Assembly: GCA_016870615.1 (NCBI GenBank)
Contig: VGAZ01000003.1
Coordinates: forward strand, 1 to 59,869
Source: Actinomycetota bacterium
GTDB lineage: Bacteria > Actinomycetota > Humimicrobiia > Humimicrobiales > Humimicrobiaceae
Direction: 5' to 3'
Length of the DNA stretch: 59,869 nt
In this document: positions 1-59,869 of the stretch, in pieces
How the letters are laid out: every line of letters begins with the position of its first letter
Position numbering within the stretch: the stretch's first letter is position 1
Position numbers and translations under genes: made by a program
The notes under the pieces: generated by a model
Told to the model about the DNA's origin: nothing
What the model saw: only the letters and a program-made list of their open reading frames with translations
Databases searched by the model: none

Positions 1-22
1 TTTGGAGCCTGTAATGCAGGAA

Positions 23-96
23 TGGCTGGGGAGAGAGGATTCGAACCCCTGCTCTACGGGCCAGAGCCGCATGTCCTACCGCTAGACGACTCCCCA
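23..96 (-). tRNA. tRNA-Gln (anticodon CTG), CCA encoded
   Basis: Reverse complement TGGGGAGTCGTCTAGCGGTAGGACATGCGGCTCTGGCCCGTAGAGCAGGGGTTCGAATCCTCTCTCCCCAGCCA folds as a cloverleaf; anticodon loop CTCTGGC gives CTG. Confidence 0.93.
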
Positions 97-253
97 TTAA
101 AAAACTTAACTTATGTTATTGAATAATATCATAAAAACACAGCTAATATAATACTGAAATCCGGATTAAAAAGGATTTTTATAATTTAAACTGTTAAATA
201 CTGCAGCTTTTGAGTACAATCAGATAAACAATACTAATTCAGTTTTATCATTA

Positions 254-424
254 TCAGCTCTGTCCGCACTCCGGACAGTTATTGGCTTCTGAAGGAATAA
301 CAGCTCCGCATTTACTGCAGCGCTTTACAGGTATATTACATGTTTTGCAGAAAGGCACAAACTGTTCTTCCAACTCTCCTTCACAAAATGGACATTTGCA
401 GTCTTTATTCTTAACACCTGACAT
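254..424 (-). CDS. Small zinc-ribbon / rubredoxin-like protein (56 aa), not in the supplied ORF track
   Basis: Manual translation MSGVKNKDCKCPFCEGELEEQFVPFCKTCNIPVKRCSKCGAVIPSEANNCPECGQS*; CxCxxC plus three CxxC motifs; AGGGTGA RBS upstream; directly downstream of nifU. Confidence 0.8.
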   Translation of the reverse strand: MSGVKNKDCKCPFCEGELEEQFVPFCKTCNIPVKRCSKCGAVIPSEANNCPECGQS

Positions 425-442
425 TAAATCACCCTGTTAAAT

Positions 443-826
443 TTATTGTTTTTCTTTTATTTTATTTTGATAATCTTTAATTGCTTCATGTAATGCTTCT
501 GCCCCAAGATTTGAACAATGCATCTTATTCTTTGGAAGCCCGCCAAGCTCTTTTGCTACATCCTTGTTAGTTATTTTTAAAGCTTCTTCAAGGGTCTTGC
601 CTATTGCTAGGTCGCTAACCATGCTTGATACAGCTATTGCTGCTCCACAGCCAAAGGTCTTGAATTTTACATCTTCTATAACATTATCTTTAACTTTTAT
701 ATAAAAAGTCATCATATCCCCGCAAACAGGGTTTCCAATCTCGCCCCTGCCGTCGGCATCCTTTATTTCGCCAACATTGTGAGGAGTCATGAAATGCTGC
801 ATAACTTTTTCACTGTACTGAACCAT
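443..826 (-). CDS. nifU: NifU/IscU-type Fe-S cluster assembly scaffold (N-terminal NifU domain)
   Basis: GNPVCGD, TFGCGAAIAVSS and KMHCSNLGAEAL motifs; all three cluster-ligand Cys and the Asp present. Confidence 0.93.
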   Translation of the reverse strand: MVQYSEKVMQHFMTPHNVGEIKDADGRGEIGNPVCGDMMTFYIKVKDNVIEDVKFKTFGCGAAIAVSSMVSDLAIGKTLEEALKITNKDVAKELGGLPKNKMHCSNLGAEALHEAIKDYQNKIKEKQ

Positions 827-1024
827 TTTCTACCTCTTTACTTTATAATAACTATGCCGGGCTTATATTGCCGGCATATAATTTATCTTATTATTGGTTT
901 CTTTATAATATATTATTTTTAATTTCAAGTTTCAAGCAACTTTAACAAAATCGCATAAATACTTTGATTTTTCATTTTAAAGACTTAATTACTGCGATAT
1001 ATTTTAATCCTGCTTTTTTAATCT

Positions 1025-2194
1025 TCAGGAGAGCGGCGACATCTTCCTTAATTTTTCAATTATAGAAGGCAAAACTTCCAGGGTTTTTTTAATTTCAGCT
1101 TCAGTATTGTATTTTCCCAGTGAAAAAAGTATGGAACCATTTGCAATTGCAGGTGAAAGACCTATGGCATTTAAAACATGTGAAGTTTTAAGTGCTGCGG
1201 ATGCGCAGGAAGAACCGCTGGAAACAGCTACTCCCTGGCTGTTCAGTAAAAGGGTAATTGATTCTCCTTCAATATATTCAAAGCTTACATGGACATTTCC
1301 AGGAAGCCTCTTTTCAGGATGGCCGTTTAATTTTACTTTTTTAATATTTTTTAAAATACCTTCTGTAAGCATATCCCTTAAAACTGTAATTGCCTTGATA
1401 TTATCTTCCATCTCAAGTTTTGCAATACTGCATGCTTTACCAAACCCGGCAATTGCAGGAACATTTTCTGTGCCGGCTCTTCTGCCGCGTTCCTGTACTC
1501 CGCCAATAATAATGGGGCGCATTTTTATGCCTTTTTTCAAATAAATGGCGGCAGCTCCTTTTGGGCCATACATCTGCTGTGCGCTGAAACTGCAGCAGTC
1601 AATGCCCAGCGCATTTACACCAAGCGGAATAATTCCCGCAGTTGCAGCACAGTCACTGTGCATCACAACTCCTGCCTGCTTTGCCAAATCAGATATATCC
1701 TTAATATGCTGGATTGTGCCAATTTCATTATTTGCATGCATTATGCTTATCAGTACCGTATTTTTCTTAATTGCTTTTTTAACATCATGCGGATCAACAA
1801 TACCATATTTATCAACAGGCAGAAGGGTTACTTCCCAGCCTTCTCTCTGCATTTCTTTTAAAGGATTTAAAATTGAATAATGTTCAATTGCTGAAGTTAT
1901 TATATGCCTGCCTTTATCCCTGTGGGCCCGGGCAATGCCCCACAATGCAGTATTGTTGGACTCAGTTGCGCAGGATGTAAAATATATTTCATCTTTTTCT
2001 GCACCAATAAGGCTGGCAACAGACATGCGCGCTTTTTCCATTTTTTCTTCAGGAATTTCCCCGAAAGAGTGAAAAGATGAAGGGTTGCCGTAATGTTTTT
2101 TAAACAGTGGCAGCATTTCCCTGTAAGCCCTGTCATCAATTCTTGTTGTTGATGCATTATCAAAAAATATCCTGTTATTTTCTAAGTTTCCCAT
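1025..2194 (-). CDS. NifS/IscS-family cysteine desulfurase homologue with substituted active site
   Basis: FDNASTTR, NPSSFHSFG, CATESNN, HANNEIGT, YGPKG, ERGRRAGTEN and SSGSSCASA motifs; SAQQMYGPKG in place of SAHKxYGPKG. Confidence 0.9.
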   Translation of the reverse strand: MGNLENNRIFFDNASTTRIDDRAYREMLPLFKKHYGNPSSFHSFGEIPEEKMEKARMSVASLIGAEKDEIYFTSCATESNNTALWGIARAHRDKGRHIITSAIEHYSILNPLKEMQREGWEVTLLPVDKYGIVDPHDVKKAIKKNTVLISIMHANNEIGTIQHIKDISDLAKQAGVVMHSDCAATAGIIPLGVNALGIDCCSFSAQQMYGPKGAAAIYLKKGIKMRPIIIGGVQERGRRAGTENVPAIAGFGKACSIAKLEMEDNIKAITVLRDMLTEGILKNIKKVKLNGHPEKRLPGNVHVSFEYIEGESITLLLNSQGVAVSSGSSCASAALKTSHVLNAIGLSPAIANGSILFSLGKYNTEAEIKKTLEVLPSIIEKLRKMSPLS

Positions 2195-2651
2195 CTCTTT
2201 AAAATTATATATATTAATAAAAAATGAATGCTCTTAATTATGGCGGCCATTTATATCGGTTTATTTATTTTTAATATTTTTGAAAAACATATTGAAAAAT
2301 ACATGTCCGTCACTTTAAATACTACTAATTTACTATTAATTAAATATAAAACAATTAGAGTTAAATATCAACAATCATATTAAATCCGCAGGAATATTAT
2401 TTTAAACTTTTAAATAAAACTTTGAAAATTTGCAGACTCTCTTTTATATTTTAATCTAGTATATACTTTTCCTGTATGTGCTATGTAATTAAAAATAATA
2501 TGCAGGTTTTTAAGCACCCAAGCCTTTTTAAGCAAGAGACCTGTCTTTTATAAAAAAAGTATATCTGGTATATTATTCTAAAAGGTTTAATGACAGCAAT
2601 CAATAAAATAAAAGGTTTTATTTTTACTGTAAACAGTATGAAAGGATTAGA

Positions 2652-3893
2652 ATGATTATAGGGATAGGAAATGTAGGAAGCACATCTTTTAAAAGTAAGA
2701 TTATAGAAATTTCAGGCAATAATGAAATAAAAACTCTTGGAGAGGCAAATATTGACAGGATTAAATCTGAAGGGGAATCAACTTTTGCGCACAGTATAAA
2801 AGACAACCCCATGGAAAAGGAATCAGTCAATATTTTTGGCCTCGAGGCTTCCATAAACCTTGCTCTTGACTGGTATGTTAAAAATAATGTCATTTTAAAA
2901 CCATCTGATATACAGGCAATGGGCTTTAAATGCATACTTGGCCAAACCAATGGCGCAAATATGCTAACACCGGCTATTCTTGCTGAAATGCAGAAGTATG
3001 CGTTTGTTGCCCCTGTACATAATATCCCCTATATTGAATCAATAGGCATATTCAGTAAAATACTCAATGTGCCAATGGTAGGGGTGTTTGAACCGTCATT
3101 TCATTACTCAATTCCTGAATTCAGGAGACCGCTCAGTTTTCCATGGGAATGGTATGAAAAGCTCGGAATAAAAAAATTCGGTTTTCATGGCTCTTCGCAC
3201 AGGTATCTTTCAGCTATGGCTTTTAAATTGATGGATAGTGAAAATATAAGGCTTATAACAATACACCTTGGCGGCTCAAGTTCAGTATGTGCCGTAAAAA
3301 ACGGAAAATCAATTGACACAAGCATGAGCTTTTCACCAAACTCAGGGCTTTTCCAGGGGACAAGAAGCGGGGATGTTGATGGCACAGCTTTATTATATGC
3401 AATGAAAGAGCTTGGTATTTCAATTGAAGAGGCGCAGTCTGAGATTTCAAATAATGCGGGGCTTAAGGGCATTGCAGGAATCGGCACTGAGGACTTCAGG
3501 GAGATTCTCAAAGCCAGCGAGGAAGGAAATAAAAGGGCAAGGATTGCTATTGAGGCTTACATAGATGGCATAAGAAAATATATAGGCTCTTTTGCTGCTG
3601 TTATGGGCGGCGTTGACTGCCTGGTTTTAAGCGGCGGAATTGGTGAGAAAAATGTAAAAATAAGGCAGAGGCTTCTTGAAGGGCTTGAATTTATGGGCAT
3701 TAAACTTGACGGGATGCGCAATAATGAAATAGGCGGCGGCCAGGGTATGATATCTTCAGATTACTCATTTGAATCAAAGGCAAAAATATTTGTCATACCC
3801 ACTAATGAAGAGCTTGTTGTTGCAAGTTTTACAAAAAAAGTCGTTGAACTCGGAAGGGATTTAAAACCTGAGGAGATGGTTTTCAGGCTTTAA
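2652..3893 (+). CDS. Divergent acetate/propionate kinase-family (ASKHA) protein
   Basis: GNVGSTSFK, FGFHGSSHRYLS, HLGGSSS, GTRSGDVDG, LSGGIGEKN and TNEELVVA motifs. Confidence 0.8.
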   Translation: MIIGIGNVGSTSFKSKIIEISGNNEIKTLGEANIDRIKSEGESTFAHSIKDNPMEKESVNIFGLEASINLALDWYVKNNVILKPSDIQAMGFKCILGQTNGANMLTPAILAEMQKYAFVAPVHNIPYIESIGIFSKILNVPMVGVFEPSFHYSIPEFRRPLSFPWEWYEKLGIKKFGFHGSSHRYLSAMAFKLMDSENIRLITIHLGGSSSVCAVKNGKSIDTSMSFSPNSGLFQGTRSGDVDGTALLYAMKELGISIEEAQSEISNNAGLKGIAGIGTEDFREILKASEEGNKRARIAIEAYIDGIRKYIGSFAAVMGGVDCLVLSGGIGEKNVKIRQRLLEGLEFMGIKLDGMRNNEIGGGQGMISSDYSFESKAKIFVIPTNEELVVASFTKKVVELGRDLKPEEMVFRL

Positions 3894-4058
3894 AACTGCA
3901 AAAGCTTTTTAATTTTGGATTTTTTTATTTTCAAACCTTATTGTAAATTATTTTGTACCATTTATTAATAAAGCTAATATTATAAGCAAAGTTTAAAAAA
4001 CAGCAATTACTGCAGATTTAATATTTAACAAAATATTTGTTAATGTTAATATTACCTG

Positions 4059-5093
4059 ATGAAAAACATGAGTCTTAAATACAGGGCTTCAGATTCAAGG
4101 ATATTTTCTTTTTTAATAATACTTTTAATTTATATACTTGCATTTTTTGCAGGATTTTACACGTTTAAATTTTTAAACAGCTCAGGTTTTCATTTTTTAT
4201 TATCCTTTTTTATTGCAGATGTATCTGCAACCATTCTTGTCTGGTTGTCTGGTATTATACTGAAAAATTCAAGCGTTTATGATCCCTACTGGAGCGTTGC
4301 CCCTTTTGTAATTATCTTTTCCTGGATAATCCTGAGAAATACAGGTTTTGTGTTAACTGATGTACTGCTTCTTGCAGCTGTGTTTTTCTGGGGCACAAGG
4401 CTGACTCTTAACTGGGCAATAAAATGGCAGGGCATGGCTCACCAGGACTGGCGGTACAGCATGCTCAGGAAAAAATCACCAAAAATGTGGTTATTAACAA
4501 ATCTTGTGGGCATAAACCTGGTACCGACCATAGTTGTTTACCTTGCACTGGTTCCTGCTTATTTTACAGTGATATTTAATTCCCCGGCAATGCAAAGCAG
4601 AGTAAATACGGCGTATGGGTTTTACAGCTTAAATCCTGTAATTATTTCGGGATTTATTATTTGTATTGCATCGGCAGTAATCCAGGCAGTTTCTGACCGT
4701 CAGATGGACAGGTTCAGGAAAATTAACAAAACAGGCAGCAGCCCCCAAGTTTATAATGGTGAAAAACCAAGTATTAATAATATATCGCTTAATAGTAATT
4801 CCAGACAGGGCCATATTGACGAAGGCCTGTGGCGCTACAGCCGCCACCCCAATTATTTTAGTGAAGTGCTTTTCTGGTGGGGGATATGGGTAATTCAAAT
4901 TGGCGCAGTTGACTTAAAAAATACAGGCTCATGGATATGGTGGACAATTGCCGGGCCCGTGTTTATGACTCTTTTATTTTTATTTATAAGCATACCCATG
5001 ATGGAGAAATACCTAATATCAAAGCGGCCTTCATACATTGAATACAAAAGCAAGGTTTCAATGCTTATACCATGGTTCAGGGTAAGGCAATAA
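4059..5093 (+). CDS. DUF1295-family membrane protein (steroid 5-alpha-reductase-like C-terminus)
   Basis: Multiple hydrophobic segments; DEGLWRYSRHPNYFSEVLFWWGIW motif. Confidence 0.85.
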   Translation: MKNMSLKYRASDSRIFSFLIILLIYILAFFAGFYTFKFLNSSGFHFLLSFFIADVSATILVWLSGIILKNSSVYDPYWSVAPFVIIFSWIILRNTGFVLTDVLLLAAVFFWGTRLTLNWAIKWQGMAHQDWRYSMLRKKSPKMWLLTNLVGINLVPTIVVYLALVPAYFTVIFNSPAMQSRVNTAYGFYSLNPVIISGFIICIASAVIQAVSDRQMDRFRKINKTGSSPQVYNGEKPSINNISLNSNSRQGHIDEGLWRYSRHPNYFSEVLFWWGIWVIQIGAVDLKNTGSWIWWTIAGPVFMTLLFLFISIPMMEKYLISKRPSYIEYKSKVSMLIPWFRVRQ

Positions 5094-5268
5094 GACCGCA
5101 TGGGCTAGTTGCTGGCTAAAGCTTAAAGGCCGGATAGAATAGAAGGTCTTTTCATTTCAATACTTTTTTTAATTTATTATTTATTGTCAAGTGTTGATCC
5201 CATATCAAAAATAGAGCAGGTAATAGATAAAATTATTTTAGAGTTATTATTGTTTTCGGCTTTGCTAA

Positions 5269-5586
5269 TCAATAGTAAGTTATATATAAGTAAATGTGGT
5301 CAAGATAGATACTTACAGTATCACTGATTAAATCATCATTTGTCTCACCGTCAAGCCCGAGTTTTAACTGGAAATAATCCCTGCCAGTTTCATTTAGTAC
5401 CAGCTGGAGCTGATTCTTTAAGGTGTCTCCAGTAATGGTATAAGAAGTGCTGGAAATTGGTATTTGTGCAAGCCTTGTTCCGCCAGGATTAAAATCTTCC
5501 GCATCCAGGGAATTTCCGTAATTAAAAGCTTTTATATCAGTAATTGTTGCAAATGATTGAGGGTTATTATCAAATGCCTTTAACAA
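5269..5586 (-). pseudogene. Probable C-terminal remnant of a larger protein, overlapping the 3' end of the PfkB gene
   Basis: Only a TTG start inside the upstream gene; same frame closed by a stop just upstream; reads like a truncated beta-rich C-terminus. Confidence 0.35.
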
Positions 5587-6592
5587 CCCTAACCTGGTTT
5601 ACAGCTATTTCTCTTTTTAATTCATCATAATTCAAAAGAATATTCTTGGCACCTTTATGTCCCAGCACTGAGTGTGAGTTGGCTATGGCAAGTCTTATAG
5701 CATTGACAAAGTCATTAGTTTTAATAATTCCTGCTAAAAAGGTGGAAGCAAAGCTATCGCCTGCTCCTGTTGTTTCAATAATTGGAATATCTATGGGATA
5801 GATTGTATAAAAATTAAAATTTTCATCCACACCATATATCGGATTAGAACCATCAGTAATAATTACTGTTTTGGGACCCAGTGATTTTAATATTTGCAGT
5901 TTCTCCTCCATGTTCATATCAGTATTTGCATCTTTATGATCATTGACAATAAGATGTGAAGCTTCTTCCGCATTTAAAATCAAAATATCCAGATTAATAA
6001 GTATTTTTTTTAAAAAATTGCTGCCCTTTTCACACATGTAATTATTGGGATTAAAAGAAGTTTTTATGCCATTTTTTGAAGCAAATCCTGCTATCTCTTC
6101 CATTGTTTTAAATGACTCCTGCATCATTGCTGAAAAATGAAACCACTTTGTCTTAATTTTTTTAAAATCAATCTCTTCTGCTTTTAAGTTATCATTTGCG
6201 CCCCTGTAGGTGAGTATGGTTCTTTGACGCTCAATACTGTCCAGTACTACCGAATAACCTGTTTGCCCATCTTTGCTTACAACACCAAGAAAATCTATTT
6301 TTTCCTTCTTTAACTCATCAAGGATAATATTTCCGTTTAAATCATCTCCTGTCTTTCCAATATATCCAGTTTTTAAACCAATTCTTGAAAGGCAGACCGC
6401 AGCATTGGTTCCTCCTCCGCCAGTATAAAATCCAAGCTCGTTTATTTTAAGTTTTGTTCCCAGTGGATAACAGATAAAATTTGATTGGGAAGTTAAGGTT
6501 CTTGTGCTTATTGATTCTACCCTGTCAGTATAGACAAATGCATCTATGGTATTTGAACCTACAGTAATAACATCATATGCTTCATAATTCAT
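5570..6592 (-). CDS. PfkB/ribokinase-family carbohydrate kinase
   Basis: GGGGTNAAVCLSRIG N-terminal and TTGAGDSFASTFLAG C-terminal signatures. Confidence 0.9.
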   Translation of the reverse strand: MNYEAYDVITVGSNTIDAFVYTDRVESISTRTLTSQSNFICYPLGTKLKINELGFYTGGGGTNAAVCLSRIGLKTGYIGKTGDDLNGNIILDELKKEKIDFLGVVSKDGQTGYSVVLDSIERQRTILTYRGANDNLKAEEIDFKKIKTKWFHFSAMMQESFKTMEEIAGFASKNGIKTSFNPNNYMCEKGSNFLKKILINLDILILNAEEASHLIVNDHKDANTDMNMEEKLQILKSLGPKTVIITDGSNPIYGVDENFNFYTIYPIDIPIIETTGAGDSFASTFLAGIIKTNDFVNAIRLAIANSHSVLGHKGAKNILLNYDELKREIAVNQVRVVKGI

Positions 6593-6760
6593 AATTTTTT
6601 ATCCTTTAAGACAAGTTATTTTCATAAAATCATTTCCATTAATATTTTTATCCGGGTTATAATTTTATAATAATAAATGATTTTTATGATCATATTATTT
6701 TTCTGCATATACTTTTCTTTGGATAATAAATCAATTTTATTTCTTTTTGCCGGCCAATAA

Positions 6761-7090
6761 TCATAATAGCTTGTCTTTTCTTCTTGGTCTTATTCTATTT
6801 TTGTAATATTTTTGTATTTCTTTTTGGGGCAGATACTGCAGCCCTTTCTGAATCAAGGTTCTTAATTCCTTTAAAAATGGGTATCTTGGATTAAACTGGT
6901 AAAGCCTTGTCCTGCCTGCCATTAAGCTAACTACAATTCCGCCATCTTCCAATCTCTTAAGCTGCTGCTGGATTCCATTTACGGGAATGCCAAATAGCTT
7001 TGCAAGTCCAGTAGGATATACCTGCTCATAAACCTCAAGGGCAAATAAAACTTTTTCTACAGTAGCGTTACCAAATACAGGCTCCAGCAT
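6761..7090 (-). CDS. Winged helix-turn-helix (ArsR-like) transcriptional regulator
   Basis: YPTGLAKLFGIPVNGIQQQLKRLEDGGIVVSLMAGRTRLYQFNPRYPF wHTH pattern. Confidence 0.75.
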   Translation of the reverse strand: MLEPVFGNATVEKVLFALEVYEQVYPTGLAKLFGIPVNGIQQQLKRLEDGGIVVSLMAGRTRLYQFNPRYPFLKELRTLIQKGLQYLPQKEIQKYYKNRIRPRRKDKLL

Positions 7091-7102
7091 AATTTAACTC
7101 CT

Positions 7103-7142
7103 TTACCATAATATATGTTTATATTAACATAATTTATGGTAA
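7103..7142. promoter_or_regulatory. 40-bp near-perfect dyad, candidate operator of the adjacent wHTH regulator
   Basis: TTACCATAATATATGTTTATATTAACATAATTTATGGTAA; outer 9-bp arms exact, inner TATGTT/AACATA-type arm also pairs; 13 bp upstream of the start codon at 7090. Confidence 0.65.
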
Positions 7143-7304
7143 TTTTAAATACTATTTAGTAATTTTTTTCTATCTGATGAGGAATTGTAAATACACGCAT
7201 ACATACCGGAATGGCTGGCCCATGTAGTGAAATTTCAAACCATTTTTTAAAGGAAATAAATAATTTAAGGAATTTTTTAGAAACAATTCTTAATAGGTTT
7301 TAAT

Positions 7305-7529
7305 TTATAGCTTGCTTAGAAACTCTTCAATTGTTAACCCTGATTTATCAATCAATGATCTTAAAGTTCCTCTGGCAACTTCTGGATGATTTGGAATAGA
7401 TAATGTTGAGATGTTGCCTTCTTTAGTAAGAATTACATGACTCCCGCTGGGTCTTCTTGCTACCAACCACCCGAACTTTTTAAAAACTCTTATCACATCT
7501 TTGGGTTTAAGTATTGGAACTTGAGTCAC
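7305..7529 (-). CDS. hicA: HicA-family mRNA interferase toxin
   Basis: FKKFGWLVARRPSGSHVILTKEG...LSIPNHPEVARGTLRSLIDKSGLTIEEF. Confidence 0.88.
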   Translation of the reverse strand: MTQVPILKPKDVIRVFKKFGWLVARRPSGSHVILTKEGNISTLSIPNHPEVARGTLRSLIDKSGLTIEEFLSKL

Positions 7530-7735
7530 TATACTTTAACCTCTACTTGACGTGTTGATATTGTAAGGGGCATTCCTTTTTCGGCTCTTACTTCAAGACA
7601 TTCTTTTATGGCATTCTGTATATTGCTTTCTGCTTCTTTTTCGGTTTTTCCCTGGCTTACACAACCAGGAATTGAGGGGCATTCTGCAATATAAATACCG
7701 TCTTCATCTTTGAATAAAGTAATTATAAATTTCAT
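7529..7735 (-). CDS. hicB: HicB-family antitoxin
   Basis: DEDGIYIAECPSIPGCVSQGKTEKEAESNIQNAIKECLE; overlaps hicA by 1 nt. Confidence 0.88.
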   Translation of the reverse strand: MKFIITLFKDEDGIYIAECPSIPGCVSQGKTEKEAESNIQNAIKECLEVRAEKGMPLTISTRQVEVKV

Positions 7736-7881
7736 AATTTCTCCATATTTTTTAATACTTTAAATCATTATAAATTATTGTTCTCTAAATTTAAATATAA
7801 CTAATTTTAAAAACTACATTGTGTACCAAACCCTTATGGTCTTAGGGAGGATTGCTCCGGAATTTGGGTGAAGATCTAAGT

Positions 7882-7907
7882 TGGCTGCCCAGAGAGGATT
7901 TTAACCG
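7882..7907 (-). other. Degenerate tRNA 3'-end-like remnant
   Basis: TTGGCTGCCCAGAGAGGATTTTAACC resembles the T-arm/acceptor end of the tRNA at 23..96 (TGGCTGGGGAGAGAGGATTCGAACC). Confidence 0.35.
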
Positions 7908-7917
7908 GTAAATAAAT

Positions 7918-9123
7918 TTAACCTGATATTTCTTTAATGCCGGCAACAAACATTTTATTGTTGCCGAATTTTTCAGCTATTTTTTTTAAAGCGGCAGTTA
8001 GCTTTTCATCTTTTCTTTCTTCTTTAATAAGCACATTATCAAGAATGCAGCTTTTTTCCAGCCCGCTCACATATACACCAATAAGGCGTATTTTTTTTCT
8101 TAAAAGATCAACATTTTTAAAAAGTTTTAGGGAGGACTTATATATGTCAAATATTGCAGACGTATGTTGAGAAATGGATGATCTCCTGGTAATAGTTTTA
8201 AAATCAGAGAATCTTATCTTTATTGTTACCGTTTTACCTTTATAGCCCTTTGAGTAAAGATTTACGGATATTTTCTGGGAAAGAAACAAAAGAATGGACT
8301 TTATAGCATTTATATCGTCTATATCCCTGGAAAAAGTTATCTCCCTGCCAATGGATTTTGCATCATGGAAGGGGATAACGCTGCGATTGTCAATCCCGCA
8401 TGACATTTCATGCATAAAACTGCCCATGGACTCACCGAATTTCTTCCTGAGCGCCTCAGGCGGTATTTTTGAAAGATCACCTATTGTCTTTATGCCCATC
8501 ATATCGAGTGATTTATCTGTAACCCTGCCAACGCCCCATATAAAAGATACAGGCAGCTTCCTTATTTTTGAAATCATTTCAGGGGTGTTTTCAAGCACAG
8601 TCAGGCCGTTTGGCTTCCCAAGGCCTGAAGCAAGCTTTGCAAGGAATTTATTGGGCCCAATGCCTGCTGAAGACGTTAGGTTTGTCTTTTCATAGATTTC
8701 ACCCTTTATTTTTTTTGCTATTTCAAGAGCGCTGCCGAAAAGCCTTTGGCAGCCGCTTACATCAAGAAATCCCTCATCACATCCTATTACTTCAACAAGG
8801 GGGGTATATTTAAAAAATATTTCCCTTATTTTTGCTGATTCTGAAAGGTATTTTTCCATATCCACCGGAACATATATGCCTTCGGGACACAGCCTTCTTG
8901 CCCTTGCAAGAGGCATGCCTGAATGCAGGCCGTATTTTCTTGCTTCATAGGATGCGGTGGATATTACGCCCCGGTTTAAGGGCCCTCCAACTATAAGGGG
9001 CCTGTTTTTGTATTCGGGATGATCGCGCTGCTCAATTTGTGCAAAAAATGCATCCATATCCACATGTATTATTTTCCTGCCGCCAGGGCATGGGGCTGGC
9101 GTATTATTTATGCCTGTATCCAT
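7918..9123 (-). CDS. dinB: Y-family DNA polymerase IV (DinB)
   Basis: IIHVDMDAFFAQIEQRD, GCDEGFLDVSG, SSAGIGPNKFLAKLAS; overlaps dnaE by 16 nt. Confidence 0.93.
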   Translation of the reverse strand: MDTGINNTPAPCPGGRKIIHVDMDAFFAQIEQRDHPEYKNRPLIVGGPLNRGVISTASYEARKYGLHSGMPLARARRLCPEGIYVPVDMEKYLSESAKIREIFFKYTPLVEVIGCDEGFLDVSGCQRLFGSALEIAKKIKGEIYEKTNLTSSAGIGPNKFLAKLASGLGKPNGLTVLENTPEMISKIRKLPVSFIWGVGRVTDKSLDMMGIKTIGDLSKIPPEALRKKFGESMGSFMHEMSCGIDNRSVIPFHDAKSIGREITFSRDIDDINAIKSILLFLSQKISVNLYSKGYKGKTVTIKIRFSDFKTITRRSSISQHTSAIFDIYKSSLKLFKNVDLLRKKIRLIGVYVSGLEKSCILDNVLIKEERKDEKLTAALKKIAEKFGNNKMFVAGIKEISG

Positions 9124-12100
9124 GGATTTGCCACCCCTGCAAGAAAGGATTCTTTAATTGCTTCCTTTTTTCTTATTCTTTCATTTTTGCTGAATGCGGC
9201 TATGCCAAGCACTTCTTTTGCAATAAGGGAGACATTGTTATCCTTTATGTGAAGCCTTCCCTTTATTATTATAAAACGTTCACTTGAAAGCAGTTTTATG
9301 TATTTTTTATATACCGGCGAAAAAAACACTGCTTCATACATGCCGTCCTCATCTTCCATTGTGCAGAACATCATATTTTGCCCGCTCTTAGTGTTTTCAA
9401 TCCTTTTTGAAATTATTATGCCGGCAGCAGTCACGGGGCCGCTTAAGTTATAAAAAGAACCGCTTTTTGTTATAATGGCGGGACATGCCCCTGAATTTTT
9501 AAGGCCCTGTTTAAAAACCTGCAGGGGGTGGGCGCTTATGTAGAATCCGAGCAGTTGCGCCTCAATTAGAAGCTTTTCTTCAATGCTGAAGTCTTTTTCA
9601 AGCCCCATGGCTTTATCTGTTTTTTTAATGTAACAGGAAAAATCCCTGCAGTCAAATATGGCGCCTGCTGTATTTGCCGGCGGTTTTTTTAATTTTTTAA
9701 TTGAGTAAAACTCATGCAGCAGCTGCTTTGCCGGGGTGCCTGTAAAATTGAACGCCCCGGTTTTTATAAGGTTTTCGATGGCAGCGCATGAAATCCTGCA
9801 ATTAGCGCTTACCCTGGAGTAAAAGTCATCAAAGTTGCGAAATGCCCCGTTTTTATTTCTCTCATTTATTATGCAATTTGTCCCTGCATATCCCAGGTTT
9901 TTTACTGAAATAAGAGGCACCCTTATGGTTTTGCCGCAGCTTTCCACTTTAAATTCAAATCCGCTTTTATTAATATCCGGAAGCTTAAGTGCAATGCCAA
10001 GCCTTCTTGCTTCCTCAAGATACTGCATTTTACTGAAGTAGCCTGAATTGTTGGTAAGTATTGTTGCCAGAAACTCTGCCGGGTAGTGGTATTTTAAAAA
10101 ACATGTTTTGCAGGAAATGTCTGCATAAGCTGCGGCATGCGCCTTAACAAAGCCATAACTTGCAAATTTTGATATCAGCCTGAAGGCATATCCTACTATA
10201 GCTGCGCTGTAGCCTTTTTTCAGGCCGCCCTGCATAAATCTCTGCTGCTGGGAAAGCATTTTCTCGTGTGAAAGGTTCACCATTGCTTTTCTTAGCCCGT
10301 CTGCTTCACTTAGCGAGTAGCCCGCTATTTTAATTGCTGCCTGCATTGCCTGCTCCTGGTAAAGTATTACCCCGAATGTTTCCTTGAGCAGCGGCTCAAG
10401 GTCTTTGTGGATATAGGATATTTTTTCCCTGCCGAATTTTCTTTCAATGAAATTATTAACCATGCCTGACTGCTGGGGGCCCGGGCGGTACAGCGATATA
10501 AGAAGCGTTATGTCATTAAGGCAGGCAGGCTTTATTTTACGCGAAAGCGTTCTTATGCCAAAGCTTTCAAGCTGGAAGACTCCAAGCGTGCTGCCTTTCT
10601 GCATGAGGTCAAAAATATTACTGTCATTGCATGGTATGTCTGCCATATCTATCTTTATTTTCCTCTGTTTTTCAAGAATTGCCGACACATCAGATATTAG
10701 GCTTAAGCTCAGGGAATTAATAAGGTCTATTTTTAAAATTCCAATATCATCAATGCTGTTCATATCATACTGGCTCATGATCTCGCCTGTTTCAGACAGT
10801 GTCAGGGGAATACGGCAGGAGAGGTCACAGTCTGATACTATAAAAGCTGAAGGGTGCATTGACACATGCCTGATATAACCTCCAATATTTTCTGAAAGCG
10901 AAAGTATTTTCCTTAAGGAAGGGTCTTTTATATCTGCAAGACCGGCTGATTTAAGGCTGTTTTGCATCTTTTTGGGTGTATAAAACCTGTTATATCCGGG
11001 AGCTGATTTTATAATATAATCAACATCCTCCTTTGCCATCCCGGTTATTCTTCCTGATTCCCTTATTGCTGCCCTGGGCTTTGTAGTGGCAAAACTTGAC
11101 ACCCTTGCTATGCTGCTATTTCCGTATCTGCGGCACAGGTAATACCAGATTTTCTGCCTGTCTTTTGCTGATATGTCAATGTCTATATCGGGAGGCTCCG
11201 CCCTCTCTTCATTGAGGAATCTTTCAAAATAAAGATTGTTTTCAACAGGGTCAACATTTGATATTTTTAGAAGATATGAAACAAGACTTCCCGCCGAGGA
11301 GCCTTTTCCGCAAATGGGTATACTGTTTTTATGCGCAAACTCTGCTATGTCTGCAACAATGAGAAAATATCCTGCAAATCCTGTCTTATGTATAATATCC
11401 AGCTCTTTTTCAAGCCTTTCTGTAACTTTTTGCGGACAAATGGCCCCGAACCTGGCTTTTATGCCTTCCATGCACAGCTCAGAAAGGTATTTTTCCTGGG
11501 GCTGGCCATAAGGTGTTTTAAATACAGGAAGGACTGTTTTTCCGAGCTCAAAATCAAAACAGCATTTATCGGCAATGATTTGAGTATTCTTTATCGCTGA
11601 AGGCATGTCTTTAAAAAGCGCTGCCATCTCCTGCGGTGATTTAAGATAATTTTCACCACCCTGTATAATATTGAATAACGGATCTGCCTTTGTTCCCATT
11701 GCCTTGATTTTTGCAAGATAGCTGTAAGTGCGGCAGTCTTCCTGAAGCAGGTAATGCACATTATTTGTTGCAGCTGCAGGTATTTTTGTCTTTTGTGAAA
11801 ATGCTGCAAGAGCCTCAGATGCAAGGCCATTATTTTGGTGCAAATTTAACCGGGATTTGCATCTCTGTATTTCGATATAAAAGTCCCGGCCGAATATATT
11901 AAACAGCTTTTTTGCAAAAGACATTGCCTCCTGGATGTTATTTTCTTTAAGCAGCCTGGAAATCTTTCCATTGCTGCAGCCGCTTAAGGCAATAAGCCCG
12001 CAGCAAAACTCTGCAAGCCAGCCGATTTTTACTGCCGGTATGCGCGGCAGCCCTCCTTCATGAAAATACCCGGTTTCTGTATGTGATTTACTTACAAGAC

Positions 12101-12371
12101 GGCACAGGTTTTCATATCCTGTTTTGTTTTTTACAAGAAGCGTAAGATGGGAAAGATCATTGTCAGAAAGGCAAATCTCGCACCCTGTTATCGGCTTTAA
12201 GCCTGCGGCTTTTGCAAGCCTGTAAAACTGCACTGCCCCGCCCATGGCATATTTGTCAGTGAGGGCAAGCGCATCCATCCCAAGCAGGGCTGCTCTTTCG
12301 GCAAGTTCCTCAATTCTTGCAGAAGATTCAAGTATGCTGAAGTGGCTGTGTACATGAAGATGAGTAAACAA
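9108..12371 (-). CDS. dnaE: DNA polymerase III alpha subunit (DnaE; short, DnaE2/ImuC-like size)
   Basis: N-terminal PHP HLHVHSHFSIL; PPDIDIDIS and ILKIDLINS polymerase Asp motifs; C-terminal OB fold; 1087 aa. Confidence 0.9.
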   Translation of the reverse strand: MFTHLHVHSHFSILESSARIEELAERAALLGMDALALTDKYAMGGAVQFYRLAKAAGLKPITGCEICLSDNDLSHLTLLVKNKTGYENLCRLVSKSHTETGYFHEGGLPRIPAVKIGWLAEFCCGLIALSGCSNGKISRLLKENNIQEAMSFAKKLFNIFGRDFYIEIQRCKSRLNLHQNNGLASEALAAFSQKTKIPAAATNNVHYLLQEDCRTYSYLAKIKAMGTKADPLFNIIQGGENYLKSPQEMAALFKDMPSAIKNTQIIADKCCFDFELGKTVLPVFKTPYGQPQEKYLSELCMEGIKARFGAICPQKVTERLEKELDIIHKTGFAGYFLIVADIAEFAHKNSIPICGKGSSAGSLVSYLLKISNVDPVENNLYFERFLNEERAEPPDIDIDISAKDRQKIWYYLCRRYGNSSIARVSSFATTKPRAAIRESGRITGMAKEDVDYIIKSAPGYNRFYTPKKMQNSLKSAGLADIKDPSLRKILSLSENIGGYIRHVSMHPSAFIVSDCDLSCRIPLTLSETGEIMSQYDMNSIDDIGILKIDLINSLSLSLISDVSAILEKQRKIKIDMADIPCNDSNIFDLMQKGSTLGVFQLESFGIRTLSRKIKPACLNDITLLISLYRPGPQQSGMVNNFIERKFGREKISYIHKDLEPLLKETFGVILYQEQAMQAAIKIAGYSLSEADGLRKAMVNLSHEKMLSQQQRFMQGGLKKGYSAAIVGYAFRLISKFASYGFVKAHAAAYADISCKTCFLKYHYPAEFLATILTNNSGYFSKMQYLEEARRLGIALKLPDINKSGFEFKVESCGKTIRVPLISVKNLGYAGTNCIINERNKNGAFRNFDDFYSRVSANCRISCAAIENLIKTGAFNFTGTPAKQLLHEFYSIKKLKKPPANTAGAIFDCRDFSCYIKKTDKAMGLEKDFSIEEKLLIEAQLLGFYISAHPLQVFKQGLKNSGACPAIITKSGSFYNLSGPVTAAGIIISKRIENTKSGQNMMFCTMEDEDGMYEAVFFSPVYKKYIKLLSSERFIIIKGRLHIKDNNVSLIAKEVLGIAAFSKNERIRKKEAIKESFLAGVANPWIQA

Positions 12372-12391
12372 ATAAAATCCCCCCGGACATA

Positions 12392-13054
12392 TTAAATATT
12401 TCTATGGACAGCCACAACCCGACCGATAATTTTAACGCTGTCCCCGGCATCTTTTATGCTTATCTTAATCGGCGGATAATCTGTGTTGGAAGATACAAGC
12501 TCTATACCGTCTTTTGTCTTGTAAAACCTTTTTACCACTGCCTCATCATTTATAAGGGCGACAACGATTTCACCATTTTCTGCAGTATTGCGGGCTTTTA
12601 CCATAATCATATCACCGTCAAGTATATGGTCCCCTGTCATGCTCCTGCCCTTTACCCTGAGTGCAAAATCCGCGCCATAAGCGCCTGTAAAGCTTTCCGG
12701 CACAGGTATGTATTCATCTATATTTTCGTAGGCAAGCACTGGATTTCCTGCCGCTATATTGCCAATAAGGGGAAGGTATGATATGCCGGCATGACCCGCG
12801 TCAGCCGGGGAAGGAAATGAATAGTCCTTCTTTAGCATGCCAAGCGCTTTATCTGTAAGCTTTATTGAACGGGCAAGTGAATTTCTCTTTATATACCCTT
12901 TCTTTTCAAGTGATGTGAAATGATCAGTTGCAGCTTTTGGCGATGAAAAACCCATCATTTCCGCCACATCCCTTGCAGTGGGAGGATAGGAATTAAGCAT
13001 TATAAAATCGTGTATTTTTCCCAATACGGCTTTCTGCCTGTCTGTAATTTTCAT
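12392..13054 (-). CDS. lexA: LexA repressor
   Basis: N-terminal HTH; NIAAGNP Ala-Gly cleavage site; GRSMTGDHILDGD Ser motif; EAVVKRFYK Lys motif. Confidence 0.93.
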   Translation of the reverse strand: MKITDRQKAVLGKIHDFIMLNSYPPTARDVAEMMGFSSPKAATDHFTSLEKKGYIKRNSLARSIKLTDKALGMLKKDYSFPSPADAGHAGISYLPLIGNIAAGNPVLAYENIDEYIPVPESFTGAYGADFALRVKGRSMTGDHILDGDMIMVKARNTAENGEIVVALINDEAVVKRFYKTKDGIELVSSNTDYPPIKISIKDAGDSVKIIGRVVAVHRNI

Positions 13055-13072
13055 GATGATATTATATAATAT

Positions 13073-13092
13073 TACTATACATTTGTATAGTA
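13073..13092. promoter_or_regulatory. Candidate LexA operator upstream of lexA-dnaE-dinB
   Basis: TACTATACATTTGTATAGTA, palindromic except the central TT pair, 19 nt upstream of the lexA start. Confidence 0.6.
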
Positions 13093-13224
13093 TATGACAG
13101 CAAGTTTTTTATAAAAAATTAAATGGAAGGCAGGCAATTAACGGGAGTAAGGAGGATTATGCCAGAAATTGGATTTGCAGGAAAATATACGGCAAACCGC
13201 TGTTTTTTGCAATTATGGCCCGGG

Positions 13225-13908
13225 CTAAATAATTTCAATATTGGTGATGCCCTCAAATCTCTTTATGACTTCCATTATTTTTATGGAAAATCCAGAATCC
13301 CTGCTCTGGAGGTTAAACTGCACGGTGACAGTTCTTTTGCCGTCACCGGAAATGCTTCCGGCAAATGATTTTTCGACAAATACTTTAATATTGAAACTTT
13401 GGAGGAACTGAATGAGCTCTTTCATGCACTTGAAATTATCACTGCTTGTAATTAAAACCGTGTAAGAAAATTTTTTAATAAGCCTGTCTTCAAAATATTT
13501 AACCATTGTCAGTATAAGAAACCCCAGGGCTGTTGTCAGGAATGCAAGATAATACAATTTTGTCCCTATTGCAATACCTGCTGCAGCAACCACCCATATA
13601 CTTGCCGCAGTTGTAACGCCCCGCACAAAAATACCCTGGCGGAAAATCACGCCCGCGCCTATAAAGCCAATACCTGTAACTATTCCTGCCGCTATTCTTG
13701 ACGGATCAAATCCTGAAGAAAAACCCTGGTAAGAGATTATAGTAAAAACTGTTGAGCCAAGACAAACAAGTGCATGTGTGCGCAGTCCTGCGGGCCTGTC
13801 AATCTTTTCCCTGTCATATCCTATAATGCCTCCGCAGATGCAGGCAATAATGCAGGGGATAACATAGCTAAATGCAAAATCTTTAAAATCTATATTGAAA
13901 GCTTCCAT
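13225..13908 (-). CDS. MgtC/SapB-family membrane protein
   Basis: GYDREKIDRPAGLRTHALVCLGS and GIGFIGAGVIFRQG...GVTTAASIWV motifs. Confidence 0.9.
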   Translation of the reverse strand: MEAFNIDFKDFAFSYVIPCIIACICGGIIGYDREKIDRPAGLRTHALVCLGSTVFTIISYQGFSSGFDPSRIAAGIVTGIGFIGAGVIFRQGIFVRGVTTAASIWVVAAAGIAIGTKLYYLAFLTTALGFLILTMVKYFEDRLIKKFSYTVLITSSDNFKCMKELIQFLQSFNIKVFVEKSFAGSISGDGKRTVTVQFNLQSRDSGFSIKIMEVIKRFEGITNIEII

Positions 13909-13968
13909 AATTAAAAAATCATTGTTTTACCTGTTTTTATTTTAAAACACTTAAAAAACATTACAAGC

Positions 13969-15408
13969 TTATTTTGCAGGAATTTTAAATATAAAAGTGT
14001 TTGCATCAGATTCTGAAATAAAATCAAGTCCGGCATCAAGAATTGAGGATATTTTCTGTGATATTGCAAGGCCAAGCCCAAAACCTTTTATATTTTTAAA
14101 ATCATACTTTTTTGACCTGTAAAACATATTAAATATTTTATTTTTTTCCTCTCCGGATATTTTGTATCCTTTATTTGAGACAGAAAAAACAATATTTTTT
14201 TCCTCAGGATAAATACTTATATCAATTTCAGAATTGACAGATGAATATTTTATTGCATTATTTATCAGGTTTGATACAACAGTGCTCACCAGGTACCTGT
14301 CGCTTAAAAGTTTCATGTTCTCAGGCAGCCTGTAGGACCTGTTTATTTTCAGCCTGTTTTCTGAAAGCTCCTTTTCATAAAGATTGAGCAAGTCTTCAAC
14401 AATTGCAGCTATGTCTATTTTTTCTCTTGAGAGTTCAATAAGGCGGTTTTCAATTTTCGAGAGCATAAGCAGGCTTTCAGTTATATTCTCTATATCGCCG
14501 GTCTTGCTTTTTATAATGTCAAGCGCCTGTGCTACCTCCTCATTTGTTGAATAAACCCCTTCGCTTATGCCCTCGGCATAACCGTTTATTGAAGTAATCA
14601 TATTCTTTATTTCATGGGAAAGCATATAGGTAAATTCCTTAAGCGAGTTCTGGCTTCGCTCAATTTTATTTTTCATAAGATTGATATTGCCTGCAAGGAT
14701 GCCAATCTCATCATTGGTGTCTGCCTTTATTTCCTCGCTGTAATCGCCATCTGATATGCGGCTAACAGAACGGTTAAGCTTGAGTACCGGACCGCTTATA
14801 CTTTTTCCAAGGATAATGCCGGTAAGTATCGAGATAAGGCTTGCAATCAGGAATATGAGCGCAAGATTAAGCATATATCTTAGTGGGGGAATCTGTATGA
14901 GTTTCTGCTGCTTTACAAATACCGAAAGAAAATTTTCGTTTCCTATTTTAAACTCATGAATGGACACAAAATAGTTTAAATTATCCAGATTTGTGTATAC
15001 AAGTTTACCTGTATTTTCTTTTGGGGATATATAAAAAAGATCAGTTACTGTGAAAAAGTTGCTTATCTGCCTGCTTGCTTTAATAATTTTTTCGAGATTT
15101 TTTTGGCTTATGTCCATGGAATTTATAAATATTTCCATATTATCGTTTGTAATAATTAGCTTTGCGCCTGTAATGTTTTGGACTTTGTAAAGGTAGTCTG
15201 ACTGCTCAAGATAATCAAAAGCTTCGGGGTGGCCGGAAAAATCTTCCTGTATAAGCTTTGATATCTCCCTGTTCTGCCTGGAAAGCTCTATTAACTGGGT
15301 ATTTCTATTGTTTATTTCAAAAAGCTGGGTAAATGCAAGGGATGCAATAAAAATAATTGCAAAAAGAGTTATTGCTATTGTCGTTGTAATCCTGTCCTGG
15401 ATTTTCAT
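13969..15408 (-). CDS. Sensor histidine kinase (HAMP, HisKA, HATPase)
   Basis: Two TM segments; FTYMLSHEIKNMITSINGYAEG H-box; NNAIKYS N-box; GLGLAISQKI. Confidence 0.92.
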   Translation of the reverse strand: MKIQDRITTTIAITLFAIIFIASLAFTQLFEINNRNTQLIELSRQNREISKLIQEDFSGHPEAFDYLEQSDYLYKVQNITGAKLIITNDNMEIFINSMDISQKNLEKIIKASRQISNFFTVTDLFYISPKENTGKLVYTNLDNLNYFVSIHEFKIGNENFLSVFVKQQKLIQIPPLRYMLNLALIFLIASLISILTGIILGKSISGPVLKLNRSVSRISDGDYSEEIKADTNDEIGILAGNINLMKNKIERSQNSLKEFTYMLSHEIKNMITSINGYAEGISEGVYSTNEEVAQALDIIKSKTGDIENITESLLMLSKIENRLIELSREKIDIAAIVEDLLNLYEKELSENRLKINRSYRLPENMKLLSDRYLVSTVVSNLINNAIKYSSVNSEIDISIYPEEKNIVFSVSNKGYKISGEEKNKIFNMFYRSKKYDFKNIKGFGLGLAISQKISSILDAGLDFISESDANTFIFKIPAK

Positions 15409-15548
15409 ATTAATTTTAATTTATTAATGCAAATTATATATTTTGCATTAATATTTTTTAATCTTGTAATAAGTTTTTTAATTAAGCTTAAAGGCGCAAA
15501 AACAAAACTATGAGCCTGTTTCAACCAGGAAAAGCGAAAGTTATTTAA

Positions 15549-16343
15549 TCAATTCATATTAAACCTGTAACCAACCGACCACACGGTTTCAATAAGGCTT
15601 CCGTTTATGTCCTGGATTTTTTTCCTTAACTCCTTTACATGTACATCAATGGTCCTTGACTGGCCCACAAAATCATAGCCCCATATATCCTCAAGCAGTG
15701 ACTGCCTGCTTATAACAACATTCTTATTTTCAATAAAATAAAGAAGCATATTAAATTCCTTATTGGTAAGCTTAACCTCTGTGCTATTTACAAAAATTTT
15801 CCTTGCTTCAGGATTTATTTCAAGCTTTACACCATGAGCAATTATTTTTTCTTTTGGATTTGTCAGTTTTCCGACAACAACGTTTTTAAGGGTCACGGCC
15901 TGCTTAAAATTTACAGTTAACAGCTTCTGCTGTGCATGCTGCACATTTGCTGTTCTTTTTATATAGGGCTCATTTTTGTAGGCGCGCCTTATTATTGCTT
16001 TTATCCTTGCAACCAGTTCCTGGGGATTAAAAGGTTTTGTGATGTAATCATCTGCCCCTGCATCAAGTCCTTTTATCTTGTCTGAATCCTCACTTTTTGC
16101 AGTGAGCATTATTATGGGAATATTTAAAGACTCCCTGATTTTTGAGCATACTTCAATCCCGCTTAAATCAGGAAGCATCAAATCAAGGACTACAAGGCTG
16201 TACTTATGGCGGTTTTCTTCAAGAGCCGATAATGCAGCTTTTCCGTTTGCAGCTGTATCGACTTTATAATTTTCTTTCTGGAGAAAGTCTTTTATAAGCT
16301 TTCTTATTTCCCTGTCATCATCAACAACAAGTATATTTTCCAT
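15549..16343 (-). CDS. OmpR/PhoB-family response regulator
   Basis: ILVVDDDREIR, VVLDLMLPDLSG, GADDYITKPF; C-terminal wHTH ending TVWSVGYRFN. Confidence 0.93.
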   Translation of the reverse strand: MENILVVDDDREIRKLIKDFLQKENYKVDTAANGKAALSALEENRHKYSLVVLDLMLPDLSGIEVCSKIRESLNIPIIMLTAKSEDSDKIKGLDAGADDYITKPFNPQELVARIKAIIRRAYKNEPYIKRTANVQHAQQKLLTVNFKQAVTLKNVVVGKLTNPKEKIIAHGVKLEINPEARKIFVNSTEVKLTNKEFNMLLYFIENKNVVISRQSLLEDIWGYDFVGQSRTIDVHVKELRKKIQDINGSLIETVWSVGYRFNMN

Positions 16344-16508
16344 AGTATATTAATTTTAACAGCAAATTATCAATAACTGAAACGTTAAAAATTAAGGCCA
16401 TAAAAAGTATAGTCATTTATTATAGAGCGGCTTTTTATTAAGATAAAAATTGTGCGACAGTGTGAAAGATTTATATTAAAATTTGTTAACTATATTGCAG
16501 GGCTGGTT

Positions 16509-17273
16509 TTAAACAGTAATTACTTCAATATCATTTTCCTTAAGTTTTTCAATAAATTCCTTATCTGCATCGCTGTCTGTTATAAAGGTATTTACAGCTT
16601 TTAAGGGCGCAACAAAATTTACTGAAATATGCCCAATTTTTGAGCTGTCGCAAAGTGCTATAACATTTCTGGCGCTTGAAATCATATATTTTTTAGTCTG
16701 GGCCTCAATGGGATCCACTGCTGTAATTCCTTTATAGGCATCAATACCGGTTATACCTATAAAAGCCTTGTCCGTAAAAGTGGTCCTGAAAGTAGAGTCT
16801 GCAACAGGGCCAATCAGGGAGCGGGTCTGGCTGTTTAATATGCCACCGCTAAGTATAATTTTATAATCAGGGTTTGTACTTCCAAGCATTGTTGCTATAT
16901 CGCAACTGTTGGTAATGACAGTGAGATTTTTTTTGCTGGTTATATTTACAGCTGTCTGATAGCCTGTGGTGCCAGCTTCAAGCAAAATAACATCATCCTC
17001 TTCTATAAGCGATGCTGCAGCAAGCGCAATTCTTTTCTTTTCCTCGATGAATTTATCTTTCTGTACATCAAACTTCATCTCATATCCGACTGAGAAGTTA
17101 TTAATAGCGCCTCCGTGAGTTCTTTTAATCAGCCCCTTTTTAGCAAGCCTGTCCAAATCGCGCCGGATAGTTATCTCAGAAAGGTTTAATGTCCTGGCTA
17201 TATCTATTGCTTTGACGCTGCCGGTTTTATTAATGAGATTAAGTATATACTGGCGTCTTTCTTCACCAAGCAT
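16509..17273 (-). CDS. DeoR-family transcriptional regulator
   Basis: EERRQYILNLINKTGSVKAIDIARTLNLSEITIRRDLDRLAKKGLIKRTHGGA. Confidence 0.92.
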   Translation of the reverse strand: MLGEERRQYILNLINKTGSVKAIDIARTLNLSEITIRRDLDRLAKKGLIKRTHGGAINNFSVGYEMKFDVQKDKFIEEKKRIALAAASLIEEDDVILLEAGTTGYQTAVNITSKKNLTVITNSCDIATMLGSTNPDYKIILSGGILNSQTRSLIGPVADSTFRTTFTDKAFIGITGIDAYKGITAVDPIEAQTKKYMISSARNVIALCDSSKIGHISVNFVAPLKAVNTFITDSDADKEFIEKLKENDIEVITV

Positions 17274-17381
17274 TTAAATTGCACCTTTGTGTTTTATTAA
17301 AAAAAATAAATCCTGCCCAGGCCAGATAAATATCAACCTGATTTTTATTTGTGATATACTGCTTTAAAGAAGGACTTATTT

Positions 17382-18635
17382 TTACGGATATATCCCTCTT
17401 AAACTTGTGGCCTCTGCAACACTTGAAACTGCAAGCATTGAAGCTGCTGTTCTCATATCAACTTTGTGCTCATTTGAAAATTTATATGTCTCATAGAATG
17501 CTTTTTCCATAATATCGCGAAGTTTTAAGTTTACCTCTCGTTTTGTCCAGAAATACGAGAGGTTTCCCTGGACCCATTCAAAATATGAGACCGTGACTCC
17601 TCCTGCATTTGCAAGCACATCAGGTATTACAAATATGTTATTTTGCTTAAGTATTTTATCTGCTTCAGGGGTTGTCGGGGCATTTGCGCCCTCTGCAACT
17701 ATTTTTGCTTTAATGGCGCCTGCATTTTTTTCTGTTATCTGGTTTTCAAGGGCAGCAGGCACAAGCATGTCGCATTCAAGGCCAAATATATCCTCCCTGG
17801 GCAGCTCTTCTGCAGAAGAATACCCTGAAATAGTTTTATTCTTTTTAAAAAAATCGTCTATCTCATATGGATTTAAGCCTTTTTTGTCATAAAGACAGCA
17901 GGACACATCACTTATTGCAATTATCTTAAAGCCTAAATCATGCAGTATCTTTGCTGCGTTTCCACCCACATTGCCAAATCCCTGCACTGCAACAGATAAA
18001 TCAGTTGAGTCTATGCCCATTACCTTTAAAGTCGATAGTATTGTATAAACACAGCCCCTGCTTGTTGCATCCTCTCTTCCCTGGCTTCCCCCAAGGCTTA
18101 TTGGTTTTCCTGTTACAACGCCTGGAACACTGTGGCCCTTGTCCATTGAATAAGTATCAAGTATCCATGCCATTACCTGTGCGTTTGTACCCACATCAGG
18201 AGCAGGTATGTCTTTATCCGGCCCTATTGCATCAATTATCTCAAATGTGTATCTTCTTGTTATATGCTCAAGCTCATTTAAAGATAGCTTTGCGGGGTCT
18301 GCAATAACTCCCCCCTTTGCTCCGCCAAAGGGAAGGCCCACAAGGCTGCACTTCCATGTCATAAGCATTGCAAGGGCTTTTATCTCGTCAAGGTTTACAT
18401 CAGGGTGATATCTTATGCCGCCTTTGGCAGGACCCCTGTTTGTATTGTGCTGCACCCTGTATCCTTTAAATATTTCTATATTGCCTGCATCTGTTTTTAT
18501 AGGAACTGATACTTCAAGGGTTTTTCTTGGCTCGCGCAAATATTTCTGCATGCCGGGCTTTATATTTAGAAGGTCCATTGTAGCGTCAAGGCGCGAAAGA
18601 GTCATTTCCCATACATTATTTTTATCTGAAGACAA
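17382..18635 (-). CDS. gdhA: Glu/Leu/Phe/Val dehydrogenase (glutamate dehydrogenase)
   Basis: RGPAKGGIRYHPDVNLDEIKALAMLMTWKCSLVGLPFGGAKGGV; GFGNVGG. Confidence 0.92.
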   Translation of the reverse strand: MSSDKNNVWEMTLSRLDATMDLLNIKPGMQKYLREPRKTLEVSVPIKTDAGNIEIFKGYRVQHNTNRGPAKGGIRYHPDVNLDEIKALAMLMTWKCSLVGLPFGGAKGGVIADPAKLSLNELEHITRRYTFEIIDAIGPDKDIPAPDVGTNAQVMAWILDTYSMDKGHSVPGVVTGKPISLGGSQGREDATSRGCVYTILSTLKVMGIDSTDLSVAVQGFGNVGGNAAKILHDLGFKIIAISDVSCCLYDKKGLNPYEIDDFFKKNKTISGYSSAEELPREDIFGLECDMLVPAALENQITEKNAGAIKAKIVAEGANAPTTPEADKILKQNNIFVIPDVLANAGGVTVSYFEWVQGNLSYFWTKREVNLKLRDIMEKAFYETYKFSNEHKVDMRTAASMLAVSSVAEATSLRGIYP

Positions 18636-18650
18636 TTTTTTCTCCTTCCT

Positions 18651-18992
18651 TTATGTAATTGCAGATATGCCGCTTTCTTTTGTTCTTATGCGTATTGCAT
18701 CTTCTACAGGCAAAATAAATATTTTTCCTGAACCAAATTCTCCAGTGGCAGCAAGCTTTACTATGGTTTTTGTGACATTGTCCAGTATTTCTTCATCAAC
18801 AACTATTTCAAGCTTTACTTTCGGAAGAAATTTTACATCCTTATTTGGCTTTTCGCCCTGTGCATATCCACGCTGGCGGCCAAAACCTGAAACTTCGGTC
18901 ATCGTTATTCCTTCAACGCCTGCATCTATTAATGCGTCTTTTAAGCCGTCAAGTTTTAAAGGCTGGATGAAACATTCTATTTTTTTAAGCAA
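18651..18992 (-). CDS. P-II family nitrogen regulatory protein, variant T-loop
   Basis: KKIECFIQPLKLDGLKDALIDAGVEGITMTEVSGFGRQRG; FLPKVKLEIVV; SGKIFILPVEDAIRIRT. Confidence 0.9.
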   Translation of the reverse strand: MLKKIECFIQPLKLDGLKDALIDAGVEGITMTEVSGFGRQRGYAQGEKPNKDVKFLPKVKLEIVVDEEILDNVTKTIVKLAATGEFGSGKIFILPVEDAIRIRTKESGISAIT

Positions 18993-19183
18993 TTCTCTAG
19001 CCTCCTTCTAAAGTTTTATTAATTATTTAAAAGGTAAAAAGAAATTAACTTATCAAACCCGGAATATTATACCAAACCAAAAATATTATACAAAGAAAGC
19101 TGCGCTAAACTATTCACCCGATAAATTATAGTTTAACCTGTAAAAATTTCTTTATAAATTATATATTTAAAAATATTGCACTG

Positions 19184-20347
19184 CTATTTTAAAGGTAAAT
19201 CAATCCATTTTTTCTGCATATCTGAAATTAATGCTGCCTCAATTACTTCCTGCACTTTATATCCTGATAATATATCTGCCCCAGGCTTTTTCTTTTCAGC
19301 AATGTTTTTTATAAAGTCATAAGCATTGCCCGCATGATACCTTATCCATCCGATGGAAAATTTGGGCCCGGGAAAAGCAGCAGCAGGTTTGGGATATCTC
19401 TGCACTGTTTCGATTGCCTTAAATCCTCGCATGCCGCCTATCGGCTCTTCTTCATCACGGGTATCATAAACCTCAAGATAATTGGGCTGCATGCTGTTAA
19501 ATCGAATGGTGCCTTTTTCACCATGTATTTCAATTCTTACCTCATCATTTGTCCCTGTTGCAACTTTGGTGGCTTCAAGGGTGCCCATTGCGCCATTTTC
19601 AAGCTCAAACAAAAGAAGCGCAATATCATCAACATCAACTTCACATGTTTTCCCGGGATCATTTGCCACCGGTCTTTCCTTGACAAATGTTTCAAGCTTT
19701 GCAAAAACCTTTGTAAAATCTCCAAGCAAAAACCGTACAAGGTCAATTATATGTGAAGCCAAATCATAAAGAGAGCCGCCTCCGCAATACTGTTTCTGTA
19801 TTTTCCAGTAACTTGGCCTTTTAGGGTCTGAATTGCCTGCATGAAGATAAACTGTTCTTATGCTATAGACTCTTCCTAAAAAACCTTCTTCTATAAGCTG
19901 TTTTGCCCTTAAAGTGGCAGGGGCGTAACGGTATTCAAAACACATTTGGGATACAAGCCCGGGACTTTCCTGGGCCGCATTTAAAATTTCTTTTGCTTCT
20001 TCAAGGCTCATTGCAAGGGGTTTTTCAACATTTACATGTTTTCCTGCACCAAGAGCATCAATTATAACATCCTTGTGAAGATAATTTGGTGTGCATACCT
20101 CGATTATATCAATATCAGGCCTTTTAATAAGTTCTTTATAATTGTCTGTGGCAAATTCAAAACCTGCCTGCAGCACGCCTTCTTTTGCATCATCAACAGG
20201 GCTTGAACATACGCCCACCATTTTTAATTTAGCAGGCAGAGGTTTATAAAAAAAGGGAAGATTAAGGTATGATATTGTATGTACCCTTCCTATAAAACCG
20301 TATCCAACCATTCCTACGCCAAGAGTCTCCATAAACATTTCCTCCAT
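19184..20347 (-). CDS. Gfo/Idh/MocA-family oxidoreductase
   Basis: GMVGYGFIGRVHTISY; EVCTPNYLHKDVIIDALGAGKHVNVEKPLAMSLEEAKE. Confidence 0.92.
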   Translation of the reverse strand: MEEMFMETLGVGMVGYGFIGRVHTISYLNLPFFYKPLPAKLKMVGVCSSPVDDAKEGVLQAGFEFATDNYKELIKRPDIDIIEVCTPNYLHKDVIIDALGAGKHVNVEKPLAMSLEEAKEILNAAQESPGLVSQMCFEYRYAPATLRAKQLIEEGFLGRVYSIRTVYLHAGNSDPKRPSYWKIQKQYCGGGSLYDLASHIIDLVRFLLGDFTKVFAKLETFVKERPVANDPGKTCEVDVDDIALLLFELENGAMGTLEATKVATGTNDEVRIEIHGEKGTIRFNSMQPNYLEVYDTRDEEEPIGGMRGFKAIETVQRYPKPAAAFPGPKFSIGWIRYHAGNAYDFIKNIAEKKKPGADILSGYKVQEVIEAALISDMQKKWIDLPLK

Positions 20348-20370
20348 TTATTTACATATTTTTTAAAGTT

Positions 20371-21732
20371 TTAAATATAGCCGAACTCTTTTTCAACAAT
20401 AGTTATAGACTCATCTATTATATCAAGCGCCTTATCTGCAATTTCCTCTTCCATTATAAGGGGAGGAGACATCCTTAAGTTATGATTTGCCGGTATCCAT
20501 GCAAGCCCTTTTGAAAATGCTACCTGGTAAACTCTTTTTCCAGCTTCTGCAAAGGGTTCACGTGTGGACTTATCCTTTACAAGCTCTATGCCAAGCAGGC
20601 ATCCTTTGCCCCGGACTTCACCAATTATTTTATGGCTGTCTTTCATTATTTTAAGCCTTTTCATTATAAATTCGCCAAGGTTTGCAGATTTCTGCACTAT
20701 ATTTTCCTCCTCTATGACTTCAAGCGATGCAAGACCTGCCGCTGATGCCATGGGGTTTCCGCCGTAGCTTGTTGATGCTGATATTTTTTCCAGAACTTCT
20801 GTCATTTCTTCCTTTATGGCAAAAGCGGTTGCCGGAAATCCGTTTGCAAGGCCCTTGCCAAGCACAATTATGTCAGGCACGACATTGTAATGGTCAACAC
20901 ACCACATTTTGCCAGTTCTTGCGCAGCAGGTAAGAACCTCATCAACTATAAGCAGTATGCCCAGCCTGTCGCAAAGACTTCTAATTGCCGGAAGGTAATC
21001 ATCCGGATAAACAATTGAGCCGCCCCATCCCTGTATTGGCTCCATTAGAATTGCTGCAACATTATCTGTTCCTTCCATTTGAATTTGTCTTTCAAGAGCA
21101 TCAACACAGAACAGTTTGCATTCAGGATATTTTTTATCAAAAGCACAGCGGTAGCAGTGCCCATTAGGGGCAAGGTGCATGCCGACAGCACGGGGCCCAG
21201 TTGTATAATCTGCTACCTGTGTTGGAGAAACAGCACTCATGGTTTTTCCATGAAAATCCCCGTAAAATGAAAAGAACTCGTATTTTTTGGTATGTGCCCT
21301 TGCCGCTCGCATAGCCGCTTCAACAGATTCACAGCCTGCGCAGTACATCTGTATGCCGTTAAGATTTGCAGGCGTCATGGAAGCAAGCTTTTCAAGGAAA
21401 AGTGTTTTAATCTCTGTGCTGAAATCATGGCAGTTCATAAGCTGTGCAGTATATTTCTGGAGGTACTGGACAACTTTGGGATGGCAGTGCCCAAGGTTTG
21501 TTACATAAATGCCTGATGAGAAATCAATATATTTGTTTCCATCACAGTCAGTAAGTGTAACGCCATGCCCGCTTTCAAAAGATACAGGGAAAAGCTTGAC
21601 CTGCGAGGAATAGCCTTTCATGTATTTTTCAGCCCTGTTATGAATTTGTTTTGATTTCGGCCCGGGAGGCGCAACCTTAATATCAGGTATGCTAACAGGG
21701 TCAATTTTTGCCCAATTTTTGTCATAACTCAT
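20371..21732 (-). CDS. Class III (PLP) aminotransferase
   Basis: LLIVDEVLTCCARTGKMW and IIVLGKGLANGFPATAFA motifs. Confidence 0.9.
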   Translation of the reverse strand: MSYDKNWAKIDPVSIPDIKVAPPGPKSKQIHNRAEKYMKGYSSQVKLFPVSFESGHGVTLTDCDGNKYIDFSSGIYVTNLGHCHPKVVQYLQKYTAQLMNCHDFSTEIKTLFLEKLASMTPANLNGIQMYCAGCESVEAAMRAARAHTKKYEFFSFYGDFHGKTMSAVSPTQVADYTTGPRAVGMHLAPNGHCYRCAFDKKYPECKLFCVDALERQIQMEGTDNVAAILMEPIQGWGGSIVYPDDYLPAIRSLCDRLGILLIVDEVLTCCARTGKMWCVDHYNVVPDIIVLGKGLANGFPATAFAIKEEMTEVLEKISASTSYGGNPMASAAGLASLEVIEEENIVQKSANLGEFIMKRLKIMKDSHKIIGEVRGKGCLLGIELVKDKSTREPFAEAGKRVYQVAFSKGLAWIPANHNLRMSPPLIMEEEIADKALDIIDESITIVEKEFGYI

Positions 21733-22075
21733 TGATTTTCTCCTTGCTCTTACTATTATAATTGATTATTTAATACATTATCTGTAACCAGCACTGAAAA
21801 TTATGGATTTCTTAAAGTTTAAAAACAAACATAATTAATCAAAATAATACAATTATTGAATTTATTAGTATTATATATGATTGTTTTTTATAGTCAACAA
21901 AAATAATTTGTTGATTTTATATTTTTTATATGTTACTAAGTCTTAGATTTTTTGGTACAGGCAATCTCATTTATTACCGGTGCCCAAAAAAGATTTATTT
22001 GTGGAAATAAAGGGGATGTTTACCTTTTTTCAAAATGTTTTTTGCTTTAAGCGATGCGGAAGGAATAGTTAAAAA

Positions 22076-22636
22076 ATGATTAAAAAAGATAAATATGATT
22101 TAAAAAAATGGTCCGGAAAATATAATATTACAATAAATATTTTATTCTGGACATTGCTTGCGGTAGTGACCTGTGTTTTTTCAATTGTGCTTTTAAAACC
22201 GGAACTTAAGCTCAACTCATTTCTTTTCGGAACCCAGACAGAAGTTATTGTAAAAAAGGAACCGGTGGTTATAATTGAGTACAGGGAACTTGAAAAGGAA
22301 AGTGAGTGGTTTTATTTTGTTGCTACCGCTTACAGTATGAATGATGCAAAACAGGGCACAAACGAAACCACGTCAACCGGCAAGCAGGTGAGGGAAGGTA
22401 TAATTGCAGTTGATCCCGATGTTATTCCTTACGGCACTATAGTTGAGATTAAGGGCATGGGTTATTTTGTGGCTGAAGACTGCGGAGCAAAAATAAAAGG
22501 AAACAGGATAGATATATATTTTGATTCAAAACATCAGGCAAAAGAATTTGGGAAGCAGGGCCTGTGGATAAGAATTGTGCGGAATTATAATTTCCAGGTT
22601 GCAGGCATAAGGCAGGCAATTATAGATAATCAGTAA
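22076..22636 (+). CDS. 3D (Asp-Asp-Asp) domain protein with N-terminal TM segment
   Basis: VATAYSMND...TSTGKQVREGIIAVDPDVIPYGTIVEIKGMGYFVAEDCGAKIKGNRIDIYF. Confidence 0.85.
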   Translation: MIKKDKYDLKKWSGKYNITINILFWTLLAVVTCVFSIVLLKPELKLNSFLFGTQTEVIVKKEPVVIIEYRELEKESEWFYFVATAYSMNDAKQGTNETTSTGKQVREGIIAVDPDVIPYGTIVEIKGMGYFVAEDCGAKIKGNRIDIYFDSKHQAKEFGKQGLWIRIVRNYNFQVAGIRQAIIDNQ

Positions 22637-22667
22637 TATGGGGCATGGCAGGGCAATTCCTTATTAT

Positions 22668-23060
22668 TTATGAAGAGCTGTTTTTTGCAATAATTTCGTT
22701 TAAAATTTCACAGAACTCGATTGCCTGTTTCTTATTCATTTTCTTTATTTCAAAGGATTCTTTTTTATTTTTTATAATAAGCGAAGAGCTTGACAGCCCC
22801 TGCTTTAACAGGGCAGATACAATATAGGGATAAGTTGCAATAAATTTTTTATCCCTTGAAATATTTGAGACAAAATAAAAGAAAAGCTTGCTGTCTGTAA
22901 GTACCAGAGTTCCTTTTATAATATTGTTAAGCACGCCATCAGCTTTATATATTAATTTTTCATCCTGCGCTATAAAAAGGTAATAATCCGAACCAGTTTC
23001 TTTTTGTCCAGTTTTGCTTTTATTGCTGGAATCGCTCATTTTTATAATCATTCCTTTCAC
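22668..23060 (-). CDS. Hypothetical protein, possible PH-like domain
   Basis: ORF of 130 aa: DEKLIYKADGVLNNIIKGTLVLTDSKLFFYF, PH-like pattern. Confidence 0.5.
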   Translation of the reverse strand: MKGMIIKMSDSSNKSKTGQKETGSDYYLFIAQDEKLIYKADGVLNNIIKGTLVLTDSKLFFYFVSNISRDKKFIATYPYIVSALLKQGLSSSSLIIKNKKESFEIKKMNKKQAIEFCEILNEIIAKNSSS

Positions 23061-23411
23061 TTGATAAAAGACGCAAAATATTATGAAAAAGGCGAACTTA
23101 ATCTTGATTTATTTAATTTCTTCCAGAATATCCCTATTTAAACTAAAAAAAATCAACATCCGGATTTTTATTATAGGGTCTGATAGAAAATGAATCAACA
23201 TCCTGGAAAGAAATTCAATGAAAATAATAAAAAAATTATCCCCAGGGTTTTAAAATTTCCGCAAAAACATATGCGGCTGTATTATGTAAAGCATTGTTTT
23301 ATTGATTATTTTCTTGAATTTTAAGATTTTTGCTTTTATAGTTACATAGATTTATTTATATGGGATTTTTGATTTTGGCAATTCTTTTATATCAAAAGGA
23401 GAAGGATTAAT

Positions 23412-24878
23412 TTGAAAACCAGGATAGTAACTTTTAAAAAAATAATTTCTTTATTTATACTGCTGCCAATATTTTCAGCTTCATGGTTTTTGTTTTCCTG
23501 CAAAGATGCAGGCGTTTTAGCTGAAGAGCAAACATCAGCAGCTGTCTCAGAAACTGCATCACAGGAAAGCCAGCCTGAGGCAACTGAAACTACAGCGCCA
23601 AAGCCCCCGGAAAATTATTATGTAAGCGATCTTGATGGGATTGATAATTATTCCTTTATATGTCCAGGGGACTGGCTCCTGTATGAATCCGGCGCCGGAA
23701 AAAGCGTAGTTATAAGCTCTAATGCGCCATCAGCCAGTAAAAGTGAAAACATATTTATTTATATTGAAGATGAAATATCTGCAAAGGGCCTGTCTGGTGA
23801 TAAGCTGATCGCAGAGGCTTATAAAAATATTGCGTCAGGTGAGCCGAGCGCAGTTTTTCTTGAAAGCCGGGAAATAAAAGTTGCAGGAGCTGATACAGTT
23901 CTTGAAGGTTATACATACAGTAGCAGGCTTGAAGAGGACTGGCAGCAGGAAGCGGTTTGTATTGACCTTTTCACATACATCAATCATGGCAATGTTCTTT
24001 ATTGCATCAAATATACCGGTTTAAATTCAGATGTGGGCGAAGCTGAAGAATTTTTTAAAGAATTCCTTGAAACATTTTCAATTGGCCAGGAAAAAGAAAA
24101 AATAAAACAGAAAGACGAAAACTCAAGGATTAATATTTTAATACTTGGAGATGACAGCGGGCTGGGCAGGCCAGGAGGCAGAGTAAACGGCAGGACAGAC
24201 ATTATTATACTTCTTCACTTAAACCTTGATACAGCAAAAGGTACAGCCGTGACAATACCCCGGGATACCTGGGTTGATATCCCTGGACATGGCAATGGCA
24301 AGATAACCGGGGCGCATGCAATAGGCGGAAATGAACTTACAGTAAAGACCGTTGAAGGGCTTTCGGGCCTGGAGATTGATAATTATATAATTACTGACAT
24401 GGATGGTTTTATCCTTCTTATAGATTTTCTTGGCGGGGTTACAACTGAAGTGGGCGAGGATATTGCTGACGGGTTTTCCGGGTGCTATCTCTCAAAAGGA
24501 ATTCATCATTTAAATGGGGAGCAGGCGCTTGCGCTTTCACGATGCAGATACCGAAAAGGTGACGGCAGCACACTATCCGGGGCTTTTGCAAGGGAAAGAG
24601 AAGCTGCAAAAATAATTGTGGGCCTTATAGAACAGAAAAGCACATTTGAGAGGATAATTGCACTTCCAGTCCTGGTAAACTTTCTTTTAAATTATACATG
24701 GACCGATATGCGGTTTACAGATATTATAAAGCTTTTGCCTTTGCTTGGAAGGATAAAAGCGTCAGATATAGAAATAACAGGAATACCTTCATGGCCTGCA
24801 ACGATAGGAAATGCAAGCGCGGTTCAATATGATGTAGAGGCAACTGCAGAGCTTTTTGAAGAGATAAACATGCAGTAA
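23412..24878 (+). CDS. LytR-CpsA-Psr (LCP) family protein with N-terminal lipobox-like segment
   Basis: GGRVNGRTDIIILLHLNLDTAKGTAVTIPRDTWVDIPGHG; ALALSRCRYRKGDG. Confidence 0.88.
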   Translation: MKTRIVTFKKIISLFILLPIFSASWFLFSCKDAGVLAEEQTSAAVSETASQESQPEATETTAPKPPENYYVSDLDGIDNYSFICPGDWLLYESGAGKSVVISSNAPSASKSENIFIYIEDEISAKGLSGDKLIAEAYKNIASGEPSAVFLESREIKVAGADTVLEGYTYSSRLEEDWQQEAVCIDLFTYINHGNVLYCIKYTGLNSDVGEAEEFFKEFLETFSIGQEKEKIKQKDENSRINILILGDDSGLGRPGGRVNGRTDIIILLHLNLDTAKGTAVTIPRDTWVDIPGHGNGKITGAHAIGGNELTVKTVEGLSGLEIDNYIITDMDGFILLIDFLGGVTTEVGEDIADGFSGCYLSKGIHHLNGEQALALSRCRYRKGDGSTLSGAFAREREAAKIIVGLIEQKSTFERIIALPVLVNFLLNYTWTDMRFTDIIKLLPLLGRIKASDIEITGIPSWPATIGNASAVQYDVEATAELFEEINMQ

Positions 24879-24968
24879 AATTATATTGGTGTTTAAAAGC
24901 GGCAGATATAAAATGAAAATATTGACAATTCGAAAAATTCAATTATATTTATAAATCATGAATTTTAA

Positions 24969-25044
24969 GCGGAAGTGGCTCAGTTGGTAGAGCATCACCT
25001 TGCCAAGGTGAGGGTCGCGGGTTCAAGTCCCGTCTTCCGCTCCA
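24969..25044 (+). tRNA. tRNA-Gly (anticodon GCC), CCA encoded
   Basis: GCGGAAGTGGCTCAGTTGGTAGAGCATCACCTTGCCAAGGTGAGGGTCGCGGGTTCAAGTCCCGTCTTCCGCTCCA; loop TTGCCAA. Confidence 0.95.
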
Positions 25045-25072
25045 TTTTTTTTAAGCCTCCGGAAAGGTTTTA

Positions 25073-26800
25073 GTGATGAACGAAGATATTTTAAACCACA
25101 GCGCCAGCCATGTAATGGCTTCAGCAATAAGACACCTGTGGCCCGATGCCAGGTTTGCAATAGGGCCATCAATTAAAAACGGCTTTTATTATGACATTGA
25201 TATTGAAAAAACAATTGTGCCCGAGGACCTGGAGGCAATTGAAAAAGAAATGACAAAAATTATTAACCAAAACCTCAAATTTGAAAAAAGCCAGGTTTCA
25301 AAAGAAGATGCACGGACAATATTTAAAGACAATCCATATAAGCTTGAGCTTATTGACGAGATTAAAGATGATATGGCAGGGATATACAGGACAGGTGATT
25401 TTACAGACCTTTGCGCCGGGCCACATATAGAGTCTACAGGGCAAATAGGCGCATTCAAGCTGCTTTCTGTGGCCGGGGCTTACTGGAGGGGCAGTGAAAA
25501 AAATAAAATGCTTACAAGAATATACGGCACGGCATTTGCCACAAAGCAGGAGCTGAAAAGTTTTTTGGATATGCTTGAGCTTGCAAAAAGAAGCGATCAC
25601 AGGACAATAGGCAAAAATCTTGGGCTTTTTACTTTTCATGATGAGGCGCCCGGTTTTCCGTTTTTTCATCCGAAGGGAATGATTCTGCAGAACACAATAC
25701 TTGAGTACTGGCGCAGCGAGCATTCTCTTGAAGGATACCAGGAAATAAAAACACCTGTTATATTAAGCAATGAATTGTGGAAGATATCAGGACACTGGGA
25801 TAATTATAAAGATAATATGTATTTTGTGCAGATAGATGAATGCGAGTATGCAATTAAGCCCATGAATTGCCCAGGGGCAATACTTGTATATAAAACCAGC
25901 CAGCATTCTTACAGGGATTTTCCTGTAAGATATGCAGAGCTGGGGCTTGTTCACAGGCATGAAAAATCAGGAGTACTTCACGGGCTTTTCCGTGTAAGGA
26001 ACTTTACACAGGATGACGCTCATATATTTTGTCTTGATTTCCAGTTAAAAGATGAGATAAAAGGCGTCATTGATATGATTGAAAGAATGTATAAAGTATT
26101 TGGTTTCAGTGATTACCATGTTGAGCTTTCAACAAGGCCGGAAAAAAGGATAGGAAGCGACAATATATGGGATAAGGCAGAAAACGCTTTAAAAGATGTG
26201 CTTACTGAAAAGAAACTTCCTTTCAAGATAAATGAAGGGGACGGCGCCTTCTATGGGCCGAAGATAGACTTTCATATAAAAGACTGCCTCGAAAGGACAT
26301 GGCAGTGCGCAACTATACAGCTTGATTTTTCAATGCCTGAAAAGTTTGATCTTGAATATACAGGAGAAGATAATATCAAGCACAGGCCAGTGATGATTCA
26401 CAGGGTTATACTTGGAAGCATAGAAAGATTTATTGCAATACTTATTGAACATTACAGCGGCAACCTTCCGCTATGGCTTGCCCCTGTACAGGCTGCAGTT
26501 CTTCCGATATCTGACAAATTTTACAGATACAGTAATGAAATATATCAAATGCTGAAAAAAAGCGGTTTCAGGGCAGAGATTGATAATCGCGTTGAATCAT
26601 TAAATAAAAAAATCAGGAATTCAGAAGTCAATAAAATACCTTTTATGGTAATTATTGGCCAGAATGAGCAGGATAGCCGCACAGTTTCTATAAGGCAGAA
26701 ATCAGGGCCAGACATAAAAAAAATTACAATTGATGAATTGCTTGCAATTTTAAAAGAATCAGTGGACAATAAAAATACAGGCTCCAGTGTATGTGAATAA
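25073..26800 (+). CDS. thrS: Threonyl-tRNA synthetase, lacking an N-terminal TGS domain
   Basis: HSASHVMASAIRHLWPDA editing-domain start; MNCPGAILVYK; class II motifs 2 and 3. Confidence 0.95.
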   Translation: MMNEDILNHSASHVMASAIRHLWPDARFAIGPSIKNGFYYDIDIEKTIVPEDLEAIEKEMTKIINQNLKFEKSQVSKEDARTIFKDNPYKLELIDEIKDDMAGIYRTGDFTDLCAGPHIESTGQIGAFKLLSVAGAYWRGSEKNKMLTRIYGTAFATKQELKSFLDMLELAKRSDHRTIGKNLGLFTFHDEAPGFPFFHPKGMILQNTILEYWRSEHSLEGYQEIKTPVILSNELWKISGHWDNYKDNMYFVQIDECEYAIKPMNCPGAILVYKTSQHSYRDFPVRYAELGLVHRHEKSGVLHGLFRVRNFTQDDAHIFCLDFQLKDEIKGVIDMIERMYKVFGFSDYHVELSTRPEKRIGSDNIWDKAENALKDVLTEKKLPFKINEGDGAFYGPKIDFHIKDCLERTWQCATIQLDFSMPEKFDLEYTGEDNIKHRPVMIHRVILGSIERFIAILIEHYSGNLPLWLAPVQAAVLPISDKFYRYSNEIYQMLKKSGFRAEIDNRVESLNKKIRNSEVNKIPFMVIIGQNEQDSRTVSIRQKSGPDIKKITIDELLAILKESVDNKNTGSSVCE

Positions 26801-26936
26801 ATAATATTTAAAGCAGCTTTACTTTATTTTCACATGTAATTTTATTATAATTATATATTACATTTTTCAGGTTTGTAATTAAAGTAAATTTAATAAAAAC
26901 AAAATATATTTATTATTATCAGGACAAGGGGTAAAA

Positions 26937-28280
26937 ATGACACTGAAAGAAAAAGTCAGGTTGTACACAACATCTGCGGCAATTAAAAGCGTGATAAAGT
27001 TGCTTCCTAATCTCTCAGATGACAGGTGGCTTTCCCTTGTTAAAGGCAGGGTTTACAAACTTAAATCCAGCGGTGAAAGGGATTTTCTTGAAAACCTGCT
27101 TGTAAACCTGAAAAAAGCCTCAACCAGGATATCTCCTGAAGTAAGGAAAAAAATTGTAATGAACCTTATAAATAATGCAATGATACAGGGGCAGCCAAAG
27201 AGGAAAGCATTCCTGGAAAAATACGGCATCACACCGCCAAATCATCTTGTCATAAGCCCGACAATGAAATGCAATCTTAAATGTTACGGATGTTATGCCT
27301 GGCAGTATTCAAAAAAAGAAGACCTTCCATATGATGTATGTAACAGGATAATAGATGAGGCCAATGATATTGGGCTGTACTTCTTTGTAATTACCGGCGG
27401 TGAACCTTTTGTGTGGGATAATTTCTATGATTTTCTTGAAAGGCATAATGACTCATTTTTCCAGATATACACAAACGGCACAATGATAACAGATGATGTT
27501 GCAAAGAGGCTTGCAAAGCTTGGCAATGCAGTTCCCTGTATAAGTATTGAAGGATTTGAAAAGGAGACTGCAGCAAGACGCGGAGACCAAACATGGCCAA
27601 AAATAATGTCAGCCATGGATGCCCTGAGGGAAAATGGAGTATTGTTTGGATATTCTGTTACTGCCACAAGGCCAAACAATGATCTTGTTGTAAGTGATGA
27701 GTTTGTTGACTTTTTTGTGGATAAAGGCTGCTTTATCGGCTGGTATTTCAATTATATCCCAATAGGCAGGGAACCCAATATGGAATTAATGCCCACACCC
27801 CAGCAGAGAGATTTCAGGCGAAAGAGGATTCTTGAGATAAGAAAAACAAAAGACATTATAGTTGCAGATTTCTGGAACGATGGAAACCTGGTAAACGGAT
27901 GCATGGCAGGAGGAAAGAACTATCTTCATGTAAATGTTAATGGAGATGTAGAACCATGCGTCTTTGTGCATTTTGCCGCTGATAATATTAAGGAAAAAAG
28001 CCTTGCAGAAGTACTTACAAGCCCGTTCTTCATGGCTTTCAGGAAACGCCAGCCATATACTGAAAATCATTTAAGGCCCTGCACAATCATAGATAATCCG
28101 CAGGCGCTGCGTGATATTGTAGCTGAAACAGGCGCGTATTCCACCCATGAAGGTGCCGAAACAATTATAACGGATCTTGCAAAGCAGCTTGATGCATATT
28201 CCTGCGCATATGCTAAAATAGCAGACAGGGTATGGGAGGAGCAGTATGTTCCAAATGAAGAAAAAGAGGAAGCAGGGTAG
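26937..28280 (+). CDS. Radical SAM protein
   Basis: MKCNLKCYGCYAW (CxxxCxxC), ITGGEPF; C-terminal Cys residues. Confidence 0.88.
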   Translation: MTLKEKVRLYTTSAAIKSVIKLLPNLSDDRWLSLVKGRVYKLKSSGERDFLENLLVNLKKASTRISPEVRKKIVMNLINNAMIQGQPKRKAFLEKYGITPPNHLVISPTMKCNLKCYGCYAWQYSKKEDLPYDVCNRIIDEANDIGLYFFVITGGEPFVWDNFYDFLERHNDSFFQIYTNGTMITDDVAKRLAKLGNAVPCISIEGFEKETAARRGDQTWPKIMSAMDALRENGVLFGYSVTATRPNNDLVVSDEFVDFFVDKGCFIGWYFNYIPIGREPNMELMPTPQQRDFRRKRILEIRKTKDIIVADFWNDGNLVNGCMAGGKNYLHVNVNGDVEPCVFVHFAADNIKEKSLAEVLTSPFFMAFRKRQPYTENHLRPCTIIDNPQALRDIVAETGAYSTHEGAETIITDLAKQLDAYSCAYAKIADRVWEEQYVPNEEKEEAG

Positions 28281-28538
28281 TCTTTAAGAGAAAAATATTG
28301 CTAAAAATCTTAAAATATATATAATTACTAAAGTTTTAAGAATAAAGCCCTAAAAGATTTATTTCAATTATAAATTAAACAGGTAAAAATTTAATATCTG
28401 AAGAAGAAATAGGAATCATTTATTTCTCACCAGATGGCGGTTTGTCCGGTTTATTAAAATATATTCCGGAACATAATAAAAAATGCAAACCTCTAAAAAA
28501 GGCAGCAGGTACTTGCCAATCTGGTAAATTGAAATTGG

Positions 28539-28568
28539 ATAGGTGGATGATTTCTGCCTATTTTTTTT
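28539..28568 (+). terminator. Intrinsic terminator / candidate attenuator in the infC leader
   Basis: ATAGGTGGATGATTTCTGCCTATTTTTTTT: hairpin followed by a T8 run, about 45 nt before infC. Confidence 0.6.
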
Positions 28569-28612
28569 ATAGAGGATATTTTTTAAAAACATAAGGGAGG
28601 TGTTGGTTAACT

Positions 28613-29116
28613 ATCAAAAATATCAGAGTCAATGAGCAAATCAGGATACCAAAGGTAAGGGTTATCGATGATGACGGAGCACAGATCGGAATAATACCTG
28701 TGGAAGAGGCACTTAAAATTGCATATGAAAAGGAGCTGGATCTTGTTGAAGTTGCCCCAAATTCAAGTCCGCCGGTATGCAAGATTATGGATTTCGGAAA
28801 GTACAAATACCAGGTGGAAGTATCTGCAAAAGAAAAAAGGAAAAAGCAGACACAGATTGTTGTAAAAGAAATAAAGCTAAGGCCCAAAATAGATAAAAAC
28901 GATCTGGAAATAAAGAAAAATAAAATTGTAAAATTTCTTGAAAAAGGCTATAAAGTCAAAGTTACAATGTCTTTTAAAGGCAGGGAGATAGTACATTCGG
29001 AACTGGGCATGAATATAATGACGGGGATACTGGATTATCTGGGCGAGAAATGCGTTACTGAGCAGAAACCCAAACTTGAAGGATACAGTATTGTAATGAT
29101 ACTGGAAACTGCCTGA
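28613..29116 (+). CDS. infC: Translation initiation factor IF-3, probable ATC start (ORF track starts internally at 28700)
   Basis: (I)KNIRVNEQIRIPKVRVIDDDGAQIGIIPVEEALKIAYEKELDLVEVAPNSSPPVCKIMDFGKYKY; GGGAGGTG RBS at 28595-28602; no ATG/GTG/TTG in frame between the upstream stop and codon 30. Confidence 0.85.
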   Translation: MKNIRVNEQIRIPKVRVIDDDGAQIGIIPVEEALKIAYEKELDLVEVAPNSSPPVCKIMDFGKYKYQVEVSAKEKRKKQTQIVVKEIKLRPKIDKNDLEIKKNKIVKFLEKGYKVKVTMSFKGREIVHSELGMNIMTGILDYLGEKCVTEQKPKLEGYSIVMILETA

Positions 29117-29284
29117 TTTATGTTAAGGAAACGGCAGGAATTTTAAATTAAAAAGTTTTTATACTGTTCTATTTTATGTCCAGGAAAATATTTATTGTTT
29201 TAAGGTAAAAATTATTTTAAAAAAGCAGTTTATCCGGTTTTGTTTTTACAGGCCGGTTCAGGAAAAGAAGGGAAGGTGCAGATT

Positions 29285-29479
29285 ATGCCGAAAATAAAAA
29301 CTCACAGGGGTGCGGCAAAAAGGTTTAAATTAACAGGTACAGGAAAGATTATGCGGGTAAAAGCTTATAAAAGCCACATACTGACCAAGAAAAATGCAAA
29401 AAGAAAAAGGAGCCTTGGACAGGAAACAGAAATATCAGCAGCTGACTATCCACATATCAGGAGAATGTTAGGAAAATAG
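29285..29479 (+). CDS. rpmI: 50S ribosomal protein L35
   Basis: [45 protein letters not shown] at 29285 rather than the track start at 29240. Confidence 0.95.
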
Positions 29480-29498
29480 AAAGAAGGTGTTATAAGAG

Positions 29499-29858
29499 AT
29501 GACCCGTATTAAAAGAGGAGTTATAAAAAGAAAAAAACACAGCGCGGTTTTAAAAGCAACCAAAGGTTATTCAGGAGCAAGAAGCCGCAATTACCGGATT
29601 GCAAAACAGGAACTTTTAAAGTCCTTAAGCTATGCTTATATAGACAGGAAGAATAAAAAACGCACTTTCAGGAGCCTGTGGATAATAAGGATAAATGCAG
29701 CGGCAAGATCCAATGGAATATCATATAATGAACTAATAAACGGCCTTAAGCTTGCAAAAGTTGATATCAACAGGAAAATGCTCTCAGAAATAGCATTAAA
29801 CGATCCGGCTGCCTTTGCAAAACTTGCAGAAGTTGCAAAAAAACAGGTAAGCGCATAA
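29499..29858 (+). CDS. rplT: 50S ribosomal protein L20
   Basis: [37 protein letters not shown]. Confidence 0.97.
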
Positions 29859-29860
29859 AA

Positions 29861-30901
29861 ATGAATATCACAGATTCAAGTGAAATAATTAAAAAACTTG
29901 CGGAAGAAAAAGAAAAATTCAGCAGGGATATAAAGGAAGTATCCAGCTCTGAAGATGTTTATAAATTAAAGGTCAGGTATATCGGGGCAAAAAGTTTCAT
30001 TATATCTACACTTGGCAGCGTGGGAAGCCTGCCGGCGCAAATAAGGCCGGTAGTCGGCAGGGAAACAAACATAGTAAAAAAAGAAATAGAGGCAGTGCTT
30101 GAACAGAAGGAAAAGTATTTTAAAAGCCTGCAGTTTGACCTTGATTTAAGAAAAGAAAAAATTGACATAAGTCTTCCTGGCAGGAAAATGCCTGCAGGAA
30201 AAAAGCATATAATATCTGCGGTTATTGAAGAAATTGAGGATATTTTTATTGGAATGGGCTTTGAGATTGCAGAAGGCCCTGAGGTTGAAACAGACTATTA
30301 CAATTTTGAGGCATTAAATACGCCGGCCGATCATCCTGCAAGATCGCTGCATGATACTTTTTTTATATCAGAAGATACTCTACTTCGAACACACACTTCA
30401 CCTGTACAGATAAGGTATATGGAAAAAAACAAACCGCCAATATATATTATTGTACCGGGTAAAGTTTACAGGAAGGATTATGACATATCCCATACTCCAA
30501 TGTTTACACAGATAGAAGGCCTTGTTGTAGATAAAACAATTAATTTTGGCAATCTTAAATGGATGCTTGAAAAGTTTGTGCATGAAATTTTTGGCAAAGA
30601 GCGAAAAGTAAGGTTCAGGCCGCATTATTTTCCTTTTACAGAACCCAGTGCGGAGGTTGATGTATCCTGCGACATATGTGCGGGCAGCGGCTGCAGGACA
30701 TGCGGAGGCTCAGGCTGGCTTGAAATACTTGGCGCAGGCATGGTGGATCCTAATTTATACAGGTATGTAAATTATGACCCTGAAGAGGTAAATGGTTTTG
30801 CATTTGGCATGGGCATTGAGCGCATATGCATGCTTAAATATGGCATAAATGATATAAGACTTTTTTATGAAAATGACTTAAGGTTCATAGACCAGTTCTA
30901 A
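29861..30901 (+). CDS. pheS: Phenylalanyl-tRNA synthetase alpha subunit
   Basis: GFEIAEGPEVETDYYNFEALNTPADHPARSLHDTF; FAFGMGIERICMLKYGINDIR. Confidence 0.96.
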   Translation: MNITDSSEIIKKLAEEKEKFSRDIKEVSSSEDVYKLKVRYIGAKSFIISTLGSVGSLPAQIRPVVGRETNIVKKEIEAVLEQKEKYFKSLQFDLDLRKEKIDISLPGRKMPAGKKHIISAVIEEIEDIFIGMGFEIAEGPEVETDYYNFEALNTPADHPARSLHDTFFISEDTLLRTHTSPVQIRYMEKNKPPIYIIVPGKVYRKDYDISHTPMFTQIEGLVVDKTINFGNLKWMLEKFVHEIFGKERKVRFRPHYFPFTEPSAEVDVSCDICAGSGCRTCGGSGWLEILGAGMVDPNLYRYVNYDPEEVNGFAFGMGIERICMLKYGINDIRLFYENDLRFIDQF

Positions 30902-30940
30902 TGCTTTTTTGCATTTTTATACATGAAAGGTATTTTTTAA

Positions 30941-33385
30941 TTGAAAGTAACACTTAACTGGCTGAAAGAATTTCTTGATTTGGGTAACCGGGGTATAAAT
31001 CCCGCCGAAATTGCTTCAATGCTGACAATGAGCGGCACAGAAGTTAAGAAAATCGAGTACACTGGTGAAAAGTTTAAAAATATAGTAGTGGGGAAAATAA
31101 TTGATTTTAAGCAGCATCCCAATGCAGACAAACTCTCTGTGTGCCAGGTTGACAGCGGTACAGGATTATTAAACATAGTATGCGGAGCAAATAATTTTTC
31201 AAAAAATGATAAAGTTGCGCTTGCTCTTGAAGGTGCGGTAACTTCCCAGGGCCTTAAAATAGGCAAAAGCAAACTCAGGGGGGAAATATCTGAAGGCATG
31301 ATGTGCTCAGAATATGAGCTGGGGTTTTCAGATGAGTCAGAAGGCATAATGATTTTAAGCAGCTCCTGTACTGTTGGACAGGGTTTTGCTGAATCTCTTG
31401 GAATTGACGATGTTGTATTTGAGCTTGAGATAACACCTAACAGGCCTGATTGTTTAAATGTTGCAGGGATTGCAAGGGAAATAAGTGTACTTGCAGACAT
31501 ACCTTTAAAAGAGAGGGATTATGATGCTGAAGAAAGGCTTAATAATGATAAGGATTATGAAATAGAAATAAAAGATTATACTTTGTGCCCTCGCTACTGC
31601 GCAAAAATATTTAAGGATATCCCGAAAATAGAAAGCCCTGAATGGCTTAAAAACCGGCTCATAATGTGTGACTACAGGCCCATTGATTTGATTGTCGATA
31701 TTACAAATTATGTTATGCATGAAGTTGGCCAGCCTCTGCATGCATTTGATGCCGATCTTCTTTATTCAAATAAGATTATTATAAGAACAGCAAAAAGCGG
31801 TGAAAAAATAAGAAGCATAGATGACAGTATCAGAAACCTCAAAGAAGACATGCTTGTTATTGCCGATGAAAAAAAACCTGTCGCTATTGCCGGTGTCATG
31901 GGGGGAAAAGACACAGAAATTAATACATCAACTAAAAATGTTTTACTTGAGTCTGCCAATTTTTATGGTCCGTCCATAATGCGGACATCCTCAGCACTTG
32001 GCCTTCGCTCTGAAGCCTCAAACAGGTTTGAGAAAAAACTTGACCCTGGGCTGACGCTTATTGCGATAAAAAGATTTGAAGAGCTGCTCTCAGAAATTAC
32101 CGGCACAAAATTTGCCGGTACAATATATGATAATTATAAAAAAACTGCAAGGACAAGAACTATTGGCTTAAGGCTGGATAAGGTAAAAAGTGTACTTGGC
32201 ACAGAAATAGAAGCCGCCCAAATCAGCCGTATTCTTTCCGGGCTGGGAATAAAAACAAAAATAAAATCTGCAGAATTTGCTGAAAATATTAAAAGCGATA
32301 TCATTGCTGCTGAAATACCGTCTTTTAGATTTGAGGATCTTGAAAGAGAGATTGACCTCATTGAGGAAATTGCAAGGATTTATGGTTTTGAAAAATTTGT
32401 TTCTGCCCCACCGGCTGCATTGCTCAGGGGCGGAAAATATTCTTTTTTCCAGAAAACTTTAAGGCAGTTAAGGCAATTATTATGCGATAGCGGATTTTAT
32501 GAAGTTATAAATTACTCCTTTACAGGAGCGCAGTGGCTGCAGAAGGTAAAAACCGCCAGTGAAGACCAATACAGCAGTGCTGTTAAAATAATAAATCCCA
32601 TTAATGAAGAGTTTGAATATCTAAGGACATCGCCGCTTCCCCTTATGGTAAAAAATGCTGTAAATAACATAAATCATGATGTTAGAAATATAAGGATATT
32701 TGAGATTACAAAAGTATACAAACGCTTAGAAGATAAAAAACTTCCGGAAGAAAAAACAGTGCTTGGCGTTTTAATTTCCGGAAAATCCTGGCTTAAGTCC
32801 TGGAATGAAAATGAGAAGGCATTCGATTTCTTTGACTTAAAAGGAGTGCTGGAACTACTTTACAGCCGTTTTTACGGAAGCACCCCAGCCTTTGAAATTT
32901 CTGGCAGAGAGTTTAAATTTTTCCACCCTGCTGTAAGCGCAGAAATTATTGCAGGAAAAACAGCAGCAGGAATTATAGGAAAAATCCATCCCCTGATTAT
33001 TGAGGATCTCGATATTTTGCAGGATATTTTTTACATGGAACTTGACCTTGAGGTTTTTATAAAAAATTCAGGAAGGCAATTAAAGTTTAAACCCATACCA
33101 CAGTTTCCTGCAATTGTAATAGACATTGCGATTGTTGTAGATAAAGATGCAAAAAATTCTGAAATAGTTAATGAGATAGAAAAATCCGGTACCAGCCTTC
33201 TTAAAGAAGTAAAATTGTTTGATATTTATGTAGGCAGGCAGGTTGAGGAAGGCAAAAAAAGCATAGCCTACTCGCTTACTTTCCGTGATGACCTGCGAAC
33301 CTTGAAGGACACAGAGGTTGATATTATAGTTAAAAGAATAGTCCAAAACCTGGGCAGGAAATTTGGAGCCAAACTCCGCCAGTAA
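30941..33385 (+). CDS. pheT: Phenylalanyl-tRNA synthetase beta subunit (TTG start)
   Basis: MKVTLNWLKEFLD; HPNADKLSVCQVD; C-terminal anticodon-binding FDX-ACB domain. Confidence 0.95.
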   Translation: MKVTLNWLKEFLDLGNRGINPAEIASMLTMSGTEVKKIEYTGEKFKNIVVGKIIDFKQHPNADKLSVCQVDSGTGLLNIVCGANNFSKNDKVALALEGAVTSQGLKIGKSKLRGEISEGMMCSEYELGFSDESEGIMILSSSCTVGQGFAESLGIDDVVFELEITPNRPDCLNVAGIAREISVLADIPLKERDYDAEERLNNDKDYEIEIKDYTLCPRYCAKIFKDIPKIESPEWLKNRLIMCDYRPIDLIVDITNYVMHEVGQPLHAFDADLLYSNKIIIRTAKSGEKIRSIDDSIRNLKEDMLVIADEKKPVAIAGVMGGKDTEINTSTKNVLLESANFYGPSIMRTSSALGLRSEASNRFEKKLDPGLTLIAIKRFEELLSEITGTKFAGTIYDNYKKTARTRTIGLRLDKVKSVLGTEIEAAQISRILSGLGIKTKIKSAEFAENIKSDIIAAEIPSFRFEDLEREIDLIEEIARIYGFEKFVSAPPAALLRGGKYSFFQKTLRQLRQLLCDSGFYEVINYSFTGAQWLQKVKTASEDQYSSAVKIINPINEEFEYLRTSPLPLMVKNAVNNINHDVRNIRIFEITKVYKRLEDKKLPEEKTVLGVLISGKSWLKSWNENEKAFDFFDLKGVLELLYSRFYGSTPAFEISGREFKFFHPAVSAEIIAGKTAAGIIGKIHPLIIEDLDILQDIFYMELDLEVFIKNSGRQLKFKPIPQFPAIVIDIAIVVDKDAKNSEIVNEIEKSGTSLLKEVKLFDIYVGRQVEEGKKSIAYSLTFRDDLRTLKDTEVDIIVKRIVQNLGRKFGAKLRQ

Positions 33386-33743
33386 TTAAAATTCTGCGCT
33401 GGCTATTTCAATTCAACAAAAGCTGATTTTTAACCTTTCAACTTTTTTAAAGTGCCAGAATTATGTAGCAAATTATAAAAAAATATTTACCCCGTTTTTC
33501 AATAAAGCAAATTTAGCAAGCATCTAAAATTTTGTAACCGCAATAAAAGAAAATTTTAATAGCAAGGATAGGTATTTCAAACAGTTTTAACAGTACCTGT
33601 GCCGGCCAATTATTTTTATCATGGAATTTTGGATGCTAACCCCAATTTATTTGTACTTAACAAATAATCTGAATATAATTATAAAAAGGGGACGTTTCCC
33701 TCTTGCCAGATGATTTTTTACATAATGTTTTTTCTTAAACTAA

Positions 33744-34961
33744 GTGAAAGGAATGGGAATAATCATGAGATATAAAAAAATCCTTTTTTATTTTTTTATC
33801 ACTGTTCTTATTCTTCTTATGATTTTACCAGCCACAAGTTGTATATCCAATAAAAAACTCTATGATGCTTCACAAAAGATGAAAAAAATTAATCAGGAAT
33901 TCAGTAAGACAGAAGGAGTGATTGGCCTGCTTGACAGTCTTGGTGTCGGGGATGTTCCAAACTATCCTGGCTCAACTTATGATTATGAGCTGAATATGGA
34001 AATGGGTGAATTTAAAAACCAGCTTATAGATATACCAACCGAATTTTACAATGTTTTATACACTGTTTATGTTATTAAGGCCAGCCAGGAACAGGTAATT
34101 GACTTTTACAATAATAAAATGCAAGAGCTTCAATGGGAAAAAACAGTAGAACAAACATCAGATAAAGGCTCGTTAAATGCCTGGAGAAAAACTGGTTATG
34201 ATGAAGTCGAAGTTATATATATTTTATTATCCGGGACAATTAATTATTCCGGAAGGCAGGAATTCGTGATTTTAAAGGGATTTATTATAAATGAAAATAA
34301 TAATAATGTGAAAACCACAGGCGATTCTTTAAAGGAAGGAAACGAAATCGGGCCGGGCAGCGTATATTTTGAAAATCCGGGTTTAATTGAAGGAGAGGGC
34401 CTTCTTATGACAAAACCTGTATCATCGGGAGTGGAGCAGTGGCAGAAATGGCTTCAGGATAGCTCAGGAGATAATTCAGGCAATGAAGTTTTATTAAAAG
34501 ATGACCCTATGTTTATAAAAGTTGCTGAGTTTAGCAGAAAGAGCGGTGCAATGGATGGAGGGGCCGCAGGTATTTACCAGGAGCTTGATTTGGATTTGCA
34601 GGATTATTCTTCAGTAAATATCTGGCTTACAGGCAAAGTCATTTATGAAGAAGGCGGCAATATAGCAAATGTCAATAAAAGCGGTTTTCCTGAAGGGGCA
34701 ATGCAGGTGCGGATAAAATACCTTGATAAAAATGATGAAATAAAAGAATGGCACCATGGGTTTTTTTATTCAAATATTACCTATTATGACAAACTTAATT
34801 ACAGCCTTGTAACCAAGGATAAATGGTTCTGGTACATAAGCCCGAATCTTCTTGAGCTTGACAGCCAACCGCAGACTATTAAAGAAATAAGGATATACGG
34901 TTTTGGCTGGCAATTTACTGGACAGTTTGCAGAAATAAATATCATAGGGAATAAGGGTTAA
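33744..34961 (+). CDS. Predicted lipoprotein of unknown function
   Basis: Signal peptide with lipobox LPATSC; no further motif recognised. Confidence 0.6.
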   Translation: MKGMGIIMRYKKILFYFFITVLILLMILPATSCISNKKLYDASQKMKKINQEFSKTEGVIGLLDSLGVGDVPNYPGSTYDYELNMEMGEFKNQLIDIPTEFYNVLYTVYVIKASQEQVIDFYNNKMQELQWEKTVEQTSDKGSLNAWRKTGYDEVEVIYILLSGTINYSGRQEFVILKGFIINENNNNVKTTGDSLKEGNEIGPGSVYFENPGLIEGEGLLMTKPVSSGVEQWQKWLQDSSGDNSGNEVLLKDDPMFIKVAEFSRKSGAMDGGAAGIYQELDLDLQDYSSVNIWLTGKVIYEEGGNIANVNKSGFPEGAMQVRIKYLDKNDEIKEWHHGFFYSNITYYDKLNYSLVTKDKWFWYISPNLLELDSQPQTIKEIRIYGFGWQFTGQFAEINIIGNKG

Positions 34962-35055
34962 AAATTAATAGATTTATTATGCAAATTAAGGCAGATAAGG
35001 AAGATAATTATTCCAGCTTTAAAGATATTAAAATAATCATTGGCAGGAGCATATA

Positions 35056-37458
35056 ATGATAAAAGAACTTTCAGCAAATGACTTAAAAATTATTTTTGAC
35101 AGCAAAAAGATTAATTGTAATTCAACCGATGAACTTGAGCCCCTGGAAGGCATTATAGGGCAGGACAGGGCCGTAAAAGCGCTGAAGTTTGGGCTAAATA
35201 TTTCAAACAGCGGATTTAATATTTTTGTATCAGGCTACTCCGGCACAGGAAGGACTACAAGCGTAAAGGAATTTGTTGAGGAAGTGGCTAAAACCAAGCC
35301 AACCCCTCCGGACTGGTGTTATGTTAATAATTTTAATGACTCGTACCAGCCCAATGTAATTGAACTGCCTCCGGGCAGGGGTAAGGTATTTCGCGAGGAT
35401 ATCAAGAATTTTGTTGACTCTGTAAAAAGCCTCCTGCCAAAAGTATTTGAAAGCAAGGATTATACTGAAAAAAGGGATGCAATTGTAAAAAATGCAGATA
35501 CTGCAAAGCAGGAACTTTTAAATGGTTTAAACAGCAGGGCCCAGTCACAGGGATTTATTTTAAAAACAACCCAGATTGGGGTGTTTATTGTACCTGTAAT
35601 AAACGGCAAAGTTTTAAATGACCAGGATTTCCTGAAACTTGACCAGAAAACAAAAGACAAGATGCAGGAAAAAAGAACTGCAATAAATGATGATATGAAA
35701 AAAACAATGGACACAGTCCGGTCATACGATAAAAAACTTGCAGAAGACATAAAACAGCTAAACCATGATGCTGCGCTTTATGCGATAGAAAAGTTTATTA
35801 ATGATATAAAAACAGATTATAAAGATGTGGCTGAAGTCATTGAATTTGTTGAGGAAATACAAAAGGATATTTTAAAGAATGTTGATATTTTTATACCCGG
35901 GAATTTAAAAACAGGCCAGCAGCAGGATATTTTTCCATGGCTTAAGGAAGCTCCTTTTAAAAAGTATGAGGTAAACCTTATTGTTGACAACTCGGGTCTT
36001 TCCGGGGCGCCGGTAGTGATAGAGCAGAACCCGACGTACCAGAATCTTTTCGGCAGGATAGAAAAAGAAGCCCAGTTTGGTGTTCTTACAACGGATTTTA
36101 CCATGATAAGAAGCGGGGCCATACACAGGTCAAACGGGGGTTTTCTTGTTATGCCGGTGGAAGAACTGCTTAAAAATTTTTTTTCCTGGGACAGCTTAAA
36201 AATGGCGCTGGTTAATAAAGAAATAACGATAGAGGAAGCTTCTGAAAAACTTGGCTATGTGTCAACCAAGGGACTGAGACCCGAGCCTTTACCGCTGGAT
36301 GTCAAGGTGATACTTATCGGAAATCCAATTTACTTTAATTTACTTTTTTCTCTTGATGATGATTTTAAAAAACTATTCAAAGTAAAAGCTGATTTTGACC
36401 TGAGTATGGACAGGAATGACGACAATATAAAAAATTATGCCAGGTTCATTTGCACTATATGTAATAAGGAAAAACTAAAGCACCTGGAAGCCCCTGCAGT
36501 TATAAAAGTCATTGAATACAGCTGCCGGCTTGCAGAAAACAGAGAAAAAGTCTCGACAAGATTTTCAGATATTGCTGATATTATAACTGAAGCAAATTAT
36601 TATGCTTACAGTGAAAATTCAAAATATATTAAGACAGGGCATATAAAAAAAGCTATTGAAGAAAAAGTATTTCGCTCCAATCTTATGGAGGAAAAAATAA
36701 AAGAGCATATAAATGATGGCACAATACTCATTGATACTAAAAGTTCTGCAATTGGCCAGATTAACGGGCTTTCTGTCACAAGCCTTGGCGACTATTCATT
36801 CGGCAGGCCTTCAAGAGTTACTGCTTCAATTGGTGCAGGAAAAGACGGCATTATTGATATTGAAAGGGAAACAAAACTTGGAGGCCCAATACATACAAAA
36901 GGAGTGCTTATACTCAGCGGCTACATTGCCCAGAAATATTCAGCAGACAAACCTCTTAACCTGTCGGCAAGAATTGTGTTTGAACAGAGCTATGGCGGCA
37001 TTGAGGGAGACAGCGCATCAAGCGCAGAGCTTTATGCCCTGCTCTCAGCCCTTTCAGGGATACCGATAAAACAAAACTTTGCAGTTACCGGCTCGGTTAA
37101 TCAGAAAGGCCAGGTACAGGCAATTGGCGGGGTAAATGAAAAGATAGAGGGATTTTTTGCAGTTTGCAGGGCAAGGGGCCTTACAGGGGACCAGGGGGTG
37201 ATTATACCCCAAAGCAATATAAAAAACCTTGTATTAAAAGATGAAGTTATAGAGGCAGTAAAAGAAAACAAATTCCACATTTATATTGTAAGCACGATTG
37301 AAGAGGGAATTGAAATACTTACCGGAGTCAAAGCCGGGAAGATGGGTAGTGATGGTAAGTATGAGGAAGGCACAATCAATTACAGGATAAATAAAAAGAT
37401 TGAAGAGCTTGCAGAGAAAATGAAAAACCTTAAAGGCAGCAGCGTTAAAGATGTATAA
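35056..37458 (+). CDS. Lon-related (LonB-type) AAA/Lon peptidase
   Basis: GTGRTTSVKEF Walker-A-like; GDSASSAELYALLSALSGIPIKQNFAVTGSVNQKGQVQAIGGVNEKIEGF with Ser/Lys dyad. Confidence 0.9.
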   Translation: MIKELSANDLKIIFDSKKINCNSTDELEPLEGIIGQDRAVKALKFGLNISNSGFNIFVSGYSGTGRTTSVKEFVEEVAKTKPTPPDWCYVNNFNDSYQPNVIELPPGRGKVFREDIKNFVDSVKSLLPKVFESKDYTEKRDAIVKNADTAKQELLNGLNSRAQSQGFILKTTQIGVFIVPVINGKVLNDQDFLKLDQKTKDKMQEKRTAINDDMKKTMDTVRSYDKKLAEDIKQLNHDAALYAIEKFINDIKTDYKDVAEVIEFVEEIQKDILKNVDIFIPGNLKTGQQQDIFPWLKEAPFKKYEVNLIVDNSGLSGAPVVIEQNPTYQNLFGRIEKEAQFGVLTTDFTMIRSGAIHRSNGGFLVMPVEELLKNFFSWDSLKMALVNKEITIEEASEKLGYVSTKGLRPEPLPLDVKVILIGNPIYFNLLFSLDDDFKKLFKVKADFDLSMDRNDDNIKNYARFICTICNKEKLKHLEAPAVIKVIEYSCRLAENREKVSTRFSDIADIITEANYYAYSENSKYIKTGHIKKAIEEKVFRSNLMEEKIKEHINDGTILIDTKSSAIGQINGLSVTSLGDYSFGRPSRVTASIGAGKDGIIDIERETKLGGPIHTKGVLILSGYIAQKYSADKPLNLSARIVFEQSYGGIEGDSASSAELYALLSALSGIPIKQNFAVTGSVNQKGQVQAIGGVNEKIEGFFAVCRARGLTGDQGVIIPQSNIKNLVLKDEVIEAVKENKFHIYIVSTIEEGIEILTGVKAGKMGSDGKYEEGTINYRINKKIEELAEKMKNLKGSSVKDV

Positions 37459-37556
37459 TACCTTCTTTTTCTTCAGCAGTAAACATATCTAAATTAAGTA
37501 ATGCTTTGGCCAATCAATAAAGTTCTGGCTGTATTTTTTGAAGATAATAAAAATAG

Positions 37557-37600
37557 GCATAATATTTGCATAATATTTAATAAATATGTATAATATGCAA
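37557..37600. promoter_or_regulatory. Candidate ArgR operator region upstream of argC
   Basis: Tandem GCATAATATTT GCATAATATTT (11-bp period) followed by inverted TATAATATGCAA. Confidence 0.5.
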
Positions 37601-37693
37601 TATTAAAGATTATAAATTATAATATTTTAAAAATATTGGAATAAATAGTAATTCCACGATCATTACAAAATATCAGGGATATTAAAGATAATT

Positions 37694-38881
37694 ATGTTAA
37701 AGGCAATTAAAACTGCAGTGATAGGCGGTTCAGGGTATACCGGCCTTGAGCTCGTAAAGCTCCTTATAAAACATAAATATGCAAACTTAAGCCTCCTGAC
37801 ATCAAATACCTACAGTGGCATGGCGCTGCAGGATGCATTTGCATATTTTAAAAACTTAAACTGCGCAGGAATTGCGTTTAAGGCAACAGACAGTATAACA
37901 TACAATGATTTTGCAGCCACTGACCTTGTTTTTCTTTGCCTTCCGCCGCATCAATCCATGGAGTTTGCAGCAAATCACCTTAAAGATTACAGAGGCAAAG
38001 TAATAGATATAGGCAGTGACTTCAGGATCAAGGATCCGGAATCATATAGAGAATGGTATGGTAAAGACCACATTGCCACCGGCATGCTTAAAGATTTTAT
38101 ATATGGCCTTCCGGAAATAAACGGGGAGCAGATAAAACATGCAAAGTACATTGCAAATCCTGGCTGCTATCCCACATCAGTGCTCTTATGCCTTGCGCCG
38201 CTTGCAGGATTATTGTCAAAAAATGAGCCGGTTGGAAAAGAACCATTTTCGGATAAGATTTTACCCTGTTGTGGCGGTCCGGACATAAAAGGGCAATTAC
38301 AAATAGCTGATATTAATATCGATTCAAAATCAGGCGTTTCAGGCGCAGGAAGGAAACTTAAGGATGAATATCTTTTCTGCAGCGCAAATGAAAACTTTTA
38401 TGCATACGGCCCGCTTCTTCACAGGCACATAGGCGAAATGGAACAGGAGATTGAAGAGCTCTGCGGCAGTAAATTTGCAATATCTTTTACGCCTCACCTG
38501 CTTCCTGTTGAAAGGGGAATATTTACGTCTGTTTACTGTAAACTAAGATTTGGGGCCAGTTATAATGAAAAATCCTGCTGTTGCGACAGTAACAGCAAAA
38601 CCGGATCCAAAGATGCGGCAGTTAAGGAAATTGTTGAAAGCCTTTTTTCATGGTATTACAAAAATTGCCTCTTTGTAAAATTCATTGGTCAAAAAATTCC
38701 GCAGATAAAAGATGTCTTAAATACAAATTTCTGCCATATTGGCTATGCTTATGATAACAGGACTGATACTCTTAAGCTTTTTTCTGCAATAGATAATCTT
38801 TTAAAAGGCGCAGCCGGACAGGCAATACAGAATATGAATATAATGTTTGGATTTAAACAGGAAGAGGGACTTAATGAGTGA
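37694..38881 (+). CDS. argC: N-acetyl-gamma-glutamyl-phosphate reductase
   Basis: GGSGYTGLELVKLL; ANPGCYPTS; SGVSGAGR. Confidence 0.95.
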   Translation: MLKAIKTAVIGGSGYTGLELVKLLIKHKYANLSLLTSNTYSGMALQDAFAYFKNLNCAGIAFKATDSITYNDFAATDLVFLCLPPHQSMEFAANHLKDYRGKVIDIGSDFRIKDPESYREWYGKDHIATGMLKDFIYGLPEINGEQIKHAKYIANPGCYPTSVLLCLAPLAGLLSKNEPVGKEPFSDKILPCCGGPDIKGQLQIADINIDSKSGVSGAGRKLKDEYLFCSANENFYAYGPLLHRHIGEMEQEIEELCGSKFAISFTPHLLPVERGIFTSVYCKLRFGASYNEKSCCCDSNSKTGSKDAAVKEIVESLFSWYYKNCLFVKFIGQKIPQIKDVLNTNFCHIGYAYDNRTDTLKLFSAIDNLLKGAAGQAIQNMNIMFGFKQEEGLNE

Positions 38882-39800
38882 TATCTCATATTATGGGGAT
38901 AATGAAAACAAAATTGAGGGTTTTTATCTTAATAAGGCCCAGGTGCTGCTTGAGGCCCTGCCGTATATAAAAGAGTATTTCAACAAGATTGTTGTTATAA
39001 AAATTGGCGGTTCCATGATGGAAAATGATGCAATAATGCAGAGTGTCCTTGATGATGTAATACTTATGAAGTACGTTGGAATTAAAGTTGTTCTTGTTCA
39101 CGGGGGCGGAAAACAGATAACTGAAATGATGAAAGAAAGAAATATTGAAGTAGAGTTTGTGGATGGTATGAGGGTTACAAACGCTGAAGCTATTGATGTT
39201 ATAAAAATGGTTTTAATAGGCAATATAAACACAAAGATAGTTTCTTTTTTAAACAGGCATGGCAAAACAGCAGTTGGAGTAAGCGGAAATGACGGCAGCT
39301 TCATAAACTGCAGGAAAAAAATCTATAAAAAAGACGGAAAGGAAATTGATCTCGGGTTTGTAGGCGAGATTAAAGATATTGACTCAACATTTATAAAAAA
39401 TATGCTTTCAAATGATTATATCCCGGTAATTGCAACACTTGGTTCAGACAATCAGGGCAACATCTATAATATAAATGCTGACACCTGCTCAAGCAGCATA
39501 GCGTCTTCGCTTAATGCTTTGAAAATGATACTTCTTACAGATGTAGACGGCATTATGACTGGAAATGGCCAAAACGTCCAGGGAGAAAAAAAGCTTATAT
39601 CAAGGCTTTCTGCACAAAAATGCGGCCAGATGATAAAAGAAGGACAGATAAGTGCAGGAATGATACCCAAAGTTAATGCCTGTATAGATTCATTAAAAAA
39701 AGGAGTTGGCCGCACTCATATATTAAACGGCACAACACAACATTCAATACTGGTTGAGGTATTTACTGATAAAGGAATAGGGACAATGATAACCCTTTAG
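38874..39800 (+). CDS. argB: Acetylglutamate kinase
   Basis: VVIKIGGSMM; VLVHGGGKQI; VDGMRVT; ATG at 38874 overlapping argC (track starts at 38847). Confidence 0.95.
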   Translation: MSDISYYGDNENKIEGFYLNKAQVLLEALPYIKEYFNKIVVIKIGGSMMENDAIMQSVLDDVILMKYVGIKVVLVHGGGKQITEMMKERNIEVEFVDGMRVTNAEAIDVIKMVLIGNINTKIVSFLNRHGKTAVGVSGNDGSFINCRKKIYKKDGKEIDLGFVGEIKDIDSTFIKNMLSNDYIPVIATLGSDNQGNIYNINADTCSSSIASSLNALKMILLTDVDGIMTGNGQNVQGEKKLISRLSAQKCGQMIKEGQISAGMIPKVNACIDSLKKGVGRTHILNGTTQHSILVEVFTDKGIGTMITL

Positions 39801-39877
39801 CTTACCGGGTAAGCAGTTTTTTTTAAAAAATATTTTAAGGTGCTAAATAAATTTAAGCTAAAAAGGAACAGGTTTTA

Positions 39878-41089
39878 ATGAGCGCAATTGCAAAAGATAA
39901 AAACAGTGAAATATTTAAAACTGGCGGTAAATACTTGATGCCCACATACTCAAGGCTCCCTGTTGTTTTTACAAAAGCAAAAATGCAGTACCTCTGGGAT
40001 GCAAACGGCAAAAAATACACTGATTTTATTGCAGGATATGGCTGCCTTAATGTTGGCCACAGCAACAGCCAAGTAGTTTCTGCAATAAAAAAACAAATTG
40101 AAAATATAATACAGCCTTCAAATGTCTATTATAATGTCCCGCAGGTTATTCTTGCAGAGAAGTTGTGTAAAATTACCGGTTTTGGCTCCAAGGTTTTTTT
40201 TGCAAACAGCGGCACAGAAGCAGTTGAAGGCGCAGTTAAGCTTGCTAGGAAGTACTCAAAAGAAAAATTTGGCCAGCACAGGTATAAAATAATATCATTT
40301 AATAAATCTTTTCATGGGCGCACGATGGGCGCACTTTCAGCAACCGCCCAGGAGCAAAAACAGAAAATTTACCAGCCCCTGCTTGACGGGTTTGATTATG
40401 CAGACATAAATGATATTGATTCAGTAAAGGCAAAAATAGATGGCAATACCTGTGCTATTATACTTGAGCCGATACAGGGTGAGGGCGGAATAAATGTTTC
40501 TGATAATGAATTTTTAAAAAACCTTAAAGCTTTATGCACTGAAAATAAAATACTGCTTATATTTGATGAGGTGCAGACGGGATTTGCAAGGACTGGAAAG
40601 ATGTTTGCATATAATAATTATGGTGTTTGCCCTGACATCCTGGTGCTTGCAAAAAGCCTTGGAGGAGGAATGCCCCTGGGTGCCATTGTTTCAAGTGATG
40701 AGATAAGCTCTGTATTTACACCTGGAAGCCACGGTTCAACTTTCGGGGGCAATGCTGCATCATGTGCAGCCGGTATTGCTGTAATAGACTATATTATTAA
40801 AAACAGGCTTTCCGACAGGGCTTTTAATATGGGCAAATATTTTGTATCGAAGCTTTCTAAACTTAAAATGCAAAACAGCATAATAAAAGATATAAGGGGA
40901 ATGGGGTTAATGATTGGCATGGAACTGTCAAAACCTGTTGCAGCAGAACTTGTGGAAGCGGCACTTTCCGGTGGTTTTGTGATAAACAAAATTTCACCTT
41001 CAATATTGAGGTTTCTGCCAACACTTGTTATATCAAAAAGAAATATAGATGCACTTATAAAATGGCTTGCTTTAAACTTGAAAAAGTAA
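39878..41089 (+). CDS. argD: Acetylornithine aminotransferase
   Basis: FANSGTEAVEGAVKLARKY; LLIFDEVQTGFARTGK; LAKSLGGGMPLGA. Confidence 0.95.
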   Translation: MSAIAKDKNSEIFKTGGKYLMPTYSRLPVVFTKAKMQYLWDANGKKYTDFIAGYGCLNVGHSNSQVVSAIKKQIENIIQPSNVYYNVPQVILAEKLCKITGFGSKVFFANSGTEAVEGAVKLARKYSKEKFGQHRYKIISFNKSFHGRTMGALSATAQEQKQKIYQPLLDGFDYADINDIDSVKAKIDGNTCAIILEPIQGEGGINVSDNEFLKNLKALCTENKILLIFDEVQTGFARTGKMFAYNNYGVCPDILVLAKSLGGGMPLGAIVSSDEISSVFTPGSHGSTFGGNAASCAAGIAVIDYIIKNRLSDRAFNMGKYFVSKLSKLKMQNSIIKDIRGMGLMIGMELSKPVAAELVEAALSGGFVINKISPSILRFLPTLVISKRNIDALIKWLALNLKK

Positions 41090-41133
41090 ATCAGGGGGAC
41101 GGTTCTCTTTAAATCAGGGGGACGGTTCTCTTT
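41088..41133. repeat. Two perfect tandem copies of a 23-bp repeat
   Basis: AAATCAGGGGGACGGTTCTCTTT at 41088-41110 and 41111-41133. Confidence 0.95.
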
Positions 41134-41192
41134 GCTTGCTTTTTGCTTGTGCAGTTTGAGCACTTAAGCGAAACGAAAGGAAATATAAAAAA

Positions 41193-42161
41193 TTGAATGA
41201 TTTAAAGATTGATCTTGGTTTTGACAAAATAAAAATAGAAAAAAAGAAGGATTTTCTTACTTTAAAAGATTATTCCAAAGAAGAAATACTTTATCTTCTA
41301 AGTCTTGCTGCTGATATAAAAAAGGAAAAAGAACTTTTTAGTGACAGGCTTAAAGGAAAAAATATCGCAATGCTTTTTGATAAGCATTCAACAAGGACAA
41401 GGCTTTCTTTTGAAGTTGCAATATCCCAGCTTGGCGGAAACTGTATATATCTTGATGCAGCATCGCTGCAGATTAAAAGAGGCGAGACTATTAAGGACAG
41501 CGCAATAGTTTTCGGCAGGTATCTTGACGGACTTGTGATAAGGACATTTTCCCATGAAACGATAGAGGTTTTTGCAGATTATTCAAATATTACTGTAATA
41601 AACGGGCTGACCGATATGTATCACCCCTGCCAGGCTTTATCTGATCTTTTTACTATAGGGGAATTTGGGCTGCTTGAAAAGGAGCTTAAATTTACTTATT
41701 TGGGGGATTGCAATAATGTATCAAACAGCCTTATGGTCGGCTTTTCAAAACTGGGCCTTGATTTAACATTGGGATGCAGCAAAAAATACGGCCCTTCTGC
41801 TGAAATACTTCAGTACTGCCAAAAACAAGCCGCGAAAAGCGGAAGCAAAATAAATATTATAAACGACCCTTTTGATGCTGTTGAATGCGCAGATATAATT
41901 TATACGGATGTGTGGATAAGTATGGGCGATAAAGACTCTGCAGAAAAGGTAAAAGAGTTGTCAGCTTTCCAGGTAAACAGTAAGCTGCTGGCATATGCAA
42001 AACCAGGCGTTAAAGTCATGCACTGCCTTCCTGCGCACAGGGAGCAGGAGATAACGTCTGAAGTGCTTGACGGAAACCATTCTGTCATTTGGCAGCAGGC
42101 TGAAAACAGGCTGCATGCGCAGAAGGCCCTTCTTGTTTACCTGTTTTCTGAAAACTTTTAA
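41193..42161 (+). CDS. argF: Ornithine carbamoyltransferase
   Basis: FDKHSTRTRLSFEVA; HPCQALSDL; MHCLPAHR. Confidence 0.95.
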   Translation: MNDLKIDLGFDKIKIEKKKDFLTLKDYSKEEILYLLSLAADIKKEKELFSDRLKGKNIAMLFDKHSTRTRLSFEVAISQLGGNCIYLDAASLQIKRGETIKDSAIVFGRYLDGLVIRTFSHETIEVFADYSNITVINGLTDMYHPCQALSDLFTIGEFGLLEKELKFTYLGDCNNVSNSLMVGFSKLGLDLTLGCSKKYGPSAEILQYCQKQAAKSGSKINIINDPFDAVECADIIYTDVWISMGDKDSAEKVKELSAFQVNSKLLAYAKPGVKVMHCLPAHREQEITSEVLDGNHSVIWQQAENRLHAQKALLVYLFSENF

Positions 42162-42258
42162 ATACAAAAAGCCTGGAAGGTATAAGAAGGATAAAAGTTA
42201 AGTTATAGCTTTTTTGTCTTTGTGCAATATAAACAGGCCTAAAGGAATATGTATAAAA

Positions 42259-42714
42259 ATGAAAAGAAGCGAAAGATTAAAAGCAATAAGGGAAATAATT
42301 GCCGGCAGCAAGATATCATCCCAGGAAAACCTGGCGGTTGAACTTGATAAAAGGGGATTCAATGTCACGCAGGCGACCGTTTCAAGAGACATACAGTTTT
42401 TAAACCTTGTAAAGGTCAGGGATGCCCAGCAGAACGAATACTACTCCTTAAGTTCAAAATATCATGGCGATCCGCAGGTGGGGCTTCAAAAGGTAAAAGC
42501 AAAATTTGCCGGAAATGTCATATCTGTTGAAAGGGCAAACAACATAGTTGTCATAAAAACAAATCCGGGTGAGGCGCAGGGTGTTGCAGCAGCACTGGAC
42601 GGAGCTAACTTTGCTGAAATACTGGGCACTGTAGCAGGGGATGACACCATAATATGTGTTATTGAAAATGAAGAAAACGCAGGCAAAATACTTGATTTGT
42701 TCAGGAATTATTAA
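42259..42714 (+). CDS. argR: Arginine repressor ArgR
   Basis: MKRSERLKAIREIIAGSKISSQENLAVELDKRGFNVTQATVSRDI; ATG at 42259. Confidence 0.93.
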   Translation: MKRSERLKAIREIIAGSKISSQENLAVELDKRGFNVTQATVSRDIQFLNLVKVRDAQQNEYYSLSSKYHGDPQVGLQKVKAKFAGNVISVERANNIVVIKTNPGEAQGVAAALDGANFAEILGTVAGDDTIICVIENEENAGKILDLFRNY

Positions 42715-42740
42715 AAGAAGTAAAGGAGTTAAAAACTAAA

Positions 42741-43937
42741 ATGGCTAAAAAAGTTATACTTGCTTATTCGGGCGGTCTTGATACATCCGTATCAATTAAA
42801 TGGATAAAAGAAAATTACAATATGGATGTTATAGCAGTTTTAATAGACTGCGGACAGCCTGACGATTTAAATGAGGCATACCAGAGGGCTACCCAAAATG
42901 GAGCACAAAAGGCCTTTATAGTAGATGCAAAAAAGGAATTCGCAGACGACTTTATAACACCTTCAATAAAAGCAAATTTAAAATATGAGAAAAACTATGT
43001 CCTTGCAACCGCTCTTGCAAGGCCACTTATTGCAAAAAAACTTGTTGAGGCCGCCCAAAAAGAAAAAGCAGAAGCTATAGCTCATGGATGCACCGCAAAG
43101 GGCAATGACCAGGTCAGGTTTGATGTTGGAATAAGAAGCTTAAACCCGGCCCTTAAAATAATAGCGCCGCTGAGGGAATGGAAACTTACCCGTGAAGAGG
43201 AAATTGAATATGCGCATAAACATGGCATTAAAATAACTGTTACCAAAAAATCCCCCTACAGCATTGATGAAAACCTCTGGGGCAGAAGCATAGAATGCGG
43301 GATACTTGAAGATGTCTGGCAAGAGCCGCCGGAAGATGTGTATGGCTGGACAAAAATAACAAAAAAACCTGCTGATTATGAATATATCGAAATCGGCTTT
43401 AAAGAAGGGGTGCCGGTATCGCTCAACGGCAACCCGGCAAAATTACAGGACCTGGTAAAGAAATTAAATGAACTTTCAGGCCCTTATGGCATCGGGAGAT
43501 CTGATATGGTAGAAAACCGCCTTATAGGCATTAAGTCAAGGGAGGTTTATGAAGCGCCTGCTGCAGTTGTTATAATTGAAGCTCACAGGCAGCTTGAGAG
43601 CCTGGTTCTTGACAGGGAACTTCTGCATTACAAATACTTGCTTGAGGAAAAGATGGCTGAAATGGTTTATTATGGCCTGTGGTTTTCGCCGCTTATGAAT
43701 TGCCTTAAAAGCTTTGTTGACAAAAGCCAGGAAAATGTCAGCGGCACTGTAAAAGTAAAACTATCGTATAAAAACTTTGCAGTATGCGGACGCAAATCAG
43801 AATACTCGCTTTATGATTTAAACCTGGCTACTTATGACAGGGATGATAGTTTTGACCCGAAACACTCAGAAAGCTTTATTAAAGTATGGGGTTATCCGTA
43901 TGAGCTTATGGGGAAAAAAGGCAGGATTAAAGGATAG
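42741..43937 (+). CDS. argG: Argininosuccinate synthase
   Basis: KKVILAYSGGLDTSVSIKWIKE; AHGCTAKGNDQVRF. Confidence 0.97.
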   Translation: MAKKVILAYSGGLDTSVSIKWIKENYNMDVIAVLIDCGQPDDLNEAYQRATQNGAQKAFIVDAKKEFADDFITPSIKANLKYEKNYVLATALARPLIAKKLVEAAQKEKAEAIAHGCTAKGNDQVRFDVGIRSLNPALKIIAPLREWKLTREEEIEYAHKHGIKITVTKKSPYSIDENLWGRSIECGILEDVWQEPPEDVYGWTKITKKPADYEYIEIGFKEGVPVSLNGNPAKLQDLVKKLNELSGPYGIGRSDMVENRLIGIKSREVYEAPAAVVIIEAHRQLESLVLDRELLHYKYLLEEKMAEMVYYGLWFSPLMNCLKSFVDKSQENVSGTVKVKLSYKNFAVCGRKSEYSLYDLNLATYDRDDSFDPKHSESFIKVWGYPYELMGKKGRIKG

Positions 43938-43940
43938 TAT

Positions 43941-45383
43941 ATGAAAAAAGAAAAAATTTGGCAGGGAAGGATACAAAGTGACCCGGACAGCCTTGCAGAA
44001 AAGTTCACAGCTTCAATAAGCACTGACATAAATCTTTATATGCAGGATTTAACCGGTACAGCGGCATATGCTATTGGGCTTGAAAGCATTGGCATAATCA
44101 ATGGGGATGAAAAGAAAAAAATACTTTCCGGCCTTAAAAAAATTCGTGAAAATATTGAAAAGGAAAAAATTTGTCCGGGTAAATATGAGGATGTGCACAG
44201 CCTGGTGGAATATGAGCTTTGCGCCCTTGCAGGCGATGCTGCCGGCAAGGTGCACACAGGAAGAAGCCGCAATGACCAGATAGTAACGGATGAGCTTTTA
44301 TTTATAAAAGAGTCTGCAGCAGAGGCTATAAGTTTTATTATCAGCCTCCTGGATGCAATATTGAAAAAAGCAGGCAGCTGCGCCGGCCTTGTTATGCCTG
44401 CATACACGCATATGCAAAAGGCCCAGCCGGTGCTGGTATCCCATTATCTTCTTTCATATTATGAGAAGTTTTCCCGCAATTGTAAAAAGCTTATCCAGGT
44501 TTTTGAAGACAGTGACTGGCTGCCCCTTGGCGCTGCCGCCTGTGCCGGAAGCGGTTATGGGCTTAACACAAATCTTTTGGCAGAGCTTTTAAAGTTCAAA
44601 AGAACCGGTAAAAACAGCATGGACATAGTAAGCAGCAGGGATTATTTAATAGACTATATTTACTGCTGCACCATGATAATGTTAAACCTTGGCAGATTCT
44701 GCGAGGATCTGATAATTTACAGCAGCCAGGAATTTTCATGCGCTGACATATGCGAGAAGTTCTGCACAGGAAGCAGCATAATGCCGCAGAAAAAAAATCC
44801 GGATATACTTGAGCTCATACGCGGCAAAAGCGCTGTTGTTGCAGGCAGCCTCACACAGATAATAACGCTTGTCAAAGGACTGCCTTCAACATATAACAGC
44901 GACATGCAGGAAGACAAGAAAATACTTTTTAATGCAAAAAAGGAAACGCTTGACAGCATTGAAATCTTCATCCGTGTTCTTGAGCATACTGAATTTAAAG
45001 CTTTCAGCATTGAAGACAAGATGCCGGAAGGTTATATGGAAGCAACTGATGCTGCGGATTATCTTGTTAAAAAAGGCCAAAGCTTCCGCAGCGCCCATCA
45101 TATAATTGGAAAAATTGTAAGGTACTGCATTAAAAACAATATGAAGCTCAGTGACATTCCTGTTAAAAAATTAAAAGAATACTCTCCGTATTTTGAAAGT
45201 GATTTTTATGCCTCTATAAGCTTGAAGAGCTGTATAAATTCAAAAATAACTTCATGCGGAACTTCAGAAAAATCTGTAATGAATAATATTTCCAAAAACA
45301 CAAAAGAGCTTGATAAGCTTAAAAAAACCTTAAATAATCTCTACAGCAGGATACCTGATTTTGATGAGCTCACCGGCAACTAA
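43941..45383 (+). CDS. argH: Argininosuccinate lyase
   Basis: KVHTGRSRNDQI; GSSIMPQKKNPD. Confidence 0.96.
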   Translation: MKKEKIWQGRIQSDPDSLAEKFTASISTDINLYMQDLTGTAAYAIGLESIGIINGDEKKKILSGLKKIRENIEKEKICPGKYEDVHSLVEYELCALAGDAAGKVHTGRSRNDQIVTDELLFIKESAAEAISFIISLLDAILKKAGSCAGLVMPAYTHMQKAQPVLVSHYLLSYYEKFSRNCKKLIQVFEDSDWLPLGAAACAGSGYGLNTNLLAELLKFKRTGKNSMDIVSSRDYLIDYIYCCTMIMLNLGRFCEDLIIYSSQEFSCADICEKFCTGSSIMPQKKNPDILELIRGKSAVVAGSLTQIITLVKGLPSTYNSDMQEDKKILFNAKKETLDSIEIFIRVLEHTEFKAFSIEDKMPEGYMEATDAADYLVKKGQSFRSAHHIIGKIVRYCIKNNMKLSDIPVKKLKEYSPYFESDFYASISLKSCINSKITSCGTSEKSVMNNISKNTKELDKLKKTLNNLYSRIPDFDELTGN

Positions 45384-47796
45384 AATTGAACTTGTCAGCC
45401 CGGCAGGCAATATGTATGCCCTTACTGCAGCTATTAATGCAGGAGCTGATGCAGTATATCTTGGATATAAAAAATTCGGGGCCAGGGCATATGCAGAAAA
45501 TTTTGGTCTTGAGCAGTTAAAAGAAGCTGTAAAAATATCGCATGAAAGTAATGTGAAAGTGTATCTTACACTAAATACACTGCTAAAAGATGCTGAGCTT
45601 GCCGAGCTGGGGCATTTTTTAAATGAGTATTTAAGTTTCTGCCGGGATGGAATAATAATACAGGATTTCGGCTTATATAAAATTATAATGGATTTATATC
45701 CACGGACAAGAATTCATGCAAGCACACAGCTTAACACCCACAACCTTAAAACAGCAGAATTTCTGCATGAGCTCGGTTTTTCAAGGGTTGTCCTTGCAAG
45801 GGAAATGGACTTTGAAGAAATAATAAATATTAATAAAAATACCCAAATTGAAACAGAAGTATTCGGCCATGGTTCACAGTGTTATTCTTACTCCGGAAAC
45901 TGCTACTTTTCCTCCTTTACAGGTAAAAGAAGCGGAAACCGCGGAAGGTGCACCCAGCCATGCAGGATGAAATACAGCCTTGAAACTGCTGCGGGGAAAA
46001 AAACCGCAGGTAGTAAAAATATAAATACGCTTATTAAAGATTCATATATTATAAGCAAGGCGGACCTTTGTACTCTTGCAATAATCCCGCAGCTTGCAAG
46101 CGCCGGTGTAAATGCCATAAAAATAGAAGGGCGCAACAAGACTGCTGAATATAGCGGAATAATAACAGGCGTGTACAGGAAATACCTGGATATGTATTAC
46201 AGTGATCCCGGCAATTATAAAGTGAACCAAAATGATATTTATAAAATAACCCAGGTGTTTTCAAGGCAGCTTTGCACTGGGTATTTTCTAAATAAATATC
46301 CGCAGGACATAGTTTCAATGAAAAAGTCAGGAAGCGTGGGCAATTTCCTGGGAAGGGTACTTGAAGTAAAAAGCGGCTGTCTCACCATTAAGACAAATAT
46401 TGAAGTAAATAAAGGCGATATTATAGAAATATGGACCAACAGGGGAAATGAGCAACTCAAAGTTACCGGCGTTTTTATAATTGAAGAAAACATAACCACA
46501 GATGCAAAGGGCAAAAAAAGTAAAATAAAAAACAGTGGAAAAATTACCGCCAAAAATATTATAAGACTTAAAACAGACAGAATTTCAAAATGCAGTGCAG
46601 GGGACAGGGTTTTCAAGTTTTATGATGCAGAGCTTGACAGGCAGGCAAAGAGCCTTTATAAAGATGCAATAAAGAAGGGCAGTGGTTATGCTGCTGATAA
46701 ACTCTTTCAAAAAATAAGCAAAAATGAAATAGAAGATTATTTCAGCTATATGAATTTAACAGATACTGGCGCTGGTAAATCAATCGGCCCTAAATCTTTA
46801 AAACCGGTTAATGATAAATACAAAACACAGCTTTCAGTAGAAGTGGACAGCCTTGAGGCGGCGGCCCTTACTTTTAATAAAGGTCCCTTAAATAACATAA
46901 GGAATATAATAGTTAACGGCTTTAATGAAGTTTTTAATGGTAAAAAAACCTTTTTTGATGAAATATATTCTCTTAATAAGCATATTCAAGGCGCAGGCGC
47001 AAGACTGGTAATTAAAACCCCGGATATTATTTATGATGATGATTTTGCCATACTTGAAAATACTTTGCCTGGGCTGGCCGCCTGTGGGATAAACAATTTT
47101 TCAATAGCAAATACCGGTGTTTTAAAAGCATTAATAAATTGTATTAATTGCAGCGCAATATCTGATAAAAGCCCGAAAAAAGAAAATACTGTAAATCTTT
47201 ACCTTGACAGTTCGATGAATATATTTAATGCAGCAGCGGCCAGTTTTTTCAATTCAGTTGTAAAAGACTGCCCTTCAGCCAGGATACAAGACATAACCCT
47301 TTCCGCAGAGCTCAGTCTTGATGAAATAATGGATATCGCTGCATTTGATGCAAATACCAGTTTTTCAGTATACAGTTACGGTTATTACCCTGTTATGAGC
47401 GCCAGGCTTAAACTTGGCTATCTTGATAAGGGTTATAAAAGGGCAAAAAATTTTGATGGCAGTGATTTAAAATCATATTACCTCAAGGACCGGAAGGGAT
47501 ACAGCTTCAGGATAATTAGCGGCTATAATGAAAATGTTGTTTTTTTAAATTCAAGAAAAATCTGCAACTTCTTTGATATGAGGCAATTCTTAAACAAAAA
47601 GATAAGCAATTTTCTTATAGATACAAAGACCTTTAACGGCAGCCAGATTTTGGAAATAGTAAATTATTACAGCGCCGCACTTGATTTGCTAAATGCAAAA
47701 AAGTATGCAGAGTTTGACAAACTTGCAGCCGGTGCAGCAAAAAGCCCATTGTTTTCAGATTATACAAGGGGACATTTCTTCAGGGAAGTGTTGTGA
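45364..47796 (+). CDS. Peptidase U32 family protein
   Basis: SPAGNMYALTAAINAGADAVYLGYKKFGARAYAENF; GNRGRCTQPCRMKY; ATG at 45364 overlapping argH by 20 nt. Confidence 0.9.
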   Translation: MSSPATKIELVSPAGNMYALTAAINAGADAVYLGYKKFGARAYAENFGLEQLKEAVKISHESNVKVYLTLNTLLKDAELAELGHFLNEYLSFCRDGIIIQDFGLYKIIMDLYPRTRIHASTQLNTHNLKTAEFLHELGFSRVVLAREMDFEEIININKNTQIETEVFGHGSQCYSYSGNCYFSSFTGKRSGNRGRCTQPCRMKYSLETAAGKKTAGSKNINTLIKDSYIISKADLCTLAIIPQLASAGVNAIKIEGRNKTAEYSGIITGVYRKYLDMYYSDPGNYKVNQNDIYKITQVFSRQLCTGYFLNKYPQDIVSMKKSGSVGNFLGRVLEVKSGCLTIKTNIEVNKGDIIEIWTNRGNEQLKVTGVFIIEENITTDAKGKKSKIKNSGKITAKNIIRLKTDRISKCSAGDRVFKFYDAELDRQAKSLYKDAIKKGSGYAADKLFQKISKNEIEDYFSYMNLTDTGAGKSIGPKSLKPVNDKYKTQLSVEVDSLEAAALTFNKGPLNNIRNIIVNGFNEVFNGKKTFFDEIYSLNKHIQGAGARLVIKTPDIIYDDDFAILENTLPGLAACGINNFSIANTGVLKALINCINCSAISDKSPKKENTVNLYLDSSMNIFNAAAASFFNSVVKDCPSARIQDITLSAELSLDEIMDIAAFDANTSFSVYSYGYYPVMSARLKLGYLDKGYKRAKNFDGSDLKSYYLKDRKGYSFRIISGYNENVVFLNSRKICNFFDMRQFLNKKISNFLIDTKTFNGSQILEIVNYYSAALDLLNAKKYAEFDKLAAGAAKSPLFSDYTRGHFFREVL

Positions 47797-47945
47797 ATTA
47801 GTGATATAAAAGAATTAAATATTTTTTATTGACAGCTTTGCATTTATGTGCAAATATTAATATGTAAATATGCAGTAATTATATACAGCAAATATATGGG
47901 TTTATAGCAGTATTTTAATGTAAAATTCGCAGCAATAAAGAAGCA

Positions 47946-49706
47946 ATGGTAAAAATAAAACAAAAGCGATGCCGCTATTATTTAAACAGGGCATTTTCTG
48001 CCCTGGCAATTGTTGTCATGTTTTTAACAATTCCATACTTTTTATTTCCACCCTCCAGTGTTTTTGCTGCAGACAACCAGGCTATTATAATATGCATAAA
48101 TCCCGGCCATGGCGGAAAGGACCACGGAGCAACCGGGCCTACGGGCCTAAAGGAAAAAGATGTAAACCTTGATATTGCATTCAGGCTGAGGGAAAAGCTT
48201 TCAGGCGCAGGATTTAAGGTCATTCTTACTCGGGAAGATGATACAAAGAAGCCACTTGATGAAATAGTTAATTTTGTAAATGCAAGCAATGCTGATATTT
48301 TTATCAGCGTGCATAATAACAGCCACACAAACAGGGAGAAAAACGGCACTGAAACTTTTTATTACAGCCAGTCACCAGCGGGCCGCATACTTGCAGGATG
48401 CATAAACAGCAGTGTGGTGCAGCAGATAGGCACATTAAACAGGGGTGTAAAAGCTGCTGAATTTACAGAAATCAAGGGTGTAAAAATGGTTTCGGCTTTG
48501 CATGAAGGCGCTTTTATTTCAAACCCTGATGAAGAGGCAAAGTTAAATGATGCAGGTTTCAGGGATAAAATTGCTGAAGGAATTTATAAAGGTATCCTTG
48601 AATATCTTCAGGCAGATGCAGGAAGTATTTCAGCCGGTAAAAAATTATCCTCATCCCAGTCATTTGTAAGAAGGGTTTACAATAAGGGTCTAAATATAGA
48701 GCCGGATAATGAAACTATAAGCAGCTGGGCCCAAAAGCTTTCAAGCGGGGCAGTTTCACATGCTGATTTTATAAGGAATTTATTTTCAGGCAGCCAGATG
48801 ACTGCAAGAAACCTCACTGACAGCCAGTATGTCGATGTTTTATACAATGCAATACTTGACAGGAGTCCTGATAATACTGGCAAATCTTTCTGGAGTGCGC
48901 AGGTAAAAGTTACCGGAAGGCTTGCAGTGCTGAACCAGTTTCTTGCTTCCGTTGAATTTAACGGGCTCCTTAAGGGTTACGGGTTGTACGGCTACGTTTA
49001 TTCGGGCAGTGTAAATACGGCCAACTTCAGCTCCCAGAACGCTTCAATTGCATCAAATGTATTAAATATTTCTTTTTTAAACGGAGTGGGATTAAAAGGC
49101 ATCGCTGCAAAAACTTCAGGGCTTTTCAGGGACATAAAGGACACCGAAGGCAAAAATAAATATAATATTTATGTTGTTGCAGATGCGGCCAATTATAACT
49201 ATATAAACACCCAGATTATCTGCAAATCTGATAAGGATGAGATTAAAAAGGCAGCAGAAGAAATAAAGAAAATTCTTGGAGCAGGAACTGTTATGAAACA
49301 GGCCGGGACCTCACAGGTGTCTGATGTGGTGGTAATAATCGGGAGGGATCTTATAAATCCAGCAGGTTTTAATAATTCAACTGGAAATGCCTCAATCAGC
49401 AATGGTTCTATTGTTATAAATATTTTAAATGGGCAGGGCTCTTTCGGCATAGCTGCAAGAACAAAAAGCAGTGTTGAAGCTGCATTTAAAACATCGCAGA
49501 ATGCCATAAAAGTTAAAGAAACAAAAAACGCTGACAGTTTCAGTTATAAAAAAACCAAAATATTAATATTTACAGAAGCCCCCGGCGTTGAAGACGCTGC
49601 CAGGCAGTTAAAGGATTTTCTTGGTACAGGTGAAATTGAAAAATCAGGAACCAATCCCGACAATGTTGACATTACCATTATCCTGGGAAGCGATTATAAG
49701 AAATAA
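47946..49706 (+). CDS. N-acetylmuramoyl-L-alanine amidase with DUF4214-like and two LytR_C-like regions
   Basis: INPGHGGKDHGATGPTGLKEKDVNLDIAFRLRE; VDVLYNAILDRSPDNTGKSFW; two NILNG/NISFLNGVG...IAAKT-type segments. Confidence 0.88.
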   Translation: MVKIKQKRCRYYLNRAFSALAIVVMFLTIPYFLFPPSSVFAADNQAIIICINPGHGGKDHGATGPTGLKEKDVNLDIAFRLREKLSGAGFKVILTREDDTKKPLDEIVNFVNASNADIFISVHNNSHTNREKNGTETFYYSQSPAGRILAGCINSSVVQQIGTLNRGVKAAEFTEIKGVKMVSALHEGAFISNPDEEAKLNDAGFRDKIAEGIYKGILEYLQADAGSISAGKKLSSSQSFVRRVYNKGLNIEPDNETISSWAQKLSSGAVSHADFIRNLFSGSQMTARNLTDSQYVDVLYNAILDRSPDNTGKSFWSAQVKVTGRLAVLNQFLASVEFNGLLKGYGLYGYVYSGSVNTANFSSQNASIASNVLNISFLNGVGLKGIAAKTSGLFRDIKDTEGKNKYNIYVVADAANYNYINTQIICKSDKDEIKKAAEEIKKILGAGTVMKQAGTSQVSDVVVIIGRDLINPAGFNNSTGNASISNGSIVINILNGQGSFGIAARTKSSVEAAFKTSQNAIKVKETKNADSFSYKKTKILIFTEAPGVEDAARQLKDFLGTGEIEKSGTNPDNVDITIILGSDYKK

Positions 49707-49763
49707 TTATTTATAGCCTTAAAATTAATATTTTTTTTATAATCCTTACTTTAATTTTGCCCG

Positions 49764-49800
49764 GGACACAATACTATATTGAAAAAAGAAAAAAGTGTCC
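49764..49800. repeat. Inverted repeat GGACAC...GTGTCC between convergent genes
   Basis: GGACACAATACTATATTGAAAAAAGAAAAAAGTGTCC. Confidence 0.5.
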
Positions 49801-49823
49801 TTTCAGATTTCAATCCGCTAATA

Positions 49824-50411
49824 TTAATCAAATTTAACAGGTATTTCTATTTTTTCATCATGTTCTGCAAGCCCAGAGGGATTATCTTTTTCAAGCACAA
49901 GTGTGCCGGTTTCAGTCCCGGGAGCTTCAAATACAATTTCAGCAATAAAGGGCACGAAATCCTCAGTCATCCATTCACCCTGAGCCTGCCCGTAGTGGCT
50001 CGCAATTAAATTTCCGTCAGCGTCAAAAAGTTTTATTGGAAAATCTGCTTCAAAATACCATGTTCCCCTTGCCCTGCCTGTGATTGTAAGGGGGCTTGAA
50101 ATTGCCTGGCCTGGAGTGGGGCTATCAACTACTATTAAATCAGCCATGTCTTTTTGTGCATTAGCATTTTCTTTTGCATTATCAGTCTTATTATCTTTTT
50201 GCGGTTTTTCGATTTCTGCAGTGGTTTCCGTAACGGTTTTGGCAGCGCTACTTTGAGTAACTCCAGAATCACTACCGGCAGTCTTTAATTGCCCAACAGG
50301 GCAGCATGAAACTGCAGTAAAAATAATAAACAGTGTAAGTATAAAAATTAAAATACAGCCTGTTATGCTTGAAAACTTCAATCCTTTATTCATGTTCTTT
50401 TCTCCTTTCAA
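49824..50411 (-). CDS. Predicted lipoprotein with Gmad2-type immunoglobulin-like domain
   Basis: Lipobox-like VSCC; DSPTPGQAISSPLTITGRARGTWYFEADFPIKLFDADGNLIA. Confidence 0.8.
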   Translation of the reverse strand: MKGEKNMNKGLKFSSITGCILIFILTLFIIFTAVSCCPVGQLKTAGSDSGVTQSSAAKTVTETTAEIEKPQKDNKTDNAKENANAQKDMADLIVVDSPTPGQAISSPLTITGRARGTWYFEADFPIKLFDADGNLIASHYGQAQGEWMTEDFVPFIAEIVFEAPGTETGTLVLEKDNPSGLAEHDEKIEIPVKFD

Positions 50412-50518
50412 CTTTTCTATATAAAAAACAAAAAATTTAAATATAACTTTTTCTAGCTGCTAACTCTTTGTAATTAAACAGCAAATTTATTGATTGTAGC
50501 CTTTCTTTACCCTGAACT

Positions 50519-53371
50519 TTATATATCAGTACTTTCTGCGGCTTCAATTTCAATTCTAACCACAGACCCATAAGCAGCATAGGAAAGCGCCGCAGGGTTC
50601 TGTGACCTTACATCACCCGTTGCTGAAGCATCGGGCAATATATTAGCAATGAACCCCAGGCTTTCAAGAAGGCTTACGGCATCAGTTCTTTTCATTCCTG
50701 TTACGTTTGGCACCTGCACGCCAAGGCTTATCTTTATAATTACCTCAAGCTCTTTTACATAGGTTGTGCCTGAATCGGGCACCTGTGCAAAAACTTTATC
50801 AATCTCTTTATTGCTTTCTTCCTTAATAACAGAAACATTAAAATAACCGGCCTGGCCCAGTTTGTTTAAAGCTTCTTCTTCACTTAACCCAATTACATTT
50901 GGGATACTTCCTTCAGGATTTACACCTTTGCTTACATACAGGGTAACCTGGCTGAATTTATTAATACTTGAACCGGAAGAGGGGTTTTGGGCAAATATCC
51001 TTCCCTGGGGCTGGTCATCGCTGAATTCTTCTGCAATACTAATAAGAGTATTTTCAATACCCATTGATTCAAGTATTTTTAAAGCTTTGTCAGGGCTGAA
51101 CCCGGTTAAATCAGGCAAATCAAAACTTTCAAGCCCCCGGCTTATGTAAAAATTAATGATTAAGTTTATCCCATCCTGGAATTCAAATATTGTTCCTGCG
51201 GCAGGATCTGTCTTAAATACTATATTCTCATTGTATGTTTCATTAAATTCAAATATTTCATTTACTTCAAAATAAAGATCATAAAATACCTGCCTTGCTT
51301 CATCTAAGCTCATCCCTGCAACATCTGGTATCGCTATTTTATTGTGTATATCGCAATACTTTACAGGCTCTTTACCCTTAACAAATATCATAAAACCCAG
51401 CCTGTCTGCAGGGCACCAGGGCGTGGGCAAAAGCCCGCTGTCAAGGCAGACCTGGACATCCACAAGCTCTCCACCCGGAGAAATAAACTGTGAAACCGGC
51501 CTGTCCTTTAAAGCTGCAGCCATAAATTCGCGCCATATATCAGCCGGGTAAGAGCCGCCCGTTAAACTTCTTCCTTCTATAGGTTCCATTGGTTTGTTTG
51601 ATTCCATATGGCCCATCCAGACAACAGTTGCAAGCTCAGGAGTATATCCTGCAAACCATGCATCCCTGAAGTCGCTTGTTGTTCCTGTTTTGCCTGCTGC
51701 CGGCCTCCCTATATTTGCGCCCTTGCCGGTTCCTTCAAGTATTGCTCTTTCAAGTATTCTTGTAGTGTAATAAGCAGCAGGAGCATCCATTATCTGTTTG
51801 TTATTCTCATTCTTATCAGGGTCATATTCATAAAGAATATTCCCGCTTGAATCTGTAATTTTCAGTATTGCAACAGGTTCCCTGTAATAACCGTTTGCAG
51901 AAAGGGTAGAAAATATTTTTGAGACATCAAGAGGGCTAACACCTTCCTCAAGACCTCCAAGAGCAATTGCAGGATTATTTCCAACTTCATCAATACCCAT
52001 ATCATTGCACAGCTTCTCAACATTTTCTGCGCCAACCTTCATCATAAGCTGGGCATAAACAACATTTACGGAACTAATTGTCGCATCTATTACTGTCATT
52101 TCATTTGTTTCATAATTCCTGTTGCCATAGTTTTGTACAATCCAGTCAGGCCCTGAGGGCATGTCAATAGTTAACGGGCCATTGGGATTATATTTATCAT
52201 TAGGTGAAAAATTCATATTTATTGACTGCATAAGAACAGGGACTTTAAAAACTGAGCCCGGCTGTCTTTTTCCCTGTGTAGCGATATTAAATTTGCTCGT
52301 GCTGTAATCCTTGCCGCCCACAAGAGCATAAATATAACCGTTGGAAGGATCAGTTGAAATAATTGCATAAGAGGGTTCAGGATCAGAAGGAAAAACTGTT
52401 CTTATGGAATTTTCCGCCTTTTTTTGAAGGTCCAGGTCAAGAGTGGTGTAAATCCTCAGGCCGCCTTTAAATACATCATAATCAGTAAACTTTTTTTCAT
52501 ATAATTGCTGTTTTACATAATCAACAAAATAGGGAGATTTTATATCAGGCAAGCCTTCTTTGCCGGCAATTTCTTTTTCGTTTAAAACAATCGGCAAAGA
52601 TATGGCTTCAAGGTACTGCTGCCTGCTTATTCTTTCCTGTTCATGCATAAGCTTAAGCACAAGATTCCTCCTGGCAAGCACTTTTTCAAGGTTGCTGTAT
52701 GGATTATAATACGAAGGCCCCTTAATAATGGCTGCCAGCATGGCTGCCTGCTCAAGACTGAGGTTTTTTGCGTTTATGCCGAAATATGTCTGTGCGGCCT
52801 TTTCAACACCGTACGAGCCTGCGCCAAAATATATGGTGTTTAAATACATTTCAAGTATTTTATCTTTTGTGTAATTTCGCTCAAGCTGTATGGCTATTAC
52901 TGCCTCATTTACTTTTCGCCTGAATGTTTTTTCAGGAGTAAAATAAACATTCTTTATATACTGCATTGTAATGGTGCTTGCGCCCTGCTCTATTGCGCCT
53001 GCACGTACATCTGCTATAAAAGCGCCAACAATTCTTTTATAATCTACGCCCTGGTGGTCATAAAACCTTTTATCTTCCACCGCAAGAACAGCATCTTTTA
53101 TATAATCCGACATTTTGTCAAAATGAATAATCTCCCTGTTCTCCCCTGCATGGAACTCAGCAATCAGGGTTCCGTCAAGAGCATATGCTTTTGAGGTCTC
53201 TGCAATATCTGAAGGGGTGAGCTCTTCTATGGAAGGCACAGAGCGCAGTATTATAAATCCCCCGATTATGCCGATAAAAACAATAATCAGTATAAATACG
53301 GCTATAATTGTAAGCAGGGATAAAAAACACCCTTTTGCCTTGCTTCTTTTCTTGATATTTTTTTGTTGCAT
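50519..53371 (-). CDS. Class A penicillin-binding protein with four C-terminal PASTA repeats
   Basis: EDKRFYDHQGVD transglycosylase; KTGTTSDFRDAWFAGYTPELATVVWMG transpeptidase; PASTA repeats IPDVAGMS, LPDLTGFS, IPNVIGLS, VPNVTGMK. Confidence 0.94.
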   Translation of the reverse strand: MQQKNIKKRSKAKGCFLSLLTIIAVFILIIVFIGIIGGFIILRSVPSIEELTPSDIAETSKAYALDGTLIAEFHAGENREIIHFDKMSDYIKDAVLAVEDKRFYDHQGVDYKRIVGAFIADVRAGAIEQGASTITMQYIKNVYFTPEKTFRRKVNEAVIAIQLERNYTKDKILEMYLNTIYFGAGSYGVEKAAQTYFGINAKNLSLEQAAMLAAIIKGPSYYNPYSNLEKVLARRNLVLKLMHEQERISRQQYLEAISLPIVLNEKEIAGKEGLPDIKSPYFVDYVKQQLYEKKFTDYDVFKGGLRIYTTLDLDLQKKAENSIRTVFPSDPEPSYAIISTDPSNGYIYALVGGKDYSTSKFNIATQGKRQPGSVFKVPVLMQSINMNFSPNDKYNPNGPLTIDMPSGPDWIVQNYGNRNYETNEMTVIDATISSVNVVYAQLMMKVGAENVEKLCNDMGIDEVGNNPAIALGGLEEGVSPLDVSKIFSTLSANGYYREPVAILKITDSSGNILYEYDPDKNENNKQIMDAPAAYYTTRILERAILEGTGKGANIGRPAAGKTGTTSDFRDAWFAGYTPELATVVWMGHMESNKPMEPIEGRSLTGGSYPADIWREFMAAALKDRPVSQFISPGGELVDVQVCLDSGLLPTPWCPADRLGFMIFVKGKEPVKYCDIHNKIAIPDVAGMSLDEARQVFYDLYFEVNEIFEFNETYNENIVFKTDPAAGTIFEFQDGINLIINFYISRGLESFDLPDLTGFSPDKALKILESMGIENTLISIAEEFSDDQPQGRIFAQNPSSGSSINKFSQVTLYVSKGVNPEGSIPNVIGLSEEEALNKLGQAGYFNVSVIKEESNKEIDKVFAQVPDSGTTYVKELEVIIKISLGVQVPNVTGMKRTDAVSLLESLGFIANILPDASATGDVRSQNPAALSYAAYGSVVRIEIEAAESTDI

Positions 53372-53763
53372 ATCTTAATTTCTTTCCTGGTTAAATATTG
53401 GGTAATTATATTAATCCATTCTGTATTTGTTAGATTAAGCGCATTGTGCAAAACATTTTACTCCACGGTAAATGATAATAAATAAAGTATATTTGCCTTT
53501 TTTGCTTAAAAATCCAAAAACAAATAAAACCATTATTTACAATAAATATTCGAATAATATGATAATTTATTTAATGCAATAATAAAAGTACTGTATCAAA
53601 CCAGGCAGTAAGGCAATTTTTACATAAAACCAAATAGACAATATAATGTGTGCTGTGCTAATATTTAATTCAATTTCCAGGGGGCCTGATTTGATTAAAT
53701 TTTTAAATTCCCCTGCATTAACGGCTTTTTTAAAAATTAACAATAAAGATAAAAGTAAATATT

Positions 53764-54993
53764 ATGGAAAAAGAAATAATAAAACAGCTTGAAACTGCCT
53801 GCAGCGGAACAGAGGATGTTCTTGTAAAAGAGGAGCTTGAAGAGCTTATTAGAAGTTCAATTAAAAATGGCAGGCCACTGAAAGTAAAGCTCGGGCTTGA
53901 CCCCACAGCACCTGACATCCATCTTGGGCACACTGTCGTGCTTAATAAATTAAGGCAGTTCCAGGATATGGGGCACCAGGCAATCCTTATTATTGGCGAT
54001 TACACTGCTCGCATAGGGGATCCTTCAGGGCGCTCAGCCTTAAGGCCAAGGCTTGAGCCGGAAAAGATTGATGAAAATGCAAAAACATATATGAAGCAGG
54101 CATTTAAAATACTGGACGGCAAAAAAACAGAGGTTGTTAAAACTCAAAATGGGTTAAAGCCCTTAAAACTTGAAGACATACTGAGTTTGACTTCAAGGTT
54201 TACTGTGGCAAGAATGCTTGAACGGGATGACTTTAAAAAAAGGTTTGCCGGAAATATTCCTATTGCAATAATGGAGTTTCTGTATCCAATAATGCAGGCA
54301 TATGATTCAGTGGCAATAGAATCAGACATAGAGCTTGGGGGCACTGACCAGAGATTTAATCTTCTTGTCGGCAGGGAGCTGCAGAAAGAATTCGGCCAGA
54401 GACCACAGATTGCAATAACAATGCCGATACTTGCCGGAACTGATGGTGTTGATAAAATGAGTAAAAGCCTGGGAAATTATATTGGAGTTACTGAAAAACC
54501 GGAAGAAATATTCGGTAAAGTCATGTCAATACCAGATTCTATAATAATGGACTATTACAGGCTGCTGACAACGCTTTCACCCCAAGAGATAACTGAAATA
54601 GAAATTGGCATAAAAGAAAAAGGAGATAATCCGGTTTTTGCCAAGAGAAAGCTTGCAGGGCTGCTTGTCAAGAATTTATATGATGATAAGCAGGCAGAAT
54701 TTGCCCGCAGTCATTTTGATTCTGTATTCAAGGAAAAAAAAGTTCCTGATGATGTAGAAGAATACAACATAAAAGACATTGCCTGCAATTCTGGCAAAGT
54801 TTCAATAATTGATCTTCTTGCAGGAAGCGGGCTTGCTGCTTCCAATTCTGATGCAAAAAGGCTTATTGAGCAGGGCTCGGTAAAAATAGGCAATGAAAAA
54901 ATAGTGGATATTCATACTGTGTTTGAGGCTAAAAACCTGGACGGGCAGGTAATACAGAAAGGAAAAAGGTTTTTCAGGCGCATTATATTTTGA
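53764..54993 (+). CDS. tyrS: Tyrosyl-tRNA synthetase
   Basis: LGLDPTAPDIHLGHTVVLNKLRQFQDMGH; KMSKSLGNYIG; S4 domain at C-terminus. Confidence 0.95.
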   Translation: MEKEIIKQLETACSGTEDVLVKEELEELIRSSIKNGRPLKVKLGLDPTAPDIHLGHTVVLNKLRQFQDMGHQAILIIGDYTARIGDPSGRSALRPRLEPEKIDENAKTYMKQAFKILDGKKTEVVKTQNGLKPLKLEDILSLTSRFTVARMLERDDFKKRFAGNIPIAIMEFLYPIMQAYDSVAIESDIELGGTDQRFNLLVGRELQKEFGQRPQIAITMPILAGTDGVDKMSKSLGNYIGVTEKPEEIFGKVMSIPDSIIMDYYRLLTTLSPQEITEIEIGIKEKGDNPVFAKRKLAGLLVKNLYDDKQAEFARSHFDSVFKEKKVPDDVEEYNIKDIACNSGKVSIIDLLAGSGLAASNSDAKRLIEQGSVKIGNEKIVDIHTVFEAKNLDGQVIQKGKRFFRRIIF

Positions 54994-55020
54994 TATAAAT
55001 TTAACTGAATTAATTATTTC

Positions 55021-56109
55021 ATGGCTTTAAATAAATTAAACAGTTTCCTGAAAGAAATAAAAAAAGACAATAATGGCACTCTACCCCGGGACCTGCATAT
55101 AACCAGGAAAGCAGGGGCCCTTGTTGCAATTTCTGGCGGAAAAGTTATTAAAATACAAAAACCTGATATATTCCATTGCCCCCTGTTTACGTCCCTTTTT
55201 TCTTACAAGGATTTAAACCAGGAAACTATTGGGAAAAAATTTGAAAAGCAGATAAGTATGTGGGGGATGTTTACAGGCAAAAGGCATCTTTGTGATGATA
55301 AAATAATAGTCCCGTTTGGCGCCAGTGAAATGATGATGTATGCGCTTAAAAGGTCCAATATTGACTCAGCTGTTGTAGCCTGTGAAGGCGCCGGAACAGT
55401 AATTTCTTCAAATCCTTCCCTCATACAGGGTATAGGCGCATATATGAACGGGCTTTTTTACACTACGCCAATTCCCGGCGTAATTAAAAACATCAATAAT
55501 AATGGCGGGACCGTACTTTCTGGTGATGCCCTTATGGATCCTTATAAGGGTGTGGTTAAAGCTATTGAGATGGGCCATAAAAAAATTGCTGTCACTGTAA
55601 GGGGGGACCAGGAGCAGGCTATAAAGAAAATACGCGCTCTTGAGGAAAAAATGAATTCAAATCCTGATAAAACCGGGGCTGAAAATGCAGGTAATTGTAA
55701 AGATGCAAAAACAGGTCAGAAAGGAAATATAAAGATAATAATACTGGCAGTTTGCAATACAGGAATAAAAACTTCTGCAGCCTGCACAATCAGGGATTTT
55801 GTAGACCTTGCCTGGGCTTGCGCATCAAAACAGATACGGGATATTGTAGGTTCTGTGTCCATCCTCCAGGTGGGAATGAAAATACCTGTTTTTATAACAA
55901 CACTTGCAGGGCTTGATTTTATTTCGTCTTATTCATCAGACAGCATTTTAAAAGAAAAACTGGAAGACAAAAAAAAGAAACATTTTATAACATCGGGTAA
56001 ATCCGGTGATGGCGCTATAAAAATTAATATGGGCAAATTTTCTGTTTTTTTATATGAAACAGAAAAACTGCCTTTGGGAACTGAAGATGAGCCCTTTCCG
56101 TTGATATAG
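55021..56109 (+). CDS. DUF2099 / methanogenesis marker protein 8-like
   Basis: DLHITRKAGALVAISGGKVIKI; IVPFGASEMMMYALKRSNIDSAVVACEGAGTVISSNPSLIQGIGAYMNGLFYTTPIPGVI. Confidence 0.8.
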   Translation: MALNKLNSFLKEIKKDNNGTLPRDLHITRKAGALVAISGGKVIKIQKPDIFHCPLFTSLFSYKDLNQETIGKKFEKQISMWGMFTGKRHLCDDKIIVPFGASEMMMYALKRSNIDSAVVACEGAGTVISSNPSLIQGIGAYMNGLFYTTPIPGVIKNINNNGGTVLSGDALMDPYKGVVKAIEMGHKKIAVTVRGDQEQAIKKIRALEEKMNSNPDKTGAENAGNCKDAKTGQKGNIKIIILAVCNTGIKTSAACTIRDFVDLAWACASKQIRDIVGSVSILQVGMKIPVFITTLAGLDFISSYSSDSILKEKLEDKKKKHFITSGKSGDGAIKINMGKFSVFLYETEKLPLGTEDEPFPLI

Positions 56110-56229
56110 CATAAAGAATAATTGCCGGGCAAACCTAACCCCGGCAGGGCCGAAAATTATTTTATAAAAAGGGCAGATTTTTAATATATTTCTTGTCAAT
56201 GCTTAAGACAATATATATAATCTTTTCAA

Positions 56230-56796
56230 ATGAATACAGGATTAAAACAAAAAAAGGCTGGGGCTAAAATGGATGAATTTTATTCCAGCATACAGAGAGA
56301 CATATTAAAATATATTGACCCGGGAATAATCAATTGCTATCAATGCGGCAAATGCACCGCGGGTTGCCCTCTTTCAGATATTTTTGAGTATAAGCCGAAC
56401 CAGATAATGATGCTTGTGCAGGCAGGTAGAATAGAATCCATAATCAATTCAAATTCTATTTTTTTATGCCTTTCATGCGAGATATGCAGCAGCAGATGCC
56501 CACAGGATGTGCACATTGCAAAAATAATGCAATACATCAGGAATGAAGCCTGGAAAGTAGATAAAATAAAAGTTGCAAGCATTAAAAGATTCTATAAATT
56601 ATTCCTCAAGGAAGTAGGAATAACCGGCAGGAGTTATGAGCCAGGACTTATTGCAGGTTTAAATCTTATAAGCGGGAAGCTTTTAAATGATATGGATATT
56701 GCTGTAAAAATCCTTGGAAAAAGGAAAATAAATTTAATCCCTGAATTTGTAAAGGACAGGAAAGGCATTTCCAGAATAGTAAAGAAGTATTTATAA
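56230..56796 (+). CDS. hdrC: Heterodisulfide reductase subunit C-like 4Fe-4S protein
   Basis: CYQCGKCTAGCP and CLSCEICSSRCP. Confidence 0.9.
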   Translation: MNTGLKQKKAGAKMDEFYSSIQRDILKYIDPGIINCYQCGKCTAGCPLSDIFEYKPNQIMMLVQAGRIESIINSNSIFLCLSCEICSSRCPQDVHIAKIMQYIRNEAWKVDKIKVASIKRFYKLFLKEVGITGRSYEPGLIAGLNLISGKLLNDMDIAVKILGKRKINLIPEFVKDRKGISRIVKKYL

Positions 56797-56813
56797 ATAA
56801 AGAGAAATTTATA

Positions 56814-57776
56814 ATGCAGGATACTATAAATAAAAACGGCTTAAATAAAATTGCCTACTATCCGGGATGTTCCCTTAATTCAACGGCAATTGATTTTAAT
56901 ATTTCCTTAAAAAAACTCCTGGATATTTTAGATATTGGCTATATTGAAATAGATGACTGGAACTGCTGCGGCACCACACCTGCGCAGAATGTAAGCAGTG
57001 AGCTGGTATATACGCTTTCGGCAAGAAATTTGATTTTGGCAAAAAAAATGGGCATACAGGAAATATTATGCCCCTGCGTATCCTGCTACAATAAGCTTTA
57101 TAAGGCTGCCTATTACATAAACACTGCGAGCAAACTGAAAAATAAAAAAGAAGAACAGATGCGCGATACTATAATCGCCAATCTTAAAGATATGGGTTTT
57201 AATGTTGAAGAAGAGTTAAATTTTAAGGTCTATTCAGTAATTGAATTTCTATACCTTAAAAAGAAAATAATAGGTGAAAAATATAATGAGATAAATGCAG
57301 GCAGGGAAAATTTGCCTGCAAACAGGGTTTTACTCGAAAAACTTAAGCCTGTCTGTTATTATGGCTGCGCGCTTTTAAGGCCGGACAGCGCTTTAAGGTT
57401 TGATGATTTTGAAAAACCGACTTCAATGGAAGAGATATTGGAAGAGGCAGGCATTGTTTGCAAAAACTTCCAGTTTAAAACTGAATGCTGCGGCGCAATT
57501 CTTTCCCTTACACATAAAAATGCAGTTTTAAAGCTGAGCAATATGATACTTGATTCGGCCCTTGAAAGCGATGCTAATTGCCTGGTAGTTTTCTGCCCGC
57601 TTTGCCAGCAGAACCTTGATTTAAGACAGGACCAGATAAACAAGTTATACAAAAAAAACTACCATCTGCCTGTCTTTTATATAACCCAGTTACTGGGGAT
57701 AGCTTTAGGCCTTACGCCCCGGAGTGTAATGCTTGACAGGCTATTTGTAAGCCCGGAATTTATAAAAAATGATTAA
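56814..57776 (+). CDS. hdrB: Heterodisulfide reductase subunit B-like (two CCG domains)
   Basis: YYPGCSLNSTAIDF...WNCCGTTPAQ...CPCVSC; VCYYGC...TECCGA...FCPLC. Confidence 0.92.
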   Translation: MQDTINKNGLNKIAYYPGCSLNSTAIDFNISLKKLLDILDIGYIEIDDWNCCGTTPAQNVSSELVYTLSARNLILAKKMGIQEILCPCVSCYNKLYKAAYYINTASKLKNKKEEQMRDTIIANLKDMGFNVEEELNFKVYSVIEFLYLKKKIIGEKYNEINAGRENLPANRVLLEKLKPVCYYGCALLRPDSALRFDDFEKPTSMEEILEEAGIVCKNFQFKTECCGAILSLTHKNAVLKLSNMILDSALESDANCLVVFCPLCQQNLDLRQDQINKLYKKNYHLPVFYITQLLGIALGLTPRSVMLDRLFVSPEFIKND

Positions 57777-57800
57777 CAGCATTTAACAAGGATTAAAAAA

Positions 57801-59869
57801 TTGAGGATAGGTATATTCGTCTGTTTTTGCGGCTCAAACATTGGCGCAACAGTTGATGTGGATAAAGTTGCGCAAGAGGCTTTAAAATTTCCCGGGGTAG
57901 TTTTTACCCAGACAAATTTATATACATGCTCAGAACCCGGACAGGCCCAGATAACAAAGGCCATTAAAGAGCATAACCTTACAAGGGTACTGGTTGCTTC
58001 ATGCTCGCCAAGAGTGCACCAGAACACTTTCATGAAAACCGTGGAAACAGTTGATCTTAACCCTTATTTATTTGATATGGCAAATATCAGGGAGCATGTT
58101 TCATGGATTCATGATGATAAAGAAAAAGCTACCCAAAAAGCTATAGAGCTTATCAGGATGGCAGCAGCAAAAGTATACAGGCATAATGAATTGTTCCCCA
58201 AATATTTTGACCTTAATAAGAATGTTATAATAATTGGGGGCGGCATAGCCGGAATCCAGGCGGCGCTTGATATAGCAGATGGCGGAAGGAAAGTAACACT
58301 TATTGAGCGCCAGTCCTCCATAGGAGGAAGAATGGCCCAGCTTGATAAAACTTTTCCCACTATTGACTGTTCTGCCTGCATACTGTCCCCGAAAATGGTT
58401 GATGCAGGAATGCATGAAAATATTAATCTTTTTACCCTTTCAGAAGTTATAAAAGTTGAAGGTTCAATTGGCAATTTTAAAGTTACCATAAGGAAAAAAC
58501 CAAGATATATAATTGAAAAAAACTGCACATCCTGCGGAGAATGTGAAAAAGTGTGCCCGGTAGACTGTGTAAATGAATATGAAGCCGGGCTTGCCACAAG
58601 AAAAGCAATATCAAGGATGTTCACCCAGGCGGTCCCTTCAGCCTATAATATAAATTTCAAGGGAAAAGCTCCCTGCAGGAGCACATGCCCCGCAAATGTG
58701 CCCGCCCAGGGCTATATCGCCCTGATAAGTGAAGGAAAATATTTGGAAGCTTTAAAGCTTCACAGGGAAGAAAATCCATTCCCGTCTATTTGCGGAAGAG
58801 CCTGCATGCATCCGTGTGAGGAAAGCTGCACAAGAAACCTTGTAGATGACCCTGTGGCAATAATGAGCCTGAAAAGATTCATAGCTGATTTTGAGCTCAA
58901 ACTTGGAGAAATACCACTTCCCGAAATGGATGAAAAAAAGGATAAAAAGGTTGCAATTGTGGGATCAGGGCCCGCCGGCCTTACTGCGGCATATTTTTTG
59001 GCAAAAAAAGGTTATGGGGTAAAAATATTTGAGTCACTTCCGGTTACAGGAGGGATGCTAAGGGTAGGCATACCCACTTACCGTCTTCCTCCGGAAATTC
59101 TTGATATTGAAATTGATGTTGTAAAAAGGATGGGAGTGGAAATAAAGACAAACCATCCAGTCAGCAGTTATGACGAAGTATATGATCTAAAGGAAAAAGA
59201 GGGTTTTGGGGCAGTATTTTTAGCAACCGGCGCCCACCAGGACAAAAAGCTGGATTGTGAAGGTGAATTTTTAAAAGGAGTAATCCCCGGTATTGCATTC
59301 CTTCGTGATGTGGCTCTTTCAAAAATAACAAAGCTGGACGGAAAAGTTGCAGTTGTCGGCGGGGGAAATGTTGCGATTGACTCGGCAAGGACAGCACTTC
59401 GCCTTGGGGCAAAAGAAGTAAGCATATTTTACCGAAGAAGCAACAAAGAAATGCCTGCACTTGATGAAGAAGTCGAAGAAACGATTGAAGAAGGAATAAG
59501 CATAAATTACCTTACTGCTCCTGTAAAAATTGAAGGTAAAAATGGCAAAGCGCAAAAGCTGGTCCTTATAAAAAATGAGCTGGGCAAACCTGACAGCAGC
59601 GGAAGAAGAAGACCTGTGCCAATTAAAGGAAGCGAATTTGAATATGATGTTGATTATATAATTGTTACCATAGGCCAGGACCCCGACATAGCATACCTGC
59701 AGGGTAAAAAAAGAACTTGTAACCTCACCCCATGGAATACTGTAAAGCTTCAAAGGGAGGCTGTGCTTGCTGTCAATGATGACGGCATTTTTGCAGGAGG
59801 GGATCTTGTGCTTGGCCCTGCTACTTTAACTGAAGCAATCGGCCATGGAAAACTTGCAGCAGATATAAT
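57801..59869 (+). CDS. hdrA: HdrA fused to a GltD/NfnB-like NAD(P)H oxidoreductase module; partial, runs off window (not in ORF track)
   Basis: Manual translation from TTG, no stop to window end: IGIFVCFCGSNIGATVDV; CSEPGQAQI; VIIIGGGIAGIQAALD; NCTSCGECEKVCPVDC; then APCRSTCPANVPAQGYIALI, VAIVGSGPAGLTAAYFLAKKG, VAVVGGGNVAIDSARTALRLGAKEVSIFYRR. Confidence 0.88.
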   Translation, partial: MRIGIFVCFCGSNIGATVDVDKVAQEALKFPGVVFTQTNLYTCSEPGQAQITKAIKEHNLTRVLVASCSPRVHQNTFMKTVETVDLNPYLFDMANIREHVSWIHDDKEKATQKAIELIRMAAAKVYRHNELFPKYFDLNKNVIIIGGGIAGIQAALDIADGGRKVTLIERQSSIGGRMAQLDKTFPTIDCSACILSPKMVDAGMHENINLFTLSEVIKVEGSIGNFKVTIRKKPRYIIEKNCTSCGECEKVCPVDCVNEYEAGLATRKAISRMFTQAVPSAYNINFKGKAPCRSTCPANVPAQGYIALISEGKYLEALKLHREENPFPSICGRACMHPCEESCTRNLVDDPVAIMSLKRFIADFELKLGEIPLPEMDEKKDKKVAIVGSGPAGLTAAYFLAKKGYGVKIFESLPVTGGMLRVGIPTYRLPPEILDIEIDVVKRMGVEIKTNHPVSSYDEVYDLKEKEGFGAVFLATGAHQDKKLDCEGEFLKGVIPGIAFLRDVALSKITKLDGKVAVVGGGNVAIDSARTALRLGAKEVSIFYRRSNKEMPALDEEVEETIEEGISINYLTAPVKIEGKNGKAQKLVLIKNELGKPDSSGRRRPVPIKGSEFEYDVDYIIVTIGQDPDIAYLQGKKRTCNLTPWNTVKLQREAVLAVNDDGIFAGGDLVLGPATLTEAIGHGKLAADI

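Follow-up and report, generated by a model that had tools for sequence, protein, structure and literature searches.

The window analysed here is a stretch of 59,869 nucleotides, contig C3 of an Actinomycetota genome of 2.13 Mb in 235 contigs that is about 93% complete. Near one end, its minus strand encodes a homologue of the cysteine desulfurases NifS and IscS that lacks the lysine forming the Schiff base with PLP (NifS*), followed by a NifU-type scaffold and a small double zinc-ribbon protein (Table 1). A tRNA gene lies just downstream of this set, near the contig end. An acetate/butyrate-kinase family gene diverges from nifS* and recurs beside it in the relatives L011, L023, L027, L126, L132, L134 and L136. 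A HicA-like small ORF and a Y-family DNA polymerase were recognized by eye from the translations.

Table 1 Features of the nifS* locus and its surroundings, in window coordinates
Feature	Position	Strand	Basis
NifS*, Lys-less NifS/IscS homologue, 389 aa	1025..2194	-	ORF, profile matches, AlphaFold2 model
CAG CAG, Q206 Q207, replacing E. coli H205 K206 (PLP Schiff-base lysine)	1574..1579	-	
C182-A183-A184, with A184 instead of the PLP-contacting Gln (E. coli Q183)	1643..1651	-	
L356 instead of the substrate-carboxylate Arg (E. coli R354)	1127..1129	-	
Cysteine loop SSGSSCASAA kept, C330 equivalent to E. coli C328	1193..1222	-	
NifU-type Fe-S scaffold, 127 aa, all ligands intact	443..826	-	TIGR03419, 201 bits, above cut-off
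Double zinc-ribbon protein, 56 aa, conserved in operon	254..424	-	Pfam DZR, above cut-off
tRNA gene	26-96	-	
Acetate/butyrate-kinase family gene	2652-3893	+	
HicA-like small ORF	7305-7529	-	Translation, by eye
Y-family DNA polymerase	7918-9123	-	Translation, by eye

A desulfurase fold with an altered active site

Residues of NifS* were mapped by alignment to the IscS proteins of E. coli K-12 and Archaeoglobus fulgidus (PDB 4eb5 sequence), and the roles given to them are those established for IscS. The ORF contains the motifs HSDCAATAGI, FSAQQMYGPKGAA, SSGSSCASAA and SILFSLGKYN. Relative to the E. coli enzyme, H205 and K206 are replaced by Q206 and Q207, Q183 by A184 and R354 by L356. The equivalents of the other contacts that hold PLP in IscS are conserved (T76, H104, N155, D180 and S203, here T77, H105, N156, D181 and S204), as is the cysteine that carries the persulfide on the mobile loop (C328, here C330).

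The class-V aminotransferase fold is recognized by the Aminotran_5 profile (PF00266, 266 bits). The best-matching family is TIGR03402 NifS, with 491.9 bits against a curated equivalog cut-off of 530.75. The AlphaFold2 model has a mean pLDDT of 93.1 and matches IscS/Nfs1 structures in Foldseek with TM scores of 0.93-0.95. It superimposes on A. fulgidus IscS with an rmsd of 1.0-1.4 Å (1.0 Å for 4hvk). The confidence of the model and this close match indicate that the fold, the cysteine loop and the scaffold-binding end are preserved. An alternative start or frame was ruled out, as the ORF is continuous and the model reaches a pLDDT of 93. Among the features expected of a desulfurase, NifS* thus retains the loop cysteine and lacks the Schiff-base lysine, the PLP-contacting glutamine, the substrate-binding arginine and an equivalog-level TIGR03402 score. 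It is close to certain that the protein is not a cysteine desulfurase.

The adjacent NifU contains its Cys/Asp ligands (CGD, FGC and HCS) and passes TIGR03419, the clostridial NifU equivalog model. A sequence-only reading of the locus had described the exchange of His-Lys for Gln-Gln, the loss of the PLP-contacting glutamine in HSDCAA, the change of the substrate arginine to leucine, a retained cysteine loop and fold, and an intact NifU; alignment, model and profiles bear it out on each of these points. It had also advised looking for a second, complete desulfurase in the genome. Two more genes for NifS, located on contigs C161 and C28, have intact AHK/GHK motifs, AVQ and the arginine, with no NifU alongside, which rules out NifS* as the only desulfurase homologue of the genome.

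Conservation and ancestry of Lys-less NifS

Close homologues could all have carried the canonical His-Lys (HK) pair, leaving the window copy as an exception; the opposite was observed. Orthologues with Gln-Gln (QQ) and 60-74% identity are present in 21 further genomes of one GTDB family. In all 22 members, including the window, the Gln-Gln pair, Ala184 and C330 are fixed; Leu356 is found in 21, with Ser once. Both Gln codons drift between CAA and CAG across the 22 genomes, the dN/dS ratio is about 0.06-0.2 for most pairs, and 119 of the 389 positions are invariant. Codon drift under a fixed residue, together with the low dN/dS, indicates that the QQ substitutions are maintained. A sequencing error or a lone decaying copy is ruled out by the 22 separate genomes and the purifying selection. 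The loss of several catalytic residues might suggest a pseudogene, but this explanation is already contradicted by the invariant positions, the fixed QQ pair, the dN/dS values and the retained operon, and its probability is negligible. Among 398 sampled genomes of the phylum, only this one family has matches of at least about 60% identity. In a sister family, a Lys-less NifS with the motif AAQG (L138 in genome G035, 5045-6208) is interrupted by a stop or frame break and is still adjoined by zinc-ribbon, DsrE and TusA genes; it is either a decaying copy or an assembly error.

Other Lys-less NifS proteins, with Q, A, V, S, T or P at the lysine site, occur in Aerophobota, Scalindua, Nitrospirota, Elusimicrobiota, WOR-3, a Desulfobacterales MAG and other families of Actinomycetota. 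In a careful maximum-likelihood tree, calculated without the diagnostic columns, support for the QQ clade is 100/99; a quick tree nests it in a bacterial Lys-less clade (SH-aLRT 96). The archaeal clade with Asn-Asp (ND) at the HK site, which includes A. fulgidus IscS, is separate (100/99), with HK enzymes in between. All 200 of the 200 bootstrap trees examined separate the bacterial from the archaeal Lys-less forms and need two changes. A single Lys-less clade is not rejected by the AU test (p 0.164), and one origin of all these forms is not favoured.

The archaeal proteins are the closest described parallel. Like NifS*, A. fulgidus IscS and Methanosarcina acetivorans IscS1 (MA0808) are Lys-less proteins encoded beside IscU/NifU. 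A. fulgidus IscS, which is known from the structures 4eb5, 4eb7 and 4hvk and the D199K mutant 4r5f, shares 44-46% identity with NifS*. It likewise carries Ala for Gln and Leu for Arg, and it has retained the cysteine loop. It differs in its Asn-Asp pair and its separate clade. NifS* thus has the A. fulgidus-type pattern, in which Lys, Gln and Arg are absent, the loop is kept and a scaffold gene is adjacent. The sequence-only reading had rightly named this archaeal protein as a precedent. Its PDB sequences agree, and it is inactive as a desulfurase and supplies a cysteine that ligates the cluster on IscU (PMC7585200).

TusA and DsrE at Lys-less loci

At most QQ loci the operon also contains TusA (PF01206) and DsrE (PF02635), usually in the order nifS*, nifU, zinc ribbon, tusA, dsrE. 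Both proteins are persulfide carriers. One published study reportedly concerns sulfur transfer by DsrEFH (PMC3397948). The TusA partner matches its profile with 85 bits, and the CPxP cysteine is present in 24 of 25 partners. The DsrE partner (57.9 bits) belongs to the DsrE/F fold family, and its cysteine is conserved in all 14 ungapped sequences. Neighbourhood clustering shows a fusion in genus g9, where TusA carries the zinc ribbon at its N-terminus. In the window genome, a single TusA and a single DsrE are encoded within about 1.1 kb on contig C7; as in G011, the nearest relative, the two genes make up a pair of their own outside the nifS* operon.

Outside the QQ family the arrangement varies: nifS*, nifU, zinc ribbon, dsrE, tusA in WOR-3 (L049), nifS*, dsrE, tusA in Aerophobota (L042) and nifS*, nifU, tusA in Nitrospirota. 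The archaeal order is tusA, (dsrE), iscS*, iscU, with genes overlapping or tightly spaced. The A. fulgidus IscS known from the structures is itself linked to these carriers in its own genome: a gene 99.7% identical to 4eb5 has DsrE directly upstream, and an 87% paralogue in the same genome has TusA-DsrE upstream. At locus L210, the DsrE ORF (4045-4329) before an A. fulgidus-type IscS seems to be without an obvious start; L209 has a complete TusA-DsrE-IscS-IscU set.

We counted TusA genes within a 3-kb radius at those loci whose flanks total 3 kb or more. TusA is found at 11 of 14 QQ loci, 15 of 16 archaeal ND loci and 7 of 11 other Lys-less loci. Together, TusA, often accompanied by DsrE, lies beside 33 of 41 Lys-less genes and 0 of 70 HK desulfurases. 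The Fisher p value of 5e-21 ignores the relatedness of the loci; the tree holds only two phylogenetically independent contrasts, which leaves a phylogenetically corrected test without power. Relaxing the flank requirement adds a single HK locus with TusA (L185), whose HK gene is transcribed divergently from a Lys-less operon. Both classes are often linked to NifU, which therefore does not discriminate between them. In ten loci fetched later, chosen by NifS similarity alone and scored with profiles fixed beforehand, TusA is present at 5/5 Lys-less and 0/5 HK loci. Biased detection was considered, as the linkage profiles were trained on Lys-less neighbours, but a profile-independent scan for CPxP motifs gives the same picture, and Pfam PF01206 genome searches provide a further cross-check.

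A few Lys-less loci have no TusA nearby (Scalindua L043, L046 and L074, Elusimicrobia L045 and kin, and L076). In Elusimicrobiota (L045, L047, L048 and L050), an HK NifS and a Lys-less NifS with an SSSV motif are encoded in tandem, followed by NifU, with no TusA; it is possible that such a pair forms a heterodimer. NifS* could likewise be the non-catalytic half of a complex with an intact NifS copy of its genome. The lysine-less subunit of serine palmitoyltransferase is a precedent, and the window genome does encode two HK desulfurases. However, the HK copies lie apart from the operon in the QQ family, and pairing leaves the TusA/DsrE linkage unexplained, so that we consider a heterodimer improbable for NifS*. 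At a syntenic locus in genome G014, which is 98% complete, a NifU-TusA pair is retained (L167, 4362-5053) and NifS* was not detected. This natural deletion suggests that TusA is tied to NifU itself and that the route may be able to dispense with NifS*; it could also reveal the purpose that NifS* serves.

A proposed persulfide relay

The sequence-only reading had taken NifS* for a sulfide-fed or structural partner of the scaffold and not a desulfurase. The second part stands. The sulfur source needs revision, since Lys-less NifS proteins of both bacteria and archaea are linked to TusA/DsrE and HK enzymes are not. The evidence points to a persulfide relay that feeds the cysteine loop or the scaffold, with sulfide as a possible but less probable source.

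We infer this relay from the linkage and put its probability at roughly 0.55. NifS* would be a conserved, catalytically dead desulfurase paralogue that has abandoned PLP chemistry on cysteine. The retained fold, mobile loop and scaffold-binding end suggest that it may serve as a PLP-free docking platform for NifU. Sulfur would arrive as a persulfide on TusA and DsrE, replacing the desulfurase step; the carriers would come from the same operon in most relatives and from the separate dsrE-tusA pair on C7 in the window genome. The persulfide would then move either to C330 or to a complex-bound NifU, and the cluster would be built on NifU. As in A. fulgidus IscS, C330 may additionally provide a ligand for the growing cluster. 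The upstream source of sulfur is perhaps the intact HK desulfurases encoded at other loci, which could charge TusA. The relay builds on the loss and fixation of residues, on purifying selection and on operon linkage that is present in bacterial and archaeal Lys-less clades and absent at HK loci.

The window genome provides evidence on both sides. Its NifU is the only PF01592 match in a profile search, and no match to SufB/D was found in this approximately 93% complete assembly; both observations favour the relay. A SmsB-like gene occurs in many relatives, so that a copy could sit in the missing part of the genome. The location of TusA and DsrE on another contig counts against the relay, as do the Lys-less loci that lack a neighbouring TusA and the NifU-TusA pair of G014.

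Its main rival is a simpler role, in which NifS* only provides a cysteine ligand and shields the cluster on NifU, the sulfur being H2S. TusA and DsrE would then belong to another pathway, such as tRNA thiolation, that merely shares the operon. The inactive, ligand-donating A. fulgidus IscS (PMC7585200) and the sulfide-fed SMS system (PMC12192291) are consistent with this role, and the owners of NifS* are probably anaerobes. A persulfide carrier would, however, be superfluous for sulfide, whereas TusA, alone or together with DsrE, is linked to the Lys-less forms of bacteria and archaea and not to the HK forms. We therefore regard sulfide feeding as rather unlikely, though a serious contender.

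Operon linkage itself gives no direction of sulfur flow. In E. coli, the established direction is from IscS to TusA; TusA and IscU bind next to each other on IscS, at sites from which Cys328 can be reached, and mixed complexes form (PMC11302665). NifS*-NifU could accordingly supply TusA/DsrE with the sulfur for thiolating tRNA or cofactors. This reversal is highly improbable, as NifS* is devoid of the residues that mobilize sulfur, and something must load it first. The carrier linkage, combined with what is known of the A. fulgidus and E. coli proteins, suggests instead that TusA/DsrE feed the loop of NifS* or the docked NifU.

The proposed relay has counterparts in known systems. The minimal ISC system (MIS; PMC12192291), or clostridial-type NifS-NifU, has the same two-gene layout of desulfurase and scaffold, with a TIGR03419-type NifU. 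Unlike in MIS, the desulfurase member NifS* has lost its catalytic residues, and the set is extended by TusA, DsrE and a zinc ribbon. The IscS-TusA-IscU hub of E. coli (3lvj, 3lvl) uses the same three protein families and adjacent TusA and IscU sites. There, TusA is loaded by a catalytically active, PLP-dependent IscS, whereas the proposed flow runs towards NifS*/NifU.

Lys-less IscS proteins are already known. In the open-access literature searched, which covers few subscription papers or preprints, we found neither a general coupling of TusA/DsrE to Lys-less IscS nor a description of the bacterial QQ clade; the linkage is apparently new. Tentatively, and with somewhat less than even odds, we suggest a widespread PLP-independent route to Fe-S clusters, in which dead NifS/IscS proteins are persulfide platforms for NifU/IscU loaded by TusA/DsrE and which evolved perhaps twice, in bacteria and in archaea. 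If this is true, the route would include the long-known inactive IscS of A. fulgidus, whose missing sulfur source would be the neighbouring DsrE/TusA genes.

How an inactive IscS is supplied with sulfur has been a question since the A. fulgidus structures. The linkage names TusA and DsrE as candidates, and their role can be tested with four or five small soluble proteins. Annotating every NifS/IscS homologue that adjoins NifU as a desulfurase is wrong in several phyla, and the nature of these proteins bears on the sulfur donors of early anaerobic Fe-S machineries.
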